The position numbers and the translations under genes were made by a program. From Polyangium fumosum (lineage in GTDB: Bacteria; Myxococcota_A; Polyangia; Polyangiales; Polyangiaceae): a stretch of DNA of 64,000 nucleotides. The notes under the pieces were generated by a model that saw only the letters and a list, made by a program, of their open reading frames with translations, ran no database searches and was not told the origin of the DNA. The stretch spans positions 186,001 through 250,000 of the forward strand of contig NZ_SSMQ01000003.1 in assembly GCF_005144585.1 (NCBI RefSeq), written 5' to 3'. Shown in pieces: positions 1 to 64,000 of this stretch (the first letter of the stretch is position 1; each line of letters starts with the position of its first letter).

Positions 1-363
1 CGCATCAACCACCGCTCGCGCACGAGCCCCCTCGCGCAGGGCGACAAGGTCGTCGTGTACGTCGCGCAGCCGGCCCCGCCCAAGGCCGCGCCGGCCCCTG
101 CCAAGGAGACGCCGGACGACAAGGCCGAAGCCGTCGCCGTCGCGGCGCCCGTCGAGGACAAACCCGCGCCGAGCGAGGACCTCGACGAGCCGAAGCCGGA
201 GAGCAAGCCCGCGGCGGACGAGGGGCCGACGAAGCCCGCGACGTTCCGCAACGAGACCCCGCCGCCTGCGCCCGACAAGCCCGCGTCCGGCAAGCCTGCG
301 CCCGACAAGCCCGTGACGTCCAAGCAGACCCCGGCGGCCGCGCTCCCTCCGCCTGCGCCCTGA
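1..363 (+). CDS. C-terminal end of a LysM-domain protein (5' end outside window)
   Basis: The frame is open from base 1 and ends at TGA 361-363. The first ~20 residues (pattern INHRSRTSPLAQGDKVVVYV) look like the end of a LysM peptidoglycan-binding module, where a short helix precedes 'l..Gd.l.vy'. The remaining ~95 residues are a low-complexity Pro/Ala/Lys/Asp/Glu tail with near-repeats of PDKPASGKPAPDKP, as in disordered tails of myxobacterial cell-envelope proteins. The catalytic part, if any, lies upstream; a membrane-bound lytic transglycosylase or other cell-wall protein would fit but cannot be shown here. The next gene starts 33 bp downstream on the same strand. Confidence 0.5.
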   Translation, partial: RINHRSRTSPLAQGDKVVVYVAQPAPPKAAPAPAKETPDDKAEAVAVAAPVEDKPAPSEDLDEPKPESKPAADEGPTKPATFRNETPPPAPDKPASGKPAPDKPVTSKQTPAAALPPPAP

Positions 364-396
364 TTTTCTCGTAGCCAGCCACCGACCTCGCGCGCG

Positions 397-1842
397 ATGA
401 TGGAGCCGATGCGCCGCTCCAGCTCTTTGCTCCTCGCTTTGCTCCCGACCCTCGCCCTCGTCGGCTGCACGCCCGACGAGGAGGTCCTGCCGCCCCCGCC
501 CCCGCCCCCGGGCCCCGCGGAATGGAACCGCGACGTCGACCCGCCGAGCGACGACGAGGCCGCCGCGAAGCGGGACGCCTGCGGATACACGGCGGGCATG
601 CTCCCCGCGGAGACGCAAGGGAAGTCGCACCCCTACGGTGCCGAGATTCCCGTCGATCACATCGTGGTCGTCATGATGGAGAATCGCTCCTTCGACCATT
701 ACTTCCAAAAGCTGCCCGAGTACGGCCAGGACGACGTCGACGTCGCGCCCGAGAACTTCACGAACCCCGACGACACCGACACCGCCGTCGCCACGTTCCG
801 CGACAGCCAGCTCTGCTTCGTGGACACGAACCACGAATGGACCGGCACGCACGAGCAGATCAACGGCGGCAAGATGGACGGGTTTTTCAAGACCAACGAC
901 GGCTGGCACGAGTTGCCGAGCGCCGGCGCCCCCGAGGACATGCTGAGCGGCCGCCGCGGCCTCGGTTACTACACCCAGGACGACCTGCCGTTTTATTACT
1001 GGCTCGCGAACGAGTTCGCCATCGCGGACCACTACCATTCCTCCGTCCCCGGCCCCACGTGGCCGAATCGCATGTACCTCTACGCGGCGAGCTCCTTCGG
1101 GGCCGTCCACAACACGTTCGTCACGCCGGACAAGACGCTCTTCGATTACCTCGAACTGCGGCAGGTCTCCTGGCGCGTGTACGTCTCCACCACCCCCGGC
1201 GCCGCGATCTTCGTCGACAAGTACCTCCAGTACAGCAAGGACGAGCACGGGCATTTCGTTCCGATCGAGAATTACTTCTACGACCTCGAGACCGGAAACC
1301 TGCCCCAGGTCGTGTTCGTCGATCCGGGCATCGCGCGGGAAGGGTATGCGCAGAACGACGAGCATCCGCCCGCGGTCGCCATGCTCGGCGAGCAGTTCTC
1401 CGCCACCGTCATCGACGCCCTCGCGAAGAGCTCGGCCTGGGATCGCTCCGCCCTGTTCCTCACATACGACGAGCACGGCGGCCTCTACGACCACGTCGTG
1501 CCTCCGGCCGCCTGCCCGCCCGACGAGATCACCCCGAAGCTCGAGCCGGGTGATACCGACGCGAAATTCGACCAGCTCGGCGTTCGTGTCCCCCTCCTCG
1601 TGGTCTCGCCCTACGCGAAAAAGCATTTCGTCGGTCACAAGACCTACGACCACACCTCGATCGTCCGCTTCATCGAGGCCCGCTTCCAGATGCCGGCCCT
1701 CACGAACCGCGACGCGAACGCCGAGGCGCCCTGGGAAATGTTCGACTTCGAAAACCCCCCGCACGCCGAGCCCCCCACGTTCGCGATGCCCACGGTCGAC
1801 CAGGCCAAACTCGATGCCTGCAAAGCGCTCTTCGAGCCCTGA
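397..1842 (+). CDS. Phosphoesterase / phospholipase C family lipoprotein (AcpA-like)
   Basis: A 481-residue exported protein with a lipoprotein signal peptide (lipobox LVGC, Cys24). Around residues 88-104 it carries the family signature DHIVVVMMENRSFDHYF, followed by GPTWPNR (~230) and DEHGGLYDHVVPP (~357-370). These are the metal and nucleophile regions of the phosphoesterase family that includes bacterial phospholipase C and AcpA acid phosphatase (alkaline-phosphatase-like fold). Expected role: hydrolysis of phosphodiester or phosphomonoester bonds of lipids or other substrates at the outer membrane or cell surface; the substrate cannot be read from sequence. Start: tandem ATG at 397/400. 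Its 3' end overlaps the next gene by 29 bp, so the two are probably co-transcribed. Confidence 0.88.
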   Translation: MMEPMRRSSSLLLALLPTLALVGCTPDEEVLPPPPPPPGPAEWNRDVDPPSDDEAAAKRDACGYTAGMLPAETQGKSHPYGAEIPVDHIVVVMMENRSFDHYFQKLPEYGQDDVDVAPENFTNPDDTDTAVATFRDSQLCFVDTNHEWTGTHEQINGGKMDGFFKTNDGWHELPSAGAPEDMLSGRRGLGYYTQDDLPFYYWLANEFAIADHYHSSVPGPTWPNRMYLYAASSFGAVHNTFVTPDKTLFDYLELRQVSWRVYVSTTPGAAIFVDKYLQYSKDEHGHFVPIENYFYDLETGNLPQVVFVDPGIAREGYAQNDEHPPAVAMLGEQFSATVIDALAKSSAWDRSALFLTYDEHGGLYDHVVPPAACPPDEITPKLEPGDTDAKFDQLGVRVPLLVVSPYAKKHFVGHKTYDHTSIVRFIEARFQMPALTNRDANAEAPWEMFDFENPPHAEPPTFAMPTVDQAKLDACKALFEP

Positions 1843-3694
1843 ACGCCTCGCCGCGCTCGTCCTCGCGGCCCTGCTCCTCGCGGGCTGCCCGGACGAGCCG
1901 GAGGCCCCCGCCCCCGCGGACACGAGCGCGAAGCCGGTCGTGTCCACGGCCCCGCCCGAGCCTCCGCCCTCCCCGCTCGTGCGGATCGTCGAGGAGCCTG
2001 CGCGCCGCGGCCTCGAGGCCCTCGAATCCCTCGTGGCTGCAATGCCCCAGGGCCGCGGCGATGCCGATTCCCATTACCTCGCCCTTCGCCGCTCCCTCGC
2101 CGCGGGCGCGCCGATCTGGCGCAGGCCGGAGAGCCTCGGCGGTGAGGTCGTCTTCGGCCCCCCGCGCTCCATCGACGAAGGCGGCGGCGCGCTCCTCCGC
2201 CTCGACGCCGCCCTCGTCCTCGGGGACGCCGCGGCCGCGCGCGTCGAAATGGTCACCCTCGACCGCGCCTTGCGCCTCTTCCAGAGCGAAGCGCGCCGCA
2301 TTCCGACCGTACCCGGGGTCGTCGCGCATGCGCTCTCGCTCGCCGCCTACGACCTCGGCGCCCTCGCGCTCGAATCGTTCCAGGGCGTCCCCGAGGGCTC
2401 CGCCGCCGTCCTCGCCGATCTCCGCGGCACCCTCGATTTCGTCGAATCCGCCTCCGCGGCCCTCGCGACCCCCGGGACCGCCGAAACCCCGGCCGCCCTC
2501 GCATCCGTGAAAGAAATCGCCGGGCCCCTCCGCGTGCGCCTCGATGCCGCGAAGATCGCCGACGACCTCGACGACCGCGCGAGCTTCGTCCTCGCCACCG
2601 GCCGCCTCGGCGCCGCGCTCCGCCGCCTCGTCGCCGCCGCCGGCCTCCCCGTTCGAATGCCGTACCGCGCCCGTTTCCCGGTCGCGAAGGCCGACGCGGA
2701 CGAGCCCGTCTCGGCCCTCACCCTCCCCGCCCCGCGCATCCGCCCGCGCAGCGCGAGCGGCGACGAAGCCACCTGGGCCGCGCTCGGCCGCAAGCTCTTC
2801 TTCGACAAACGTTTGTCGAAAAACAACGCTCGCTCCTGCGCAACCTGCCACGTCCCCGAAAGAGGCTTCGCCGACGGCCTCGTCCGCCCGCCTTCCCTCG
2901 ATCCGGCCGTCACGCTGCGCCATACCCCGACCTTGCTTTATGGCCCGCTGCACGCCGCCCAGCTCTGGGACGGCCGCGCGCTCACGCCCGAGCGCCAGGC
3001 CCTCGGCGTCATCCGCGCCCGCGCCGAAATGGGCCTCGAAACGGACGAGCTCCTCCACGCCATCGAATCCGCCGCGGACCTCCGCGCCCTCTTCCAGGCG
3101 CTCCCCACGCCCGGCGTCACCACCGACAACGTCGGCCGCGCGCTCGCCGCCTTCGAATCCGAGGCCTTCGTCCCCGGCGACGCCCCGATCGACGTATTTG
3201 CCCGTGGCGACGAAACGGCGCTCTCGCCCTTGCACCGCCGCGGCCTCGACGTCTTCGCCGGCAAGGGCCGCTGCGCCCGCTGCCACATTCCGCCTTTCTT
3301 CGGCGGCTCCCGCCCGCTCGATTTCGCCGTTCCCATCTTCGCCGTCCTCGGCGTCCCCGACAAACCCGGCGGCACCACCCTCGATGCGGACCGGGGCCGC
3401 GGCGCTCTCACCTCACGCCCGGCCGACGAGGGCGCATTCAAGACCCCGACGACCCGCGACGTCGCGCGCACGGCGCCGTATTTCCACCACGGCGCCTTCC
3501 GCACGCTCGAAGAGGTCGTCGATTTCTACGACAAGGGCGGCGGCAAGGGCCTCGGGATCCCCGTCCCGAACCAGGACCCCGACGTCCGCGCGCTCGGCCT
3601 CTCCGCCGACGAAAAACGCGCCCTCCTCGCCTTCCTCCGCGAAGCGCTCCTCGACAAAACGCCGCCCGAAAAGCTCACCGGCCCCCCGCGCTAA
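1814..3694 (+). CDS. Di-heme cytochrome c peroxidase (CcpA/MauG family) lipoprotein
   Basis: A 626-residue lipoprotein (lipobox LLAGC) with a ~300-residue N-terminal alpha-helical region of unknown role and a C-terminal di-heme peroxidase domain. Both covalent heme sites are present: CATCH (Cys342) and CARCH (Cys487). Around them are family motifs such as GRKLFFDKRLSKNN, LWDGRALTPERQALG and FKTPTTRDVARTAPYFHHG. Family role: H2O2 reduction, or MauG-like oxidation of a partner, in the periplasm. The start at ATG 1814 lies inside the upstream phosphoesterase gene and gives an ideal signal peptide. The stop codon overlaps the stop of the converging histidine kinase gene. A second, broken member of the family lies at 27056-27831. 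Confidence 0.9.
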   Translation: MPAKRSSSPERLAALVLAALLLAGCPDEPEAPAPADTSAKPVVSTAPPEPPPSPLVRIVEEPARRGLEALESLVAAMPQGRGDADSHYLALRRSLAAGAPIWRRPESLGGEVVFGPPRSIDEGGGALLRLDAALVLGDAAAARVEMVTLDRALRLFQSEARRIPTVPGVVAHALSLAAYDLGALALESFQGVPEGSAAVLADLRGTLDFVESASAALATPGTAETPAALASVKEIAGPLRVRLDAAKIADDLDDRASFVLATGRLGAALRRLVAAAGLPVRMPYRARFPVAKADADEPVSALTLPAPRIRPRSASGDEATWAALGRKLFFDKRLSKNNARSCATCHVPERGFADGLVRPPSLDPAVTLRHTPTLLYGPLHAAQLWDGRALTPERQALGVIRARAEMGLETDELLHAIESAADLRALFQALPTPGVTTDNVGRALAAFESEAFVPGDAPIDVFARGDETALSPLHRRGLDVFAGKGRCARCHIPPFFGGSRPLDFAVPIFAVLGVPDKPGGTTLDADRGRGALTSRPADEGAFKTPTTRDVARTAPYFHHGAFRTLEEVVDFYDKGGGKGLGIPVPNQDPDVRALGLSADEKRALLAFLREALLDKTPPEKLTGPPR

Positions 3695-5079
3695 TCGGTC
3701 GCCCGCGCCGGCATCTCGAAGAAAAACACCGCCCCGCCTGCCTTCCCGTTCTCGTATCCCAGGCGGCCGCCGTGCATCACCACGATCGTCTTTGCGATGT
3801 AGAGCCCGAGCCCCGTCCCGCCGATGCTGCGCGTGCTCGACGCGTCGGCCTGCGAAAACCGCCGGAAAATCTTGTCCCGAAATGCCTCCGGCACCCCGGG
3901 CCCCCGATCCCCCACCTCGACACGGAACCCCTCGGCGATCGATCGCGCATGCACGCGCACGACCTCCCCCGCCGGCGAGTGCTTGATCGCATTCGACAGG
4001 AAATTCAGGACCACCTGCTGAATCCGTTGCGGATCGACGAACACCGGCATCCCCGCCGGCACGTCCGTCTCCACCACGATCTCCTTCGCCCGCGCCGCCG
4101 GCGCGTAGAGCTCCACCGCGCCCTGCACCACGTCCGCGAGATCCACGTTCGCGAGCTTGAGCGAAATGCTCCCCGCCGCGAGCTTTCGCACGTCGAGCAG
4201 ATCGTCCACGAGCCGCCCGAGCCGCTGCACGTTCTCCGACGCCATTTGCAGAAGCTCCGCCTGGAGCGCGGGATCCTTTCCCGCCACGCCGCCCACGACG
4301 AGCCCGATCGCGCCCCGGATCGCCGTCAGCGGCGTGCGCAATTCGTGGCTCACCACGCTCACGAGGTCGTCCTTCGCGCGCTCCGCCTCGATACGCGCCG
4401 TCATGTCGTGCGCGCTCACCAGAATGCCGGGTTTGCCCGTCACGGCATCCGGGATCGGCCGCGCCGCGACCGAAAACCACCGCGTCCCCTCGGTCGTCAC
4501 GACCTCCACGTCCTCGAAAAACGGCTCGCCCCCCGCCACGTGCGCGAGCACGCGCGCCCCCTCCGCAGGCTCGGCGAAAATCCCCGCGAACGAGAATGCA
4601 TTGCCGAACGTCGTGCGCGCCAGCGTATTCGCTTGCAGGAGCGAGCCGTCGAGCGCGTGGGTCGTCACCACGAGCGGCGCATATCGGACGGCCTCCGCGG
4701 CGCGCACCACCTCGGGGTCGAACGCATCGCGAATCGGCGTCGCCTCGACGAGCAGGCCCCCGCGGCCGTCGGGCAGCGGGAATGCCTTGAAGCTCATGTG
4801 CACGCGGACGGCTTCTCCCTTTGGATAGATCGTCCGCTCCGACCCGAACCGCTCGCCGGTCTGCACGCGCTCGCGGAGCTGCTGCAACGTCGCGCGGATC
4901 GTCGGCGACGGGGCGAGGTCCCGGTTGACGAGCTCGCGCACGTCCTCGGCGCGCCAGAGGGCCACGGCCGCGCGGTTCGCCCACACGATACGCACCGCGT
5001 CCGGGTCCGTGATCCAGACGGGCAGGTCGAGCAGATTCAGGATTTCGAGGCGGCTATCCGCGAGGGGCGAGAAACGCAT
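3691..5079 (-). CDS. PAS-domain sensor histidine kinase
   Basis: 463 residues, no transmembrane segment, so probably cytoplasmic. Two PAS-like modules (~10-125, starting LLDLPVWITDPDAVRIVWAN, and ~130-225) precede a HisKA domain with H-box VSHELRTPLTAIRG (His245) and a HATPase_c domain with N-box LNFLSNAIKHSP, G1 GDRGPGVP and G2 GTGLGLYIAK. It should autophosphorylate on His245 and pass the phosphate to an unlinked response regulator; none is encoded next to it. The frame is open further upstream, but ATG 5079 is chosen because the upstream extension is low-complexity and overlaps a long palindrome. It converges on the cytochrome peroxidase gene, with overlapping stops. Confidence 0.88.
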   Translation of the reverse strand: MRFSPLADSRLEILNLLDLPVWITDPDAVRIVWANRAAVALWRAEDVRELVNRDLAPSPTIRATLQQLRERVQTGERFGSERTIYPKGEAVRVHMSFKAFPLPDGRGGLLVEATPIRDAFDPEVVRAAEAVRYAPLVVTTHALDGSLLQANTLARTTFGNAFSFAGIFAEPAEGARVLAHVAGGEPFFEDVEVVTTEGTRWFSVAARPIPDAVTGKPGILVSAHDMTARIEAERAKDDLVSVVSHELRTPLTAIRGAIGLVVGGVAGKDPALQAELLQMASENVQRLGRLVDDLLDVRKLAAGSISLKLANVDLADVVQGAVELYAPAARAKEIVVETDVPAGMPVFVDPQRIQQVVLNFLSNAIKHSPAGEVVRVHARSIAEGFRVEVGDRGPGVPEAFRDKIFRRFSQADASSTRSIGGTGLGLYIAKTIVVMHGGRLGYENGKAGGAVFFFEMPARATD

Positions 5080-5183
5080 GGGCGACTCCCGCAGGCGATC
5101 CCCTCCGCGAAAAGCGAGGGGCCGGCGCGAGGCGACGCTCCATCCTAGTCGCGGACGCGGCCGTGGTGGGGTAAAAACGACGA

Positions 5184-5226
5184 CGCGTGGGTGTCGATGG
5201 ACACGTCCATCGGGGACACCCACGCG
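5184..5226. promoter_or_regulatory. Long near-perfect palindrome between divergent genes
   Basis: A 12-bp outer stem (5184-5195 with 5215-5226) and a 7-bp inner stem (5196-5202 with 5205-5211) stack on each other, interrupted only by a GGG bulge (5212-5214) and closed by a 2-nt loop. It sits between the divergent histidine kinase and the acidic protein gene, 44 bp before the latter's start. It could be an operator, an mRNA leader hairpin or a terminator-like insulator. It has no U tract. Confidence 0.6.
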
Positions 5227-5269
5227 AGCGGTTGTGGATCGACGTGGAGCGAGGACCCCGGTGAGCACG

Positions 5270-5773
5270 ATGGACAAACGACGGGACCCGAAGGCGCAAG
5301 GACGAGCGCCTGAGCAAGAGGAGCCTTCGCCGCTCGACGAGGGCGAGCTCGACGAGGGCGAAGAAGGCGAGGAGGAGGACGACGAGGACGAGCTCGCGCC
5401 CACGGTCGTCCTCGGTCGATTCGGGGATCTGCGCGGATTCGCCGACGCCACGCTCGTCAAGAAGTACGCCGAGCGGCCCATCTGGTTCCTGATCGAGGAC
5501 GACGCGGACCTGATGGAGCTCTTCGTGCGGCACCCCGAAAAGCCCGTCCCGCGTGGCGCCGCCGAGACCTTGCTCGGCGTCCTGCGCTCGTTCGCCGCGG
5601 CCGAAAGCGAGGCGCTCCAGGGCGTGCTCGGCCCGACGGATCAGATCGGCTTCGGGTATCACGAGAATGCCTCGTTCGACGACGTCGTCGCGTCGTTCGA
5701 GGAGGACGGCTTCGAGGTCGCGTTTGCCCTGTACGAAGGGAAGGTCGTGCCGGAGGACGAGGACGACGAATGA
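5270..5773 (+). CDS. Acidic hypothetical protein
   Basis: 167 residues, no signal peptide. Residues ~20-45 are almost entirely Asp/Glu (EGEEGEEEDDEDEL); the rest is a predicted alpha/beta domain with WFLIEDDADLMELFVRHPE and a second acidic end (PEDEDDE). I do not recognise a family. Start: ATG 5270; an in-frame GTG at 5261 would add three residues. It is flanked by two strong inverted repeats (5184-5226 upstream, 5771-5818 downstream). Its stop TGA is the first arm of the downstream hairpin shared with the converging gene. Confidence 0.7.
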   Translation: MDKRRDPKAQGRAPEQEEPSPLDEGELDEGEEGEEEDDEDELAPTVVLGRFGDLRGFADATLVKKYAERPIWFLIEDDADLMELFVRHPEKPVPRGAAETLLGVLRSFAAAESEALQGVLGPTDQIGFGYHENASFDDVVASFEEDGFEVAFALYEGKVVPEDEDDE

Positions 5774-5818
5774 GCGGGGGCGGGAGCTCGGCTTGCCGAG
5801 CGAAAGCCCCCTCGCTCA
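5771..5818. terminator. Bidirectional hairpin containing both stop codons of converging genes
   Basis: Outer arms TGAGCG (5771-5776) and CGCTCA (5813-5818) are perfect complements and contain the stop codons of the two converging genes (TGA at 5771-5773; TCA, i.e. TGA on minus, at 5816-5818). GGGGC pairs with GCCCC inside, and a separate GCTCGGC-TT-GCCGAGC hairpin sits at the tip. No T run, so a structural or Rho-assisted terminator is likelier than a classic intrinsic one. Confidence 0.6.
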
Positions 5819-6460
5819 AACCGCCCAGGTGATCCGGACCGTGACGGCCTTTTGCGGCGTCCCGTCGCGCTCGCCGTCCGGAATCGGGGCCGACCACGAA
5901 TATCGCACGTCCCGCGCGCCGGCGGCGCTGAGCGCCCCCTCGATGAAACCCTCGTTGCACCACACGTAATACCCGAGCAAGGGCGCCGGCATCCCGGCGA
6001 ACAGCCCCTCCACGAGCCCCTCGCCGGCGTGCGACATCTCGGCGCGGCAATGGCCGAAATACCGCTCGAAGATCCGCGGCAGCCGGACGGCCATGTCCCC
6101 GACCGACGAGCTGCGCATCTGGGCGCGGTAAAGCCCCATCACGTTGTGCTCGCCTGCATAACGCGCGCGCCCCCGCACGAATTTGTCGAAGGACGTCCCT
6201 TCGACCTTCGCCAGCGCGCGGGCGAAATGGACGATCGGCACGATGTCGTAGCTCGACGCCGCGAGAAAAATCGTACGTTCGAGAAACGCCTCGACCTCGG
6301 GGTGGGCCATCGCGGCGTACACGGCCGGCAGGCCGCCGGGCGTGCGCTTGGTCGCGTACTCGAAATACCCCATGTACATGACGCCGCGGACGCGAAACGG
6401 ACCTTCCCCGATTCGATACCGCCCCGGCGACGGATCGCAGGCCCACGTCTCCTTGGACAT
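5816..6460 (-). CDS. Conserved hypothetical protein
   Basis: 214 residues, no signal peptide, predicted mixed alpha/beta. Visible landmarks: RVRGVMYMGYFEYAT near residue 22, a helical stretch DIVPIVHFARALAKVEGTSFDKFV, and a C-terminal strand-rich part ending KAVTVRITW. The overall plan (RG....G motif, helical middle, final beta part) is like the large paralogous families of unknown function in myxobacteria such as DUF2378, but I cannot claim membership. Start ATG 6460. It converges on the acidic protein gene and shares its terminator hairpin. Confidence 0.6.
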   Translation of the reverse strand: MSKETWACDPSPGRYRIGEGPFRVRGVMYMGYFEYATKRTPGGLPAVYAAMAHPEVEAFLERTIFLAASSYDIVPIVHFARALAKVEGTSFDKFVRGRARYAGEHNVMGLYRAQMRSSSVGDMAVRLPRIFERYFGHCRAEMSHAGEGLVEGLFAGMPAPLLGYYVWCNEGFIEGALSAAGARDVRYSWSAPIPDGERDGTPQKAVTVRITWAV

Positions 6461-6620
6461 CGCGGCGGAGTCTATCGAGCCGTTCGTACCCCCGCAAGCG
6501 CGCCCTCTTACCGCGCGAGGCGCGACGAAACGATCCATGGCGACGGACGTGAGCGGGCCCAGCACGCCAGAATCGAGGAAGCCCAAGGCAATCGACGCCC
6601 ACGCGTCCAACGATGCCGCG

Positions 6621-7988
6621 ATGCCTCGTTCCGCCCGCCTCGCGAGCGCTCCCGCGGCGCTCTGCCTGCTTTTTGTCGTCGGGTGCGGCGCGCCGACCCT
6701 CCCGCGCGGGGGTAAGGCCGCCGCGCGCGGCCCTGCGATCGCCGCGCCGGACCCGCCCGCGTCCGAACCCACGAATCCCGGCGGCGAGACGTCCCTCGTC
6801 CTCCTCGAACCCCACCAGGGCGATACTCCTTTCTCTGCGTTTCGCCTCGTCAACAAGAACCCCGACCCCATCCGCGGCGCGCGCCACTGGCCCGGCCTCT
6901 TCGGCACGATCGAGCGGCTCGGCCTCGACGACGTCTATCGAGCGTTTCCGCCCCCCCAAGGGTATTGCCTCACCGTCTCCGCCCAGCCCGAGCTCGCCCC
7001 CTCCGCGGCGACGATCGTCTCCGAACTCCCCCTCCTGGGCGGCGAACGTATCCTCCCGCCCGGTCGGTACCGGTTCGTCGTGCCACACCTGCGCGACACC
7101 CACCCAGACAAACTCTTCGCGGCCACCGTCGCCTTCGAGGTGCGTGGCCTCGACCCGACCGAAAGCGAGGAGCTCGTGCGCCTCCTCGACCGGGACGACG
7201 TCCGCGCCTGCCCCCTCGTCGCCTCGTATTTGCTCGACACCATCGAGCGCGCGGCCGCGCCAGAGGCCCTCCCGCGCCTCGAATCGGTCCACGCCGAGAC
7301 CCTCGACGAACGTGCGCGCCTGTATGCCGTCCTCGCCCATTTCCCCGAGCACGTCCCGCGCCTCGCGCGTATTGCCGCCGGCGCCTCGCCCGGCTCCCTC
7401 GCCGCGGCCGTCGTCCTGCTCGAAGAGGGGGCCCGCGGCGCCGCGCTCGCCGCCGCCCTTGCGCGTATTGCATCCTCCTTGGCGACCCCGGACGAACCCC
7501 CGATCCGCGCCGTCAACGCCCTCGCGCGCGAGGCCGACGAATGGCCTCCCGAAATCGCCCCGCGCCTCGTCGCGCGCCTCCTCGCCGCGCGCTCGCCCGA
7601 GCTGCGCCTCTCGCTCGCGACGGCCCTCTCCGCCGCTGGCAAGGACGTCCTCGGAACGGAAGCACGCCCGGCCGTGAAGGCCATGCGCGCGGCGGCCCGT
7701 GCGAGCGCGGACGCGCGCATTCGCGAGGCCTTGCTCGACATGGCCGGCGCCCTCGCCGAGGCCCTCGGCGACGAGCCCCCGCGGGACCGCCCCGGCCTCG
7801 GGCTCAACGCAATGCCCGAGCTCGGCGGCGCGGCCGACGACCCTTGCCACGTCCTCTTCGAATCCCTCCGCCCCCATCCTCTCTTGCGCCATACCCCCGC
7901 GGCGTGGCCTCATGGCGAACGCGAGCCTTTGCGTACGACGTTTGGTGCTTCGGGCGTGGAGCTTTACCGTCCTGCCAAAGACGAATGA
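6621..7988 (+). CDS. Lipoprotein with HEAT-like helical repeats, function unknown
   Basis: 455 residues starting at ATG 6621, chosen because it gives a compact lipoprotein signal (lipobox VVGC). An in-frame ATG at 6537 would add a 28-residue hydrophilic leader. After a Pro/Ala linker there is a beta-rich domain (~50-180, LVLLEPHQGDTPFSAFRLVN and PGRYRFVVPHL), then ~250 residues of Ala/Leu/Arg-rich helical pairs (LARIAAGASPGSLAAAVVLL) like HEAT or armadillo repeats. No catalytic motif was seen. It lies 45 bp upstream of the alpha-2-macroglobulin gene on the same strand, so the two may be co-expressed. Confidence 0.7.
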   Translation: MPRSARLASAPAALCLLFVVGCGAPTLPRGGKAAARGPAIAAPDPPASEPTNPGGETSLVLLEPHQGDTPFSAFRLVNKNPDPIRGARHWPGLFGTIERLGLDDVYRAFPPPQGYCLTVSAQPELAPSAATIVSELPLLGGERILPPGRYRFVVPHLRDTHPDKLFAATVAFEVRGLDPTESEELVRLLDRDDVRACPLVASYLLDTIERAAAPEALPRLESVHAETLDERARLYAVLAHFPEHVPRLARIAAGASPGSLAAAVVLLEEGARGAALAAALARIASSLATPDEPPIRAVNALAREADEWPPEIAPRLVARLLAARSPELRLSLATALSAAGKDVLGTEARPAVKAMRAAARASADARIREALLDMAGALAEALGDEPPRDRPGLGLNAMPELGGAADDPCHVLFESLRPHPLLRHTPAAWPHGEREPLRTTFGASGVELYRPAKDE

Positions 7989-8033
7989 GTTGGGGAACCT
8001 CGGGCGTCCTCACCTGTCGCTCTCGGAGTCCTC

Positions 8034-11000
8034 ATGCGTTTCCGCCGCCCCTCGCCCGCCGCCTCCTTGCTCGTTGCCCTCGCCGCCGTCTCGGCGGCCT
8101 GTTTTCCCGGCGCACTTCCGCTGAAACCTCCCGCGGCGCCCGTCCGGGGCGAGCTCGCCCCTCGCGCGGCCCTCGCCCCGCGCCCCCCCGCGGCCGGCCC
8201 GCTTCGTGTCGTCTTCGCCGGCCCAAACGGCGACACCAGCGCGAGCCCTGAAATCACGCTCGTCTTCAGCAAGCCCATGCGCGCGCTCGGCGCGGATCCC
8301 GACGCGCCCGATGCCCCGGTTCAGATCACCCCGGCCCACCCGGGCGCATTCTCCTGGGTCGGATCGAGCGCGCTCCAGTTCGTCCCGTCAAAACCATTTC
8401 CTCCCGCGACGCCCTTCCGTGTCGAGGTCCCCGCAGGCACCCGCGCGCTCGACGGCAGCGCCCTCGAAGCCCCGTTCGTCCTCTCGTTTGCGACCCCGCG
8501 GCCCACCCTCTCCGGCAGCGAGCCCGCGCAGGGCGCAACCAGCATTCGCCCGGACGCGCCGATCACGATCTTTTTCACGCAACCGGTGAAAGCCGCGGAG
8601 GTCACGCGGGCCGTCACGATCGACGCGGGCCGCGGCCCCGTCCCATTTTCGATCGTCGAGGTGACCGACGATCGCGCCGTCCTCGCCCCGCGCGCCCCGC
8701 TCCCGCGCGACACGAACGTCGTCGTGCGTATCGACGCCTCGCTCCGCGGCGCCGCAGGCGAGCTCCCGGCGGGCAAGACCGAGGAAATCCGATTTCGCAC
8801 CCTCGGCCCCGCGGGCCTCGTCTCCGTCACTTGCCAGCCGCATCCCCTCGAAAAGGATCGCTGCGACCCGACCCTCGGCACGCTCACGCTCACATTCGCG
8901 ACGCCCGTCTCGGACGAGGTCCTCGAACGCGCCATCGTCATCGAACCCCTCCCCGAAGCGTATTACGTGAGCGGCGCCTACGAAGACGGCGAATCGAGCC
9001 GCGAGGTCTACATCCGCGGAGACTTCGCGCCCGGCCAAACCTATCGCCTGGAACTCCGCACCAGCGGCGCCCGCCGCGCCTTCCAGGACATCCACGGCCA
9101 GCGCCTCCCGATGGCCGTGAAACGCGAGGTTCGTTTCGGGGACACGCCCGCCAACCTCGTCATCGGCGCGCGGGGCACATACTGGGCCCCGGAACAGCGC
9201 ATTCTGCCGATTGGCGTGACGAACACCGTCGACGCGACCGTCTCGTTGCTCCCGCTCGACCCGACCCAGGCCCTCGCGCGGCTCGCCGGAACCCAGGTCC
9301 CGCTCTCGCCCGCGTCGAGCTTCGCGCCGCGCACGGGCAAACGCAATCAGGACCGTTGGTCGGACCTCGCCGTCCAGGACCACTTGCCCCCAGGCATCAC
9401 GAGCGGCCCGGTGCTCGTCCGCGGGACGTATCGCAGCGCGCCCGGGCAGCCGCCGCAGACGGTCGAACACGAAATGCAATTGACCGACCTCGGCCCCTTG
9501 ACGAAGATCGCCCCGGACGAGGCGCTCGTTTGGCTGACGCGCCTCTCTAGCACGTCGCCCGTGAAAGGTGCGCGGGTCGAAGTCCACCACATTCCGAGCG
9601 GCGGCCACCCCTCGATCCTCGGCGCGGCCGTTGCTGACGACAAGGGCCTCGCGGCCATTCCCTTGCGGATTCCCCCGCGAAAAGCGGGCGCGCCCGAAGC
9701 CAAGCTCGCTGTCGTGGCGCGGAGCGGCGACGATTGGATGTACCAATCCCTCACCGTCCCTCGCGCGCCGGAGCCCGTCGGCCGCCTCTTCTCCGCCCGC
9801 GGCATCTATCGCCCCGGCGAACGCGTGGAGCTCAAAGGCGTCCTCCGCGTCCCCGTCACGGCGGGCCTCGATACGCCGAGCGGCCGTCAGGTCACGTTGC
9901 GCATCCTCGACCCCGAGCGCCGCCCCATCAGCACCTCGCGCCACGTCCTCTCGCGCTTCGGCACCTTCGCCACCCTCGTCCCCCTCGCCGAGGACGCCCC
10001 GCTCGGGTATTACCGCGCCGAGGCCGAGCTCGACGGGGAGCGCATTTATTGGGGCTTTTCCGTGGATCATTACCGCCCCGTCGAGAGCAAGGCCACGGCG
10101 CTCCTCGACAAACAGGTCTACGAGCCCGGCGAACGGATGACCTGCACCGCGCAGGGCGAGATGCTCTACGGCGCGCCGATGGCCGGCGGCCGCGCCTCGA
10201 TCGTCGTGACCCGCGGCCTCGGCGAGCCCAGCGTCCCGGGCCTCACCGAGTACGTGCTCACCGAGCATGACGTGCGAGCGCCCGGGGCGCAGATCGCCCG
10301 GGGCACGGGCAAGCTCGACGGCCAGGGCGCCTTCTCCCTCGTGGTCCCGGTCGTATTGCCCGGCCAAACGGCGGTCGAGTCGGTCGCCTGCAAGGTCGAG
10401 GTGACGGATCTCAACCAGGAGACGCGCTACGCCGAGGGCAGCGCGCTCGTTCACCCCGCCAGCGTCCTCGTCGCGCTCGCTGTCCCGGAGCAGAATTCAG
10501 TCAAGCCGGGCGACAAGATCACGCCGACCGTGCTCGTCGTGACCTCGGCGGGCGACCGGCAGGCGCGCCCGGTCCATCTCGAATTCTCGCGCCGCCGCGT
10601 CGGCCGCGCAGGCATCGTCGTCGAAGACAGCCCGCTCGGCGCCTGCGACGTGAAGAGCGGCCCCGCGCCCGTCGGCTGTGACTTCGTGATTCCCGCGCAG
10701 AGCGTCGAGACGGAAGACGACCCCGAGATCATCGTCCGCGCCACGACGAAGGACGAAAAGGGCCGCCGCGCCGCAGCCTCGTATTCACTCCGCGTCGAGC
10801 GCCCGACCACGCCCGCGAGCCCGCCCCCCGCCTCCCCGCGGCCCCCACCGCCTCCGCCCCCGCCTCCTCCGCCGCCGGAGCTCGCCCTGCGCATCGAGCA
10901 CATCAAGCATCAGGTCGGACAAACCGCCCGTGTCGTCCTCGACTCTCCGCATTCGAAGACGACCGAGGCCCTCGTCACGGTCGAGCGCGAGGGCCTGCTC

Positions 11001-13598
11001 TTCCGGCGCGTCGTGTCCCTCGCGCCCGCGGGCACGCAGACGGTCGTCGAGATTCCGGTCACGTTCTCCATGATGCCCAATGCGGACATCACGGTCACCA
11101 CGTTCCTCGGCAACCGCTCGGAATCGCGCTCGGCTCCGATCGAGGTCAGCGCCGAGGCCCGCAAGCTCGACGTCGAGGTGCGCCCGAGCAAGCTCCAGGC
11201 GGCGCCCGGCGAGACGCTCGACGTCGAGGTCATCACCAAGGACGCCGCGGGCAAACCCGTGCGCGCCGAGGTCACCCTGTGGGCCGCGGACGAGGGCTCG
11301 CTCATGGTCACCTATTACCTCACGCCCGAACCCTTCCGCGCGATTTATGCACCCCGGGATGGGAGCGTCTCAACGGAGGACGTACGGAACGACCTCCTCC
11401 GCACGTTCTCGGGAAACCACCGCTCCAAGCCACCCCTGGTCCGCATGGGCGCGACCAGCATCGGCCCCCGACGCGGTGATTTCCGACAAACCGTGGCCTT
11501 CCTCCCGGATCTGCTCACCGACGCGACAGGCCGCGTGAAGCGCCGCATCACCTTGCCCGACGGCCTCACGGCCTATCGATTCATGGCCGTGGCCGTGGCG
11601 GAGGACGATCGTACGGGCTCGGACGACTCCACCGTCGTCACGTCGAAGCACCTCATGGCCCGCCCGAGCATTCCTCTGGCCTTGCGCGCGGGAGACCAAT
11701 TCGAGGCATCCGTGATCGTGTCCACGCTCGACATCCCCGGCGGCAAAACGGTCGTGACCGCGAGCGCCGAGGGCGGCCTCACGCCCGCGGGCCCCATGCG
11801 CCGCGAGGCCACGGTCGACCCCGAGCATTCCGCGCTCGTGCGTTTTCCCTTCCGCGCCGACGCCGCTGGAAAGGCGCGCCTCTCCTTCGATGCCCGCCTG
11901 GACGACGAATCCGACGGCGTCGACCTCGACGCCCAGATTGGCGTACCCACGACGCTCGAAACCGCGACCCTCACGGGCGAGACGTCCTCGGCCATCGCCG
12001 AGCGCCTCGGGAGCCTCGCGGGCCTGCGAAATGACACCGGCGGCCTCACGATATCCCTCGCCTCGACCCCGCTCGCGGGCCTCGGCGCGGGCATCGAGCA
12101 GCTCGTCGAATACCCGTACGGATGCACCGAGCAAACCGTGAGCCGCATGGTCCCGCTCCTCGCGCTCCGCGACCTCGCCGATTCCCTCGGCGTGCCGCTC
12201 GTGCCCGGAAAAACGGGCCCGCAAAAAAGCGGCGACGTCGATGCCGCGCTCCGGACCTCGGTGGAACGGCTGCTCACGCACCAGCAAAACGACGGGAGCT
12301 TCGGCCTCTGGCCGGGCTCCTCCGAAGGAGACTTTTATATCACGGCCTATGCGTTATGGGGCCTCGACGAAGCGCACCGCCGCGGCTTGCCCGTGCCCGA
12401 AGGCGCCCTCGATCGCGCGACCCGCGCTCTCGTAGCGAGCCTCGCGGCCCCCTTCCCCGCGGCGGACCCTTCCGCGCTCGAACGAGCCGCCTTCGCGCTC
12501 GACGTGCTCGCCGGGGCCCGACACGCCGACGAGAGCCGAATGCGCGCGCTCTTCGGCGAACGTGCGCGTTTGCCTCTCTTCGCGCGCGCCCTGCTGCTCC
12601 ACGCCTTCGTCCTTGCAGGCCGCGCCGACGCGGACGAAGCCCGCGAGCTCCGCCGCGACCTCGAAACGAACATCCGTATCGACGGCCCCGCGGCACACCT
12701 GGCACGCGCGTCCGAGACCCATCCCTCGCACGATTTCGATTCCAGCGTGCGCACCGACGCGGCGGCGCTGCGCGCGCTCGTCGCGACGAACCCCGCGCAC
12801 CCGCTCGCGGCCCGCCTCGCGCGTGGCCTCGTCGACGCGCGCGCCGGCGGCGCTTACCGCACGACCCACGAGGCCGCCTGGGCCCTGCTCGCGCTCGACG
12901 CATACCGCAAGAAAAACCCGGCGCCCCTCGATCCCGTCGAGGCGCACGTCTTCCTCGGCGATACCTTGCTCACGGACGCGCCCCTCGGCGGCGAATCCGG
13001 CAAAATCCGCCGCACGGCCTTCGTGCCCATGCCCGCCCTCCTTCGCGGCCGCGGCGCGCCGCTCACGTTCGAGGCCGCGGGCGGAGGCCACCTCCATTAC
13101 GAGGCCATCCTCCGGTACGCCCGCCTGGAAATTCCACGCGAGCCGCTCGACGCCGGGTTTTACGTCACCAAATCCTTCCGCCCCGTCGCGGACCTCGGCG
13201 GCCCCGTCCTCGCGGCCAGCGCCGAGGCCGAGCCCCGCTTCGATCCCGGGCAGGTCGTGCTTTGCGAGATCGAGGTCGTCACCCGCGAGCCGCGCCGCTT
13301 CGTCGTCCTCGAAGACCCGGTCCCTGGCGGCCTCGAACCCTTGCGGCTCGCCCACCACGTCGGCGGCCCGTGGCTCGCGAGCCTGGAGGCGACGCCGGCC
13401 GAGCGGCGCGAAATGCGCGACGACCGCGTCGTTTATTTCATCGACAGGCTCCCCGCCGGCATCCGGAAATTCCGCTACCTCGCCCGCGCGGCCCACGTCG
13501 GCCGATTCGTGGCACCGCCGACGCACATCGAAGAGATGTACACGCCGGAGACGCTCGGTCGCACGGGGGGGACGTACGTGCGGGTGGGCGCGAAATGA
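8034..13598 (+). CDS. Alpha-2-macroglobulin family lipoprotein with thioester motif
   Basis: 1854 residues, lipobox SAAC (Cys23), thus probably anchored in an envelope membrane facing the periplasm. Order: two or three Big_5/Ig-like domains (~55-250), macroglobulin MG domains including the PGERVELKGVLRVP strand (~600), a Pro-rich linker (~932-950), later MG domains with the family segment ITLPDGLTAYRFMAVA (~1175), then the thioester domain with YGCTEQ (Cys1364, Gln1367) and an alpha/alpha toroid, and a final receptor-binding-like region. Family role: a protease trap. Cleavage of a bait region exposes the Cys-Gln thioester, which binds the attacker. Bacterial members usually pair with penicillin-binding protein 1C; none is encoded nearby. 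The last ~250 residues match the A2M/MG10 type. Confidence 0.92.
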   Translation: MRFRRPSPAASLLVALAAVSAACFPGALPLKPPAAPVRGELAPRAALAPRPPAAGPLRVVFAGPNGDTSASPEITLVFSKPMRALGADPDAPDAPVQITPAHPGAFSWVGSSALQFVPSKPFPPATPFRVEVPAGTRALDGSALEAPFVLSFATPRPTLSGSEPAQGATSIRPDAPITIFFTQPVKAAEVTRAVTIDAGRGPVPFSIVEVTDDRAVLAPRAPLPRDTNVVVRIDASLRGAAGELPAGKTEEIRFRTLGPAGLVSVTCQPHPLEKDRCDPTLGTLTLTFATPVSDEVLERAIVIEPLPEAYYVSGAYEDGESSREVYIRGDFAPGQTYRLELRTSGARRAFQDIHGQRLPMAVKREVRFGDTPANLVIGARGTYWAPEQRILPIGVTNTVDATVSLLPLDPTQALARLAGTQVPLSPASSFAPRTGKRNQDRWSDLAVQDHLPPGITSGPVLVRGTYRSAPGQPPQTVEHEMQLTDLGPLTKIAPDEALVWLTRLSSTSPVKGARVEVHHIPSGGHPSILGAAVADDKGLAAIPLRIPPRKAGAPEAKLAVVARSGDDWMYQSLTVPRAPEPVGRLFSARGIYRPGERVELKGVLRVPVTAGLDTPSGRQVTLRILDPERRPISTSRHVLSRFGTFATLVPLAEDAPLGYYRAEAELDGERIYWGFSVDHYRPVESKATALLDKQVYEPGERMTCTAQGEMLYGAPMAGGRASIVVTRGLGEPSVPGLTEYVLTEHDVRAPGAQIARGTGKLDGQGAFSLVVPVVLPGQTAVESVACKVEVTDLNQETRYAEGSALVHPASVLVALAVPEQNSVKPGDKITPTVLVVTSAGDRQARPVHLEFSRRRVGRAGIVVEDSPLGACDVKSGPAPVGCDFVIPAQSVETEDDPEIIVRATTKDEKGRRAAASYSLRVERPTTPASPPPASPRPPPPPPPPPPPPELALRIEHIKHQVGQTARVVLDSPHSKTTEALVTVEREGLLFRRVVSLAPAGTQTVVEIPVTFSMMPNADITVTTFLGNRSESRSAPIEVSAEARKLDVEVRPSKLQAAPGETLDVEVITKDAAGKPVRAEVTLWAADEGSLMVTYYLTPEPFRAIYAPRDGSVSTEDVRNDLLRTFSGNHRSKPPLVRMGATSIGPRRGDFRQTVAFLPDLLTDATGRVKRRITLPDGLTAYRFMAVAVAEDDRTGSDDSTVVTSKHLMARPSIPLALRAGDQFEASVIVSTLDIPGGKTVVTASAEGGLTPAGPMRREATVDPEHSALVRFPFRADAAGKARLSFDARLDDESDGVDLDAQIGVPTTLETATLTGETSSAIAERLGSLAGLRNDTGGLTISLASTPLAGLGAGIEQLVEYPYGCTEQTVSRMVPLLALRDLADSLGVPLVPGKTGPQKSGDVDAALRTSVERLLTHQQNDGSFGLWPGSSEGDFYITAYALWGLDEAHRRGLPVPEGALDRATRALVASLAAPFPAADPSALERAAFALDVLAGARHADESRMRALFGERARLPLFARALLLHAFVLAGRADADEARELRRDLETNIRIDGPAAHLARASETHPSHDFDSSVRTDAAALRALVATNPAHPLAARLARGLVDARAGGAYRTTHEAAWALLALDAYRKKNPAPLDPVEAHVFLGDTLLTDAPLGGESGKIRRTAFVPMPALLRGRGAPLTFEAAGGGHLHYEAILRYARLEIPREPLDAGFYVTKSFRPVADLGGPVLAASAEAEPRFDPGQVVLCEIEVVTREPRRFVVLEDPVPGGLEPLRLAHHVGGPWLASLEATPAERREMRDDRVVYFIDRLPAGIRKFRYLARAAHVGRFVAPPTHIEEMYTPETLGRTGGTYVRVGAK

Positions 13599-13605
13599 GC
13601 GCGCT

Positions 13606-13974
13606 TCAGGCGAAGGCGTGGATCCATTCCACGGCTTCGGCGCGGGTCTCGAACATCCCGAAATGCTCCCCGCGGTTCTCCTCGGTGACCATCTCGCCGA
13701 ACCGGCTGCTATGGCTGACGCTCCCCGGCGGGCATACCACGGCGAGCCGGATCCGATAGTTCCTCAATTTTTGCAGGATGTCCCCGGCCACGCGCGAGCT
13801 GAGGTCGAAGAAGGCCGCCGGCAGGTTCGACGCGTAAAGAAGGACGCACCCGGCGCTGCTCCCGAAGCAGGCCTCGATCACGCGATCCACGTCCCGCGCG
13901 CTCGTCAGAAATGCCTGGTCCGGCTGGCCTTCCACGACCGTCACGCCCCCCTCGTCCACGATGACAGGCTCCAT
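13606..13974 (-). CDS. DUF4180 family protein
   Basis: 122 residues, no signal peptide. It matches the DUF4180 pattern: an early strand VIVDEGGVTVVEG, then CVLLYASNLPAAFFDLSSR, the conserved AGDILQKLRNYRIRLAVV, and the acidic ENRGEHFGMF followed by EAVEWI. The function of the family is not known. The fold is small alpha/beta and resembles STAS-like regulatory modules, but that is only a suggestion. Start ATG 13974. The gene converges on the macroglobulin gene with a gap of 7 bp. Confidence 0.8.
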   Translation of the reverse strand: MEPVIVDEGGVTVVEGQPDQAFLTSARDVDRVIEACFGSSAGCVLLYASNLPAAFFDLSSRVAGDILQKLRNYRIRLAVVCPPGSVSHSSRFGEMVTEENRGEHFGMFETRAEAVEWIHAFA

Positions 13975-14028
13975 GGCCGGGCATCTAAGCCGAGGGGATC
14001 GCGTCTTGTCAATCGCGCCGCAACGACG

Positions 14029-14787
14029 CTACTGGCAAACGGCCTCCGCCACGAAGGACGCCTCCCAGGTTTTCGGCACGTCGCAGGGCGTCGCATACAC
14101 GCAGCACTCGCCCGTCTCCGGGTTTTTCGCGTACGTGAGCGCCTGCACGCAAGCCCCGACGACCTCGACCCCCTGCGCCTTCGGGCAAGCGCTGTTCACC
14201 TCGCGAACCGCGTTCGAGGGGAGAATACCTTTCGAGCCGAAAGCCCCCTTCGAGGAGATGTCGCCCTTCGAGGGGAGATCCGATTCCTTTGCGCCGGCCT
14301 CCTTGCCGACCTCGCTCGGCATATGCTCCTTCGTCACCCCGCCCTTGCCGATGTCGCTTGGCACCGACGGCTCGATCCCTTTGCCTTCAATTTCCTTGCC
14401 CTCGATCCCTTTGCCCTCGATCCCTTTGCCTTCGATTTCCTTGCCTTCGACATCCTTGCCCTCGGACAACGCGCCGTCCGTCACGTGACCGGCGTCGCCC
14501 TCGACCGGAACGAACTCCACGTCGTCAGCCAGCGAGTCGTCCTTCTCTCCGCCTTTCGAGGGCACCTGAGGCTCTCCGCCTTTCGAGGGCACCTGGGGCT
14601 CTCGGCTTTTCGAGGGCACCTGGGGCTCTCGGCCCTTCGAGGGCACCTGGGGCTCTCGGCCCTTCTCGGCGCCCGACGCGTTCCCCCGCCCCAGCGCGAG
14701 ATCCTCGTCTCCCCCAACCGAACAAGCAACGAGCACGAGGCCGAAGAGAGGCAGCACCGCGGCACGCGCGATCGTGAATGAACGCAT
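14029..14787 (-). CDS. Repeat-containing lipoprotein with Cys-rich C-terminal domain
   Basis: 252 residues. The signal peptide ends in lipobox LVAC. The mature part has four copies of a 9-residue repeat (GREPQVPSK), then six or seven copies of a 5-residue repeat (EGKGI/EGKEI), then further xSKG pieces. All are charged and probably disordered. The last ~55 residues contain six Cys (VNSACPKAQGVEVVGACVQ, TGECCVYATPC, EAVCQ), a compact domain seen at the end of other Polyangiales lipoproteins. ATG 14787 is preceded by GGAGGG at the right distance. A sigma-54-like promoter lies about 60 bp upstream. Role unknown: a surface or periplasmic protein whose repeats could vary in number. Confidence 0.75.
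   Translation of the reverse strand: MRSFTIARAAVLPLFGLVLVACSVGGDEDLALGRGNASGAEKGREPQVPSKGREPQVPSKSREPQVPSKGGEPQVPSKGGEKDDSLADDVEFVPVEGDAGHVTDGALSEGKDVEGKEIEGKGIEGKGIEGKEIEGKGIEPSVPSDIGKGGVTKEHMPSEVGKEAGAKESDLPSKGDISSKGAFGSKGILPSNAVREVNSACPKAQGVEVVGACVQALTYAKNPETGECCVYATPCDVPKTWEASFVAEAVCQ
14371..14460. repeat. 15-bp tandem repeat inside lipoprotein gene (6 units)
   Basis: Six consecutive 15-bp units (plus-strand form CTCGATCCCTTTGCC or TTCGATTTCCTTGCC) from 14371, encoding the pentapeptide E-G-K-(G/E/D)-(I/V) on the minus strand. The period is a multiple of three, so copy-number change would keep the frame. Confidence 0.85.
14551..14658. repeat. 27-bp tandem repeat inside lipoprotein gene (4 units)
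   Basis: Four units of 27 bp starting at 14551, 14578, 14605 and 14632, each beginning GCCTTTCGAGGGCACCTG or a close variant. They encode a nonapeptide of the form (G/S)-(R/G)-E-P-Q-V-P-S-K on the minus strand. In frame, so length variation would be tolerated. Confidence 0.85.
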
Positions 14788-14847
14788 GGGCATTCCCTCC
14801 ATCCTGGACTTTCCACGACTGCCCACGACGGCAGCCGCCCGAGGGGT

Positions 14848-14863
14848 TGCAAAGCAAGGACCA
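14848..14863 (-). promoter_or_regulatory. Candidate sigma-54 promoter for the repeat lipoprotein
   Basis: On the minus strand TGGTCCTTGCTTTGCA places GG and GC exactly 10 nt apart, with a full TTGCA -12 element and TGG at -24. This is the sigma-54 spacing. Transcription would start near 14837, leaving a leader of about 50 nt with GGAGGG before the ATG. The -24 element lacks the usual CAC. Confidence 0.4.
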
Positions 14864-14980
14864 CGCTGATCCGCTGAGAAACCCGTGCGCGGCCGCTTGC
14901 TTGGAACAAACGCTCCGCGTGCATTTCCAGAAATCCCGCGTCGACCGCTCGGGCGCGCTCACCTATCCAAAGCGAACGAC

Positions 14981-15010
14981 TTGACACCACCCCGACGTGT
15001 CTCCGACACT
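14981..15010 (+). promoter_or_regulatory. Candidate sigma-70 type promoter
   Basis: TTGACA (14981-14986), then 18 nt, then GACACT (15005-15010), upstream of the GTG start at 15056. The -35 is perfect and the -10 is weak (three of six to TATAAT), as usual in high-GC promoters. Confidence 0.35.
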
Positions 15011-15055
15011 GCCCGGCGCTGCGGCGCGCCCCTGGACGCCCGCGAGGAGGGTTTC

Positions 15056-15475
15056 GTGGCGGAGGACAAAGACAAGTCGTTCGATGAGGAGGCGGAGGAT
15101 CAAGCGTTGCTGGAGCGGGAGCTCCGCGCGCAGGGGCGCACCTCGCCGCTCCCGCCGTGGCTCCGGTATCCGGCGATCCCGCGGTACAGCATTCACTGGC
15201 GCATGGGCAACGGTGAGAGCTACTTGATGGCGTGGTGGCAATGGGCCAAAGGCCGCTCTGCCGAGGAGAAGACCGCCTACTTCCGTCAATTCGCGCCCAC
15301 TCCGGTCGAATGGGTCGATTGGGTCGGAATGCAAATCCGGGTCGACCCGGAGGGCGACAGGAGCGCCTCGTTCGACGACCTCATCCGGACCTACGGCGAA
15401 GCCATCGCGCACCTCGGCCTGTACGACATCGAAGCCTGGCAGGCCTACATGAAGGACGACGCCACGAGCGAATGA
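15056..15475 (+). CDS. Hypothetical protein
   Basis: 139 residues, soluble. An acidic N-terminus (EDKDKSFDEEAEDQALLEREL) is followed by an aromatic-rich segment (RYSIHWRMGNGESYLMAWWQWAKGRS, around residues 50-75; key residues are the Trp cluster) and a helical end with LGLYDIEAWQAYM. I do not recognise a family. The start is GTG 15056, because GAGGAGG at 15044-15050 lies five bases upstream and upstream codons are less biased. It precedes the alpha/beta hydrolase by 38 bp on the same strand, so they may form an operon. Confidence 0.65.
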   Translation: MAEDKDKSFDEEAEDQALLERELRAQGRTSPLPPWLRYPAIPRYSIHWRMGNGESYLMAWWQWAKGRSAEEKTAYFRQFAPTPVEWVDWVGMQIRVDPEGDRSASFDDLIRTYGEAIAHLGLYDIEAWQAYMKDDATSE

Positions 15476-15513
15476 GGGACCCTCCCGTTCGCCGGAAGGA
15501 GAGGTGTTCGACC

Positions 15514-16266
15514 ATGAGCGTACACAGCAGCCAGATGCACATCCGCGGCGACATCGAGATGCACGTCGACATCCACGGCGAGGGCGATCCGCTCGTCCTC
15601 TTGCACGGCTTCACCGGATGTGGCCGCGACTTTCGTCATTTCGGCGAAACCCTCCACGAAGGGTTCCGCGCCATCGTCCCCGACCTGCCCGGCCACGGCC
15701 GTTCCGGAAATCCCCGCGGCACGTTCCTCTTTCGTGACGTCGCGCGCGACATGTATTCGCTCCTCGACGAGCTCGGGATCGATCGATTCCGCGCCCTCGG
15801 CATCAGCGGCGGCGCCAACGTGCTCTTGCACATGGCGACGCAGCAGCCGAGCCGCGTCGAGGCCATGGTGATCGCTGCTGCGGCCCCGTACTTTCCCGAG
15901 CAAGCGCGCGCCCTCATGCGGCAGATGACCGTGGAAGGAAGGTCCGAAGAAGATTGGCGCGACATGCGCGAGCGGCACGCGCGCGGCGACGCGCAAATCG
16001 TGGCGCTGTGGGAACAGGGCCGCGCGTTCGCCGCGCGCCACGACGACATGAGCTTCACGCCGCCGCACCTCGCGACGATCACGGCACGCACCCTCATCGT
16101 CTACGGCGACCGTGACCCGCTTTATCCGGTCGAGCTCGCCGTCGAGATGTATCGCGCGATCCCCGACGCGAAGCTGTGGGTCCTGCCCGGCGCCGGCCAC
16201 GGCGCTGCATTCGAGGAGCGCGAATCGTTCGTCCGCGTGGCGAGGAGCTTCTTGCGGACACCATGA
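15514..16266 (+). CDS. Alpha/beta hydrolase
   Basis: 250 residues, cytoplasmic. Typical alpha/beta hydrolase fold: oxyanion motif LLHGFTG, DLPGHGRSG, nucleophile elbow GISGG (Ser98), acid in VYGDRDPLYP (Asp199 or Asp201) and catalytic His229 in PGAGHG. Closest in style to small esterases and C-C hydrolases of the MhpC/BioH type; the substrate cannot be predicted. ATG 15514 is preceded by GGAAGGAGAGG. It converges on the next histidine kinase gene with a gap of 4 bp. Confidence 0.9.
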   Translation: MSVHSSQMHIRGDIEMHVDIHGEGDPLVLLHGFTGCGRDFRHFGETLHEGFRAIVPDLPGHGRSGNPRGTFLFRDVARDMYSLLDELGIDRFRALGISGGANVLLHMATQQPSRVEAMVIAAAAPYFPEQARALMRQMTVEGRSEEDWRDMRERHARGDAQIVALWEQGRAFAARHDDMSFTPPHLATITARTLIVYGDRDPLYPVELAVEMYRAIPDAKLWVLPGAGHGAAFEERESFVRVARSFLRTP

Positions 16267-16270
16267 CCGC

Positions 16271-18454
16271 TCAAGATCGGCCCGTATCCTGCCGGGAGGG
16301 CGGGAGCTTCGGGGCCATCGCGACGACCGCCTCCGCGACCTTGTGAACCGCGGTCACGTCGGGGCGGACGCTCTTGAAAATGCTCGTGACGAGCTCGCGG
16401 GAAGGGGGCGCGTCGTCGACGACGAGCACGCGCGCCTCGTCGCGCCGCGGCGCGGGGGATCCCTCCACGAGGGTGACCTCCGAGGCCTTTGCGACGCGCA
16501 ACGGCAGCTCGACCGTGAACGTCGCGCCGAGCCCCTTCCCCGGGCTCGCCGCGACCACCGCGCCGCCGTGCGCCTCGACGAGATACCGCACGATTGAAAG
16601 GCCGAGGCCAAGCCCGCCATGGCTGCGAGTGGAAGAGCTGTCGCCTTGCCGGAAACGCTCGAAGACATGCGGCAAGGTCGCAGGCGAGATCCCCACGCCG
16701 TCATCCTTCACCCAAAGCAGGGCCTTGTCGCCGCGATGGCAGCCGATCTCGACGGTCCCCCCGGGCGGCGTGAATTTGAGCGCATTGCCGAGCAGGTTCT
16801 CGATCACCTGCCGCAGCCGGAGGTCGTCGCCGAAGACGGGGAGCGGCCCGCTCCTCTCGAATGCGGTTTCCAGGCGGATCCCTTTCGCGTCCGCGAGCGG
16901 GCCCATCGCGCGCACGGCCTGCGTGAGCGGCTGCGCGAGGTCGAGGTCCACCGCGTCGAGCTGGAGCGTGCCCGCGAGCATGCTCGTCATGTCCATGAGA
17001 TCCTCGATGAGGCGCGCTTGTGCCTGCGCATTGCGCTCGATGGTCTCGAGCGCCTTGCCGCGGCTCGCCTCCGGCACCGAGTCCCGCCGCAGAATGCCGG
17101 TCCAGCCGAGGATCGCCGTGAGCGGGGTGCGGAGCTCGTGCGAGATGACGGCCAAAAACTCGTCCTTCAGCCGGCTCGCCTCCTGGACCGCTCGATAAAG
17201 CCGGGCACGATCGATCGCCATCCCTGCGCGCCGCGCGAGGTCCTCGGCGAGGGCGCGCTCCGATTCCGCCATGAAGCGCCCGGGCGCGCCGCCGAGGAGC
17301 GTCATGTGGCCGAGCGCATGCCCGTGGATCACGAGGGGCACGACGAGCAGCGAATGAATGCCGCGCGCTTCAAGCTCGCGGCGCGTGGTCGGGTCGAGCT
17401 CGCCAAACCCGAGCGCGCGCCCCGGCGCGACGAGGTCGAGCAGCGCCTCGGCGAACGCCGCCCCCCGCCCGAGCGCCGCGAGGCAATACCGCTCGCCGGC
17501 CTCCTCCACGTGAATGGTGCACCCTTCGGCGAATGCCGGCACGAGGAGCCGCGCCATGGCCGCGAGCGTGCTCTCGTACTCCAGCGAGGCGCCGAGAATG
17601 CCGCTCACCTCGGCGAGGAGCCGCTGCGCCTCTTCGGCCTTCCTCCGCGCGCTGACGTCCCGCGAAATGCCCACGAGCCCGACGACCCGCCCCTCCTCGT
17701 CGTACCAGGGCCCTTTCGTCGATTGCCAGGACCGCGTCGCGCCATGGCTGGTCGTCGACGTGCATTCGTAGATCCTCGTGCGCTGGCTCGTGAGGATCTC
17801 CCGGTCGCGCTGGGCGATCTCCTCCGCGTCGACTTGCGCGAAGAGCGCCTTGTCGTCCTTGCCCACGACGTCCTCGGGCACGAGCCCGAAGACCCGCGCG
17901 CCCGCCGCGTTGATCATGACGTACCGGAGGTCCCGATCCTTGACGAAGATACAATCGTGCGTGCCCTCCGTGACGGCGCGGAGCAGCTCACGGCTCTGCC
18001 GCAACGCCGAGAGCTCCGCCTCCTCGGCGAGCACCCGCGCGAGCACCGGAGCGCAATGCTGCGCGAGCCGGGACAAACGTGCTTTGGCGGGCCCCTCGCG
18101 GCGCAGCCCATCGAAAGCGACGACGCCGAGCACTCTGTCGCCGACGGCGAGCCGCACCGCCCACGCCTCGCGCCCCGCGATCCGCAACCGCGTGGGCCCC
18201 GGCGTGGAGAGCGCCGCGGCGAGCCCCCGCGGGGCCGGATCATTCGTGCCAGGGACGGAGAGTTCGTCGGCCACGAGGACGGCGAGCGAGCCCGACGTCG
18301 CGCCGAGGGCCCGCACGCCCTCCACGGCGACCGCGGCAGCGACGTCCTTCGACCTCCGGCACGCGTGCAGCGCAAACACGAAGGGCGCGAGGGCTGCATC
18401 AGCCCCCGGATTCCAGCGTTTGCCGCGACCGCGTGAACTCCTGGGTGAAGGCAA
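16271..18454 (-). CDS. GAF-PAS-GAF sensor histidine kinase with truncated receiver domain
   Basis: 727 residues. Order: GAF-like (~20-140), PAS (~165-285, VTEGTHDCIFVKDRDLRYVM), GAF (~290-420), HisKA with AVISHELRTPLTAILGW (His439), HATPase_c with VIENLLGNALKFTPPGG, KDDGVGI and GGLGLGLSIVR. From residue ~671 a response-regulator receiver starts correctly (ARVLVVDDAPPSRELV, acidic pocket present). The protein stops after only ~57 residues, before the phospho-acceptor Asp strand, so the receiver cannot accept phosphate. The start is uncertain: TTG 18454 is the most upstream, and no clear Shine-Dalgarno is visible. The gene lies downstream of tetR on the same strand. Confidence 0.85.
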   Translation of the reverse strand: MPSPRSSRGRGKRWNPGADAALAPFVFALHACRRSKDVAAAVAVEGVRALGATSGSLAVLVADELSVPGTNDPAPRGLAAALSTPGPTRLRIAGREAWAVRLAVGDRVLGVVAFDGLRREGPAKARLSRLAQHCAPVLARVLAEEAELSALRQSRELLRAVTEGTHDCIFVKDRDLRYVMINAAGARVFGLVPEDVVGKDDKALFAQVDAEEIAQRDREILTSQRTRIYECTSTTSHGATRSWQSTKGPWYDEEGRVVGLVGISRDVSARRKAEEAQRLLAEVSGILGASLEYESTLAAMARLLVPAFAEGCTIHVEEAGERYCLAALGRGAAFAEALLDLVAPGRALGFGELDPTTRRELEARGIHSLLVVPLVIHGHALGHMTLLGGAPGRFMAESERALAEDLARRAGMAIDRARLYRAVQEASRLKDEFLAVISHELRTPLTAILGWTGILRRDSVPEASRGKALETIERNAQAQARLIEDLMDMTSMLAGTLQLDAVDLDLAQPLTQAVRAMGPLADAKGIRLETAFERSGPLPVFGDDLRLRQVIENLLGNALKFTPPGGTVEIGCHRGDKALLWVKDDGVGISPATLPHVFERFRQGDSSSTRSHGGLGLGLSIVRYLVEAHGGAVVAASPGKGLGATFTVELPLRVAKASEVTLVEGSPAPRRDEARVLVVDDAPPSRELVTSIFKSVRPDVTAVHKVAEAVVAMAPKLPPSRQDTGRS

Positions 18455-18500
18455 CGAGAGATGTTGTCAGAAGACGGATTTCTCTTCGAGCGGGCGGAAC

Positions 18501-18518
18501 CCGGATTGTCGAATCCGG
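18501..18518. promoter_or_regulatory. 7-bp perfect inverted repeat between tetR-like and kinase genes
   Basis: CCGGATT (18501-18507), loop GTCG, AATCCGG (18512-18518). It lies downstream of the TetR gene and ~45 bp upstream of the kinase start on the minus strand. It could be a weak terminator for the first or an operator for the second. Confidence 0.35.
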
Positions 18519-18630
18519 CATCGCCTGATGAACCCCATCCTCCAGGAAGGACGGCCGCGATCCCAGCTTCACGCCGGCGCCGCGACGGCCCCCCACCGGC
18601 GTTTGCCCGTGTGTCCCCGCCGTGCGAGGC

Positions 18631-19311
18631 TCACGACGCGCGGCACATGCCGGCGAGGAGCGCTCCGAACGAGGCTTCGAGCTCGCCGTAAAAATCGACG
18701 CGCAGCGGGGCCATCTTCGGCGCCGCGAGCACCTTTTTCATGGGCCCGACCGGGTGCCCCATCGGCCAGAGGCCCGAGACGAGCGCGCCGAGCCGCAGGA
18801 TCGCCCGCACCCCGCCGCCCTCGGGCAAGGCCGGGAGCGCCGCCTCGAATGCCTCCCCCGCGAGGACGATATGCTCGAGCTCCCACCGCTTCGAGGCGCG
18901 CGCCGCCTCGAGGGAGAGGTTTTGCTCGATGTCGCAAGAGTTGCTCGCCAGGAGCCGCAGCATGGGCTCCCGCGGCGCGAGCGTGCGCACGACGAGCGCG
19001 GCCACGTCATTCGGCGAGGTATCGCGACCGAGGCCCCGGAGCAAAGGCATGACCTCGTCGAACCAAGCGCCGAGCGCCTGGAGGAAGAGCGCGAGGAAGA
19101 CTTCCTCTTTCGTGGAAAAATATCGATAGACGCTGCCCTTCGCGAGCCCGGCGCGCTCGGCGACCTCGCCGATCGAGATGTCGGCCATCGATCGCTCCCG
19201 AAAGAGCTCCGCCGCGGCCCCGAGGATCGCCTCCCGCCGCTGCTCCTTTTGCTCGGCGCTGTGCGCCCTCTGCCATCCCTCGCCCGCCTGGGGCTTGCTC
19301 GTGCTGCGCAT
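18631..19311 (-). CDS. TetR family transcriptional regulator
   Basis: 226 residues. The N-terminal TetR HTH is clear: EAILGAAAELFRERSMADI, then ISIGEVAERAGLAKGSVYRY with FSTKEEVFLALF (~27-75). The C-terminal helical ligand domain (~85-220) is of the kind seen in TetR_C subfamilies and does not reveal the ligand. Expected to repress its own or the neighbouring FHA gene. Two matching dyads lie in the 102-bp gap between its start and the divergent FHA gene. Start ATG 19311. The histidine kinase follows 176 bp downstream on the same strand. Confidence 0.9.
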   Translation of the reverse strand: MRSTSKPQAGEGWQRAHSAEQKEQRREAILGAAAELFRERSMADISIGEVAERAGLAKGSVYRYFSTKEEVFLALFLQALGAWFDEVMPLLRGLGRDTSPNDVAALVVRTLAPREPMLRLLASNSCDIEQNLSLEAARASKRWELEHIVLAGEAFEAALPALPEGGGVRAILRLGALVSGLWPMGHPVGPMKKVLAAPKMAPLRVDFYGELEASFGALLAGMCRAS

Positions 19312-19335
19312 GTCGACGACCCCGTAACGGACCCG

Positions 19336-19351
19336 CGGTCGTAAGCGACCG
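19336..19351. promoter_or_regulatory. TetR-type operator candidate, site 1
   Basis: Perfect dyad CGGTCG-TAAG-CGACCG, 15-30 bp upstream of the tetR-like start codon. The inner 14 bases match site 2 (19384-19397, opposite orientation) at 12 positions. Confidence 0.5.
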
Positions 19352-19383
19352 TCGATCCGTCGTCAAGCGCGGACGGGACCAAT

Positions 19384-19397
19384 GGTCACTTACGGCC
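19384..19397. promoter_or_regulatory. TetR-type operator candidate, site 2
   Basis: GGTCACTTACGGCC, an imperfect dyad 17 bp before the FHA gene start. Reverse-complemented it is GGCCGTAAGTGACC, against GGTCGTAAGCGACC in site 1. A repeated dyad in a divergent gap next to a TetR gene is the usual sign of autoregulation. Confidence 0.45.
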
Positions 19398-19413
19398 ATG
19401 GTACCCTCCGCGC

Positions 19414-19791
19414 ATGGCCACGTCGTTCGCGCTCGTCGTCCTCGAAGAGCCTCCGCGGGACCTCGGGCGCATCGTCCCGCTCCGCGAGGGCGCTCAGGTC
19501 TTCGGGCGCACGGAGGGCGCCGATATCCGCCTCGTGTCGGATACCGTCTCGCGGCGGCACGCGCGGATCACCGTGGAGGAAGGGCGCGTCACGATCGAGG
19601 ACGTCGCGAGCACCTCGGGCACGTTCGTGAACGATGCGCTCGTGCGGGGATCGCAGGAGCTCTCGCCCGGCGCGCGCATCCGGATCGGTCGAATCGTCTT
19701 CGAGCTCGCGCGCGCCGACGAGGCCGACGCGCGGAGCCTCGCCATCGTGGGGCGAGGCCACGAGGACGGCGCGCCCTCAGGGAATGGGTAA
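19414..19791 (+). CDS. FHA-domain protein
   Basis: 125 residues, essentially one forkhead-associated domain: GRTEGADIRL, SRRHARI and DVASTSGTFVND carry the conserved Gly-Arg, Ser-x-x-His and Asn of the phosphothreonine-binding loops. It should bind pThr peptides made by Ser/Thr kinases, which this organism has (see 37872-41636). There is no second domain, so it acts as an adaptor or sensor. Start ATG 19414, divergent from the TetR gene and probably under its operators. Confidence 0.9.
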   Translation: MATSFALVVLEEPPRDLGRIVPLREGAQVFGRTEGADIRLVSDTVSRRHARITVEEGRVTIEDVASTSGTFVNDALVRGSQELSPGARIRIGRIVFELARADEADARSLAIVGRGHEDGAPSGNG

Positions 19792-19811
19792 TTCGGACAG
19801 ACCGGCCCGCC

Positions 19812-20393
19812 TCAGGCTTTTTTCGGGCCGGTCACCGGGACGAACGAGCCATGCTGCACGCGGTCGGCGCCGGGCTTCGGGAGCGCGCCGGGCAGGACCG
19901 TGATCTTGGCCTCGCCCACGATTTGACCCCGCGAGGCGACCCACTCGTTGCGCTCCTCGATCCACGCCATGCACGCCGCGCGCACCTCGTCCGAGATGCC
20001 GCGCGGATCGTCCTGATCGGCGAGCTGCAGGCCCGTGTCGTACCGGAAACGGACCTCCATCGGGCGGTTCGGGTCGAGCGACTTCTGCGCCTCGCGGTGC
20101 GCCGCGCGCGCCGCCTCGTTCTCCTTCTCGCGCGCGAGCGCTTGCTCCTCGGCGGCCTTCTCGCGCACCTTGGCGAGGGCCTTCTCGGCCGCTTGCTCCT
20201 CGGGGTCGAGCGGCCGCATCGCGCCCTTCAGGCGGTCGTTCTGCTCGCGCGAGAGGCCCTCGAAGACCACGCCGAGCACGTCGGTGAAGCGCGGGCGCTC
20301 GCGGAGCCACGCCGATGTCGCCTCCTCGTCCGGGAACTCCTGGAAAGACGTCTCGCCGGTCTTCAGGTTTTCGAGCTTGAGCATGATCTTCAT
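19812..20393 (-). CDS. Hypothetical protein with charged helical segment
   Basis: 193 residues, soluble. The first ~60 residues look like a small alpha/beta domain (MLKLENLKTGETSFQEFPDE, DVLGVVFEGLS). Residues ~70-115 are a Glu/Lys/Ala-rich helix (coiled-coil-like), and the C-terminal part has FRYDTGLQLADQDDPRGIS and a Pro-rich end. No family recognised. ATG 20393 is preferred; in-frame ATGs at 20402 and 20405 are possible. It converges on the FHA gene. Confidence 0.65.
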   Translation of the reverse strand: MKIMLKLENLKTGETSFQEFPDEEATSAWLRERPRFTDVLGVVFEGLSREQNDRLKGAMRPLDPEEQAAEKALAKVREKAAEEQALAREKENEAARAAHREAQKSLDPNRPMEVRFRYDTGLQLADQDDPRGISDEVRAACMAWIEERNEWVASRGQIVGEAKITVLPGALPKPGADRVQHGSFVPVTGPKKA

Positions 20394-20470
20394 GGCCCGC
20401 ATCATCGCCGGGCTCGAAGCGCAAGGCAAGGGCATGCACCTTGCTGTCCGCGGGCCGAGGAGACGCTCCG

Positions 20471-22540
20471 ATGCTTGCAGGAAAATGCGCGTTTATCGGG
20501 ATCGTCCTTTCGACGGCCTCGCTCTCGTCCTGCCTCCCGGGTCCCCGGGAATTCGTGGACCTCATGTCGGTAAGCCCGAGGCGTGCCCCCTGCGCCCCGG
20601 GGCTCGTGCGGCGGGGCGATACGTGCGAAGAGCCTCTCTGGGCGGAGATCGCGCCCCTGCCCGCCAGCGCATTTCGCATGCGCGACATCGTGGACGTGGA
20701 CGGCAAAGAGGCGTGGATCGTCGGCCAGGGCGGGCTCGTATTGCACAGCAGCGACGGCGGTGAGAGCTTCGAGCGCGTCGACGCAGGCACGACCGAGGAC
20801 CTCGCCTTCGTGTGGGCGGACGAGCACGCGATCGTGCTGACGGGAGCGCGGCGCGCCTGGGTTTCTCTCGACGAAGGCGGGACGTTCGCCCCTTCGCCCG
20901 AGGCGCCCGAAGAGCTCACGCGGTGCATTCATTTCTTCGGCCGCCTGGTCTGCGGCTCCGCGCAGGGCGGCCTTTATCATTCGAAGGGCGGCGATTCATC
21001 CTTCGTGTACGTTCCCTTCGGCGGACGCACGGTGGTCGAGGCGGGGCCGGGGTATCTCGTGGCCGCGACCGAAATCGGCACGACGACGCGGATCCGGGCG
21101 ACGCAGGAGCCGGACCTGCGCGCGTTTTACGGGGACACGCAGATCCCCCTCGTGTACCCCGGCTCGGTCGACTCCTTGTGGGTCTCGCGCAGCGAGCTGC
21201 TCGCGTACGTGGTGGCCGACGACGATCCGAACGCGGCCGGCAGCCTGACGCTCCATGGCTCGACCACGCGGGGCCATACGTTCGAGCCGCGTGGGTCGTA
21301 CTCGCCCGAATGCAAACGGGGACAACACATCGCCGGCGCGCCCGGCTCGCTCCACGTGATGACCTATTGCAACACCGTCGACATGCCCACCACGTTCGAG
21401 GTCTGGTCCTCGGGCGACGGCGGGCAGACGTTCACGAAAGGCACGTGGGGCGCCGAATTCGAGAGCTCGTGGCGCGGCGCGAACCGCATCAGCTTCGGGA
21501 CCGCGAACCACGGGCTCCTGCTCACGCACCGGCTGCGCCGCTCGACCGACGGGGCGCGAAGCTCGGCGCCGATCGAGCAAAACGCGATGTCCGCGGATTG
21601 GCCCGACGGCCTCAACGAAAACAAAGCGATCTTTTTCCCGACGAAGGCGCGTGGCTACGTGATCGCGATGCAGAACACGACCGCGGTGTTCAAGTTCCGG
21701 CTCTATCGCACCGACGACGCGTTCCATTTCGACGAGGGGACGGACCTCCCGGCGTTCACGGACATCTCGACACACCCCCCTTCCCTCGCGGCGCACGAGG
21801 ATCTGCTCTGGCTCGCGTTCCCGGGCGACTCCGTGCAGCAAACGTTCCTGCGCAGCGCGGACGGCGGAAGGACGATCCTCCACGACGGTTTTCCCGTGCA
21901 GGGGCAGCCGCTCGCGGCCGCCCTGCTCGGGCCGGGCGGCCTCGGGTTCGTCGCGACCGCGCGCGGCGCCGTGAATGCGCGCCCGCTCTACCGGTCGAAG
22001 GACGGCGGGGCCACGTTCAGCGAGCTTTCGCTCCCGGACGGGACGTACATTCGCGCGATGCGGCTTCTCGCATCGGGCCGGCTCGTCGCGGTCGGCGAGA
22101 AGGGGCTCATTCTGACGAGCGACGACGCCGGGGAGACGTTCGTGGGTCGGCGCGGCGGCAATCCCGACGAAGAAAAACTCGTGTCGGTCGATTTCGCGCC
22201 CGGCACGCAGGTGGGGTGGGCCGGCGGCGTGACGGCCGCGGGAGAGGCGCTCCTGCTGCGCACCGAGGACGGCGGCGCGACCTGGGTCCCGCAGGCGCCC
22301 GGAGGATCGCCGGGCGCTCGAATCGTGCAGGTCGCGGCCGCGACGCCGTCCCACGCGAGCGTCGTGCTCGAAATGCAGGGCGGCGAGCGTTCGCTCGTGA
22401 TGACGCAGGATGGGGGGCAATCGTGGGCGACGCGGGAGACACCCGGCGGCGACCCGCTCCGGATGGTCGCGCGGCTCCCGGACGGCGAGACGACGTTCGC
22501 GCTCGGGGCGTACGGCCTCTATCGCAGCCGCACGCCCTGA
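20471..22540 (+). CDS. Lipoprotein beta-propeller with BNR/Asp-box repeats
   Basis: 689 residues; lipobox LSSC (Cys21). The mature protein is built of repeats carrying Asp-boxes of the form S-x-D-x-G-x-T-F/W: SSDGGESF, SLDEGGTF, SGDGGQTF, SKDGGATF, TSDDAGETF, TEDGGATW, TQDGGQSW. These lie at the turns of propeller blades as in sialidases, YCF48-like and Vps10/sortilin-like proteins. No sialidase active-site pattern (RIP motif) was seen, so a binding or scaffold role at the envelope is more likely than glycosidase activity. It converges on the dienelactone hydrolase gene. Confidence 0.85.
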   Translation: MLAGKCAFIGIVLSTASLSSCLPGPREFVDLMSVSPRRAPCAPGLVRRGDTCEEPLWAEIAPLPASAFRMRDIVDVDGKEAWIVGQGGLVLHSSDGGESFERVDAGTTEDLAFVWADEHAIVLTGARRAWVSLDEGGTFAPSPEAPEELTRCIHFFGRLVCGSAQGGLYHSKGGDSSFVYVPFGGRTVVEAGPGYLVAATEIGTTTRIRATQEPDLRAFYGDTQIPLVYPGSVDSLWVSRSELLAYVVADDDPNAAGSLTLHGSTTRGHTFEPRGSYSPECKRGQHIAGAPGSLHVMTYCNTVDMPTTFEVWSSGDGGQTFTKGTWGAEFESSWRGANRISFGTANHGLLLTHRLRRSTDGARSSAPIEQNAMSADWPDGLNENKAIFFPTKARGYVIAMQNTTAVFKFRLYRTDDAFHFDEGTDLPAFTDISTHPPSLAAHEDLLWLAFPGDSVQQTFLRSADGGRTILHDGFPVQGQPLAAALLGPGGLGFVATARGAVNARPLYRSKDGGATFSELSLPDGTYIRAMRLLASGRLVAVGEKGLILTSDDAGETFVGRRGGNPDEEKLVSVDFAPGTQVGWAGGVTAAGEALLLRTEDGGATWVPQAPGGSPGARIVQVAAATPSHASVVLEMQGGERSLVMTQDGGQSWATRETPGGDPLRMVARLPDGETTFALGAYGLYRSRTP

Positions 22541-22548
22541 GCCGCGCC

Positions 22549-23463
22549 TCATTCCGATACGAGCTTCCTCCGAAAAAACGCGCGGACCTTGTCCCAGGCG
22601 TCCGCCGCGCTCTTCTCGTCGTACCGCGGCTGCGAGGGGTTCGCGAAGGCGTGCGGCGCGTCGTAGCGGTAAATCGTGTGCGTGACGCCGGCCTTGGTGA
22701 GGGCCGCGTCGAACGTATTCACGGTCTCCGGCGGGATCGCCTGATCCTTGTTGCCGAAGATGCCGAGGATCTCGGCCTTGATCGGCGAAAGCTCGGCCGG
22801 GTCGGTGACGAGGTGGCCATAATAGATCACGGACGCGTCGAGGTCGGGCTCGTGCATGGCGAGCTGGAGCGACCAGGCGCCGCCGAAGCACCAGCCGATC
22901 ACGCCGGTGCGCTTCGCCAGGATGCGCGGGTCTTTCTCCAGGAAATCGTGCGCCGCGACGAGCGTGGCCATCGCCTTCTTGTTGTCGACGCTCTTCATCA
23001 TGGCCATCGCCTCGTCCGGACTCTTCGCGGTCTTGCCGCCATAAAGGTCGACGGCGAGCGCGGCATATCCGTCCTCGGCGAGGCGGTCGGTCCAGTGCTG
23101 GATGTGCTCGTTCAGGCCCCACCATTCGTGGATGACGACGAGGCCCGGCAGGGGCGCGGTTTTCCCCTTGGGCAGGCTGAGGTAGGCGCTCGTGCCGTCG
23201 ATCGTGACGCGCTCGCCGCGCGGCGCCGGGGCTTTCGCGGCGTCGAGCTGGTGCAGCGCCTTGAAGTCCTCCTCGGAGAGCGTTCCCCGCATGCCCTCGG
23301 CGGGCGACGTGGTTTGCCCCGCGGCGGGCGTGGGGGTCGCCGGCGTGGCGCTTTCGGGATCGGGCGAGGGCGCGCCGCCGCAACCGGCGAGGGCGAGCAC
23401 GGACAGGCCCACGGCGAGGGCGCGGGCCGAGCGAAAGAGACCTTCGAGCTTTCCGAACCTCAT
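22549..23463 (-). CDS. Dienelactone hydrolase family lipoprotein
   Basis: 304 residues with lipobox LAGC (Cys28) and a ~50-residue Pro/Ala linker, then a complete DLH domain. It has VVIHEWWGLNEH (Glu113), nucleophile GWCFGG (Cys192), Asp240 in FGNKD and His271 in DAPHAF: the Cys-Asp-His triad plus the Glu switch of dienelactone hydrolase. Expected to hydrolyse lactones or esters, here in the periplasm or at the cell surface, unlike the cytosolic catabolic enzymes. Start ATG 23463 is the one that gives the signal peptide. Confidence 0.9.
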   Translation of the reverse strand: MRFGKLEGLFRSARALAVGLSVLALAGCGGAPSPDPESATPATPTPAAGQTTSPAEGMRGTLSEEDFKALHQLDAAKAPAPRGERVTIDGTSAYLSLPKGKTAPLPGLVVIHEWWGLNEHIQHWTDRLAEDGYAALAVDLYGGKTAKSPDEAMAMMKSVDNKKAMATLVAAHDFLEKDPRILAKRTGVIGWCFGGAWSLQLAMHEPDLDASVIYYGHLVTDPAELSPIKAEILGIFGNKDQAIPPETVNTFDAALTKAGVTHTIYRYDAPHAFANPSQPRYDEKSAADAWDKVRAFFRRKLVSE

Positions 23464-23573
23464 GGCGCGCACTCTACACCGAGGCGCGCGCATGGGAACG
23501 CCCTTCGTTCGTCCGCGCGCGGCCGCCGTCTGGGGCGAAGACAAGAGGGGGCAAGCTCGTCTAGAATGGCTCG

Positions 23574-25040
23574 ATGCGATACCGATCCCTCGCGCTCCTC
23601 GTCCCCTTTTCCCTCGCCGCGTGTGGTTCGGAGGGCGATCCCTCGAAACCCACGGCGGGAACACCCGCGTCGATCCACCTCGATCTCGCGCGGCAAGATG
23701 GGCCCGCGCCGTATCCCGTCGAGGTCACGGCGCGCGTGACGTCGAGCGACGGGAAACCCGTGCCCGGGCTCTCGGTGGAATTCACGGCCGAGGGCGGCAC
23801 GGCCGGCGCGGTCGCCGAGGTCTCCCCGGGCGCCTATCGGGTCACGGTCGAGCCCACGCTCGCCGCGGGCGACGCCGGGGAAGTGGTGGTGCGGGCGAAG
23901 GTCGCGGATCTCTCGGCGGAGGCGACGGCCGTGGTGCTGCCGGTCGTGGGCGCGGCGTGGGGGCAGCCGGAGCGTGTCCCCGGGCTCGTCAATACCGCCG
24001 GCACGGAGGACTCGGCCGAGGTGAGCCCGGATGGAGAATGGCTCATCGTGAGCACGTATTCACCGGCCGACCTGCTCTGCTGCATTGCAGGCAAGGACCT
24101 GCCCGGCTGCACGGGCGAGGCCGCGAGCCCGATGTCGCCCACATGCAATGCGACGCATGGCCCGTACGCCGCCCCCGAGCGGCCCGACATGCCCGGCGCG
24201 GGGCGGATCCTGTCGCCGACCAAGATCGACCACACGATTCCCCAGCTCGGCGTGGCGCAGGAGCTCTTCGCCTTGCCGCCCGTGGCCGCGTACGGGTTCC
24301 GCAGGCAGCCGGACGGCTCGTTCGCCGCGCCGTTCGTGATCGCGATCGACATGAACGGCTACACGTATTCGCCATTCGGCTTCACGTACCTCGGCGCGCC
24401 GAAGGACGGCGCCGCGTCCGTGCTCTTCGCGTTCGACCCGCTGCACGGGGCGGACACGGGGCCCGATCTGTATCAGGCCGACGTGAAGCTCGGCGCCCCC
24501 GTGAGCCTCGGAAAGTATTCGTTCGAGAACAACTTCCTCATCGCCGACCCCTTCCCCCCCACGCAGCTCCCGCTCGTGCCGCTGGATCCATTCCACTCGA
24601 ATCCCGCGTTCGGCCACGGCTACGTCTGGTTCGATACCGAGGGGCCGGTGGAGAAGGACATCTTCGTCGCCAAACCCTCGGGCGCGCTGCCGGGCGCGAC
24701 GTTCTCCGAGACGGTCGTCGCCGCGATCAGCAAGCCCGACGTCGAGGAGTTCCAGCCCTTCGTGGACGAGGCCGCGTCGAAGCTTTATTTCTCGCGAGGC
24801 TTCCGCGACATCTCGACGAGCGCGTATTCGGGCGGGGATCCGGCGCTGCCGGCCTCGTTCGGCGATCCGGTGGTCGAGATCGGGCTCGACGCGCTGCCCG
24901 ACGGGCCCGGCGACATCGTGGCGGTCGGCGAGCCGAGCGTGGCGCGGACGGGCGGCGGCGAGGAGTGGCTCTACTTCGTGTATTACGTCCGGCGGGAGGG
25001 CCACTACGACGGCTCGGTCGGACGGGTGAAGAAGCGCTAG
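23574..25040 (+). CDS. Lipoprotein with Ig-like domain and PD40-type repeats
   Basis: 488 residues, lipobox LAAC. Residues ~30-125 form an Ig-like/Big domain (VEVTARVTSSDGKPVPGLSV). The remainder resembles a beta-propeller with WD40-like/PD40 signatures (EDSAEVSPDGEWLIVST; VEEFQPFVDEAASKLYFSRG), plus a Cys cluster DLLCCIAGKDLPGC. Exported, probably binding rather than catalytic. Start ATG 23574 is supported by the signal peptide. It is 172 bp upstream of the next exported hydrolase on the same strand. Confidence 0.72.
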   Translation: MRYRSLALLVPFSLAACGSEGDPSKPTAGTPASIHLDLARQDGPAPYPVEVTARVTSSDGKPVPGLSVEFTAEGGTAGAVAEVSPGAYRVTVEPTLAAGDAGEVVVRAKVADLSAEATAVVLPVVGAAWGQPERVPGLVNTAGTEDSAEVSPDGEWLIVSTYSPADLLCCIAGKDLPGCTGEAASPMSPTCNATHGPYAAPERPDMPGAGRILSPTKIDHTIPQLGVAQELFALPPVAAYGFRRQPDGSFAAPFVIAIDMNGYTYSPFGFTYLGAPKDGAASVLFAFDPLHGADTGPDLYQADVKLGAPVSLGKYSFENNFLIADPFPPTQLPLVPLDPFHSNPAFGHGYVWFDTEGPVEKDIFVAKPSGALPGATFSETVVAAISKPDVEEFQPFVDEAASKLYFSRGFRDISTSAYSGGDPALPASFGDPVVEIGLDALPDGPGDIVAVGEPSVARTGGGEEWLYFVYYVRREGHYDGSVGRVKKR

Positions 25041-25212
25041 AACTCATCCACGCAACGGCATCGGTTGGCCCGCACGGCGTCCACGACAAATGAGCGCGAA
25101 TGGTTCTTCCTTCTCGCGCCCTTTACCATCTTTTCCTCTCGCCAGCCAATCGGGGTGCTACCCTCCACCTCCGATCGCGGACGATACGTCGTCCCCTGGG
25201 GGAGAGGACCGT

Positions 25213-26442
25213 ATGAAGAGAGGTGTGCTTCGTCTCGCGCTTTCACTTGCGCTGATCGGGAGCGGCGCGCTCATCACATCGAGCGGCCGGGCAGCCGTAC
25301 CTGGTGAATGCTTCGAGGGCCCGGTGCTCTCGGGCGCCCGTACTTTGTATTGCATCCCGGCCGAGGGGTGGAACGGCGAGGTCGTGGCGTATGCCCATGG
25401 GTACGTCCCGCCGATGGCCCCCCTCGATTATCATGGTCTGGTGATGGCGGACGGCACCGTTCTGCCCGATCTCGTGCAATCGCTGGGGTATGCGTTCGCC
25501 ACGACCAGCTACCGCCGCAACGGCCTCGCGGTCCTCGAGGGCGTGGAGGATGTCCGGAACCTCATCGACGCGTTCCCGTCGGCGTTCGACCGCGCCTATG
25601 TGACCGGGCCGTCCGAAGGGGGACTCGTCACCGCGATCCTGGCGGAAGACGAGCTCGGGACGCAGCGGTTCGACGGCGCCCTGTCCCTTTGCGGGCCGAT
25701 TGGCAGCTTCCGGCGGCAGCTCAATTTCTGGGGCGACTTCCGGGTGCTCTTCGATTCTTTCTTCCCGGGCGTCCTGCCCCCGAGCCCGATCTCGATCCCG
25801 CCGACGGTCCTCGCGCAATGGGAGACCACGTACGCACCGAGCATCGCCGCCCTGCTATCCGCGCGGCCCCTCGCCACCGCCCAGCTCATCAGCACCTCCA
25901 AGGCGCCGATCGACATCGCCGATCCCGCGACGGCCGTGAACACGACGCTGGGCCTCCTTTGGTACAACGTGTTCGCCACGAACGACGGCATCGCACAGCT
26001 CGGCGGCAACCCGTTCGACAACCAATCGCGCTTCTATCACGGATCCTTCAACGACATTGCGCTCAACAAGAAGGTCCAGCGTTTCTCGGCCAGCCCGATC
26101 GCGCTCGCGAACGTCGCGCATTACGAGACCTCCGGCACCCCGACGATTCCCCTCGTCACCATGCACACCCTCGGGGACGAGATCATCCCTTCCTGGCACC
26201 AGAGCCTTTACCAGGTGAAGCTGCTCTCGCATGGCGAGTTCGGCACGATCCAGATCCCCATCCCCCGGTACGGGCATTGCAACTTCACCACGGCCGAGGT
26301 GCTCGTGGCATTCAACTTGATGGTATTGCAGGCGACGGGCGAGGCGCTCGCCCAGGTGCCTGCCGCGTACGACGTGGCCTCGACGCGCTCGGAGATCGAG
26401 CGTGCGGCGGCGGAGTTCGCCGCGCGCGACGTCGAGCCATGA
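25213..26442 (+). CDS. Exported alpha/beta-hydrolase fold protein
   Basis: 409 residues with a classical Sec signal peptide (LALSLALIGSGALI, cleavage after GRAA). The fold is alpha/beta hydrolase: VVAYAHGYVPP (oxyanion), ATTSYRRNG, nucleophile elbow GPSEGG (G-x-S-x-G), an acid in HTLGDEIIP and a His in RYGHCNF. It resembles secreted prolyl-oligopeptidase-like or polyester-type hydrolases; substrate unknown. ATG 25213 follows a GGGGGAGAGG Shine-Dalgarno. It converges on a broken kinase gene over a hairpin at 26451-26476. Confidence 0.78.
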   Translation: MKRGVLRLALSLALIGSGALITSSGRAAVPGECFEGPVLSGARTLYCIPAEGWNGEVVAYAHGYVPPMAPLDYHGLVMADGTVLPDLVQSLGYAFATTSYRRNGLAVLEGVEDVRNLIDAFPSAFDRAYVTGPSEGGLVTAILAEDELGTQRFDGALSLCGPIGSFRRQLNFWGDFRVLFDSFFPGVLPPSPISIPPTVLAQWETTYAPSIAALLSARPLATAQLISTSKAPIDIADPATAVNTTLGLLWYNVFATNDGIAQLGGNPFDNQSRFYHGSFNDIALNKKVQRFSASPIALANVAHYETSGTPTIPLVTMHTLGDEIIPSWHQSLYQVKLLSHGEFGTIQIPIPRYGHCNFTTAEVLVAFNLMVLQATGEALAQVPAAYDVASTRSEIERAAAEFAARDVEP

Positions 26443-26450
26443 CGGCATCC

Positions 26451-26476
26451 GGCCTCGAGCAAGATCAGCCGAGGCC
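26451..26476. terminator. Hairpin between converging genes
   Basis: GGCCTCG (26451-26457) and CGAGGCC (26470-26476), a perfect 7-bp stem with a 12-nt loop that includes the stop codon of the minus-strand kinase fragment. No T tract. Confidence 0.4.
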
Positions 26477-26995
26477 AGCGGGCCGGCACGCGCCTGCCAC
26501 GACCACGCGGAGGCCCGGCGCCTCACCGGCCTCGAATCGGACCTCCCAGCCAAGCCGTCGAGCCGCCTCCAGCGTGACGGTGAGTCCCAGGCCGCCGCTC
26601 CGAGGGCGAGCTTCGTCGCCGCCGAACGTGGCCTCCTGCAAGCTCGCAAGCTGATCTCGCCCAATGCCCGGCCCGTCGTCGGCGACGGTCAGCTCGAACG
26701 TGTCGCCCTCCCGCTCGAGGATCACCGCGACGTGACCGCCGTGGCGACCGTGGCGCACGGCGTTGTGGACGAGGTTCGCGATCGCTCGCTCGGCCAGCGC
26801 GGGCGCGCCCGACGTGATCACCGGCCGTTCGGGGAACGACGCCGCCACCTCCACACCGCGGAGGGCACCAAGCGCCGCGAACCGGGCTTCGAGCCGCTGC
26901 ACGATCTCGCACAGGTCGACGACGCCTGCTGCGGAGGACTCGAGGCCTCGCCGGAGCAATGTCCCCTGGTGCAGGTTATCGACGAGGGCGTTCAC
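26465..26995 (-). pseudogene. Histidine kinase C-terminal fragment (HATPase domain)
   Basis: The frame encodes ~176 residues matching the dimerisation-end and ATPase part of a sensor kinase: DDAEYVNALVDNL, N-box IANLVHNAVRHG, G1 VADDGPGIG and G2 GGLGLTVTLEAA. The sensor region and the phospho-accepting H-box are absent: a TGA closes the frame only ~14 codons upstream of the sole possible start (GTG 26995), and nothing upstream encodes the missing part. So this is a 5'-truncated relic, or at best a free-standing ATPase module. It lies 60 bp downstream of the peroxidase pseudogene on the same strand. Confidence 0.7.
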
Positions 26996-27055
26996 GTATT
27001 CGGCGTCATCGAGCGCCCGGCCGACCGCAGATCATGCTAAATCGGGCGGTCATGA

Positions 27056-27831
27056 TTACCTTCCTCCCGCCGGTGGCAACCCGCTGGGCACGCGCTCCGG
27101 GATCGTTCGATCGAACGTCCCGTCGGAGAGCGCCTCAAAAAACACGAGAATGTCATCACCTTGGCCATGCGCGACCTCGACGTCCCCCTCGACCAGCGGG
27201 TCGACTTTGATGTGGTGGTCGATGTTGTGATAGAAGTCCACCGTCTCGCTGAGCGTCTCGAACACGCCGTTGTGCATGTACGGCGCGGTGCGGGTCACCA
27301 TGCGCAGCGATGGCGTCCGGAACGCGCCGCCTTCGGCTTCGGGGAATACGGATTCGCCGTAGCCGGTCTCGCCGATGCGCGCCGGCACCTTGAGGTTGTG
27401 CAGCTTGTAGTCCGAGAGCATCGGGCCGGAGTGGCAGCCCGAGCAGCCCTGGGAAATGAAGCCGTGCAGGCCGCGGATCTGCGACGTGGTCATCGCGTCG
27501 TCGTCGCCGGCCATGTACCGATCGAACGAGCTGTCCCTCGGCACCAGCGTGCGCTCGAAGGCCGCGAGCGCCTTGGCGAGGTTCGTCGCATTCACGCTCT
27601 CCGCGCCGAACGCCGCCTCGAACAGCGTGGTGTACGCGGGGATGGCCACGAGAGGATCGGATCCCAGAACAACATACGCCCGAGCTCGACCGCTTCGGGG
27701 GTGGTCGGATTGTCGTCCGGCGCCGGCACGCTTTCGGGGAGCGAGGCGAGCGTCTCTCGCGCATCCGGCGTCAGGGTGCACCCGGTGGCGACCAGCGCGG
27801 CAAGGAGGGACTACGTCTTGAATGCCTTCAC
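27056..27831 (-). pseudogene. Di-heme cytochrome c peroxidase pseudogene
   Basis: Three lesions in one gene. GTG 27831, with GGAGG upstream and a GTGA overlap with the preceding gene's stop, starts MKAFKT, then a TAG, then SLLAALVATGC (a lipobox) and ELGRMLFWDPILS, the usual beginning of the family. There the frame breaks, and the other frame continues with PLVAIPAYTTLFEAAFG through CSGCH (second heme site) to MVTRTAPYMHNG and the normal end. The ~140 residues between, including the first heme CxxCH, are missing: a deletion with frameshift plus a nonsense codon in the signal peptide. It cannot make a working enzyme. An intact paralogue sits at 1814-3694. Confidence 0.82.
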
Positions 27832-28460
27832 GACGGCCTCCGGGTCCATACCTGCCTCCCCAGCCACACCATGAAGGTGTTGTCCCATGGCAGGGTCTCG
27901 ATGCCGGTGTATTTCTCGTAGAACGGCGAGGGGAGCAGATTGAAATCCACGCCCAAACCAAGGTCGAACCCCCAGAAACGAGCCCCGATCTGGACCTTGG
28001 CCGTCAGGGTCGCTCCGACGTCGGTGGCGCTGGCGATCCTCTGGGGCAAAAGGACGCTCATTTGCTCGACGTAGGGGATCGCGCCGAGGCCGACCTGGGC
28101 CCACGGTCCGACGTTTTTCCACGGAAAGACCCGCAGGCTGACGCCGAGCGGGCCAAGGTACCGTTGCGACCCTTGGGTCCAAATCACGCTCATGCCGGCG
28201 TTCGCGACCACCTGCGTATGGGCGCTCGTTCGCCATCCGACCTCCGCGCCCACCCACGGGCCGGGGTTCTCGTAGATCAGGAACGTCGGAAACAACGCGC
28301 CCGCCGTGACGGTCACATTCTCCGGGCCCAGCGCATGGTGCTTGCCGCGCTCGTCGGCGCGCGCCTCGGCGCTCCAGGTCAGCGCGAGGATCAGAGGGAT
28401 TCCGAGGATGCGAGGAGGACGAGGCGGTCTTGAAGGTAGGGGGATGCGGTCTTGAAGCAT
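27828..28460 (-). CDS. Outer-membrane beta-barrel-like protein
   Basis: 210 residues; signal peptide with cleavage after EARA. The mature part is a series of short amphipathic strands with Gly/aromatic residues (NVTVTAGALFPTFL, WVGAEVGWRTSA, GPWAQVGLGAIP, GARFWGFDLGLGVDFNLL), as in small outer-membrane barrels. It ends VWLGRQVWTRRPS rather than in Phe. Its stop overlaps the GTG start of the peroxidase pseudogene (GTGA), so the two were translationally coupled. ATG 28460 has a short stem (GGACC/GGTCC) immediately upstream and a PhoB-like direct repeat at 28481-28500. Confidence 0.65.
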   Translation of the reverse strand: MLQDRIPLPSRPPRPPRILGIPLILALTWSAEARADERGKHHALGPENVTVTAGALFPTFLIYENPGPWVGAEVGWRTSAHTQVVANAGMSVIWTQGSQRYLGPLGVSLRVFPWKNVGPWAQVGLGAIPYVEQMSVLLPQRIASATDVGATLTAKVQIGARFWGFDLGLGVDFNLLPSPFYEKYTGIETLPWDNTFMVWLGRQVWTRRPS

Positions 28461-28480
28461 GGAGAGGACCTACCGCGGTC

Positions 28481-28500
28481 CTGTTGAGGAACTGTTGAGG
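28481..28500 (-). promoter_or_regulatory. 9-bp direct repeat with 11-bp period (OmpR/PhoB-type box)
   Basis: CTGTTGAGG occurs at 28481-28489 and again at 28492-28500, i.e. one helical turn apart, 20-40 bp upstream of the barrel gene start. Tandem half-sites of 11-bp period with CTGT are typical of OmpR/PhoB family regulators. A kinase relic lies in the same gene string. Confidence 0.4.
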
Positions 28501-28560
28501 CCCGCGGAGACCTGCCTGTCAGGTCGGCCATGCCCAGAGGACCGAGCTTCGGGCCGACAG

Positions 28561-28853
28561 GGTCGACACGTGGCGACCCCCTCGGGAGACGATGACCCGC
28601 CGGGGTCGACACGAGGCGACCCCCTCGGGAGACGATGACCGGCGGGGGTCGACACGTGGCGACCCCCTCGGTGCACGAGGACCGACGGGGGTCGACGCGA
28701 GGCGACTCCCTCGGTGCACGACGACAGGCGAGGGTAGAAACGTGGCGACCCCCTCGGTGCACGAGGACCGGCGGCGGTCGACACGTGGCGACCCCCTTGG
28801 TGCACGAGGACCGGCGGCGGTCGACACGTGGCGACCCCGTCGAGAGACCGTCG
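28561..28853. repeat. 43-bp tandem repeat array, seven units
   Basis: Units begin at 28561, 28604, 28647, 28690, 28733, 28776 and 28819 (the last is cut short). Each starts with a form of GGTCGACACGTGGCGACC, an imperfect palindrome centred on CACGTG. In units 3-6 this is followed by CCTCGGTGCACGAGG, a second dyad; units 1-2 have a GGGAGACGATGACC variant there. 43 is not a multiple of three, so it is not a protein repeat. The rest of the 28461-29091 gap holds no gene that I can support. Confidence 0.9.
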
Positions 28854-29091
28854 CGACCTCTCATGTCCTGCGAAGGAGTCCTGCGCGCATCGACGCAGCC
28901 TCTCCGAGGGCGCGCCTTCGGCGAGGAGGACGAAGAGATGGTCGAGCTACGAGAGTTTGCGTTCGCGAGCGAGATCGACATGCATGGCGCGCGCAACGAC
29001 GGCCCAGTTGACACGCATCATTCGCCGCTGCAGACAACCATCATTCCTGCGATATTGATATTGAAGGCATCGGATATGGAAGAGAGGGGGA

Positions 29092-31086
29092 ATGACCATG
29101 ACGCGGAACAAGAGCTCGTACGTCGTATGTCTCGCCTTATTTCTTCTCGTTTCTCCCGCGGCCCGCGCATCAGAGGGTGATCGCTGCAGTCCGCAGATCG
29201 CGAACAATTCGGCGGCTGCCGGCGTCTGCACGCCCGTTTGCGCGAGGTTCAAGATGGCATTCGCGGGGAACTGGAGCAACGTTCGGAGTCACCCGCCCGT
29301 GGCATCGTGCATCGCGGCGAACGCAGGCCTGGCCGTTTGCGGCTGCACGTATACGACGCCGGCGCCGAGCGGCGTGGTTACGCCGACGGTCGAAGACGTC
29401 GACGCGACGCCGCCGCCGCGCCTCCCCATCGGCCTGAGGGCAACGTGTCTCGACGGACCGGACACATTGAACAGCAGCGGGAGTTGTCCCGTCGTGGGCA
29501 CCGGCAACGGGATCACGTTCTGGGCGTTGAGCTACGCCGACGACAGGAATGGCATGGCCATCGTCGGATACGACGCGGGCGGCAACGTCGTTTCTCTCCT
29601 CGAGAGAACGGGCGCGCATTACGTGTGGGACATCACCGTGGATGCGACGAACCAGACCATCTCCTTCTTTGGCCAGTCGAACCAGACCATCACGCTGAAC
29701 TGGAACGATCTCTTCGTTCCTCAGATCGGCAGCCGCACGAATGCGAGTTACGTCCTCTGGCCGACGGCCACGAGCGGTACGGCGTCCTGGACCAACGGCG
29801 CCGCGAATTACGGGACCGCCGCCCCCTTCGGCGCCGGTGCGAATCAACTGCTCGACCCGTACGTGGAGCACGCCGCCGGCATGCAGCTTTGCGCCTCGAC
29901 GCAAAAACCGTGGTTCGACTTCGCTACCGCCACCGTTGCCTCTCCGTATTCGACGGTCACGTGTACCCAGCCGCCTGACCCGGCGCAACCGACGTACAAC
30001 GCGGCGATGGTTGCATTGCTGAACGCCGCGGTCGGTGATCACGGTCTGATGGCCGCCTTGCGCGCAGCCACGACGGACGAACGACTCATCGCAGTCGCCG
30101 CCAGCAAGGGATACACGATCACCGAGGCCGACATCCAGCAAAGCCGAGGAACGCTCCCTTCGACGACGGGGTCGGTGTCGTCGAGATTGGTGGCGGCGGC
30201 GAGCAGTTCATCGTCCTGCGGCAATGTCAATCAGAGGCCGTGCACCACGTGCGCGCGGGAACAGTGCGTCTACTTTCCGTTCAACTTCTGCTGCATCGAG
30301 GAATCGTGTTCGTGTACTGGGTATGGGACCAGTTGCGCACCGGGATTGAGCGTCGGCGGGAACGGCACCTGCCAGCCCGCCTGTCCCGAGAATCAGATTT
30401 GCAAAGAATTCACTGTCTTCTATGAATACAACGACAACGGCACCAAGGACAACGGCGTGTGCGAGTCGTGGCTGAGCAAGCCCACTTGTGCAAAGGGCAT
30501 CCCGAACGACGCTCTCGCCTCGTATGAAGTCATCTTCAAGAGCGATGGGCTCGCGTATTACAAGTCCGACAATACCTTGGTGAATACGTGGACGGGGGGC
30601 CAGCACAGGGAAACGCTGTACGTGATCGACGGAAGAACCAGCAAGATCTACCTGGTCAACGTCGACGGGCGTTACATCCAGGTTCGCGGAACGGCCAACT
30701 GCATTCCGGCGTCCGTCGCACCAGGCGGATCGACCGCGACTTGCAGCAAGCCGAGGCTGACCACGCACGCAGGAATCCTGATGGGATCGGTCTACGGATT
30801 GCCGACGCCGAGCCAGGAGCCGGCAGCGAGCGTTCAGCAACGGATCGCCGTCATCGGTGCAGGCACGATCCAGGTCACGAACGGCGCGATTCAATGGATC
30901 ACGAATGACAGCGGGCACTTCAAGCCGACGCAGGACAACCTGAAAACCAGCATCGCCGTCTTCAAGCGCGCCGGATTCCCGAACTTCCCGCCGCTCGGCG
31001 ACTGCACGTACGACTTCCGGCCGGTCACAGGCAAACCCGGGGTCTATCGTCAGGACGCGACCACCGCGACCCATTGCGAGTTGTGA
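29092..31086 (+). CDS. Cys-rich secreted protein of unknown function (lower GC than neighbours)
   Basis: 664 residues with a Sec signal peptide cleaved after ARAS. Residues ~25-90 contain paired Cys (SPQIANN.., CTPVC, CGCTY); ~120-280 is a beta-rich domain (ITFWALSYADDRNGMAIVGY, WDITVDATNQTISFFGQ); a Cys knot follows at ~380-440 (RPCTTC, CCIEESCSC, CQPACPENQICKE). The C-terminal ~200 residues contain TNDSGHFKPTQDNLKTSI, a pattern (SGHFKP..NL) seen near the end of secreted proteins of unknown role. I do not recognise a catalytic site. Third-position GC is visibly lower than in flanking genes, and a tandem array lies directly upstream, both suggesting acquisition. ATG 29092 follows GAGAGGGGG. 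Confidence 0.65.
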   Translation: MTMTRNKSSYVVCLALFLLVSPAARASEGDRCSPQIANNSAAAGVCTPVCARFKMAFAGNWSNVRSHPPVASCIAANAGLAVCGCTYTTPAPSGVVTPTVEDVDATPPPRLPIGLRATCLDGPDTLNSSGSCPVVGTGNGITFWALSYADDRNGMAIVGYDAGGNVVSLLERTGAHYVWDITVDATNQTISFFGQSNQTITLNWNDLFVPQIGSRTNASYVLWPTATSGTASWTNGAANYGTAAPFGAGANQLLDPYVEHAAGMQLCASTQKPWFDFATATVASPYSTVTCTQPPDPAQPTYNAAMVALLNAAVGDHGLMAALRAATTDERLIAVAASKGYTITEADIQQSRGTLPSTTGSVSSRLVAAASSSSSCGNVNQRPCTTCAREQCVYFPFNFCCIEESCSCTGYGTSCAPGLSVGGNGTCQPACPENQICKEFTVFYEYNDNGTKDNGVCESWLSKPTCAKGIPNDALASYEVIFKSDGLAYYKSDNTLVNTWTGGQHRETLYVIDGRTSKIYLVNVDGRYIQVRGTANCIPASVAPGGSTATCSKPRLTTHAGILMGSVYGLPTPSQEPAASVQQRIAVIGAGTIQVTNGAIQWITNDSGHFKPTQDNLKTSIAVFKRAGFPNFPPLGDCTYDFRPVTGKPGVYRQDATTATHCEL

Positions 31087-31344
31087 GATAGCCCCGAGGC
31101 ATCTTCAGGGGCGGTGTCGCGCGGCGCCGCCCCCCCTGCACGGCTAGAGGACCCGCCCACGATCTCCGAGAGCCGGTACCGCCCACCCGACGACGTCGCG
31201 CCGCTCCTCCTGGATGAGCGCGGGGTGGGGATCTTGACGCGCGTGGGCGCATGGCGCGGCTTTGACGCAGGCGCGAAGAAAATGCGCGGTCGGGCACGGC
31301 TCGATCCCGGGAACATCCGCGCGCGGCCGGGGTCCGACTGCACC

Positions 31345-31368
31345 GCCCCGCTGGATCCACGGCGGGGC
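31345..31368 (+). promoter_or_regulatory. Hairpin in the leader of the membrane protein gene; rest of 31087-31410 empty
   Basis: GCCCCGC (31345-31351) and GCGGGGC (31362-31368) form a 7-bp stem around a TGGATCCA palindrome, 42 bp before ATG 31411. The remainder of the 324-bp gap after the secreted protein has only GC-rich weak hairpins near 31090-31135 (possible terminator) and no gene. Confidence 0.35.
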
Positions 31369-31410
31369 GACATACGACCCACGAACGACCCTGACCAACG
31401 GAGGTTTCCC

Positions 31411-31794
31411 ATGGGAGAGGCATTCAGGCTTGGCGGCTTCGGGATGTACCCGACGCTCTTCTTCGGCATCATTCTGTTCGGCGCGGCCCTCGGGTACGCG
31501 AGAAACCCCGGCAAAGGGCGGCTCCTCCTGCCCGCCGTGCTCGCGCTCCTCACCCTGACCGCGGGCTTCCTCGGCTTCTGCACGGGGATCGTCACGACGC
31601 TGATGTACGCCGCCGAGGCCCCGAACATGGCCCCGCTCGTGGCGCAGGGGACGGCGGAGTCGCTGATCAATGTCTGTCTGGCGCTGGCCATGAACGTGAT
31701 CGGTGGAATCGTGGTCGCGGTGGGCGCCTACCGTCACGGCCGGAGGAAGCCCGAGATCACGCAGGCGGGCGCGACGGTCGCGCCTACCGGCTGA
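31411..31794 (+). CDS. Small inner-membrane protein (three transmembrane segments)
   Basis: 127 residues. Hydrophobic segments at ~10-30 (MYPTLFFGIILFGAALGYA), ~38-62 (LLLPAVLALLTLTAGFLGF) and ~85-108 (NVCLALAMNVIGGIVVAVGA), with a basic cytoplasmic tail. The GMYPTLFFG / TAGFLGFCTG layout recalls small MotA/TolQ/ExbB-like membrane proteins found in myxobacteria, but no diagnostic residue was seen. ATG 31411 has GGAGG six bases upstream. Function unknown. Confidence 0.7.
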   Translation: MGEAFRLGGFGMYPTLFFGIILFGAALGYARNPGKGRLLLPAVLALLTLTAGFLGFCTGIVTTLMYAAEAPNMAPLVAQGTAESLINVCLALAMNVIGGIVVAVGAYRHGRRKPEITQAGATVAPTG

Positions 31795-31807
31795 GCCTCA
31801 TGCCCCT

Positions 31808-33070
31808 TCACCCGCACGTCGCGTCGCACGCGGCCTGATCCTCCACGCCGCAGGCCTGCGCGAGGCAGGCCGCGCAATCGCCGAGATCACTGCCCTGGCA
31901 CCGCTGCGCGCATTCCTTGCCGCGCTTCACCTCGTGGCAACGCACGAGCGCCGAGACCTCGGCCGCGACGGCGGGACAGGCGCGGTGCACGCAATCGTAA
32001 TACGCGTAGCCCACGCCCTTCTCGCCCTTCAACGCCTCCCCGAGGCACGTGACGGTCTCCGTCCCGCTGGCCTTCCCGCTGCCCACCCACGTCGCCGACG
32101 GCGCGCCGCTCGTGTCCTGGCACCGCTCGAACGCCTCGTTTTTCGGGAAATACGGGCCGATGAGCTGGCACATCTCGTCCGTCGAGGAGAGGCCATACGT
32201 AATGGGCCGCGTCTCGCTGCTTCGATAATTGCAGCGGATGTCGAGGGTGCTCCCCTGACGGAAGACCAGGGGTGGATCGAGCTCGCGTACGGGCGGCTCC
32301 TGCCAGGACGTCGTCGAATAAATGGACGTGGTCGTCCCGTCGGGCGCGCGGAGCGCAGCGTCGAAGGAGACGCCGCGCGCGTGCATGTGCGATTGCAAGC
32401 TCACCACCTTGACGTCGGCGGGCACGGGGCAACGCATGCGCGCCGCGGCCTCGCCGAGGGGCGGCACGCGGAGGACGTGGTTGTCCATGTACAAGAGGCC
32501 GGCCTCGATCTGGAGGTCCTCGCGGGGCATGGTGTAGACGTTGATGCGGGCGTCGACCTCGATCGGGGCGGTGGTCGTATTGAGGTAATGGGTGCTCATG
32601 ACGAGCACCGTGGAGGGCTCGACGATGACACCCACGCCGTCGGGCAATCGATGGAGCATCCCCACGCTGCCGAAGCTCTCGGATCCGCCGAGCACGGCGT
32701 CGACCTTCCAGCGCGCGGTGGCGCCTTGCGAGCAATCGTGTTCCGTGAGGGCGTCGACGGCAATCCCCTGCTCGTCGTGGGACGGAATCTCCTTGTACGG
32801 GGTCCGATACAAGAGGACGTGATGTCCGCCCAGACCGAACACGACGTCTTGCCCCCGGATCACGAGCCCTTCGGGCGGCACCTGGAAGAGCTGGCAACCG
32901 TAGGATTCGGTCCCCGAGGCGATGGTGGAGGTCATCCGATATTGAAGGCCCGCGCCCTCCGCGGGCGGGTCGAGGAGAGATTTTCCCGCAGACTGGGTGG
33001 AGGGCTCGTCGGGTGTGCACGCCGTCGCGAGGAGCGCGGCAATGAAGACGATGTATTTGTTGGATTTCAA
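31808..33070 (-). CDS. PHM/DBH-like type II copper monooxygenase lipoprotein
   Basis: 420 residues from TTG 33070, which gives signal peptide YIVFIAALLATAC (Cys18) behind a GGGGGGAA Shine-Dalgarno; no ATG fits. The copper ligands of peptidylglycine alpha-hydroxylating / dopamine beta-monooxygenase enzymes occur in the correct order: GGHHVLLY (His83, His84) and MSTHYLNT (His161) for the electron-transfer copper; SHMHARG (His228, His230) and STDEMC (Met300) for the catalytic copper. Expected chemistry: O2-dependent, ascorbate-type hydroxylation of an unknown substrate outside the cytoplasm. A Cys-rich tail (CAACLAQACG..ACDATCG) of ~60 residues follows, as in other myxobacterial surface proteins. 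Confidence 0.82.
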   Translation of the reverse strand: MKSNKYIVFIAALLATACTPDEPSTQSAGKSLLDPPAEGAGLQYRMTSTIASGTESYGCQLFQVPPEGLVIRGQDVVFGLGGHHVLLYRTPYKEIPSHDEQGIAVDALTEHDCSQGATARWKVDAVLGGSESFGSVGMLHRLPDGVGVIVEPSTVLVMSTHYLNTTTAPIEVDARINVYTMPREDLQIEAGLLYMDNHVLRVPPLGEAAARMRCPVPADVKVVSLQSHMHARGVSFDAALRAPDGTTTSIYSTTSWQEPPVRELDPPLVFRQGSTLDIRCNYRSSETRPITYGLSSTDEMCQLIGPYFPKNEAFERCQDTSGAPSATWVGSGKASGTETVTCLGEALKGEKGVGYAYYDCVHRACPAVAAEVSALVRCHEVKRGKECAQRCQGSDLGDCAACLAQACGVEDQAACDATCG

Positions 33071-33182
33071 TCGGTTCCCCCCGTCGTCATGAGCCTTCTC
33101 TTCGCAGAAGTGCCCGGACCCGCAGGGGATTTGCACATGACGTGCCCGGCCGTTCGGGCCGGTCGTCCGCCACGAACGATGC

Positions 33183-34307
33183 TTATTTCGGGGCTGGCGC
33201 CGGCGCGGGGGTCGCAACGGCCGGCGCGGCCTCCGCCGCGGGTTTCGCGGGCTTCGCAGGCTCGGGCGGCGCGGGGGGTTTTCTGGAGTATCCGAGGCCG
33301 AGCGTGAGCATCATTCCGTTACGTATCTGCCATTGATCGGTGAGCTGGGGCTGGCGGACGAGCTTGAGCTCGTAATCGAGCGTCGCCCACTCGACGACTT
33401 TGAAGGAAATGGCGGCGCCGATGTCCAGGTTCGTGAGCTGTAGCGGGTTCTTTTTGCTTTCCCCGGCCGCGGGGATGTCATTGTTCCACGCCGGGATCAG
33501 CGCACCCACGCCGACCTTGTAGGAGATCTTCTTGTCCGAGAACGAGCCCCACATTTCGAGCGAACCCTCGACGCCGACCTGGAGGACGTCGCGGAGCTCC
33601 TGCACCTCGACGCGATCGGTCGTGGCCGTGTCGTCCTTCAAGATGAGCTGTCCGTCGGCAAACGTCTGCAATCCGCCGACGCCGATGCGGGTCTCCAGGT
33701 TGAATCGATCCCCGGAGACAGGGCGCGCGAAGGGGCCGACGGTCTCTTTCAGCGTGAGCGGACGAAACGGATCGGTGAGCGTGAGGCGGCGCGAGGTGAC
33801 GGTATCGACCGTGCCGGCGACGCGGGCGATGGAGTACGTGGTGTCGGTGGGGCGGACGTCGAATCCACGGAAGAGGGGCGTGCCCAGGGTGAGGCGGGCG
33901 AAGGGGCCAAACCAGGGACGCACGAAATAAAGGTAGGTGCTCTCGATGGTGAAGGCGTCGGCGCTCTTGACGGGCTCTTCGAGGGCCGGCGTCTTCGTGA
34001 GCGCCTCGTTGATGCCGAGGACGGTGCGCCATTCGTGGCCTCTGCGCCGGTACGTCGCGACGCCGTCGAACTTGAGACCCACGGTGAGCGTGGAGCCATT
34101 CGGCGTGACGCCGACGACGTCGCGCGTGTCCACGAGCGAGAACGTGGCGCCGTTTTTCATGGTGATCTCGAGCCCGTCCTGCTTGGGCGGGTCGGCGATC
34201 GCGACGTCCACGTATTGTTTGGTGGCAGCGTTCTGCGCGTGGGAGGCCGCAGGCGCGGAGAGGAGGGCGGCCAGCATCGCGGCCGAAAGGAGTGTACGTC
34301 GGGACAT
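33183..34307 (-). CDS. Outer-membrane beta-barrel protein (DUF3078-like)
   Basis: 374 residues with a Sec signal (AAMLAALLSAPAASHA-Q). The mature part is alternating-strand sequence typical of barrels: GVATYRRRGHEWRTVLGINE, FTIESTYLYFVRPWFGPFA, KISYKVGVGALIPAWNND, ATLDYELKLVRQPQLTDQWQ. It ends with a Pro/Ala/Lys tail of ~40 residues. The N-terminal pattern LGINEALTKTPAL.. resembles DUF3078-type outer-membrane proteins. ATG 34307 is directly preceded by GAGGAACC, which can pair with an upstream 10-bp complement (see 34308-34402). Confidence 0.72.
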   Translation of the reverse strand: MSRRTLLSAAMLAALLSAPAASHAQNAATKQYVDVAIADPPKQDGLEITMKNGATFSLVDTRDVVGVTPNGSTLTVGLKFDGVATYRRRGHEWRTVLGINEALTKTPALEEPVKSADAFTIESTYLYFVRPWFGPFARLTLGTPLFRGFDVRPTDTTYSIARVAGTVDTVTSRRLTLTDPFRPLTLKETVGPFARPVSGDRFNLETRIGVGGLQTFADGQLILKDDTATTDRVEVQELRDVLQVGVEGSLEMWGSFSDKKISYKVGVGALIPAWNNDIPAAGESKKNPLQLTNLDIGAAISFKVVEWATLDYELKLVRQPQLTDQWQIRNGMMLTLGLGYSRKPPAPPEPAKPAKPAAEAAPAVATPAPAPAPK

Positions 34308-34402
34308 GGTTCCTCGGGACCGGAGGGTGTACAGGGGCGAAGTTCTGCGCGCAATGGCAACCGTCGTGCCAGAGGGTGAACCCCCGAAAATACCGAGGAA
34401 CC
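34308..34402 (-). promoter_or_regulatory. Leader with 10-bp stem that masks the ribosome-binding site
   Basis: On the minus strand GGTTCCTCGG (34402-34393) is an exact complement of CCGAGGAACC (34317-34308), which is the Shine-Dalgarno region touching the ATG at 34307; 75 nt lie between. If both are in the transcript, the stem hides the start site. It could be thermosensor-like, protein-controlled or resolved by a competing fold. Confidence 0.5.
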
Positions 34403-34449
34403 TGCGTAGGGAGGTCGGGCCCCGTGCACGGGTCGATGCCTCGACGCCG

Positions 34450-34482
34450 CGACGGGTGAGGCCTCGGGGCCTCACTCCGTCG
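34450..34482. promoter_or_regulatory. 14-bp stem-loop between divergent genes
   Basis: CGACGG+GTGAGGCC (34450-34463), TCGG tetraloop, GGCCTCAC-(T)-CCGTCG (34468-34482): 14 paired bases with a single bulged T. It lies 45 bp before the metalloprotease GTG start and ~140 bp before the barrel gene. Divergent genes do not need a terminator here, so a regulatory or insulating role is likely. Confidence 0.55.
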
Positions 34483-34526
34483 GGTCAGGGGCGCAACGCT
34501 GGCACGAGTGCGGTAGACTCTCGTTC

Positions 34527-35519
34527 GTGTCCACGAAACGAACCCTTCCTTTCGCGGGGGTGATCGGCTTGCTCGGAATGCTGGCCGCCGCCCCCGTGCA
34601 CGCCTACTGCCGGACCAGCACGACGAGCGCGCCCACCGTCGACGGGCACGTCTGCACGCCGTCCCAGAAAGACGACAGCGGCCTTCCCCTCTATTGGGGC
34701 ATGCCGCGGATCACGTACTCCGTCCAGGTGGACGCCTCCAAGGACGTCCCGTTCGACACGGCCCGTCTCGCCGTCCGCACGGCCTTCGACGCGTGGACGT
34801 CCGCCGACTGCGAGGGACAGCCGCCACGCCTCGAGCTCATCGAAGGCGCCCCCGCGATCTGTGCGCTCGACGAATACAACAAGGACCGCGGCAACGCGAA
34901 CATCGTCTTTTTCGTGGACGAAGGCTGGAGCGACGACACCGTCAAGCTCGCCATCACGACGGTGACGTTCGACGTGAACAGCGGCGAGATCTACGACGCC
35001 GACATGGCGCTGAACAGCACGCACTGGACCTTCACGACCGACGGCGCGCCGGACGGCATCGATCTGCTGTCGGTGCTCACCCACGAGGCCGGCCATTTCC
35101 TCGGGCTCGCCCACTCGCCCGACCCCGAGGCCTCGATGACCGCGCACTACCAACCGCCGGAGCAGATGGACATGCGCAGCCTCGCCGAGGACGACCGCGC
35201 CGGCATCTGCGCGATCTACCCGCCCGGGCCCCTCGCCAACGACTGCGACGCGACGCCGCGGCACGGCTTCTCCCCCGTGTGCGCCGAAGACCAATCCGGC
35301 CCCGTCCTCGACGCGCCCCCCACCGGCGATCGCTGCTGCTGCCTGGAAGAGGACACGTGCGTCGACGGCATCTGCGTCGAGGCGCCGGGCGGCTGCGCCT
35401 GCACGACGCACGCCGCCCCGCTCGGCCCGGGGGCCGTCACGCTCCCTCTCGCCGCGCTCGTGGCCTCCCTGCGGCGACGTCGGGCCGCCAGGGGCAGGCG
35501 GGCGCGAGCCCCCTCGTGA
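34527..35519 (+). CDS. Matrixin-like zinc metalloprotease with MYXO-CTERM-like tail
   Basis: 330 residues, GTG start, Sec signal ending PVHA. The catalytic motif HEAGHFLGLAHS gives zinc ligands His186, His190 and His196 and catalytic Glu187; a Met-turn follows (EASMTAHY). The N-terminal half has the matrixin-like AVRTAFDAW helix. After residue ~235 the sequence is Cys-rich (DRCCCLEEDTCVDGICVE). It ends GGCACTTHAAP, a hydrophobic stretch and RRRRAARGRR: Cys, one hydrophobic helix, then an Arg cluster, the plan of MYXO-CTERM sorting signals that anchor proteins in the outer membrane of myxobacteria. Expected: a surface-held protease. Confidence 0.88.
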   Translation: MSTKRTLPFAGVIGLLGMLAAAPVHAYCRTSTTSAPTVDGHVCTPSQKDDSGLPLYWGMPRITYSVQVDASKDVPFDTARLAVRTAFDAWTSADCEGQPPRLELIEGAPAICALDEYNKDRGNANIVFFVDEGWSDDTVKLAITTVTFDVNSGEIYDADMALNSTHWTFTTDGAPDGIDLLSVLTHEAGHFLGLAHSPDPEASMTAHYQPPEQMDMRSLAEDDRAGICAIYPPGPLANDCDATPRHGFSPVCAEDQSGPVLDAPPTGDRCCCLEEDTCVDGICVEAPGGCACTTHAAPLGPGAVTLPLAALVASLRRRRAARGRRARAPS

Positions 35520-35528
35520 CCGTACAGG

Positions 35529-37112
35529 TCAGAGGCCGATGTTCATCACGGGGAAGAAGGGGAGGCCGCCGTGTTTGGACAGGTTCACGAGGCCGATCTG
35601 GACGCCGCGGAGGCGCTCGGTCTGGTTGACGAGGCCGATCTGGACGCCGCGGACGTGCTTCGAACGATTGAGGAGGCCCATCGTGGCGCCGGTCAGGCGC
35701 TCGGAGAAATTGATGACGCCGAGCTGCATGCCCGTGACCTCCTCGGCGTTCGCGAAAAACCCGGCCTGGAGGCCGTGCATGTGGTCCTTCACGAGGTTGA
35801 CGAAGCCGAGCTGCGCGCCGAACTGGTCGTCGCCGGTCATGTTGACGACGCCGATCTGCGAGACGCCGTAAAACTCCTGGCGCACGCCATTGAAGGCGCC
35901 GATCTGGAAGACGCCCCGGAAGTCGTCGTCGACGAAGTTGAAGAGGCCGCCGAGCTGCAGGACGCCCGAGAAGGCGTCGTCGACGTAGTTGAAGAGGCCA
36001 CTCGCCTGAAAGACGCCCTGGAACTCCTGGTCGACGTACGCTCCGAGGCCGAACTGGCCAAAGCCGTGGAAGCCCTCGTCGGTGAGGACGTTCGCGACAC
36101 CGGCCTGGAAGACGCCGTAAAACTCGTCGCCGGCGATGTTGACGACGCCGAGCTGGCCGATGCCGTGAAAGTCCTCGTCGACGCCATTCAAGAGGCCGAC
36201 CTGGAGCGCGCCGTAGAAGCGCTCGTCGGCCAGGTTCAAGAGGCCGAGCTGGGCGACGCCGCGGAAGTCGCCGTCCTCGACCGAATTGACGGCGGCGAGC
36301 TGCGCGATGCCGGAGAAATGGCCATGGTCGATCTTGTTGTACGCGCCGAGCTGGAGCGCGCCGACGAACCCGCCGCCGCGCGGGCCGCCGCCGTCCCAGT
36401 CGAGGCCCGCGCCGATGACGTTGTAGGCGCCGAGCTGCAAGGCGCCGATGAACGCGTCGGTGCCGTTGCGCGTGCCGATCTGCGCGAGGCCGAGGAAGCG
36501 GTGCGTGTCGTTGCGGACGAGGGCGTACTGCGCGAGGCCCACGAAAAGGTCGGTGACGACGTTGCGGTAGAGGGCGATTTGCGCGCCGCCGTAGACCTCC
36601 TTCACGAGGTTCCGGCCGAGCGTGAGCTCGACCCCGCCGCGGAAGACACGCTCGACGTTGGTGTGCAAAAGGCCGATCTGCGCGAGGCCCGTGAAGTGCT
36701 CGGCCTCGGCGCCGAAGAGGCCCACCTGCACGCCGCCGTAAAACTCCCTCGCCGAAGGCGTGACGAGCCCGAGCTGGGCGACGCCCGCGAAGAGGTCGGC
36801 CTCGGGGAAGACGCCCGGGTGCAGGAAATACCAGCGGCTCGGCTTGGGCGGCAGAGGCGGCGGGACGTACGGCGGCGGCACATACGGCGGCGGCGGCGGG
36901 GGAGGCGGCGGCGGGATGTCCGTGGCGACGTCGACGGGCGGCGGCGGGACCGGAAGGGGAGCGTCGATCGGCGGGGGCGCCTGCTCGGGCGTAGAGGCCG
37001 CGGCCTCCTGGGCCCACGCGCGGGGCGCGGTCGTGGTCACGGTGCCCAGCCCGACGAGGAACGCGACGAGCCCCCTGCCCCTCGGATTGCAAATTCCCAT
37101 GTCGTTCGGCAT
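35529..37112 (-). CDS. LA_2272-like surface-repeat protein (about 25 repeats)
   Basis: 527 residues. Signal peptide ending AWAQ, then a very Pro-rich linker (~50-95), then about 25 tandem repeats of 16-18 residues from ~105 to the end. The pattern is F-x-G-x-x-Q-L/I-G-x-x-N, e.g. DFHGIGQLGVVN, RFYGALQVGLLN, RGVQIGLVN. It belongs with LA_2272-type surface repeat proteins. The regular Gly/Gln/Asn positions suggest a beta-solenoid or a barrel-like sheet. Function unknown; probably outer membrane or cell surface. Repeats are diverged in DNA, so the array is old. Start ATG 37112 (alternative Met five codons in). It converges on the metalloprotease gene, 9 bp apart. Confidence 0.8.
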   Translation of the reverse strand: MPNDMGICNPRGRGLVAFLVGLGTVTTTAPRAWAQEAAASTPEQAPPPIDAPLPVPPPPVDVATDIPPPPPPPPPPYVPPPYVPPPLPPKPSRWYFLHPGVFPEADLFAGVAQLGLVTPSAREFYGGVQVGLFGAEAEHFTGLAQIGLLHTNVERVFRGGVELTLGRNLVKEVYGGAQIALYRNVVTDLFVGLAQYALVRNDTHRFLGLAQIGTRNGTDAFIGALQLGAYNVIGAGLDWDGGGPRGGGFVGALQLGAYNKIDHGHFSGIAQLAAVNSVEDGDFRGVAQLGLLNLADERFYGALQVGLLNGVDEDFHGIGQLGVVNIAGDEFYGVFQAGVANVLTDEGFHGFGQFGLGAYVDQEFQGVFQASGLFNYVDDAFSGVLQLGGLFNFVDDDFRGVFQIGAFNGVRQEFYGVSQIGVVNMTGDDQFGAQLGFVNLVKDHMHGLQAGFFANAEEVTGMQLGVINFSERLTGATMGLLNRSKHVRGVQIGLVNQTERLRGVQIGLVNLSKHGGLPFFPVMNIGL

Positions 37113-37216
37113 GAACGTGGTGCTCCGAGGGAAGCTTACAGGAAGGCTCCCGAGGAAAACCAGCGCGGAGGCGAGCTCGCTTCGTGATCTCGCAGAGCGT
37201 CGAACGGTTCGGCGCT

Positions 37217-37762
37217 CTACCGGCGAAATGCGCTCGCGTCGACCTGGTACTTGAGCATTTCGCCGAGGAGGTCGTCCTCCGTGGCGACGACGCAGAAGCC
37301 GAGCTTCTCGAGGATGCGGCGGGACGCGAGGTGCCAGGTGAACGTCGAGGCCCGGACGGCGCGGACGCGCGGCTCGGCGAGCGCCCAGGCCACGGACGCA
37401 CCCACGGCCTCGAAGCCGTAGCCCTGCCGCTGCGATTCCTCCTCGATGCCGTACGCGACCTCGACGAGGCCCTCCGCGTCCGGTCCCCCATGAAAAACCA
37501 CGCTGCCGATGACCCGCGGCGAAGGCTCACGCGAGAGGGCGACACGATCCCCCCACAGCCGATGGTCCGGATCGGCGCGCACGGCGTCGATCCGCGCAAG
37601 AAACGCTCGCTCGACGAGCGCGCGGCCCGGCCACGCGGCGGGCATCTTCGCGCCGAGGAGCGCCTCGGTATCCGCGCGGCGCCCATCGAACACGGCCTCG
37701 ACGACCTTCACGGTCATGGGGATCATCTCAAGGCGGTCGGTGATGATCTTGGGGCACGACAC
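37217..37762 (-). CDS. GNAT family N-acetyltransferase
   Basis: 181 residues, cytoplasmic. RimJ/RimL-like (Acetyltransf_3) pattern: start SCPKIITDRLEMIPM, central GSVVFHGGPDAEGLVEVAYGI, the acetyl-CoA-binding RQGYGFEAVGA (Q/R-x-x-G-x-G/A) and ASTFTWHLASRRILEKLGF. Transfers acetyl from acetyl-CoA to an amine; substrate unknown. Start GTG 37762, 109 bp from the divergent kinase gene; no in-frame ATG comes before ATG at residue 13. Confidence 0.88.
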   Translation of the reverse strand: MSCPKIITDRLEMIPMTVKVVEAVFDGRRADTEALLGAKMPAAWPGRALVERAFLARIDAVRADPDHRLWGDRVALSREPSPRVIGSVVFHGGPDAEGLVEVAYGIEEESQRQGYGFEAVGASVAWALAEPRVRAVRASTFTWHLASRRILEKLGFCVVATEDDLLGEMLKYQVDASAFRR

Positions 37763-37829
37763 GCACTACATTTCTCAAAGCTTCGGCGCTCTCGCAAGTG
37801 TCAACGGCCGACGCGCTGCGGCGAAGCGC

Positions 37830-37856
37830 TTGACAGCAGGCGCGCCCGGGTATGAA
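37830..37856 (+). promoter_or_regulatory. Candidate promoter of the kinase gene
   Basis: TTGACA (37830-37835) and TATGAA (37851-37856), spacing 15, ending 15 bp before ATG 37872. No Shine-Dalgarno is visible before the start, so the transcript may be nearly leaderless. Confidence 0.35.
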
Positions 37857-37871
37857 AACCAATGGGCGCGC

Positions 37872-40800
37872 ATGGCCCTGAGGACCAAGCCCCTGCCCAA
37901 CGGAACGCTGGTCGCGCGGCGGTTTCGGATCCGCTCGCTCGCCGGCCGCGGCGGCATGGGCGAGGTCTACCGCGCCCGCGATCAGGAGACCGGAGAAGAA
38001 GTCGCGCTGAAGCTCTTGCATACGGACGCGACGTCGCTCGATACGGAGCGCTTCGCCCGGGAAGCACGAATTCTGTCCGAGATCCGCCATCCGCGTGTCG
38101 TGTCGTACGTGGCGCACGGGCAGAGCGAAGAGGGCGCGCATTTCCTGGCGATGCAATGGCTGGAGGGCGAGGACCTCGCAAAACGGCTGGCGCGCGGGCC
38201 GCTGTCGACGCGCGAGGCGCTGCTCTTGCTCCGGCGCATCACGGAGGGGCTCGCGGCGCTGCACGCGCGGCGCGTGGTGCACCGGGACCTGAAACCCTCG
38301 AACGTGCTCTTGCGCGGCGGGGACATCGATCAAGCGACGATCGTGGACCTCGGCATCGCGCGATCGATGGGGCCGTCGACGGGCATCACCGCGACGGGTC
38401 GTTCGATCGGGACACCCGAATACATGTCGCCGGAGCAAGTGGACAACGAGCAGCCGATCGGCCCGGCCTCGGACATGTTCTCGCTCGGCTGCATCCTGTT
38501 CGAGTGCCTGGCCGGTCGGCCGCCCTTCGTCGCGACCGATCCGGTGCTGGTGATGTCGAAGATCCTGAGCGACGAGGCGCCCGACCTCCTGCCGCTCCGG
38601 CCCGGGGTGCCGCCGGCCGTGGCGGCGCTCGTGCGGAGCCTCTTGCAGAAGGACCCGGACAAACGCCCGGCGAGCGTGTCGGACCTGCTCGACGAGCTGC
38701 CGGCGTTGTTCGAGCTCGGCGCGCGGAAGGGGGCGTTCTCGCCGGCGGTCGCGCGGGACTTGCAGGAGCTCGTCAGCGTGCTCGTGCTCGCGCCGCCCGC
38801 GGGGGCCCCGCGCGAGGAGCTCGCGCGGATCCTGCTGCGAAACGGGGCATTTTCGCAAGGATGGCGGCCGGAAGGGTGGCTCGTGGCGGCGTTCGCGCGG
38901 TTCGGCGGGGACGCGACGGATCAAGCCGCGGCGGCGGCGCGCGCGGCGCTCGCGGTGAAGGCGGCCGCCCCGGAGGCGACGATCGCGCTCGCGACGGGGC
39001 CCGGGTTCGTGTCGGGCGAGCAGCCGGTCGGGGACGCCGTGGATCGCGCCGTGGAGGCGGTCCGCGAGGAGGACACGCCGCGCGGGGTGGTGCTCGTCGA
39101 CGCGGTCACGGCGGGGCTCTTCGGAGGTCGCTTCGAGACGGCCCACGAGGGCGGGCGGCTCTTGCTCACCGGCGGTGGCGCGAGGCAGGACGAGGCGCGG
39201 CCGCTGCTCGGAAAAACCATGCCTTTCGTGGGGCGCAAGCGCGAGCTCGACCTGCTCCTGGGGGTGTTCCGCGCGACGCGGGAGGAGCCGCTTTCGAGGG
39301 CGGTCGTGGTGGTCGCGCCGGCCGGCATGGGCAAGTCGCGGCTCTTGCGAGAGCTGCGCGCGCGGATCGAGGCACGCGGGGAGGAGGTGCTTTTCCTCGT
39401 CGGCCGGAGCGAGCCGCTCGGGACGAGGGCGTACGCGATGCTCGCCGACGCGCTGCGAGGGCGCGGGCCGCGGGAGCTCGGGACGACGAACGAGCGGCAA
39501 GTGGCGTCGGGCTTCGTGGACGGGCGGATCGTGCGGGCGCAGATCGAGCAGACGGTGCTCGAGTACCTGCGCAGCGCCTGCGCCGCGGGGCCGGTGGTGC
39601 TGGCGCTCGAGGACGTGCACCACGCCGACGCGCGGAGCGTGCGTCTCGTGGAGCGCGCGCTCGTGGAGCTCTCGGATCAGCCGCTCTTCGTGCTGGCGCT
39701 GGCGCGGCCGGACGTGGAGGACGTCTACCCGCGGATCTGGGGCGATCGGGCCGAGCGGATGGTGCTGTCGCCGCTCGTTCGTCGCGACGCGGAAGAGCTC
39801 ACGCGCGCGGCGCTCGGCCCGGACGAGAGCGACGCCGTGGTGGAGCGGATCGTGGATCGCGCCACCGGCAATCCGCTGTTCGTGGAGGAGCTCGTCCGGG
39901 CCGCGCAAGCCGAAGGCGAGGAGGGGGAGCGGCCGGCGACGCTCGTGGCGATGCTGCAAGCGCGGCTCGGGCGGCTCGGGCCGGACGCACGGCGGGCGCT
40001 CTGCGCGGCGAGCATCTTCGGGACGCGGTTCTGGCGCGGGGGCGTGCTCGCGCTGATGGATAGGGAAGGGCAAGGGGCCTTCGTGGATCAGGCGCTCGCG
40101 GCGCTGGTGCGCGCAGAGCTCTTGGAGAAGCAACGAACGAGCACGCTCGCGGGGGACGTGGAGTACGCCTTCCGGCACATGCTCGTGCGCGAGGCGGCGT
40201 ACGGGCTGCTCGGCGAGGAGGAGCTCACGCTCGGGCACGCGCGGGCGGCGGCGTTCCTGGAGGCCGCGGGCGAACAGGAGGCGCAGGTGCTCGCCGAGCA
40301 CTGGCAACGCGGCGGCGACGCGGCGCGCGCGCGGGTGCTGCACGTGCGGGCGGCGCGCGAGGCATTCGAACGGAACGACCTCGCAGGGACGCGGACGCAC
40401 GCGGCGAAGGCCGAGGCGCTCGGCGCGGAGGGGGCGGAGCTCGGGCTCGTGCGCGGGATGGCGTGCTGCATTCTGTACTGGAACACAGCGTGGGCCGAGG
40501 CGTGCCTGATGGGGATCGAGGCGCTGCCGCTCTTGCCGAAGGGCTCGACGTGGCACTGCCGGGTGCTCGGGCTCGTCTGCACGTTGACGGGGCTCGGGGT
40601 GAACGCCGAGGCGTTCCCGGGCTACCTCGACGAGCTGCTCGCGCTGACGCCGGAGCTTTCGGCGCAAGGGGCCTACGCGGAGTGCCTCGGGCGGCTGCTT
40701 TGCCTGCTCGCGATGCGGCTCGATCGCGGGGAGTCGCACAAGGCGCTCGATCGAATGCGCGAGACGCTGGAGCGAGCGGGCGCAGTGGATCCGAGCGCGC

Positions 40801-41636
40801 ACGGGTGGGCGCGGCTCGCGGCGTACGAGTACGGTCGGACGACGACGAACGAGCCGCTCGTGCTGCTGGAGATCATCGAGGACGCGATGCGCGCGTTCGA
40901 GGCGGCGGGGGACGCGCGAATGCGGGCGCTCTGCGTGGCGCGCATGGGCGAGGCGCTCGGGTCGCTCGGGGCATTGGGCGAGGCCGAGGCGCGGTTCGTG
41001 GAGGCGGAGGCGCAGGCGACGGCGCTGGACGATACGCTCACGAAGACCGGGGTGCAGCTCCTCCACGCGGCGTTCCTGGCCGAACAGCCCACGCAGGAGG
41101 CGCGCGAGGAGGCGCGCGCGCTCGCGGATGTGCTCGCCGTGGAGACGGGGGTTGGGCCGTTCGACGTGGGGATCGCGTGGGGGATCGCAGCGCGGGTGTC
41201 GCTCGCGGAGGGGGACGCCGCGCGGGCGCTCGCCGAGGTGGATCGGGGGCTCGGGGTCGTCGATCGGATGGGCCTGCGGCGGCTGTCGCTCACGGCGACG
41301 CGGATCCGAGCGCTTTCGCGGCTCGGGCAGGCGGCGGAGGCCGAGGCGCTCGCGCGCGCGGCGCTCGGGGAGATGCGGGCGGCCGGCGGCCTCGGCGCGG
41401 GCGAGGTGGATTTGCGGATGGCAGCGGCCGAGGCGCTGCGCGCGGCGGGTGATGTCGAGGCGTTCGAGGGGGAGCTTCGCGCGGCGCTGCGGGTGCTCGG
41501 GCGCGAGCTCGCGGATGTGCGGGATCCGGAGGGACAAACGCGGCTCCTGCGCGACGTGCCGGCGAACGCGCAGGCCGCCCGGCTGGCGCGGGAGCAATTC
41601 GGCGAGAGCGCCGTGCTCAGGTGGTTGGCGAGCTAG
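37872..41636 (+). CDS. Ser/Thr protein kinase fused to AAA-type ATPase and TPR-like region
   Basis: 1254 residues. Kinase domain ~12-280: GRGGMGEVYRA loop, VALKLLH Lys, HRDLKPSN (Asp139), DLGIA in place of DFG, GTPEYMSPEQ. Residues ~290-440 resemble a degenerate nucleotide-cyclase-like domain (VAAFARFGGDATDQAA; VLVDAVTAGLF), then MPFVGRKRELDLLLGVF and Walker A APAGMGKSR (Lys488) with Walker B VVLALEDVHHAD: an AAA_16/STAND ATPase. From ~800 to the end are TPR-like helical pairs (HVRAAREAFERNDLAGTRTHA). This is the PknB-ATPase architecture of myxobacterial signalling proteins; kinase output probably depends on nucleotide-driven assembly. DLG for DFG is a known active variant. Likely partners include FHA proteins. 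Confidence 0.93.
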   Translation: MALRTKPLPNGTLVARRFRIRSLAGRGGMGEVYRARDQETGEEVALKLLHTDATSLDTERFAREARILSEIRHPRVVSYVAHGQSEEGAHFLAMQWLEGEDLAKRLARGPLSTREALLLLRRITEGLAALHARRVVHRDLKPSNVLLRGGDIDQATIVDLGIARSMGPSTGITATGRSIGTPEYMSPEQVDNEQPIGPASDMFSLGCILFECLAGRPPFVATDPVLVMSKILSDEAPDLLPLRPGVPPAVAALVRSLLQKDPDKRPASVSDLLDELPALFELGARKGAFSPAVARDLQELVSVLVLAPPAGAPREELARILLRNGAFSQGWRPEGWLVAAFARFGGDATDQAAAAARAALAVKAAAPEATIALATGPGFVSGEQPVGDAVDRAVEAVREEDTPRGVVLVDAVTAGLFGGRFETAHEGGRLLLTGGGARQDEARPLLGKTMPFVGRKRELDLLLGVFRATREEPLSRAVVVVAPAGMGKSRLLRELRARIEARGEEVLFLVGRSEPLGTRAYAMLADALRGRGPRELGTTNERQVASGFVDGRIVRAQIEQTVLEYLRSACAAGPVVLALEDVHHADARSVRLVERALVELSDQPLFVLALARPDVEDVYPRIWGDRAERMVLSPLVRRDAEELTRAALGPDESDAVVERIVDRATGNPLFVEELVRAAQAEGEEGERPATLVAMLQARLGRLGPDARRALCAASIFGTRFWRGGVLALMDREGQGAFVDQALAALVRAELLEKQRTSTLAGDVEYAFRHMLVREAAYGLLGEEELTLGHARAAAFLEAAGEQEAQVLAEHWQRGGDAARARVLHVRAAREAFERNDLAGTRTHAAKAEALGAEGAELGLVRGMACCILYWNTAWAEACLMGIEALPLLPKGSTWHCRVLGLVCTLTGLGVNAEAFPGYLDELLALTPELSAQGAYAECLGRLLCLLAMRLDRGESHKALDRMRETLERAGAVDPSAHGWARLAAYEYGRTTTNEPLVLLEIIEDAMRAFEAAGDARMRALCVARMGEALGSLGALGEAEARFVEAEAQATALDDTLTKTGVQLLHAAFLAEQPTQEAREEARALADVLAVETGVGPFDVGIAWGIAARVSLAEGDAARALAEVDRGLGVVDRMGLRRLSLTATRIRALSRLGQAAEAEALARAALGEMRAAGGLGAGEVDLRMAAAEALRAAGDVEAFEGELRAALRVLGRELADVRDPEGQTRLLRDVPANAQAARLAREQFGESAVLRWLAS

Positions 41637-42006
41637 CGCGCGAGAGCGCGCAGGCGGCGTACCCGAGGACGACGGGCCCATCCCGCGTGGCCGTGGGCGT
41701 GGGGGTCCAGCCACGCGCGAGGCGCGCTTCGAGCATCTCCGCCGCGGTCGGCTTGTGATTCCAGACGGCGACCGCCGTCAATCCGCCCAGTCAGGTGGTG
41801 TCGTAGACGAGATACACGCCGGCCGGATGTTCGAGGACGACGTCGTGGTTGTATTCGTCCTGCACGACCACGTCCGCGACGAGCCGCGGCGGGGTGAGCG
41901 CGAGGCCCCAGCGGACCACGTCTTCGAGGGTGCGTTGCGAAGCGAGGAGCGACTCGATCACGCGCCGCGCGCCCGGTTCCACGTCCGTCCGCCATTCGAT
42001 GTCCAT
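41617..42006 (-). pseudogene. Small gene interrupted by in-frame TGA (nonsense or recoded)
   Basis: ATG 42006 opens a frame (MDIEWRTDVEPGARRV, VVVQDEYNHDVVLEHPAGVY, LVYDTT) that meets TGA at 41793-41791 after 71 codons. The same frame then continues for 57 well-biased codons (LTAVAVWNHKPTAAEMLEAR, LARGWTPTPTA) to a second TGA at 41617, overlapping the kinase gene end by 20 bp. The coding style does not change across the TGA, so the original product was ~129 residues. Eleven bases after the TGA there is a perfect GACGGC-GGTC-GCCGTC hairpin, a layout compatible with a bacterial SECIS element, but a point mutation is the simpler reading. Family not recognised. Confidence 0.6.
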
Positions 42007-42053
42007 GGCCCAGGGATCGTGACGGGTCCGGGCGCGCGCTGCAAGGATCGCCC

Positions 42054-42896
42054 CTACTCCACGTTCGTGTTCAGGATGCCGCCGCTGCCGCCCCCGCCGC
42101 CGCCGCCCGGCGGTCTACGTCCGAGGATCGGGCCGCTGTCGACGGGCGCGCGGGCGCCGCGGATCGCCGGCAGGACGACCGGGAGGAAGGCCTGCGTCGC
42201 CTGGAGGACGGTGGCGTCCCCGGCCGGCCCGTAGTTCTCGAGGACGACGTTCTGGCCGGTCAGGATCATGCCGAGCGACGAGAAGAGCGCGCGCCCGGAG
42301 TCGAAATCGTCCCGGCCATTGCCGGGGACCTCTTTGAACTCGACCTCGTGGATCGTCCGCGGGAGGCCGTCGTTCAGGTGCTCCTGGTCGAAGCTCGGGC
42401 AGGGCGCGGCGACGCAGACGACGCCGTTGTGCCATACACGATGGAACGCGCCGCGGAGCTCGGCCGGTTCGAGGGCGACCCAGGCAAACCGGAGCGAGAG
42501 CGAGCCGAGGCCGCTCTGGCCCGGGAAGAGATCCCCGAAAAGGACGGCGCGCGTCGATTCTCGCTTTTCACCGATGGCCTCGCGAATCGTGCCGTCGACG
42601 CCGGCGAGCATGAGGAGGCTGGAGAACTGGATATCGGCGACGTAACACTCGTCGGCGAGGGTGCCGTCGGCGCAGACCGTCCTGTCCTGATTGACGGCGG
42701 AGACGAAGATCCCCCCGCAAAGGGGATATGCGCAGCGGCGAAGGTCCTGCCTGGCCGTGTAATAGGTCGCGAAGGAGATATCGGCTTCGTGTTCTGCCGT
42801 GGCCTCGGGTGCCGAGGAGGCATCGGAGGCGAGACAACCTGCAAAAAGAGGCGCAATGGCAAGAGAGGCAGCAACTAGGGTGCGGTGGGGTGACAC
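42054..42896 (-). CDS. DUF6748-like lipoprotein
   Basis: 280 residues; GTG 42896 has an excellent GAGGAGG six bases upstream. Lipobox FAGC. Characteristic beginning of the mature domain: ATYYTARQDLRRCAYPLCGG with VSAVNQDRTVCADGTLADEC, which I associate with the DUF6748 lipoproteins of Polyangiales. Paired Cys suggest disulphides in the periplasm. It ends in a Gly-rich run and GILNTNVE. Function unknown. The plus-strand kinase and the broken small gene lie beyond its 3' end. Confidence 0.72.
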   Translation of the reverse strand: MSPHRTLVAASLAIAPLFAGCLASDASSAPEATAEHEADISFATYYTARQDLRRCAYPLCGGIFVSAVNQDRTVCADGTLADECYVADIQFSSLLMLAGVDGTIREAIGEKRESTRAVLFGDLFPGQSGLGSLSLRFAWVALEPAELRGAFHRVWHNGVVCVAAPCPSFDQEHLNDGLPRTIHEVEFKEVPGNGRDDFDSGRALFSSLGMILTGQNVVLENYGPAGDATVLQATQAFLPVVLPAIRGARAPVDSGPILGRRPPGGGGGGGSGGILNTNVE

Positions 42897-43635
42897 GAAT
42901 ACCTCCTCGCGCCGCTCCCCAGCAAGCCGGGTGCCGCACGCACGATGTCGAGGAGGATCTGTTCGCCTCGCTCGTCATGAGCCACGGCGCCCACGGACAC
43001 GCACGTCGCCGTCATGGACCGCCGCGGCGGCAGCGGGGGGAGGCGATCGGAGAGACGAGGTCTGCGGAGTCGTTGGCCCATGCGACGCAAAACGGCCCCG
43101 AGCGCGGCGCTGGCCCGACTCCACAACGAGGGCGGATCCACGACCGTGTCACGTGGCGGCTCGGAACGCGCGACGGAGACGCGCGTTCCGCTCGCCGGGG
43201 GGTAGCGCCGCGCGAACCATCACGGTCGTCGCGACGTCATCGTCATTCATGTTCGGTGCGCCGCTCATCACCTATCTCCAGAGAGTCACCGACCCGAGGC
43301 GGCTGCGTCGCGTGGAACGTGCGCGTACGGGGAAACGCCGCGCGGCGCAGCCGGATCGGAACGGTGATCAACGACCAGCAGAAGAGGACGATGGAGGCGA
43401 GAGGTGCTTGCCCAAACGCGCGCGCCCCCATCGCCCGCTTCTGCTGGCCGTTTTGCAGGAAACCCGCCCGAGGCCGAGCACGGCGCCTTTTCGTTTACGA
43501 GGCCAGGAGGACCGTGTTCGGCTCGGGCAGGAGGGGGCGGTCACCGCCCGGAAGCAGCGCGCCGCCCCCCTACCCGCGCCCTTGACCGATGGCCGGATTT
43601 TGTTCGCTGATTTTTGAGAAAGGTAGGAGCTTTGG
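42897..43635. other. Gene-free interval
   Basis: About 740 bp between two minus-strand genes. Open frames here are arginine-rich readings of GC-rich DNA without domain, signal or codon bias I can support. The last ~40 bp (43595-43635) become AT-richer. I see no RNA gene, repeat or strong hairpin. Confidence 0.5.
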
Positions 43636-44811
43636 CTACTCGGCGAACTCAAACGACGGGAGGCAGCAGAACGTCACGGCGTCGGCGGGGTCTTCCGAGG
43701 CCGCGCCCGTGGGCTCTCCGCCCGTCGCGAGGCAGAGGCCGGGGATGTACGCAAGGTCGGTGATGGCCTTGCTCCCGAGCGCTCGGCCCGGTGGTAAGAC
43801 ATTCGTGCACTGCTCGCCGGAGGATGCCACGTCAACTGTATTTCCCCCAACGGCGCAGGCGCCATCGCTGTAATAGCGCAGGTTTCCTATGCACCCGCTC
43901 CCTACCGGGCTCCCGCCGCACTCACACGCCGTGCAGCCGCGCGTGTCGAGCGGCACCTCGCCGTAGAGGTAAATGGGGTTATATCGGTCGTAGTTGCCAG
44001 GGCACGTGGCGTGTATCCCCCTGAGCGCGATGCACTGGAGAAACGGGTATGGCAGGTCGTACATGCAGCGATGCGTGGCCGTCTTGCACGTGCCCTCGCG
44101 CTCCTTCGCCTCGCAGGCGAGGCCCACCCAACGCCAGTCCGTGGTCTTGGTGAATGCGGCCGGCTTCGTGATCGACGGGCACGCCTCGCTCGTCGGGCCG
44201 GGGAGCGGAGAGGCATAGACGGACTGCGCGCAGAACTCGCCGCCACAATCAGCCCCCGCCGGCAGGGCGTTCGTGCTCGTGCACGAGCCGTCCCAGCCGG
44301 CGGGTCCCCCGAAAGGGAGCGCGGTAGCTCCCTCCTCCGCGCACGTGCCAGCGCGGACCTCGATTGTTTCGGGGAGCTTGGTGCATAAGCCTTCCGAGGC
44401 CGGACACGAGCACTCGCACGCCGCGGGCGGCGCGTCGAGGAATGCGTAGCGTCGGTACTTCTCGAAAAACTCCACGTCGTCGCCGTAGCCGCCCAGCTTG
44501 CGCGCCTCATCGCAGTTCGCGGGCGCGAGTTCACGCGGCCCAAACCAGAGGAGCATCGGCGTTCGTGGCCAGTCCCCGGCCGACTCGCTGCTCGGCTCGG
44601 GGGTGCAGCGGCCGGGGCATTCGAGCGCCTGGGGGCCCTGGTTGGCCGCGTCGGCGGCAGCGTCGGCGGCAGCGTCGGTGCCAGCGTCGAGCTCGCAGCC
44701 GACATCTGGAAAAGCCGCTTCCGGATTGCATTTGTCACCAGCGACAAAAGGCTCGCCCGTACATGCGCTCGTCAGGCCGAAGAGAAACACTGGCAGCATC
44801 CAATATCGCAT
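43636..44811 (-). CDS. Cys-rich lipoprotein, third gene of sigma-factor operon
   Basis: 391 residues from ATG 44811; signal MLPVFLFGLTSAC is a lipoprotein signal. A short Asp/Ala linker (AGTDAAADAAADAAN) follows, then ~340 residues with more than 25 Cys, e.g. CECSCPASEGLC, CTACECGG, CGGEFCAQS and VTFCCLPS. Many disulphides are implied. No enzyme motif recognised. The ATG lies one base after the TGA of the upstream gene (TGAGATG), so translation is coupled and it belongs to the sigma / TPR-PEGA operon. Confidence 0.75.
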   Translation of the reverse strand: MRYWMLPVFLFGLTSACTGEPFVAGDKCNPEAAFPDVGCELDAGTDAAADAAADAANQGPQALECPGRCTPEPSSESAGDWPRTPMLLWFGPRELAPANCDEARKLGGYGDDVEFFEKYRRYAFLDAPPAACECSCPASEGLCTKLPETIEVRAGTCAEEGATALPFGGPAGWDGSCTSTNALPAGADCGGEFCAQSVYASPLPGPTSEACPSITKPAAFTKTTDWRWVGLACEAKEREGTCKTATHRCMYDLPYPFLQCIALRGIHATCPGNYDRYNPIYLYGEVPLDTRGCTACECGGSPVGSGCIGNLRYYSDGACAVGGNTVDVASSGEQCTNVLPPGRALGSKAITDLAYIPGLCLATGGEPTGAASEDPADAVTFCCLPSFEFAE

Positions 44812-44812
44812 C

Positions 44813-46021
44813 TCAAAACTCCCAAACGCCAAAGATCTGCGTACCCAACATCACGGGGGGCTGTTCCGCGACGACGGTTTGCCCCGCCACCACCCTCACA
44901 CCGCTCGTCAGACCGAGAACGTCCGCCGCTCCTTGAAGAGAGACCGACTCTGTTACGCGGACGCTCGCGCCGATGCGCGCCCCAGCGCCGGGCTGCACAT
45001 ACACGTAGGATTTGCCCGTGTAGGTGTACTGGGAGAACTGCACGCTGAGCACTCCGATGTGCCCCAGCGCGCAACCAAAGAACCAGCGGTAGTGCCCGCA
45101 TGCACTCGCCAGGCCTCCAACCGTCATCGCGCTGATCTGCCGTCCCTCGATACCAGAGGAGAGCCATGCAGCACGAGCCTCCAAGCCCAAGGAAACGTTT
45201 TCATGAGGCCTCACGCTGCCACTCACGGCCAACCCCACCGCCGGCATCCACGACGCCACCCCGAACACGACGACCGGCCCGCCTCCGATCGACCAACGTT
45301 TTTCCTCGGACTTCTGCACGGACCGCGGATCCTCGTACCCCCACGGATCCTCCTGCTTTGGAAGCTTGGTATCGGCCACGGTGACCGTCCGGTCGACCTT
45401 GGGCGGATCCTTCGCAGGTTCGTATACCGCCGGCGCGTCAGGCACGGGCAGCGGCTTCAGCGTGATCGGAAGCTGCTTGTCGTTCTTCTTCTCGACCGTG
45501 AACCGGACGATCGCCTCCTCGTACCCGTCGAGCTGCGCGTGTAGCTCATGCTCGCCCGCGCGCATGAACGTGAAGTACGACGAGCGGCCAGCGAGGTTCG
45601 ACGGCTTCCCGTCGAGCGTGACGCGTACACCCGTGTGCGAAAGGACCACCTCGATCCAGGCGCCCGCGTTCCGCGCGACCTCATGCGCCTCGAAGAACCG
45701 TTGCCGCTCCGCGGGTGACGCCTTCACCGCGAGCTGAATGGCGTCAAGCAGATGGGCCGCGGCTTGCTCGGGCTTATCGAGCTGCACGAGGAGCACGCCG
45801 AGCCGCCCGGCGATCAGCGGATCCGGGCGAACCGTCAAGGCTCGCCGGTAGGCCGCGACCGCCGAGCGACGCCGGCCCGTGGCGGCCTCGCGGTCGCCGA
45901 GCGCCGCGAACGCCTGGAACCGCTGCTCGTCGTCACTCATCTCGATCTCGTCGTCCGCCTGCGCCCATGCGGGCGAAGCGAGGCTGACGACCATCGAGAA
46001 CACCACAGCGGAGCGACGCAT
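44813..46021 (-). CDS. TPR-PEGA outer-membrane protein
   Basis: 402 residues with signal peptide ending AWA-Q. TPR-like helices at ~30-110 (FAALGDREAATGRRRSAVAA, YRRALTVRPDPLIAGRLG), a PEGA domain at ~120-190 (VTLDGKPSNLAGR, FMRAGEHELHAQLDGY), a charged linker, then a C-terminal barrel-like domain (~240-402) ending IFGVWEF with a terminal Phe, as recognised by the BAM machinery. It sits 33 bp after the sigma factor and is coupled to the Cys-rich lipoprotein. Sigma plus TPR/PEGA protein is a recurrent pairing in Polyangiales; the pair may sense envelope state. Confidence 0.8.
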   Translation of the reverse strand: MRRSAVVFSMVVSLASPAWAQADDEIEMSDDEQRFQAFAALGDREAATGRRRSAVAAYRRALTVRPDPLIAGRLGVLLVQLDKPEQAAAHLLDAIQLAVKASPAERQRFFEAHEVARNAGAWIEVVLSHTGVRVTLDGKPSNLAGRSSYFTFMRAGEHELHAQLDGYEEAIVRFTVEKKNDKQLPITLKPLPVPDAPAVYEPAKDPPKVDRTVTVADTKLPKQEDPWGYEDPRSVQKSEEKRWSIGGGPVVVFGVASWMPAVGLAVSGSVRPHENVSLGLEARAAWLSSGIEGRQISAMTVGGLASACGHYRWFFGCALGHIGVLSVQFSQYTYTGKSYVYVQPGAGARIGASVRVTESVSLQGAADVLGLTSGVRVVAGQTVVAEQPPVMLGTQIFGVWEF

Positions 46022-46054
46022 ACGCCTAATCTTACCGTATCCTCGCGAGAGGTT

Positions 46055-46957
46055 CTAGCGGGACCAACCTTGCCCTTCCGTTGTGGACCGCTCCGGGGCT
46101 TTGGGCTCGCCCATGTCGGCGGTGTCCGGGGCTTCCTGCACGCGTGGACGAGGAGGAGGCGATGCGCGCAGTTGCCTCGCCTCCTCATGCAGCAGCGACG
46201 GCGCGGGCGGTCCTGCAGGTGGGTCGACGGTCAGGACATCCGATGCAAGCCCTGCCAACGCGTGCGCCGTGCCCGCAAAGGAGGCTCGCACGCGAGCCAG
46301 TTCCGGCTTCGGGCTGTGCATGCAGGCGAGCGCCAGGAAGATCGGGCCGCCAAAATGCGCGGCGCGGTGGATGTACTCGTAAGCGCTTCGCATCGAGGCA
46401 GCCCGAAACAGCCGCACGAGAAGCGCGCCAAACCAGTCCTCGCGCTCCCCCAGGTGATAACGGAGGTGGTCAATGGCGGCGGCTCGTCTCGATTTCACGG
46501 TGCCGATCGAGATCCGAAGTTTCTCCGCGGTCTCCTCGTACGAGACGTCCATGAGGTCGACGAGCAGGAACACCGCGAGGTAGCGCTCGGGCATGCTGCT
46601 CATCGCCGCCGTGAGCTTGGTTCGGGCCTCGGCGAGGAAGGCATCGTCCTCGGGCGTCCGCCCGGGGTTCGCCGCCGGCTCGGCGTCGTTCGTGTCCGCG
46701 GAGAACAGGCGCCGCTCGCGCCGCTCCGCGCGGCGCGCCTCGCGTTCAACGTTCTTCGCAATGCCGAACGTCCATGGACGAATACCGTCCTCGTGCGGCA
46801 CGTAGTCGGGGAGCCGGACGAACGCCCGTGTCATTACTTCCTGAACGCGGTCCTCGGCTTTCGGGGTTCGTCGCCCCCGCAGCATGAAGCGGGCGAGGTC
46901 AGGGCGAACCGATAGTAGTTCGTCCCACAGCCTTGAGAGTTTGGTAGAATCCGCCAT
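46055..46957 (-). CDS. ECF-like sigma-70 factor with C-terminal extension
   Basis: 300 residues. Region 2: WDELLSVRPDLARFMLRG, AEDRVQEVMTRAFVRL, GIRPWTFGIAKNVEREARR; region 4: MPERYLAVFLLVDLMDVSYE and EETAEKLRISIGTVKSRRAA. Region 4 ends near residue 170; the remaining ~130 residues are an unusual extension with a helix (FGALLVRLFRAASMRSAYEY), a short hydrophobic stretch (GGPIFLALACM) and a Pro-rich disordered end. Such extensions can replace an anti-sigma factor; none is encoded here. Start ATG 46957. It is the first gene of a three-gene operon with the TPR-PEGA protein and lipoprotein. Confidence 0.88.
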   Translation of the reverse strand: MADSTKLSRLWDELLSVRPDLARFMLRGRRTPKAEDRVQEVMTRAFVRLPDYVPHEDGIRPWTFGIAKNVEREARRAERRERRLFSADTNDAEPAANPGRTPEDDAFLAEARTKLTAAMSSMPERYLAVFLLVDLMDVSYEETAEKLRISIGTVKSRRAAAIDHLRYHLGEREDWFGALLVRLFRAASMRSAYEYIHRAAHFGGPIFLALACMHSPKPELARVRASFAGTAHALAGLASDVLTVDPPAGPPAPSLLHEEARQLRASPPPRPRVQEAPDTADMGEPKAPERSTTEGQGWSR

Positions 46958-47152
46958 ACGCGCCCCATGACCGAGCGCGGGGTTTTGTTCGCAAGAATTG
47001 ACCGTCGCGTGTCGATTTCTTCCGGTCCCGGAAAAACGCGTCAAGTCGAAGGGTTATCTACCATGGTGGCGGATTGTCCCGCAAGAGCTAGGTCTGTTCC
47101 GATCACCCGCGACAAGGTCCACGCCGACGAGCGCGAACAGGACGGCCTCTTG

Positions 47153-47497
47153 CTAGCTCGCTCGACGGCGGAGCAGAGCACGCTCCACGGGCAGAACGGC
47201 GGAGGTTGGCAGGCCAAGCGCGGCGAGCCCTTCGGCCCGCGCGCCCCGCTCGCTGGCACGCGTCAAGCTCGCGTGCTGGTCCGGCGTGATGGCTCCGCGC
47301 ACGCGCTCCAGCTCCGCAACAAGGGCGTCATCGTACGCGCGGAGCGGGGCGGGATCGCCGACGCGGAGCGCGGCCCGGAGCGCGCCTTGCCAGTGCTGGC
47401 GGAGCGCGCGCCATGTCGCGGGGTTGAGGTGATGCTGTTTGAGGATGCTCGGCTCTGCCGCGGGGTCGAGCGCAAGTGCCGCGTCGAGCCGGGCACA
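47153..47497 (-). pseudogene. C-terminal fragment of a T6SS-island partner protein (second copy)
   Basis: In one minus-strand frame this segment reads CARLDAALALDPAAEPSIL, HHLNPATWRALRQHWQGAL, ITPDQHASLTRASERGARAE, LPVERALLRRRAS and TAG 47153. It is the C-terminal ~110 residues of the 245-residue protein at 48606-49343, closely similar at protein and DNA level. Its frame is closed by TAA right at the junction, so it has no start; it was joined to the toxin-scaffold remnant (47498-48365) by recombination. Confidence 0.8.
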
Positions 47498-48365
47498 CCG
47501 TTACCCCATCCTTCCGCCTGAACGTCGTCGACCCGTCCGGGTTGTCCCGAACCGACCCGCCATTCTTCTCCCACTTCGCCCGATCCGGCTGATTCGGCTT
47601 CCGCGGCCCCTTCGGCGCCCCACCGCCCCCGTTTCCGCCCGTCGACTTCTTCGGACCGCCCGGCGCAAACCCTCCATCCCCCGGATTCTTCGGCGCATTC
47701 GCCCAAGCCCCGCCACCTCTCTTCCTCCCGATCCGCTTCTTCGCCGCCTGCTTCGCTTTCCGCACCGCCGCCGCCGCATTCGCGAGGTGCGCTTGCCACT
47801 TCAACAACAACCGATCCAGCTTCGCCAGCGCCTTCGCCGCCCGCGTCGCCTTGATCCCCTTCCCCGCGAGATCCCCGACGTACGGCGCCGCCGCCGAGAC
47901 AACCGAGATCCCCGCCCCCAGCCAATCCCCATCGGCCAGCGCCAGCCCTGCGCCGGTGAGGTCCGAGACGGGCGTCGGGTCCAGCATTCCGGCGACGTCC
48001 ACGCCGAGCTTGAAGCCCTCCCACCGGATCGCCTCGTTCGTCTTGTCCAGCTCAGCCTTGCACGCCGCCTCCTCCGAAAGCGCGGCCTTCACCTCGGGGT
48101 CCGCCAGGACCTCCGGGTCATCATCGGCGATCTCGTCGACCCGGTCCAGCTCATCGGACGGGACGAACCCCTCCCCGTCGTCGCCGAGGTAAAGCCGACC
48201 ATTCTCGTCGATCGACACCACGTCCGGGTCCACCTCCGCCGCTGGCAAACTCCCCGTGGACGTCTTCCATTCGTATTGCTGGCTCCCCGGATCGAACGCC
48301 CCCGCGCTCGCCTTGTACATCTTCGACCCGTCGGGGCCGGCGCAGTTCATCGCGAAGATGATCTT
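47498..48365 (-). pseudogene. Remnant of a second DUF4150-toxin scaffold
   Basis: From IIFAMNCAGPDG it follows the intact effector (49899-51602) almost residue for residue: YKASAGAFDPGSQQYEWKTS, DDGEGFVPSDELDRVDEIAD, LTGAGLALADGDWLGAG, KLDRLLLKWQAHLANAAAA, then the Gly/Lys-rich linker to FRRKDGVTV. The PAAR-like N-terminus is missing. GPDG is joined directly to SKMYKAS, whereas the intact copy has ~95 residues between GPDG and PDGSKTYKAS, so a deletion between two short similar stretches is likely. The nuclease domain is lost at the fusion with 47153-47497. ATG 48350 could start a product, but it would end in out-of-frame sequence. Confidence 0.8.
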
Positions 48366-48467
48366 CCTACGGCATCCGCGTTGGTCCGGGCAAGGCCCTC
48401 ACGCGCTGGAGTGAGCCCGAGAGGACAGCAGCCAAGACCAACCGGGCGCCATTGGCCGCTTCAAGAT

Positions 48468-48533
48468 GAAAGCCGACGCGGCGCCGTGCTGTCTTTGTGG
48501 GAGACCAACGCCGATGACGCCGCGTCGGCTTTC
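48468..48533. terminator. 16-bp perfect inverted repeat, 34-nt loop
   Basis: GAAAGCCGACGCGGCG (48468-48483) and its exact complement CGCCGCGTCGGCTTTC (48518-48533), with A-rich/T-rich outer ends on both strands. It lies between the 245-residue gene and the toxin remnant. It could act as a terminator in either direction or be the footprint of a small mobile element. The rest of 48366-48605 holds no supported gene. Confidence 0.5.
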
Positions 48534-48605
48534 GAAATACCTCCTAATGCGGACAAACCCGAATGTCAAGACGAAGGACATGGCTCCCGCGACGAACTCC
48601 CGGGC

Positions 48606-49343
48606 TCACACGCGCGCAGCTCGTCGAAGCATCACGCGCTCGACGGGCAGGATGGCGGCGGCAGGCAGGCCAAGCGCGGCGAGCGCTTCGGCCCGCGCGC
48701 CCCGCTCGTTGGCGCGCGTCAGGCTTGCGTGTTGCTCTGGCGTAACGGTTCCACGAACGCGCTCCAACTCCCCGACAAAGGCATCGTCGTACGCTCGGAG
48801 GGGGGCGAGATCGCCGCCGCGGATCGCGGCCCTGAGTGCGCCTTGCCAGTGCTGGCGCAGCGCGCGCCATGTCGCGAGGTCGAGGTGATGCTGTTCGAGG
48901 ATGTTCGGCTCCGCCGCGGGGTCGAGCGCAAGCGCCGCGTCGAGCCGGGCGCACCGTTCGAGGGGGAAGGCGTCGAGCGGGAGCGGCGTGGGCACGATGG
49001 CGGGAGCAAGCGCGGGCGCAGGGGCAGGGACGGACACGGGCGGCTCGGGAGCGACGTCCGCGACAGGCCCCACGAACTGCGGCGGCGGGATCGCGGACGG
49101 CGCACGGGGACCATGAGCGAGGGCGGGCGGCGGTAGCAGCTCCGTCGGGATCAGGATGACGCCCTCCGGGATCGGCACGGGTGGCGCCGGCTTTGGAGGG
49201 GGGAGGAACATCGTGGGGGAGGCGTTCCAGTAATCGGGCGCAGGGATCCACGTGAGCCACGGCGACGCGTCGTCGGGCTCAGGTTCCGAGGGGTAGACGG
49301 TCGGGGTGTCGGCAGCGGTCGTGGGAATCAGGGTGTCGGGCAT
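48606..49343 (-). CDS. T6SS-island partner protein with Pro-rich N-terminus
   Basis: 245 residues, soluble. Residues 1-130 are Pro/Ala-rich (ASPWLTWIPAPDYWNASP, LLPPPALAHGPRAPSAIPPP). Residues ~135-245 are a helical domain: RCARLDAALALDPAAEPNIL, WRALRQHWQGALRAAIRGG, LERVRGTVTPEQHASLTRA, LPVERVMLRR. The helical L..W..ALR.HW pattern resembles small helical modules found in T6SS-linked proteins of Polyangiales. Its C-terminal domain is duplicated at 47153-47497 next to a second toxin scaffold, so the gene travels with these effectors. Start ATG 49343, 40 bp after the immunity gene on the same strand. Function unknown. Confidence 0.65.
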   Translation of the reverse strand: MPDTLIPTTAADTPTVYPSEPEPDDASPWLTWIPAPDYWNASPTMFLPPPKPAPPVPIPEGVILIPTELLPPPALAHGPRAPSAIPPPQFVGPVADVAPEPPVSVPAPAPALAPAIVPTPLPLDAFPLERCARLDAALALDPAAEPNILEQHHLDLATWRALRQHWQGALRAAIRGGDLAPLRAYDDAFVGELERVRGTVTPEQHASLTRANERGARAEALAALGLPAAAILPVERVMLRRAARV

Positions 49344-49382
49344 CGGAAGTCTCCGGCCTCAATGGTTGCCGCGCGAGTTCTT

Positions 49383-49883
49383 TTACTTCCCCTTTGCTTG
49401 GTCCCTCTTATCCGCCTCTTCATGGGTCATGAGGCTATCAAGGAACTCCTGGAGGCTCTTCGCAACGAGGTACACGTTTCGGTAGTCCGTTACGAACAAC
49501 CCATTCTCATCCAGCTCGTCCTCGTGGTCCCAGAAGTAGATCTTGCCGCGACGTTTGCCCTTCCAACCGATGCAGACGACATTTCCGCCTGCGTCGTCAG
49601 CGATGGGTATCAGGTCGGGGGGGATGCGCTCGTCGTACACCTCTAATGCACGATCGAGCCGCTCGGTCTTTCGGCCGTCATGAATCCCGTAGAATGCGTC
49701 CAGCACAGATCCCTGACCATGCCAGCCTGGGACCTCGAACACATTGGGGGTCGGCCATCCACCATTCGATGAAAGCAGAAACTGCTTGTATTCGATGGGC
49801 AGTAGCACGCCCCAGCGTGCCTCGAATTGGGCGATTGCCTCGCGAGACGTAGCGCCAAACGGATTCGGTTCCTCTATTCGCAT
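49383..49883 (-). CDS. SMI1/KNR4 family immunity protein
   Basis: 166 residues from ATG 49883; GTG 49889 is possible, but AGGGAGA is best spaced for the ATG. SMI1/KNR4 fold: FEARWGVLLPIEYKQFLLSS, the usual NGGWP, then DAFYGIHDG, PIADDAGGNVVCIG, KIYFWDHEDELDE and a C-terminal helix SLQEFLDSL. This family is the commonest immunity protein for nuclease polymorphic toxins. It starts 15 bp after the TAA of the HNH effector, with the Shine-Dalgarno overlapping that stop, so it should neutralise that toxin in the producer and its kin. Confidence 0.9.
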   Translation of the reverse strand: MRIEEPNPFGATSREAIAQFEARWGVLLPIEYKQFLLSSNGGWPTPNVFEVPGWHGQGSVLDAFYGIHDGRKTERLDRALEVYDERIPPDLIPIADDAGGNVVCIGWKGKRRGKIYFWDHEDELDENGLFVTDYRNVYLVAKSLQEFLDSLMTHEEADKRDQAKGK

Positions 49884-49898
49884 CGTCACGTTCTCCCT

Positions 49899-51602
49899 TT
49901 AGCGTGCTCGTGTCCCCGACATGCCGCCGGTGTGATAGAATTCCTGATGCACATCTTTCTTGATCAACTGCATCGTTTTCCCGTCTTGATGGTGATGCCA
50001 GATGTATTCTTCTTCCTTCCTCATCTTTTCGGTGATCCCCGCGGCTTCGTCCGCAGCCCTATTGTCTCTCCGCTGGCTCCCCGTAAACTCAATCTGCACG
50101 TCCTTCACCTCCGGATGTCTGTACCGCGAGAAATCCGGGAACCCATCTTTATCATACGTCACCTCCACTCCATCCTTCCGCCGGAACGTCGTCGTCCCAT
50201 CCGGATCGTCCCGGACCGACCCGCCGTTCTGCTCCCACTTCGTGCGGTCCGGCTGATTTGGCTTCCGCGGCTTCTTCGGGCCCCCACCGCCCCCGTTTCC
50301 ACCCGTCGGTTTCTTCGGCCCCCCACCGCCCGGCGCAAACCCCCCATCCCCCGGATTCTTCGGCGCATTCGCCCAAACCCCGCCGCCTCTCTTCCTCGCG
50401 ATCCGCTTCTTCGCCGCCTGCTTCGCCTTCCTCGCCGCGGCCGCCGCATTCGCGAGATGCGCTTGCCACTTCAACAGCAACCGATCCAGCTTCGCCAGCG
50501 CCTTCGCCGCCCGCGCCGCCTTGATTCCCTTCCCCGCGAGGTCCCCGACGTACGGCACCACCGCCGAGACCACCGAAAGCCCGGCCCCGAGCCAATCCCC
50601 ATCGGCCAGCGCCAGCCCCGCGCCCGTGAGGTCCGCGACCGGCGTAGGGTCCACGATCCCGGCCAAGTCCACGCCGGCCTTGAAGCCCTCCCACGCAATC
50701 GCCTCGTTGGTCTTCTCCAGCTCCGCCTTGCACGCCGCCTCCTCCTCCAGCGCGGCCTTGACCTCGGGGTCTGCCAAGACCTCCGGGTCATCATCGGCGA
50801 TCTCGTCGACCCGGTCCAGCTCGTCGGACGGGACGAACCCCTCCCCGTCGTCGGCGAGGTAGAGCCGCCCGTTCTCGTCGATCGACACGCCGTCCGGGTC
50901 CACCTCCGCCTCGGGCAAACTCCCGGTGGACGTCTTCCATTCGTATTGCTTGCTCGCCGGATCGAATGCCCCCGCGCTCGCCTTGTACGTCTTCGACCCG
51001 TCGGGGTTCGTCGTGATCTCGACCCGCTGCACCTCGGTGCGGCGCGTCGCCGGATCGATGACGGTCCGCTCACGCAGCTCCGTGACTGCGCCCGTCTCTG
51101 GATCCTCACTCGTCTCGGACCTCTCGACCGTGACCACGCCCGTCGCCGGATCCGTCGCCGTATTCGTGACGCTCGCGAGGCTCACGCTCGGCGCGACGGC
51201 CGCTTCATTCGCGATGACGAGGATGCCATAGGTGTTCGCCGGTCCATCGGGGCCATCGCAATTCATGGCGAAGAGGTCGCCCTCGCGGACGAGCCAATGA
51301 TCGCCGGCCATTGCGGTGGTACTGTGCCCGACCGGGCGGCAATAACCCCTGTTCACGCCCGAGATCACGCCGCCCCCAATCCCGACCTCGTTCCCCTCCA
51401 CGTGCGGAATGCGGCTCGCCGTCGTGAAGGCTTCTTTGCCGCAAATGAGGTGGTTGGGGTCCGTCCCCTCGGCTGTCTCCAGGCGGCCGATGATCGTGTA
51501 GGGCACGAGGACCATCGCGGAGCCGGACGGGGTCCAGCAGTAATCGGGGACGATCGAGACGACGTAAGCCTCGGGGCCCTTGCGCGCCCATTCGCCGCTC
51601 AT
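49899..51602 (-). CDS. T6SS effector: DUF4150 (PAAR-like) domain with C-terminal HNH nuclease toxin
   Basis: 567 residues. Residues ~10-125 are DUF4150/PAAR-like (VPDYCWTPSGSAMVLVPYTI, GNEVGIGGGVISG, WLVREGDLFAMN): the tip domain that caps VgrG. A repeat-like acidic middle (PDGSKTYKASAGAFDPASK), a helical pair with hydrophobic stretches (ADGDWLGAGLSVVSAVVPYV), and a Gly/Pro/Lys linker lead to the toxin (~485-567): DFSRYRHPEVKDVQIEF, EEEYIWHHHQDGKTMQL, KDVHQEFYHTGG. WHHHQD...H..F.HTGG is the HNH/EndoVII metal-nuclease pattern, so it should cut DNA in target cells. ATG 51602 overlaps the DUF2169 stop (ATGA). The immunity gene follows directly. Confidence 0.9.
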   Translation of the reverse strand: MSGEWARKGPEAYVVSIVPDYCWTPSGSAMVLVPYTIIGRLETAEGTDPNHLICGKEAFTTASRIPHVEGNEVGIGGGVISGVNRGYCRPVGHSTTAMAGDHWLVREGDLFAMNCDGPDGPANTYGILVIANEAAVAPSVSLASVTNTATDPATGVVTVERSETSEDPETGAVTELRERTVIDPATRRTEVQRVEITTNPDGSKTYKASAGAFDPASKQYEWKTSTGSLPEAEVDPDGVSIDENGRLYLADDGEGFVPSDELDRVDEIADDDPEVLADPEVKAALEEEAACKAELEKTNEAIAWEGFKAGVDLAGIVDPTPVADLTGAGLALADGDWLGAGLSVVSAVVPYVGDLAGKGIKAARAAKALAKLDRLLLKWQAHLANAAAAARKAKQAAKKRIARKRGGGVWANAPKNPGDGGFAPGGGGPKKPTGGNGGGGGPKKPRKPNQPDRTKWEQNGGSVRDDPDGTTTFRRKDGVEVTYDKDGFPDFSRYRHPEVKDVQIEFTGSQRRDNRAADEAAGITEKMRKEEEYIWHHHQDGKTMQLIKKDVHQEFYHTGGMSGTRAR

Positions 51603-52303
51603 GGAGCCCCTGCGACGTTGTTGTCGAGCGGGCGCATCGCGACGTGCAGGCTCTCGATGCCGCCTTTGTAGACAGGCATCGTCGCGCGCCACGTGAGTTC
51701 GACGCGCATCACGTCGGCGTCGATGACGATGGTATCGAGGCGCGCGGGGGAGCCGTGGCGGAAGCCGGAGGCATGCACGGCGCCGACGGCGACGAGGAGA
51801 GACGGCAATCGGAAGGCAAATTCGGCATGAGCAGGGTGGAGCGCGAGGAGGCGCGCCTCCTCGTGTCCCCGTAGAAAGCCATCGCCGACGAGATCGGGGG
51901 GTGCCGCGCAGAAGAAGCGCATATCGAAGCCATCCGGCCATTGCATCAGATCGAGCGGCGCGGCACCTGGGGTGCCTCCGAATGCCTTGCGGGGGTTCCA
52001 TGTCCTCGCGAGAGCCCCGAAGCCTTCCACGGGGTAGGGCTCGCCAAACCTCGGCGCGCGCCCGTCGGCTGTCAGGATACGCGGCGCCGGGATCATCCTC
52101 TGAGCTGCGAAACTTTGCGTATCGAGCACGCCGATCCCCACGGGGTTCGCCTCGAATCCCTCGCCCCCGAACGCGAATTCATACGGCAAGTCTACGCTTC
52201 GCGTGGGAACAGTCTGCGTAAGGGACCAACCGAGCAGCGGCGTATGCACCCAGGCGCGCGGCCCCGTAACGGTCACGTACTTCCGCATAGCTCCCACGCG
52301 CAC
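51599..52303 (-). CDS. DUF2169 T6SS accessory protein, N-terminal part disrupted
   Basis: The open frame (GTG 52303) gives 234 residues that match the C-terminal two-thirds of DUF2169 proteins: KYVTVTGPRAWVHTPLLGWS, VDLPYEFAFGGEG, LARTWNPRKAFGGTP, FDMRFFCAAPPDL and FRLPSLLVAV. DUF2169 proteins are encoded between VgrG and PAAR-type effectors and probably help load the effector. The normal first ~130 residues are absent from this frame. Upstream the same frame reads HTPGGQRAAAWRAGVRVGAM, but earlier family-like pieces (GPPERARLAPLR, PLIAVSGIRAG) are in another frame, implying frameshift and loss. The stop overlaps the effector ATG. Function of the product is doubtful. Confidence 0.75.
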   Translation of the reverse strand: MRVGAMRKYVTVTGPRAWVHTPLLGWSLTQTVPTRSVDLPYEFAFGGEGFEANPVGIGVLDTQSFAAQRMIPAPRILTADGRAPRFGEPYPVEGFGALARTWNPRKAFGGTPGAAPLDLMQWPDGFDMRFFCAAPPDLVGDGFLRGHEEARLLALHPAHAEFAFRLPSLLVAVGAVHASGFRHGSPARLDTIVIDADVMRVELTWRATMPVYKGGIESLHVAMRPLDNNVAGAP

Positions 52304-52522
52304 GCCCGCACGCCATGCGGCTGCGCGCTGGCCGCCCGGCGCGTATGCCGCTCACGGCGATGAGTGGTAAACCCCGCTCCTCGATCCGCAGCGGTGCCAA
52401 GCGTGCTCGTTCCGGAGGACCCAGCTCCTCCTGGTCGGCCGTATTGGCGCCGACGACGTGTCGCCGCGCTCGACCGTCGCGCCGTACTGCTCGGCGGGCG
52501 CCCCTCTCGCAGATGGATGCAT

Positions 52523-53233
52523 TCAGGGACCGCCGCCTTTGCCTTCTCCCTTTTCCCATTCATCGAGGGACGCCGGTCGCAAGTCCCTGGTGGCGTTCGC
52601 CAGTTCAATGATGGAAGCGGCTAGCGTATCGGCTACCGGTAACTCCACGCGAAAACGTCTCGCCACGGCTTCGGCGAGGTGCCGCCATTCTGGGGCGACC
52701 ATCTCGCCGAGCTCCTCGGACAGCTCTGCCAACTGTCGCAGGAGACCCCGCGCACGAGGTAGATATCTGGGGTCACGATGGCCGAGCGCCTCCTCCAGTA
52801 CGGCCAAAGCCTCGCGCGACCGCCCGAGCGCATCGAGCGCCTGCGCGAGGTATGAGGCCTGCAACCATCGCAAATCCACGGTGTCGAATCCAAGCGCAGC
52901 CCAGGCTCGACAAGCCTGTTCCGCCTCGGTGAACCGCCCTGCGTCGACAAAAATCGCACAGCGATGCATCGCGATGCTCCTCTCGAGCCACTGGTCATCG
53001 TCGAGATGACGGTTCGCTTCGAAGATCGCAGTCAGACAAGCGAGCGCATCATCATATCGCCCCTGTGACTCCAAGGTTACGATTTCCATGAGACGATCTT
53101 CGAGCGCGTCCCTAGCCGTCAGCCGCTTCAGGCAGCTCGAACAAACCGCCTCATCAATCCCCGCGTGAACGTATTGCGCGGTCGCCTCTTTGTCGCGACA
53201 GTAAAAACAGTCCTTTGGCAGTGAACGCGTCAT
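52523..53233 (-). CDS. CxxC and TPR-like protein of the T6SS island
   Basis: 236 residues from ATG 53233. A small zinc-finger-like N-terminus, CFYCRDKEA then CSSCLKRL (two CxxC pairs ~20 residues apart), precedes TPR-like helices: RYDDALACLTAIFEAN, AGRFTEAEQACRAWAALGF, YLAQALDALGRSREALAVLE. It ends with a charged tail EWEKGEGKGGGP whose TGA abuts an ATG of the degraded DUF2169 5' region. Proteins of this plan are common in DUF2169/VgrG clusters of this order; it may be an adaptor or co-effector. Not recognised as a named family. Confidence 0.68.
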   Translation of the reverse strand: MTRSLPKDCFYCRDKEATAQYVHAGIDEAVCSSCLKRLTARDALEDRLMEIVTLESQGRYDDALACLTAIFEANRHLDDDQWLERSIAMHRCAIFVDAGRFTEAEQACRAWAALGFDTVDLRWLQASYLAQALDALGRSREALAVLEEALGHRDPRYLPRARGLLRQLAELSEELGEMVAPEWRHLAEAVARRFRVELPVADTLAASIIELANATRDLRPASLDEWEKGEGKGGGP

Positions 53234-53267
53234 GAGTCGCTTTCCATGGGCCATGGTCGTCATGATC

Positions 53268-53954
53268 TTACGGGCGAGGACACTTGTCTTCCGGCCAAGA
53301 TCCTTCATTCATGCAATATCGGTAGCATGCTCCACAATCCTTTTCGGGGCCAAAGTCCGGATTTGGGTGGTTCTTATTTCCCAGACATTCGTGCAGCAAC
53401 GGCATACACATTTTCTCCCGCTTGGCCCGCTTCGCCGCCCCTGCCGTCGCCGTCGCCGTAACCGCCACTGCGACGGTGATCGCGAAGGCTTCGATGATGA
53501 CCTCGGTGAAGACGACCGTCACGACAACGATGGTCACGACCTCCCCCACCTGCCCCCGATCCGGCGTCGCCCGCCCGCTGCCCGACGCGGACGTACGCAA
53601 GACGTCCCTGTCGAAGATCTCCCCGGACAACCTCATCCCTCGCAGGGCGATCCGCACGCATATCCCGACATCCGGATTGGGCTGGCCCGTCGTCTCCACT
53701 TCCAAGACATGCCCGTCTGGGTCGACTTTCACCGCGGCGTCGAGCGAGTAGTATCCGGGCTCGATGGTGCCGCTGAGTTCATCCACGCATTCCCGGATGC
53801 GGTCTGCGGTACCCTTGGGGATGCGCGGTCGGTCCTCGGGTATTGAAGGGTGATAATGGATTCTGGCCGAGGAGCAGCCGAGCGGCATGAAGGAGAGCGT
53901 CATGCACACGCCGAGACCCAGGGAGACGATGGCTCGAAAGGAGGGACGTCTCAT
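53268..53954 (-). CDS. Lipoprotein with TM-like segment and Cys-rich C-terminus (T6SS island)
   Basis: 228 residues; lipobox PLGC. Residues ~50-110 (IRECVDELSGTIEPGYYSLD, VKVDPDGHVLEVE, GICVRIALRGMRL) resemble the TonB-C/AgmX-like beta-alpha-beta fold. Residues ~130-165 are strongly hydrophobic (VVTIVVVTVVFTEVIIEAFA, ITVAVAVTATAT), long enough to span a membrane. The tail has five Cys (CMPLLHEC, KDCGACYRYC) like tails of other myxobacterial T6SS-cluster lipoproteins. It lies between the broken vgrG and the TPR gene, so an effector-associated role is possible; alternatively it is itself a membrane-active effector. Confidence 0.65.
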   Translation of the reverse strand: MRRPSFRAIVSLGLGVCMTLSFMPLGCSSARIHYHPSIPEDRPRIPKGTADRIRECVDELSGTIEPGYYSLDAAVKVDPDGHVLEVETTGQPNPDVGICVRIALRGMRLSGEIFDRDVLRTSASGSGRATPDRGQVGEVVTIVVVTVVFTEVIIEAFAITVAVAVTATATAGAAKRAKREKMCMPLLHECLGNKNHPNPDFGPEKDCGACYRYCMNEGSWPEDKCPRP

Positions 53955-53995
53955 TTCCTGGATGTGAGCAGAGATGCCGGACGCCTGTCAAGGTG

Positions 53996-54550
53996 ACGCG
54001 GATCAGCCGTGCTCCGCGGCTAATGCCGCTCCATGTGCGCTCCTGCGCGCGCGTCGGCTCGCGGCCGGCTCCAAAATGCGTGCTCCGATTCGTCGTATTG
54101 GGTCCGGTATTCACGCAGCTTGTACGTCTCCGACAACCGAAGCTCATGGGGGAGCTGCCACTCGTCGAGAAGACGGGTCGCGATTTCTGGCTCGGAGATG
54201 TGCTGAAAAATGCGGCGGTTCACGCGCTGCGACAGGAGCCACAACATCGGGACGAGCGCGAGCTCGTAGGTGGAGAGCCCGTCTTCCTCGACGCGGAGCA
54301 GGCGCGCACCGCGGCAGATACCGCTCCACGTGCGCTCCTCCGCGCCGCGCCGGATCGTGAAGCGGGCCCGTTGGCCGACCACCTCGTCGAAGACCAGGGC
54401 CGCGTCGGTGGAGAACGCCTCCAGGTTGACGGAGAAAAAGTTTGACATTCCCTCCGAGATCGAAAATTGCCGGACATCGAGCGTGATCTGTGAGTCCAGG
54501 GCGAGCGAGAGCGCCCCGCCCGGAGGGCGGATCGATGGAAGCCAGGCCAT
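53996..54550 (-). pseudogene. vgrG: vgrG remnant (T6SS spike) with internal duplication
   Basis: ATG 54550 starts a clear VgrG N-terminus: LDVRQFSISEGMSNFFSVNL, AALVFDEVVGQRARFTI, AEERTWSGICRGARLLRVEE, YELALVPMLWLLSQRVNRRI, FQHISEPEIATRLLDEW, YKLREYRTQYDESEHAF. A normal VgrG continues for another 500 or more residues (gp27-like and gp5 spike). This one ends after 176 at TAG 54020. The last ~50 bp (53996-54044) are a degraded second copy of its own 54291-54339 segment, read in another frame as ERTWSGISRGARLIRV. So the 3' part was lost in a recombination that left a short direct duplication. The island no longer has a working VgrG of its own. Confidence 0.85.
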
Positions 54551-54677
54551 GGAAGGACCCTTCCGTTAGCGCAGGCAACACCAAACCACCCCCGTGGCGC
54601 TGTGTGCGGGCCTGCGTTGTTCTTGGCGATCCTCGTACCCAGCAAGCGCTGATCTGCGCAACGAAATTCGCAGGCAA

Positions 54678-54690
54678 GGTAGGACCTACC
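54678..54690. promoter_or_regulatory. 13-bp perfect palindrome (operator candidate)
   Basis: GGTAGG-A-CCTACC, 42 bp upstream of the TTGACA element that precedes the gene at 54771. A compact perfect dyad in this place fits a transcription-factor site. Confidence 0.35.
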
Positions 54691-54732
54691 CTGTCCGTGG
54701 AGGCCCGCCAGCGCCCTCCCTTACGAATCTCC

Positions 54733-54763
54733 TTGACAACCTCCATGCGACCTCGACTACGCT
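54733..54763 (+). promoter_or_regulatory. Candidate promoter giving a leaderless transcript
   Basis: TTGACA at 54733-54738; possible -10 GACTAC (54755-54760) or TACGCT (54758-54763). Transcription would begin at or within a few bases of ATG 54771, and no Shine-Dalgarno precedes that ATG, so a leaderless mRNA is suggested. Confidence 0.4.
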
Positions 54764-54770
54764 CCGCGCC

Positions 54771-55646
54771 ATGGCAGCCCGCATCATCGCCTATCGTATC
54801 GGCCTTTTCACACTCTTGAGGGAGCTGCAATACACGCTCTCCCGCGCGAAGGAGGAGCCGCTGGCCGTAGGTTATGTGCCCGGCTTCCAGGCGCTACGAG
54901 ACGACTGGAAGCTCATCCTTCTCGAGGAAATCGATATGCTCGATATCCTCGCGCAGGCGCAGGCCGCCGTCGATAAGGCAGACGGGGGGCTGGATGGTTT
55001 CGCCGGCCGCGTCTCCCGCACCGTCGACGAGTCGACGAGCGGCAATACCCGCAAGCAGCTCCGCACCGCGCTCTTCAAGAATAAACCGCTCGCGAAGTTC
55101 CGACGGCCGGTCCTCGGCGGGCAACTCGCCAGCATGAGCGATTGGGCCGAGACGCTCGCGAAATGCGGCGTGCCCGCGCTCATCGCCATGGCGCCCGAGG
55201 CCGAGATGCTCGTCGCGGCGGGGGAGGACGCCGAGAACCAACGCAAGAGCGCACAATCGTCCAATCGCAATTTCCGCGACGTGGGCCATCGCAAGCAATT
55301 TATCGACAAGGTCAATGCCGCTCGCAAAGAGGCGCATGGCGGGCTCGCCAAGCTGCCTTTCGAACATCCTGCCCTGCCGCGGGATTTTGCGGAGGGGTTC
55401 TTCTACAGCGAGCCGCCGCGAGACGAGGAGGAGACGATCGACGAGGTCAAGACGTCGATCGCGGAGCTCACCGCGCAGCTCGAGGAACGGCAGGCCCTCC
55501 TGAAGAAGCTCGAAGAGGAAGCCGAAGCCGAGGCGCGCGCCGACGAGGAGCGCCTCGCCAAGGCCCAAATCGCCGAGGAGCTCGAAGCGCAGGCCAAGGC
55601 GCTGCTCGAAAAGGCCGCCGCGCTCAAGGCACAGGCAAAAAAATAA
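54771..55646 (+). CDS. Coiled-coil hypothetical protein
   Basis: 291 residues, soluble. Residues 1-200 are helical with ALRDDWKLILLEEIDMLDIL, AVDKADGGLDGFAGRVSRTV, PVLGGQLASMSDWAETLAK and a basic RNFRDVGHRKQFIDKVN stretch. Residues ~225-291 are a Glu/Ala/Lys-rich coiled coil (IAELTAQLEERQALLKKLEE, ELEAQAKALLEKAAALKA). No family recognised with confidence. Start ATG 54771, probably leaderless. It is divergent from the T6SS island and is the first gene to the right of it, so it may mark the island edge. Confidence 0.7.
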   Translation: MAARIIAYRIGLFTLLRELQYTLSRAKEEPLAVGYVPGFQALRDDWKLILLEEIDMLDILAQAQAAVDKADGGLDGFAGRVSRTVDESTSGNTRKQLRTALFKNKPLAKFRRPVLGGQLASMSDWAETLAKCGVPALIAMAPEAEMLVAAGEDAENQRKSAQSSNRNFRDVGHRKQFIDKVNAARKEAHGGLAKLPFEHPALPRDFAEGFFYSEPPRDEEETIDEVKTSIAELTAQLEERQALLKKLEEEAEAEARADEERLAKAQIAEELEAQAKALLEKAAALKAQAKK

Positions 55647-56205
55647 CGCTCGGCAGGGATGGGAGCAAAAGCGAGGCTCCTTCGGATCGCTGGAACAACC
55701 GCCGCGCAAAGAACCCCACCCGTGTTTCGCCCCTGAATCGATCTCCTATCCGGCGCAGGCCGCCTCCAGTCTCGCCCCACCGACGCCCGGCGCGATCGCC
55801 CCTCGGCGGTCTCCGACGAGAACAGAGCTCGCTGGGAGCGCCGCTTTCCTGCTTCACGAACGAACGGACGCCGCGGGATCCGCTCGGCGACGGTTCGCGC
55901 CCGGAGCGAGCTCGGCGCGCGCGGCGCGCCCGCCCCGGCTCCGCGGGACAGCCCCTCGCCGTTAAGCCGGCCCCCTGTTGTTCCGCCGACGGACGCGCCT
56001 GCCCCGCAATCCGCCCCTGCTACCCGCCCAAACCGCCCCCGGCCCGCGGCGCCGCGGGTCGTTCCGCAGCGGAACAGCCCCCGTCCCCCGCAACCGAAGG
56101 TTGTTCCGGCATTCTCGGCGAAGGTTGCCCTTCTCGCGCATGTTATTTCGGCGCTGCCGGAAGGAGCGTGCGCCGAAACGTCGGCCGTCGGGGAAGCGGG
56201 CCGGG
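55647..56205. other. Gene-free interval with repeated GTTCC elements
   Basis: About 560 bp between converging genes, no supported ORF. GGAACAACCGCCG occurs at 55692, inverted forms near 55976 (GTTGTTCCGCCG) and 56110 (GTTGTTCCGG), and a perfect palindrome at 56061-56075. Two other GC-rich stretches have only weak dyads. Confidence 0.45.
56061..56075. promoter_or_regulatory. 15-bp perfect palindrome GTTCCGC-A-GCGGAAC
   Basis: Seven-base arms around a single A; one of several GTTCC/GGAAC elements in this gap. Being between 3' ends it is more likely a terminator or a nucleoid or phase-associated site than a promoter operator. Confidence 0.35.
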
Positions 56206-58914
56206 CTAGTATTTCTGGAGAAATGCCCGGAGGCTCGGTTCGAGCTTCTGCCGTTGGGCCACGCAAAGGGAGATCGCCTCGAGGGACTGCGCGAGGGATC
56301 GCGGAGCGCCGACGATCTCGGAGGCGCGCCCCTCGAAGACACGCGCGACGGCAGTACGGCTCGTGTCGTCGCAGGAGCCCTGGAACAGGAGGGGGAGGTA
56401 GCCGAGCGTCTCGCCCGGCATGCGCGCGACGAGGGTGCTCCAGTTCTTTTCGATGTATCCGAGGGATCGATCGAGCATTCGCTCGTCCTGGCCGAGGAGC
56501 CACACGGCTTCGCGTGCATCGAAGCCGCCGCCGAGCACGAACGCGAGGGATTCGTCGACGAGGGTTTGATCCCGGAAGCTCGAGAGCGCTTCGAGGAAGG
56601 CGCCGCGGCGGCGCTCGTCGCGCTCTTTCTTGGCGGCCTCGCGCAATCGGTCGAAGAGCACCCGATCGCCGCCGTGCCGCGCGGCAAGGACGAGCGCAGG
56701 TCCGGCGATGTCGAGCGGAGCCGCCCCCGGGTCGGCGAGGAACCGCGCGGCGAGGGCGCGGACCTCGGCGAGCAGGGCCGGATCCTCGCCGCGATCGGCG
56801 ACGAGCGCGACGAGGAGGGGGCGGAGGAGCGTGGTGGCCTCGTCCTCGCCGGGCTTCGGGAGGAGCCCGAGGGCGCGGGCGCGCTTGCCGAAGGTGCGGG
56901 TGACGAAATTCGCGAAGCGCGGCCGGAGGTCGGCAGGGACGTGGACGTCGCGGACGCGGTCGACGAGCATGGCGGCGCCTCGTTCGAGGTAAGGCTCCGG
57001 CTCGGCGACGACGCTCGGGACGAGGGAGAGCACGTCGCCGGGGCCGAGGGCGCCGCTCTCGACGAGGGCCGAGGCGTCGTCGAGGAGCGCGAGGCGCTCG
57101 GGCAACCCGAGAAATTTTCCTTGCTTGCCGAGGAGGCGCGCGAGGGGGTCCTTGCCGAGGTCGACGTGATAATAACCGATGCCGGCGTCTTTCAGGGCAA
57201 ACGCCGCGGGGCACGCTTTCGCCTTGTCGAGCGGGAGCTCGGCCGTCTTCGTGGTGAGGAGCGTGCAGGCGCGCGCCTCGGGGCCGGTTCCATACCGGAG
57301 GCAAACCGGGATCTGCCAGGTCGATTCGGCCGCGCCCGCGGAGCCGGCTGGGAGCCAGCGCGATTGGGCGAGTTTTACGGTGGGGGGTTTGCCCTTTTCG
57401 CACGAGAGCTCGGCCTTGACGAGCGGGACGCCGGGTTGGTCGAGGAACGTCGCGAACGCGGGTCCGATCTCGGGGCCGGTTTCGGCGGAGAGCGCGCGCA
57501 GGAAATCGGCCGCTTTTGCATTGCCGTGGGCGTGCTCGTCGAGGTAGCGGCGGACGCCGCGCTGGAACTTCTCGGGGCCGACGTAGGCCTCGAACATGCG
57601 GAGGACGGCCGCGCCTTTCTGGTAGGTGATGCTGTCGAAGGCATTGGCGATGTCGTCCTGGGTGCGGATCTCCTGCCGGATTTTCCGCGCGCTGAGGAGG
57701 CCGTCCTCACCCATGGCATACGAGGCCGAGGCGACGCGGCGGGTGTCTTCGTGCCAGGACGGGGCAAAACGCTCGACGGTCTTGCTGCCCATCCAGGTGG
57801 CGAAGGCCTCGTTGAGCCAGATGTCCTCCCAGTAGTCCATGGTGACGAGGTTGCCGAACCATTGATGGGCGAGCTCGTGGGCCATGGTCGCGGTGAAGCC
57901 ACGCCGGAACATCGGCGTCTCGTCGGCCGGCGCGGCGAGCGAGCCGCGGGCGCCATAGGTGATGAGCCCCGGGTTTTCCATGGCGCCAAACGAGGCGAGG
58001 CGCGGGACGGCCACGACGTCGAGCTTTTCGTACGGATAGGCCGATCCGAGGTACTCTTCGAGGATGCCGAGCAGCGACGGCGTGGTCTTGGCCGCGAACG
58101 AGGCTTTGCCGGCGGCGCCGCGGGGGACGGCGAGGCGGACCGGGATCTTGTTTTTCCCGGCCGTGCCCGCATCGACGAGGTCGAAGGGCCCGACCGCGAA
58201 GGCGACGAGGTAACTCGGCAAGGGCTGCGTGGGCGCGAAACGGACGAGCTTCATGCCGCCCGGCTCCTTGGTCTCGCCGAGCACCGGCGTATTCGAGAGG
58301 GCGACGTCGGCCTCGCGCACGCGGAGCGAGATTTGCCAGGGGACCTTCACGCCCGGGTCGTCGATGCAAGGAAAGACGCGACGCGCAGCGGTGGCCTCGA
58401 AATGGGAGAAGATATACGAAACGCCGTCGGCCTCCTCGCGGAAGGCGCCGTGATCGTCGAGGGACGATATCGCGCCGCGGTATTTCACGACGAGGCGCGC
58501 CGAGCCGGCGGGCGCCGGGGTGTCGAGCGCGAATCCGACGAGGTCGCCTTTCGTGGGCACGACGCGGAGCGGGAGGTGCTTGGCCGCGGCCTCGATACGC
58601 GCTTCCTCGACAGTGAGGTGCTCGGCGTGGAGCCAAAGGACACGCGTGGGCTCGGCGAGGCTCAGGTCGATGGTGATTTCGCCGCGGAGGACGTCGTCGC
58701 CCGGGACGAGGGTGAGCATCGCGGCATAACGAAGCGGATGCACGGCGCGCGGGAGGCGCAGGCCCGTCGGAGGCGCGGGGAGGTCGGCCGCGGGCGCGGC
58801 GGCCTGGGGTTTGGCGGCGGCGACGGGCTCCGGCGGCGGCGCGGGCGGCGGCGGAGCAGCGGAACAAGCGACAGTCGTGGCGAGGAGCGCGAGGAGCGAG
58901 CGAGGGGATTTCAT
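56206..58914 (-). CDS. M1 family aminopeptidase lipoprotein
   Basis: 902 residues; lipobox TVAC, Pro/Ala-rich linker to ~50, then a full M1 enzyme. It has an N-terminal beta domain with RRVFPCIDDPGVKVPW, exopeptidase signature FGAMENPG, zinc motif HELAHQWFGN (His346, Glu347, His350) with Glu369 in WLNEAFATW, a Tyr in SITYQKGAAV, and a C-terminal ERAP1-C-like helical domain. It removes N-terminal residues from peptides; as a lipoprotein it acts outside the cytoplasm, probably on peptides from lysed prey or its own envelope. Length is normal for the family. Start ATG 58914. Confidence 0.93.
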   Translation of the reverse strand: MKSPRSLLALLATTVACSAAPPPPAPPPEPVAAAKPQAAAPAADLPAPPTGLRLPRAVHPLRYAAMLTLVPGDDVLRGEITIDLSLAEPTRVLWLHAEHLTVEEARIEAAAKHLPLRVVPTKGDLVGFALDTPAPAGSARLVVKYRGAISSLDDHGAFREEADGVSYIFSHFEATAARRVFPCIDDPGVKVPWQISLRVREADVALSNTPVLGETKEPGGMKLVRFAPTQPLPSYLVAFAVGPFDLVDAGTAGKNKIPVRLAVPRGAAGKASFAAKTTPSLLGILEEYLGSAYPYEKLDVVAVPRLASFGAMENPGLITYGARGSLAAPADETPMFRRGFTATMAHELAHQWFGNLVTMDYWEDIWLNEAFATWMGSKTVERFAPSWHEDTRRVASASYAMGEDGLLSARKIRQEIRTQDDIANAFDSITYQKGAAVLRMFEAYVGPEKFQRGVRRYLDEHAHGNAKAADFLRALSAETGPEIGPAFATFLDQPGVPLVKAELSCEKGKPPTVKLAQSRWLPAGSAGAAESTWQIPVCLRYGTGPEARACTLLTTKTAELPLDKAKACPAAFALKDAGIGYYHVDLGKDPLARLLGKQGKFLGLPERLALLDDASALVESGALGPGDVLSLVPSVVAEPEPYLERGAAMLVDRVRDVHVPADLRPRFANFVTRTFGKRARALGLLPKPGEDEATTLLRPLLVALVADRGEDPALLAEVRALAARFLADPGAAPLDIAGPALVLAARHGGDRVLFDRLREAAKKERDERRRGAFLEALSSFRDQTLVDESLAFVLGGGFDAREAVWLLGQDERMLDRSLGYIEKNWSTLVARMPGETLGYLPLLFQGSCDDTSRTAVARVFEGRASEIVGAPRSLAQSLEAISLCVAQRQKLEPSLRAFLQKY

Positions 58915-59097
58915 GATTCGGCTCGGAGGGCGGGCGGAAGCGCGCGCATGGTGGCACGAGGCGCGCCCGAGAGCACGATGGTTCGGTTTCCGCGGCAGCC
59001 GCCACCCCGCGCCATGGCGCCGCCACCCCGGATGAGGGCATTTTCATGCACGACAGCGGCGTTTTTTCCTGGCACGTCGTTCGCTCAGGGGCAGGGC

Positions 59098-60048
59098 ATG
59101 CAGCCCAGGAAGCGGAAGGGCGAGGCGGGGCTCGACGACGACGTCGATCTCGTGCTCCGCCACGTGTCCCGGCAATTCCCCAGCGAGGTGGCGCGCGCGC
59201 TCTGCGACGCGGGCGGGCCCATCGAGCCCCTCGGATGGGTGGACACGCAGGTGACGGGGCGCCAGCGGAGGCTCGATCGCGCGCTTTCGGTGCAAGTCGG
59301 CGACGGGCGGCGGCTGCTCCACGCAGAGTGGACACTCACGATGAACGAGGAAATCGCTTTCCGCGTCTTCGAATACCACAACCTGACGGCGCTCGCGGCG
59401 GCCGACGAGGCGCGCGGGAGCCGAGGCACGCCGCTGCCGATCGAGAGCGTGGTGATCGTCCTGTCCGGTCGGGAAGAACCCTGGCCGACACACGCCGCGT
59501 ACCGAACCTCCCCGGCGCAGGCCCCGTTTTGCGGGGTGCGTTTCCGGATCGAGCCGGTCTACCAGCGCACCGTGGCCGAACTCGAAGGCCGCGGGAGTCC
59601 GTTCTGGATGATTTTCGCGCCCCTGGCCGTCGACGCGGATGCGCGCAATCTGGAGGCGGTGCTGGAAGACCTGCGTGCCCGGACGAACGAACGCGACTTC
59701 GCAGAGCTCGGCGCAGCGATGGTCGCCTTGGCGGGTGCGGATAAGAGGCAGCGGAGACTCGCGGACGTGGTACACTCCTGTTTGTCGCGGGAGATCGTCA
59801 TGCAAAACCGGATCTACAGAGAAGGAAAGGCGATGGGGATCGAGGAGGGGGTTGTCCAAGGCCAGCTCGCGGTGTTCGCGCGCCAGGTCGAGCGACGGCT
59901 CCGACGCCCCCTCCGCACAGACGAACAGGAGCAGCTCGCCGAACACCTGCGGGTGGACGGTCCCGACGTCGTCGCCGATGCCATTTTCGACCTCGAAAGC
60001 CGCGAACTCTGGCGTTCGCTTCTGGCGCCGAGAACGCCGACGCAATGA
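59098..60048 (+). CDS. Rpn-like PD-(D/E)XK nuclease family protein
   Basis: 316 residues, cytoplasmic. Plan of Rpn/PDDEXK-type 'transposase-like' nucleases: DLVLRHVSRQFPSEVARALC, then RRLDRALSVQV (candidate Asp) and RRLLHAEWTLTMNEEIAFR (candidate Glu; the usual E-x-Q is E-W-T here), a FRVFEYH motif, helical middle VLEDLRARTNERDFAEL, and a C-terminal helix pair KAMGIEEGVVQGQLAVFA and LRRPLRTDEQEQL. The altered core may mean reduced or lost nuclease activity. Such genes are often multi-copy. ATG 59098 is preceded by GGGGCAGGG. The long open frame upstream of this start is antisense to the aminopeptidase and is not coding. Confidence 0.7.
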   Translation: MQPRKRKGEAGLDDDVDLVLRHVSRQFPSEVARALCDAGGPIEPLGWVDTQVTGRQRRLDRALSVQVGDGRRLLHAEWTLTMNEEIAFRVFEYHNLTALAAADEARGSRGTPLPIESVVIVLSGREEPWPTHAAYRTSPAQAPFCGVRFRIEPVYQRTVAELEGRGSPFWMIFAPLAVDADARNLEAVLEDLRARTNERDFAELGAAMVALAGADKRQRRLADVVHSCLSREIVMQNRIYREGKAMGIEEGVVQGQLAVFARQVERRLRRPLRTDEQEQLAEHLRVDGPDVVADAIFDLESRELWRSLLAPRTPTQ

Positions 60049-60105
60049 CACGCCTCCATTCTCGGGTGCGCCGGTAGAGAAGCGGGTCCGTGGTATACCC
60101 GGGCC

Positions 60106-60498
60106 ATGCAAAAACGACGGGTGTTCTCGGGCGCGGAGTGGGAAGCACGCGTGGGGTATTGCCGCGCCGTGGCGGTCGGGCCGCACGTGTACGTGGGGGG
60201 GACGGCGCCCGTCGCAGCAGGCGGAGGGACGCACGGAAAGGGGGACGCGTACGCGCAGGCGATCCGATGCTTCGAGATCATCGAGGCGGCGCTGCGGGAA
60301 CTCGGCGGATCCCTTGCGGATGTGGTTCGCACGCGGATGTACGTGACCGACATCGAGCGCTGGCCCGAGATCGGGCGCGCGCACAAGGAGAAAGTCGGCG
60401 CCCACGCGCCCGCCGCGACGATGGTCGAGGTGCGGCGGCTCATCGCGCCGGACATGATCGTGGAAATCGAGGTCGACGCCTACGTCGAGGGCGCCTGA
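60106..60498 (+). CDS. RidA / YjgF family protein
   Basis: 130 residues, trimer-forming cytoplasmic family. Landmarks: VGYCRAVAVGPHVYVGGTAP, QAIRCFEIIEAALRELGGSL, VVRTRMYVTDIERWPEIG and ATMVEVRRLIAPDMIVEIEV. The catalytic Arg of true RidA (in the R-x-x-V-Y/M segment) appears as RTRMYVTD. Family role: hydrolysis of reactive enamine/imine intermediates from PLP enzymes, though subfamilies differ. Start ATG 60106, 57 bp after the Rpn-like gene, possibly co-transcribed. Confidence 0.9.
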   Translation: MQKRRVFSGAEWEARVGYCRAVAVGPHVYVGGTAPVAAGGGTHGKGDAYAQAIRCFEIIEAALRELGGSLADVVRTRMYVTDIERWPEIGRAHKEKVGAHAPAATMVEVRRLIAPDMIVEIEVDAYVEGA

Positions 60499-60520
60499 GC
60501 CGGGCGCACGCGCCGCCGGC

Positions 60521-61900
60521 TCATTGCTCGAGCACGAGGACCGATTTGTCGTAATAGGACGCGACGACGGCGCGGGAGCTGTCGCGCGTGACGTCCACGG
60601 CGCAGACGCCAGGGCCCGTGGGAATCGTGGCGACGATGCGGAGCGGGTCGCCCGCGATGACAGCCACGCCGCTGCCCTTCGGAGGCCGCTCCATGCCGCC
60701 GAGCGCGACGAAGAGCGTGCGGCCGTCGGGCGAGGCCGCGCCCGCGCAAGGTGAGCCGTCGAGCATGAGCGTGCTCGTGACCTTCATCGTGGCGAGGTCG
60801 ACGACCGTGACCGTGCGCGCCTTGCTGTCGAGCGTGACGCCGAGGCGATCGTCGTTCAGGAGGAACCCCTGCTCCGGGCTCAAGCCCACGGCCGTCGACT
60901 TGACCTGCGTGGTCGCAGCGATGTCGAGCAGCACGGCCTTGTTCGAGACGCGGTCCGGGAAGAAGAGCGTGCCGCCATCCCGAGAGATCGTGCCCGTGCG
61001 CGGCTCGCGGCCGACGAAGATGCTGCGGCGCGTGGCGCCAAAGGGCTCCTCGCTCGGGTCGAAGAGGTCGATCCACGCGCCCGCCGCGCGGCCGCCGTGC
61101 GAAAGCGCGCCCATCGCCGCGATGTACGGGCGGTTCTCGGCACGGACGAGGAAGAGCTGGCCCGTCGCGTGCGGCAAGGTGATGTCCGCGAGGCGCACGC
61201 CCGTCGGCAGGTCGAAGCGCGCGACGCGCTTGCCGTCGATGGTCGAAGCCACGACGCTACGGCCGTCCGGCATCGGGACGATCTCGCCTGGGCTCTTGCC
61301 GACGTCGAGCAGCACGGGATCCCGATCCCACGTCGACGTATCCATCACCGGGATCCGCGCCGCGTCCTCGTGCCGGAGGACGGCGACGTACCGGTCGAAG
61401 AGCATCCGGATCTCGTCGCCCTGCGCCGGCACCGACGCCTTGTGCACGAGCTCGCCCGTCTTCAGCTTGTACTCGCGCAGCGTGGCGTCGTCGGCGCTGA
61501 CGTAGACGCTCGTGCCCTTCGGGTGGAAGACGACGTCGAGCGGGTGGGCGTCGCCGAGGCGGATCTCGCGGGTCTTCCAGCGCTTCTGCGGGTCGGCGGG
61601 CGTGGGCTCGGGCTCGGCCTCGATCTCGGGGCCGATCGAGCCGGGACGCGGCGCCCCCGCGGCGCTGCTGGATCCCGCAGGATCGAGGTTCGTCAGCGGC
61701 GGTGCCTCGCCGACGGGGGACTCGCGCCCACCGACGACGACGGCGAAGAGCGTCCCGGCGAGCGCGATGCCGCCGAGGATCACGCGCGGCACGCGCGGCT
61801 GCGCCTCCGGGACGAGCCACGCCTTGCACGCGCGGCACTTGTGCGCCCCGAAGACGATCGGCGCTTTGCAGGCGGGGCACGGGACGCGCTGCTGGCTCAT
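60521..61900 (-). CDS. Zinc-ribbon, TM-anchored beta-propeller protein
   Basis: 459 residues. N-terminal zinc ribbon CPACKAPIVFGAHKCRACKA (two CxxC pairs), one TM segment (~40-60, VILGGIALAGTLFAVVVGG), a Pro/Glu-rich linker, then a seven-bladed-propeller-like region (YVTN/WD type): DVVFHPKGTSVYVSADD, PGEIVPMPDGRSVVAST, AGAASPDGRTLFVALGG, VDVTRDSSRAVVASY. Probably anchored in the inner membrane with the ribbon inside and the propeller outside. The ATG overlaps the stop of the upstream paralogue (ATGA). Function unknown; the two probably work together. Confidence 0.78.
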   Translation of the reverse strand: MSQQRVPCPACKAPIVFGAHKCRACKAWLVPEAQPRVPRVILGGIALAGTLFAVVVGGRESPVGEAPPLTNLDPAGSSSAAGAPRPGSIGPEIEAEPEPTPADPQKRWKTREIRLGDAHPLDVVFHPKGTSVYVSADDATLREYKLKTGELVHKASVPAQGDEIRMLFDRYVAVLRHEDAARIPVMDTSTWDRDPVLLDVGKSPGEIVPMPDGRSVVASTIDGKRVARFDLPTGVRLADITLPHATGQLFLVRAENRPYIAAMGALSHGGRAAGAWIDLFDPSEEPFGATRRSIFVGREPRTGTISRDGGTLFFPDRVSNKAVLLDIAATTQVKSTAVGLSPEQGFLLNDDRLGVTLDSKARTVTVVDLATMKVTSTLMLDGSPCAGAASPDGRTLFVALGGMERPPKGSGVAVIAGDPLRIVATIPTGPGVCAVDVTRDSSRAVVASYYDKSVLVLEQ

Positions 61901-63372
61901 CGCACCACCCACGCGACCTTGGCCCAATCCGAGAAGACGAGCGCCATGCGGCCGTCCGGCGTCAGCCGCACGCGCTTGGGCTCGCCCGAGAGCGGAAGGA
62001 GCTTCACCGCGTAGGACTCGAGATCCACGAGCGCGAGCGAGCCCGCGCCGTCGCCGGTGAGCGTCACGAGCGCCTGCTCGCCGTCGGGCGTGACCACGAG
62101 GTCGGTCGCCCGCCCGTTGAACGGGATGTGCCGCGCAAGCTCACCCTTCACGAGGTCGAAGACCTCGAGCGCGCGTCCCTCGTGGCAACGCACGAGCGCG
62201 CGGCGTCCGCGACGCACGAGCTCGATTTGCTCGGGCTCATCGCACGTCTGGATCCGCTCGCGACGGCGCACCGCCCCCGAGGGCAGCCATTCGAGCGGCA
62301 CGAGCGCGTCTTCGGCGCGGAGGACGACGTAACTCGCGCTTCCGTCCGGCGTCATCAGCACGCTGACGGGGTTGCCCAGCATCGACGTGCGCACGCGGTC
62401 CTGTTGCGACGCGAGGCGGCTCGGATCAAACGCATACACGGCGCCGCCCGCGGGATCCCGCAGGCCCGGCAGCGGGACCTGGCCCGTCGTGCCGAGCGCA
62501 CGCGTGCCCGTGTCGTCGACGCCCATCGGCCCCACGGGGTCGTCGCCGAAATGGATGCGGTCGATCTCTGCGTGGTACTCCGTCGCCAGGATTGCGACCG
62601 CGTGCGCCGACGGCAACGATACGAGCGCGCGCCGGCCGTTCGCTCCGACCGAAACCTGCCCGACCATTGCGCCGAGATCGATCGTCTTTTGCAGGCCCGT
62701 CGTCGCTGCGTCGACGACGTAGAGCCGCTGCGGCGAGGTCGCGTAGAGGTGCTCGCCGACGCGGTAGAGGCCCTTGATCTGCGGCGCATCGCTGACCAGC
62801 GTGACGAGCGCGCCCGTGCGCGCGTCGTGGACCTCGATGCCCGTGAGCAGCGCGAGCGCGAAGCGATCCGCGTCGAGCGGCAAGGCGTCGGAGACATCCT
62901 TCGGCAAGGCGAAGGGCCCCGTCACGAGGGGTTGCTCGCCGAGGTGTCCGACATCGTTTGGCTTTTGCCAGACGCACTGGCCGACCTGGCAAGCCTCGCC
63001 GTGCCAGCAGGGCGAGGTGCAGGTCGGCGTGACGACGCTCGGCGAGCGCGAGGCGGCCTTCGGCGGGAGGAAGCGGCCCGGGGCGAGGCTGCGGAGGGCG
63101 ATGCCGGTCGCGAGCACGCCGGCCATCGCGAGGCCCGTGACGAGCGGACGCCAGTGCAAAGACAGCCAGCTCGGCGCCTTCACCGTCACCGCGCCCGTGC
63201 GAAGGCTCTTGCTGCCGGCGAGGGGCTCGTCACACTCGGGGCAGAGATCGACCCCAGGCGCCACGGACTCCAGGCACGTCGGGCACCGCAGCCGCTTCTT
63301 GCCGGCGTCGCGGACGGAGATCGGCGCGCTGGTCTTGGCGGGGGTCAGGGGAGGCGGTGCGGCGTCGTGCAC
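61897..63372 (-). CDS. Zinc-ribbon, TM-anchored beta-propeller protein (paralogue)
   Basis: 491 residues from GTG 63372; ATG 63489 is possible, but the added segment has poorer codon bias. Zinc ribbon CPTCLESVAPGVDLCPECDE, TM segment LVTGLAMAGVLATGIAL (~65-85), a disulphide-like knot TCTSPCWHGEACQVGQC, then propeller blades (QVSVGANGRRALVSLPS, LMTPDGSASYVVLRAED, LVVTPDGEQALVTLTG, RLTPDGRMALVFSD). Same plan as the downstream gene, with which it is translationally coupled. Divergent from a DsbA-like lipoprotein gene. Confidence 0.75.
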   Translation of the reverse strand: MHDAAPPPLTPAKTSAPISVRDAGKKRLRCPTCLESVAPGVDLCPECDEPLAGSKSLRTGAVTVKAPSWLSLHWRPLVTGLAMAGVLATGIALRSLAPGRFLPPKAASRSPSVVTPTCTSPCWHGEACQVGQCVWQKPNDVGHLGEQPLVTGPFALPKDVSDALPLDADRFALALLTGIEVHDARTGALVTLVSDAPQIKGLYRVGEHLYATSPQRLYVVDAATTGLQKTIDLGAMVGQVSVGANGRRALVSLPSAHAVAILATEYHAEIDRIHFGDDPVGPMGVDDTGTRALGTTGQVPLPGLRDPAGGAVYAFDPSRLASQQDRVRTSMLGNPVSVLMTPDGSASYVVLRAEDALVPLEWLPSGAVRRRERIQTCDEPEQIELVRRGRRALVRCHEGRALEVFDLVKGELARHIPFNGRATDLVVTPDGEQALVTLTGDGAGSLALVDLESYAVKLLPLSGEPKRVRLTPDGRMALVFSDWAKVAWVVR

Positions 63373-63508
63373 GTTCGGCCGGTGAATACCCCGAGCGCGT
63401 CCCGGCGTCGAGGGGGGCGAAGCCGATCCGCCCGAGGCAGCGATGGGGTTTGGGGCAAAGGCCGCCGTGAGGCGAGCCGAAGCCCGCATGTGGACGTAAG
63501 ATGCCGGC

Positions 63509-64000
63509 GTGACTCTGCGAACCCTCTCTCCGTTCCTGCTGCTCACAGCGCTCCTCGCGAGCGCGTGCGGCGGGAGCCAGCACGCGGACGGCGGCAGCGC
63601 CGTCGAGATCCAACGGCCCAAAGAGATGGCGGACCTCGTGCCGCGTGAACGCGAGACCGTCGAACGGCTGCTCGACGAGCAGATCGCGCCCTGCCCCGAC
63701 CAGGCCGTGCCGCTCTCCGTCTGCCTCGACGAGAAGCGACCTTGCAAGGCCTGCGATCCCGCCGCGCGTTTCCTCACGGAGCGCGTGAAAGCCGGCCTCG
63801 GCCGCGCCGACGCCGCGCGCGCCTACGAGCTCCGCTTCGGGAGCAAGGTGACCGCGGTCGACGTCGCCGGCTCGCCGATGAAGGGCTCGGCGTCCGCGCC
63901 CGTCACGATCATGGTCTGGTCGGACTTCGAGTGCCCCGCGTGCCGCCGGATCGTGCCGATCGTCGAGCGCGTCGCCGCAGCACACGAGGACGACGTGCGC
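63509..64000 (+). CDS. DsbA-like thioredoxin-fold lipoprotein (3' end outside window)
   Basis: The visible 164 residues start at GTG 63509 (no ATG fits) with lipoprotein signal FLLLTALLASAC. A helical pre-domain includes two Cys (CPDQAVPLSVC) and CKAC, then SAPVTIMVWSDFECPAC with CPAC (C-x-x-C) at the N-terminus of the thioredoxin-fold helix, continuing RRIVPIVERVAAAH at the window edge. It resembles DsbA/Thioredoxin_4 oxidoreductases that form or shuffle disulphides in the periplasm, which fits the many Cys-rich exported proteins here. Divergent from the zinc-ribbon/propeller operon. Confidence 0.85.
   Translation, partial: MTLRTLSPFLLLTALLASACGGSQHADGGSAVEIQRPKEMADLVPRERETVERLLDEQIAPCPDQAVPLSVCLDEKRPCKACDPAARFLTERVKAGLGRADAARAYELRFGSKVTAVDVAGSPMKGSASAPVTIMVWSDFECPACRRIVPIVERVAAAHEDDVR

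What the first reader, a model, noticed from the sequence alone, without database searches (positions are those of the whole stretch)
31808..33070. Bacterial lipoprotein with the full copper-ligand set of PHM/DBH monooxygenases
All five His ligands and the Met ligand appear in the order known from animal peptidylglycine monooxygenase, plus a Cys-rich tail, on a lipoprotein started by TTG. Bacterial members are little characterised; the substrate and the electron donor are unknown.
Basis: partly seen in the sequence, partly recalled or inferred. Interest (0 to 1): 0.6.

Follow-up and report, generated by a model that had tools for sequence, protein, structure and literature searches.

The report
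Myxobacterial copper hydroxylase lipoprotein with Cys-rich tail
A soil bacterium carries, probably anchored on its envelope, a relative of the two-copper enzymes that animals use to make noradrenaline and peptide hormones; it is one of thirteen such genes in the genome, eight of which carry a built-in heme domain that could feed them electrons in place of vitamin C.

Summary
The gene at 33070..31808 (-) encodes a 420-aa putative lipoprotein whose His83/84/161 and His228/230/Met300 fall on the six copper ligands of rat PHM. A family profile matches PHM at E=3e-32 and DBH at 2e-24. A low-confidence AlphaFold model of the core still ranks PHM first (Z 15.4, 233 residues; best unrelated row 7.3). 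It has the PHM/DBH fold, but is not a PHM: the positions of Arg240/Asn316/Tyr318 (peptide-anchoring role recalled) hold Gln/Gln/Ile.

New here: (1) the host has 13 such genes, all with the full ligand set; (2) 8 of 13 carry an N-terminal CxxCH domain like a c-type cytochrome, which suggests heme c as electron donor; (3) the gene belongs to a heme-less clade, in a 19-row subclade marked by a 93-130-aa Cys-rich tail; (4) the tail evolves fast while ten of its cysteines stay. The family passes the Pfam cut-off in 206 of 377 genomes sampled from the phylum.

Substrate and this protein's own donor remain unknown. Ten library searches listed no paper on bacterial copper members.

The parts
31808..33070 (-). 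Whole gene: two-copper type II monooxygenase-like putative lipoprotein, 420 aa, TTG start
   Evidence: translation; PF03712 over cut-off; full-length orthologues in 6 genus genomes incl. own
33017..33070 (-). Signal peptide and lipobox (LATAC), Cys18 as lipidation site (inferred)
   Evidence: sequence; Cys invariant in 16 of 16 aligned
32144..32950 (-). PHM/DBH-type catalytic core, residues 41-309
   Evidence: profile vs PDB; fold match Z 15.4 with a model of residues 40-312; Ka/Ks 0.24-0.28
32819..32824 (-). His83-His84, CuH ligands (PHM H107/H108)
32588..32590 (-). His161, CuH ligand (PHM H172)
32381..32389 (-). His228-x-His230, CuM ligands (PHM H242/H244)
32171..32173 (-). Met300, CuM ligand (PHM M314), in DEMC motif
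31811..32143 (-). Cys-rich C-terminal tail, residues 310-420, 12 Cys; 10 of them at the same place in 6 of 6 distinct genus copies
   Evidence: fast-evolving
33183..34307 (-). Directly upstream neighbour on the same strand, 112 bp away, kept in the genus: putative outer-membrane protein (inference; DUF3078 match below cut-off); start set by the 374-aa orthologue of L073

Best explanation
It is an envelope-anchored, oxygen-using C-H hydroxylase of the PHM/DBH (copper type II monooxygenase) superfamily. CuH (His83, His84, His161) takes up single electrons and passes them to CuM (His228, His230, Met300), which binds O2 and hydroxylates an exported or extracellular substrate that is not a peptidyl-glycine. 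Electrons most likely come from a c-type cytochrome of the cell envelope: in 8 of 13 paralogues such a domain is fused at the N terminus, while this protein belongs to a clade without it and would take electrons in trans from a separate cytochrome or from a small reductant such as ascorbate. The C-terminal Cys-rich tail is probably a disulfide-stabilised helical add-on (structural or dimerising, in the position of the roughly 100-residue C-terminal domain of DBH). Shown here: homology, ligand set, fold match, lipobox motif, paralogue architectures. Inferred: lipidation, copper binding, activity, electron donor, role of the tail. Unknown: substrate.
For: Ligand columns invariant; PHM E=3.2e-32 and DBH 2.1e-24 with the family profile; fold match Z 15.4 to PHM over 233 residues, and Foldseek ranks 1-30 are all PHM or DBH. 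Core Cys C59/C113 and C280/C301 correspond to PHM C81/C126 and C293/C315; C59/C113 are lost together in L027 and L101. CxxCH domain in 8 of 13 paralogues, and an MP motif 15-75 residues downstream in 27 of 27 CxxCH rows; that part of the family profile matches cytochrome c6 in the PDB (E=9.9e-4). PHM anchor positions R240/N316/Y318 are Q226/Q302/I304, and Arg occurs at 240 only in the rat row.
Against: No biochemical evidence. Only the C-terminal Pfam domain reaches its cut-off in the window protein; the N-terminal one (PF01082) is not reported for it at E<=1. A model of the fused heme domain finds nothing at E<=1 in 18 neighbourhoods of heme-less members, the whole window included; two heme-like neighbours seen otherwise (a urate-oxidase-type membrane protein with CxxCH beside L024, and a small putative lipoprotein with CxCH beside L048) are single cases, so donation in trans has little support from linkage. 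The genome has one ALO-family protein (possible ascorbate-type lactone oxidase), so ascorbate is not excluded, though that search also rings in 3 of 14 control bacteria. One row, L089, lacks C59 but keeps C113, against strict pairing. The Pfam cytochrome match of the paralogues is below its cut-off in 8 of 8. The AlphaFold model has pLDDT under 50 over much of the CuH domain.
Confidence: 0.7

Rival explanations
1. Ascorbate- (or other small-reductant-) driven enzyme like animal PHM/DBH, with no heme partner; the heme-less clade is then a functionally separate branch.
For: The window protein and its 34-row clade lack the heme domain; no neighbour of the fused heme type at E<=1; one ALO-family protein in the genome; PHM and DBH use ascorbate (PMC6123673 and PMC4846438, passages).
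Against: 8 of 13 paralogues in the same genome have the fused heme domain; ascorbate in the bacterial periplasm is not established (general knowledge).
Confidence: 0.35
2. True peptidylglycine hydroxylase making C-terminally amidated peptides in the bacterium.
For: Same fold and ligands; the PHM Tyr79 position is Tyr57.
Against: R240, N316 and Y318 positions are Gln, Gln, Ile (that these anchor the peptide carboxylate is recalled). No PAL-type domain was reported for the window neighbours scanned, but the genome was not searched for PAL.
Confidence: 0.05
3. Copper-binding or copper-storage lipoprotein that kept the fold but does no catalysis; the Cys-rich tail binds Cu(I).
For: 12 Cys in the tail, fast evolution of the tail, lipobox.
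Against: All six ligands and four core Cys stay invariant over 16 diverse sequences, more than a buffer would seem to need; tail Cys 415 and 419 are present or absent together, which fits a disulfide.
Confidence: 0.1

Closest known systems
Peptidylglycine alpha-hydroxylating monooxygenase (PHM, rat, 1OPM)
   Same: Two-domain fold (1OPM Z 14.9, best PHM entry 15.4), all six Cu ligands, the Cys positions 81/126 and 293/315, and Cys at position 227
   Different: No Arg240/Asn316/Tyr318; no Cys at positions 114, 131 and 186; lipobox; Cys-rich tail of about 110 aa
Dopamine beta-hydroxylase (DBH, human, 4ZEL)
   Same: Same core fold (Z 12.3); E=2.1e-24 with the family profile; DBH too has a C-terminal domain of about 100 residues with disulfides (PMC4846438, passages)
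   Different: No DOMON domain (only about 22 residues lie between lipobox and core); 8 of 13 bacterial paralogues have a cytochrome-like domain in that place; no sequence relation of the tails was tested
Heme-fused bacterial PF03712/PF01082 lipoproteins of the same genome (L001-L006, L008, L011)
   Same: Lipobox Cys, ligand set, core cysteines
   Different: N-terminal CxxCH domain (invariant C, C, H and MPP in the 6 aligned); tails of L001 and L004 are 30 and 11 aa with 1 and 0 Cys
Glycine-cleaving monooxygenase domain of the myxothiazol/melithiazol assembly lines of myxobacteria
   Same: Called a PHM domain in one passage of PMC9396620; also myxobacterial
   Different: Acts inside a PKS/NRPS; recalled, not tested here, to be a flavin-type domain unrelated to the copper fold

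Membership tests
Copper type II ascorbate-dependent monooxygenase superfamily (PF01082/PF03712) | C-terminal (CuM) domain profile over curated cut-off | tested here: met
   38.2 bits vs 23
Copper type II ascorbate-dependent monooxygenase superfamily (PF01082/PF03712) | N-terminal (CuH) domain profile over curated cut-off | tested here: inconclusive
   not reported for the window protein at E<=1; of 10 paralogues scanned, L001 passes (54.7 vs 30 bits), 7 match below cut-off, L009 and L012 show none at E<=0.05; CuH ligands align
Copper type II ascorbate-dependent monooxygenase superfamily (PF01082/PF03712) | Three His at CuH | tested here: met
   H83, H84, H161 on PHM H107, H108, H172
Copper type II ascorbate-dependent monooxygenase superfamily (PF01082/PF03712) | His-x-His and Met at CuM | tested here: met
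   H228, H230, M300 on PHM H242, H244, M314
Copper type II ascorbate-dependent monooxygenase superfamily (PF01082/PF03712) | Two-domain beta-sandwich fold of PHM | tested here: met
   Z 15.4, 233 residues, rmsd 3.3, from a low-confidence model
Copper type II ascorbate-dependent monooxygenase superfamily (PF01082/PF03712) | Copper binding and O2-dependent hydroxylation with ascorbate | not testable with these tools
   needs protein
PHM (peptide amidation) | Peptide-carboxylate anchors R240, N316, Y318 (role recalled) | tested here: not met
   Q226, Q302, I304
PHM (peptide amidation) | Partner lyase PAL | not tested
   no genome search for PAL was made
DBH | N-terminal DOMON domain | tested here: not met
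   only PF03712 found at E<=1; about 22 residues between lipobox and core leave no room

The most novel reading that the evidence does not exclude
Myxobacteria have a large, unstudied set of cell-envelope two-copper hydroxylases wired to heme c rather than ascorbate; the window gene represents a heme-less, Cys-tailed branch that draws electrons in trans from an envelope cytochrome and hydroxylates an extracellular non-peptide substrate (a secondary metabolite, signal or prey molecule).
Probability: 0.3. Interest if true: 0.68.

Novelty: new variant of a known kind. Interest (0 to 1): 0.47.

Why it matters
PHM and DBH have long served as models for how two distant, uncoupled coppers share electrons, and are known mainly from animals (recalled). 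A bacterial family with 13 copies in one genome, 8 of them with a likely heme donor on the same chain, would make the electron-entry step directly testable and offers many natural variants (one, L039, has His in place of the CuM Met). It also points to unexplored oxygenase chemistry in the envelope of soil myxobacteria.

Tried and rejected
AlphaFold on the full protein with 4 sequences failed (pLDDT 32.7); the core alone gave 51.5, and only its fold match is used, no geometry. A single-sequence search of the PDB found nothing at E<=1; the profile did. Two scans of viral contigs and one of plasmids confirmed no relative at E<=1e-3. Among the called genes around the own-genome paralogues, BLAST found one cross-hit between non-PHM genes, of a frame that may not be a gene, so there is no shared partner; neighbour genes of only four paralogues (around L012, L013, L001 and L002) were scanned with Pfam. 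Several neighbours are kept within the genus; only the one directly upstream is adjacent on the same strand. The Cys-rich tail is found elsewhere in the genome in paralogues L012 and L013 (E 1.3e-3 and 7e-5); four weaker hits (E 0.014-0.44) were only read in their frames and look like chance. The cytochrome b561 search was silent also in the controls, so it says nothing. Literature: ten searches of an open-access library; I saw listings (one search showed 10 of 61) and passages of PMC4598998, PMC6123673, PMC4846438 and PMC9396620. No listed paper treats bacterial copper members; PMC9396620 mentions a PHM domain in myxothiazol biosynthesis, which I recall as a flavin-type enzyme. Subscription papers are not covered. 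The first tree had stray '.' characters in its rows and was redone clean with the same heme and tail clades; the window numbering is wrong and was redone. One search shows L083 with Tyr at His84 and one search shows L041 with Leu at Cys113; the MAFFT alignment shows His in all rows and no Leu at the Cys column, so I treat these as alignment slips. Rows left out of the tree: L017-L020 (same proteins as L015, L014, L016 and the window gene) and L029, L043, L086 (partial). The 73 bacterial rows are a biased sample (mostly best hits of three searches), so 27 with CxxCH of 73 is not a frequency. My gene caller is a crude GC3 rule and some called frames are not genes; its listing was cut in the output and the neighbourhoods around PHM genes were re-read, where L059 and L070 showed no called PHM gene.

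Full report
The gene. The minus-strand frame 33070..31808 starts with TTG, encodes 420 aa and has a lipobox-like motif ending at Cys18. Pfam finds only the C-terminal domain of copper type II monooxygenases, PF03712, over its cut-off; NCBIfam gives no match at E<=1. It lies in a 12.98-Mb genome; three named Polyangium strains hold 79-80% identical orthologues and sit among the same-genus rows of the tree, so the window is very likely Polyangium.

Ligands. I aligned the window protein with 12 paralogues and 3 Polyangium orthologues. Sixteen columns are invariant: Cys18, C59, H83, H84, C113, P143, H161, H228, H230, G233, G245, C280, G293, E299, M300, C301. A profile of this alignment finds rat PHM at E=3.2e-32 and human DBH at 2.1e-24. 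In a clean alignment of 73 bacterial rows and rat PHM, the six ligands fall on PHM H107, H108, H172, H242, H244 and M314; His is kept in 74 of 74 rows at all five sites and Met in 73 of 74. PHM ligands H107, H108, H172, H242, H244 and M314 are named in passages and section titles of PMC6123673, the DBH ligands in a passage of PMC4846438.

Fold. Even so, the 30 best Foldseek matches are PHM or DBH, and VIA-align gives Z 15.4 over 233 residues to PHM, 12.3 to DBH and 7.3 to the best unrelated chain. This supports the two-domain fold, not the geometry of the copper sites.

What it is not. The positions of PHM Arg240, Asn316 and Tyr318, which I recall as the anchors of the peptide carboxylate, hold Gln226, Gln302 and Ile304; among 74 rows Arg occurs at 240 only in rat. 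No DOMON domain was found. So it works like the PHM/DBH core but is neither PHM nor DBH.

Paralogues and heme. The genome has 13 PF03712 matches, all over the cut-off, against 0 of 14 control genomes. Eight of 13 have a CxxCH motif between lipobox and core. In six of these aligned together, Cys45, Cys48, His49 and Met81-Pro-Pro (L004 numbers) are invariant, and an MP motif follows CxxCH in 27 of 27 such rows of the wider set of 80 proteins. In the PDB the corresponding part of the family profile matches cytochrome c6 (E=9.9e-4); the Pfam Cytochrome_CBB3 match is below its cut-off in all 8. This looks like a c-type cytochrome with His/Met ligands, in the place where DBH has its DOMON domain, and is the best hint to the electron donor.

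Tree. In a tree of 74 rows the CxxCH label needs 2 changes (shuffled mean 22.3). The window protein lies in a heme-less group of 34 rows (99/90), within a subgroup of 19 rows (97/96). All 19 of these have a tail of 93-130 aa after DEMC with 7-15 Cys; 12 rows outside it that I printed have tails of 11-39 aa with 0-4 Cys. In the own genome the window gene, L012 and L013 have this tail; L009 and L010 have neither this tail nor heme. A separate 12-row heme-less group (mostly family f13, with L048) shows that lack of heme is not special to the window clade.

Tail. Ka/Ks against 5 orthologues is 0.24-0.28 in the core and 0.75-0.99 in the tail (simple Nei-Gojobori estimate, which codon bias distorts). 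Ten tail Cys are at the same positions in six distinct genus copies, and Cys415 and Cys419 are present or absent together (present in L007, L021, L022; absent in L014-L016). This fits a disulfide-held spacer or dimerisation domain better than a catalytic one. DBH likewise has a C-terminal domain of about 100 residues with intermolecular disulfides (PMC4846438); this is an analogy.

Spread. PF03712 passes its cut-off in 206 of 377 genomes sampled from the phylum and in 28 of 39 near relatives, own genome included, with up to 24 copies in one genome. A profile of the window subfamily matches 186 of 377; many of those matches stop near the end of the core, so the tail is rarer, but I did not count it.

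Context. The gene directly upstream on the same strand, a putative outer-membrane protein, is 91-92% identical in three Polyangium strains. No neighbour with the fused heme type was found at E<=1 in 18 neighbourhoods, the whole window among them. Two heme-like neighbours of other heme-less members were seen by the family profile: a urate-oxidase-type membrane protein with a C-terminal CxxCH, divergent from L024, and a 156-aa putative lipoprotein with CxCH next to L048. They are single cases and prove no partnership.

Judgement. Membership in the superfamily is well supported by sequence and fold. An active copper hydroxylase is the most likely reading (0.7). Electrons from heme c in trans versus ascorbate is open. 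The substrate is unknown.

Noticed in passing
window 27059-28003 (-): Di-heme cytochrome c peroxidase (CCP_MauG) fragment: only profile positions 99-148 match, so the N-terminal half seems lost.
   Followed up: partly
window 947-3691 (+): A second CCP_MauG match (E 6e-35) inside a long open frame.
   Followed up: no
window 26465-26995 (-): Short histidine-kinase ATPase domain (176 aa) that looks like a fragment.
   Followed up: no
window 29092-31086 (+): 664-aa protein with a Nif11 domain over the Pfam cut-off (the NCBIfam leader model is below its cut-off), a domain recalled from RiPP leader peptides.
   Followed up: no
window 34527-35516 (+): Matrixin-type metalloprotease with a C terminus that resembles MYXO-CTERM below its cut-off.
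   Followed up: no
L039: Family member with His in place of the CuM Met ligand (DEHC instead of DEMC).
   Followed up: partly
L048 2103-2570 (-): 156-aa putative lipoprotein next to a heme-less member; matches the family profile (E 2.6e-5), has CxCH instead of CxxCH and no Pfam match.
   Followed up: partly
L068 4961-6184 (-): Urate-oxidase-type membrane protein (Urate_ox_N, E 3.6e-100) with C-terminal CxxCH, divergent from the tailed member L024.
   Followed up: partly
window 33071-33090 (-): One-base difference puts an upstream ATG out of frame in this strain, while it is in frame in 5 other genus copies.
   Followed up: partly
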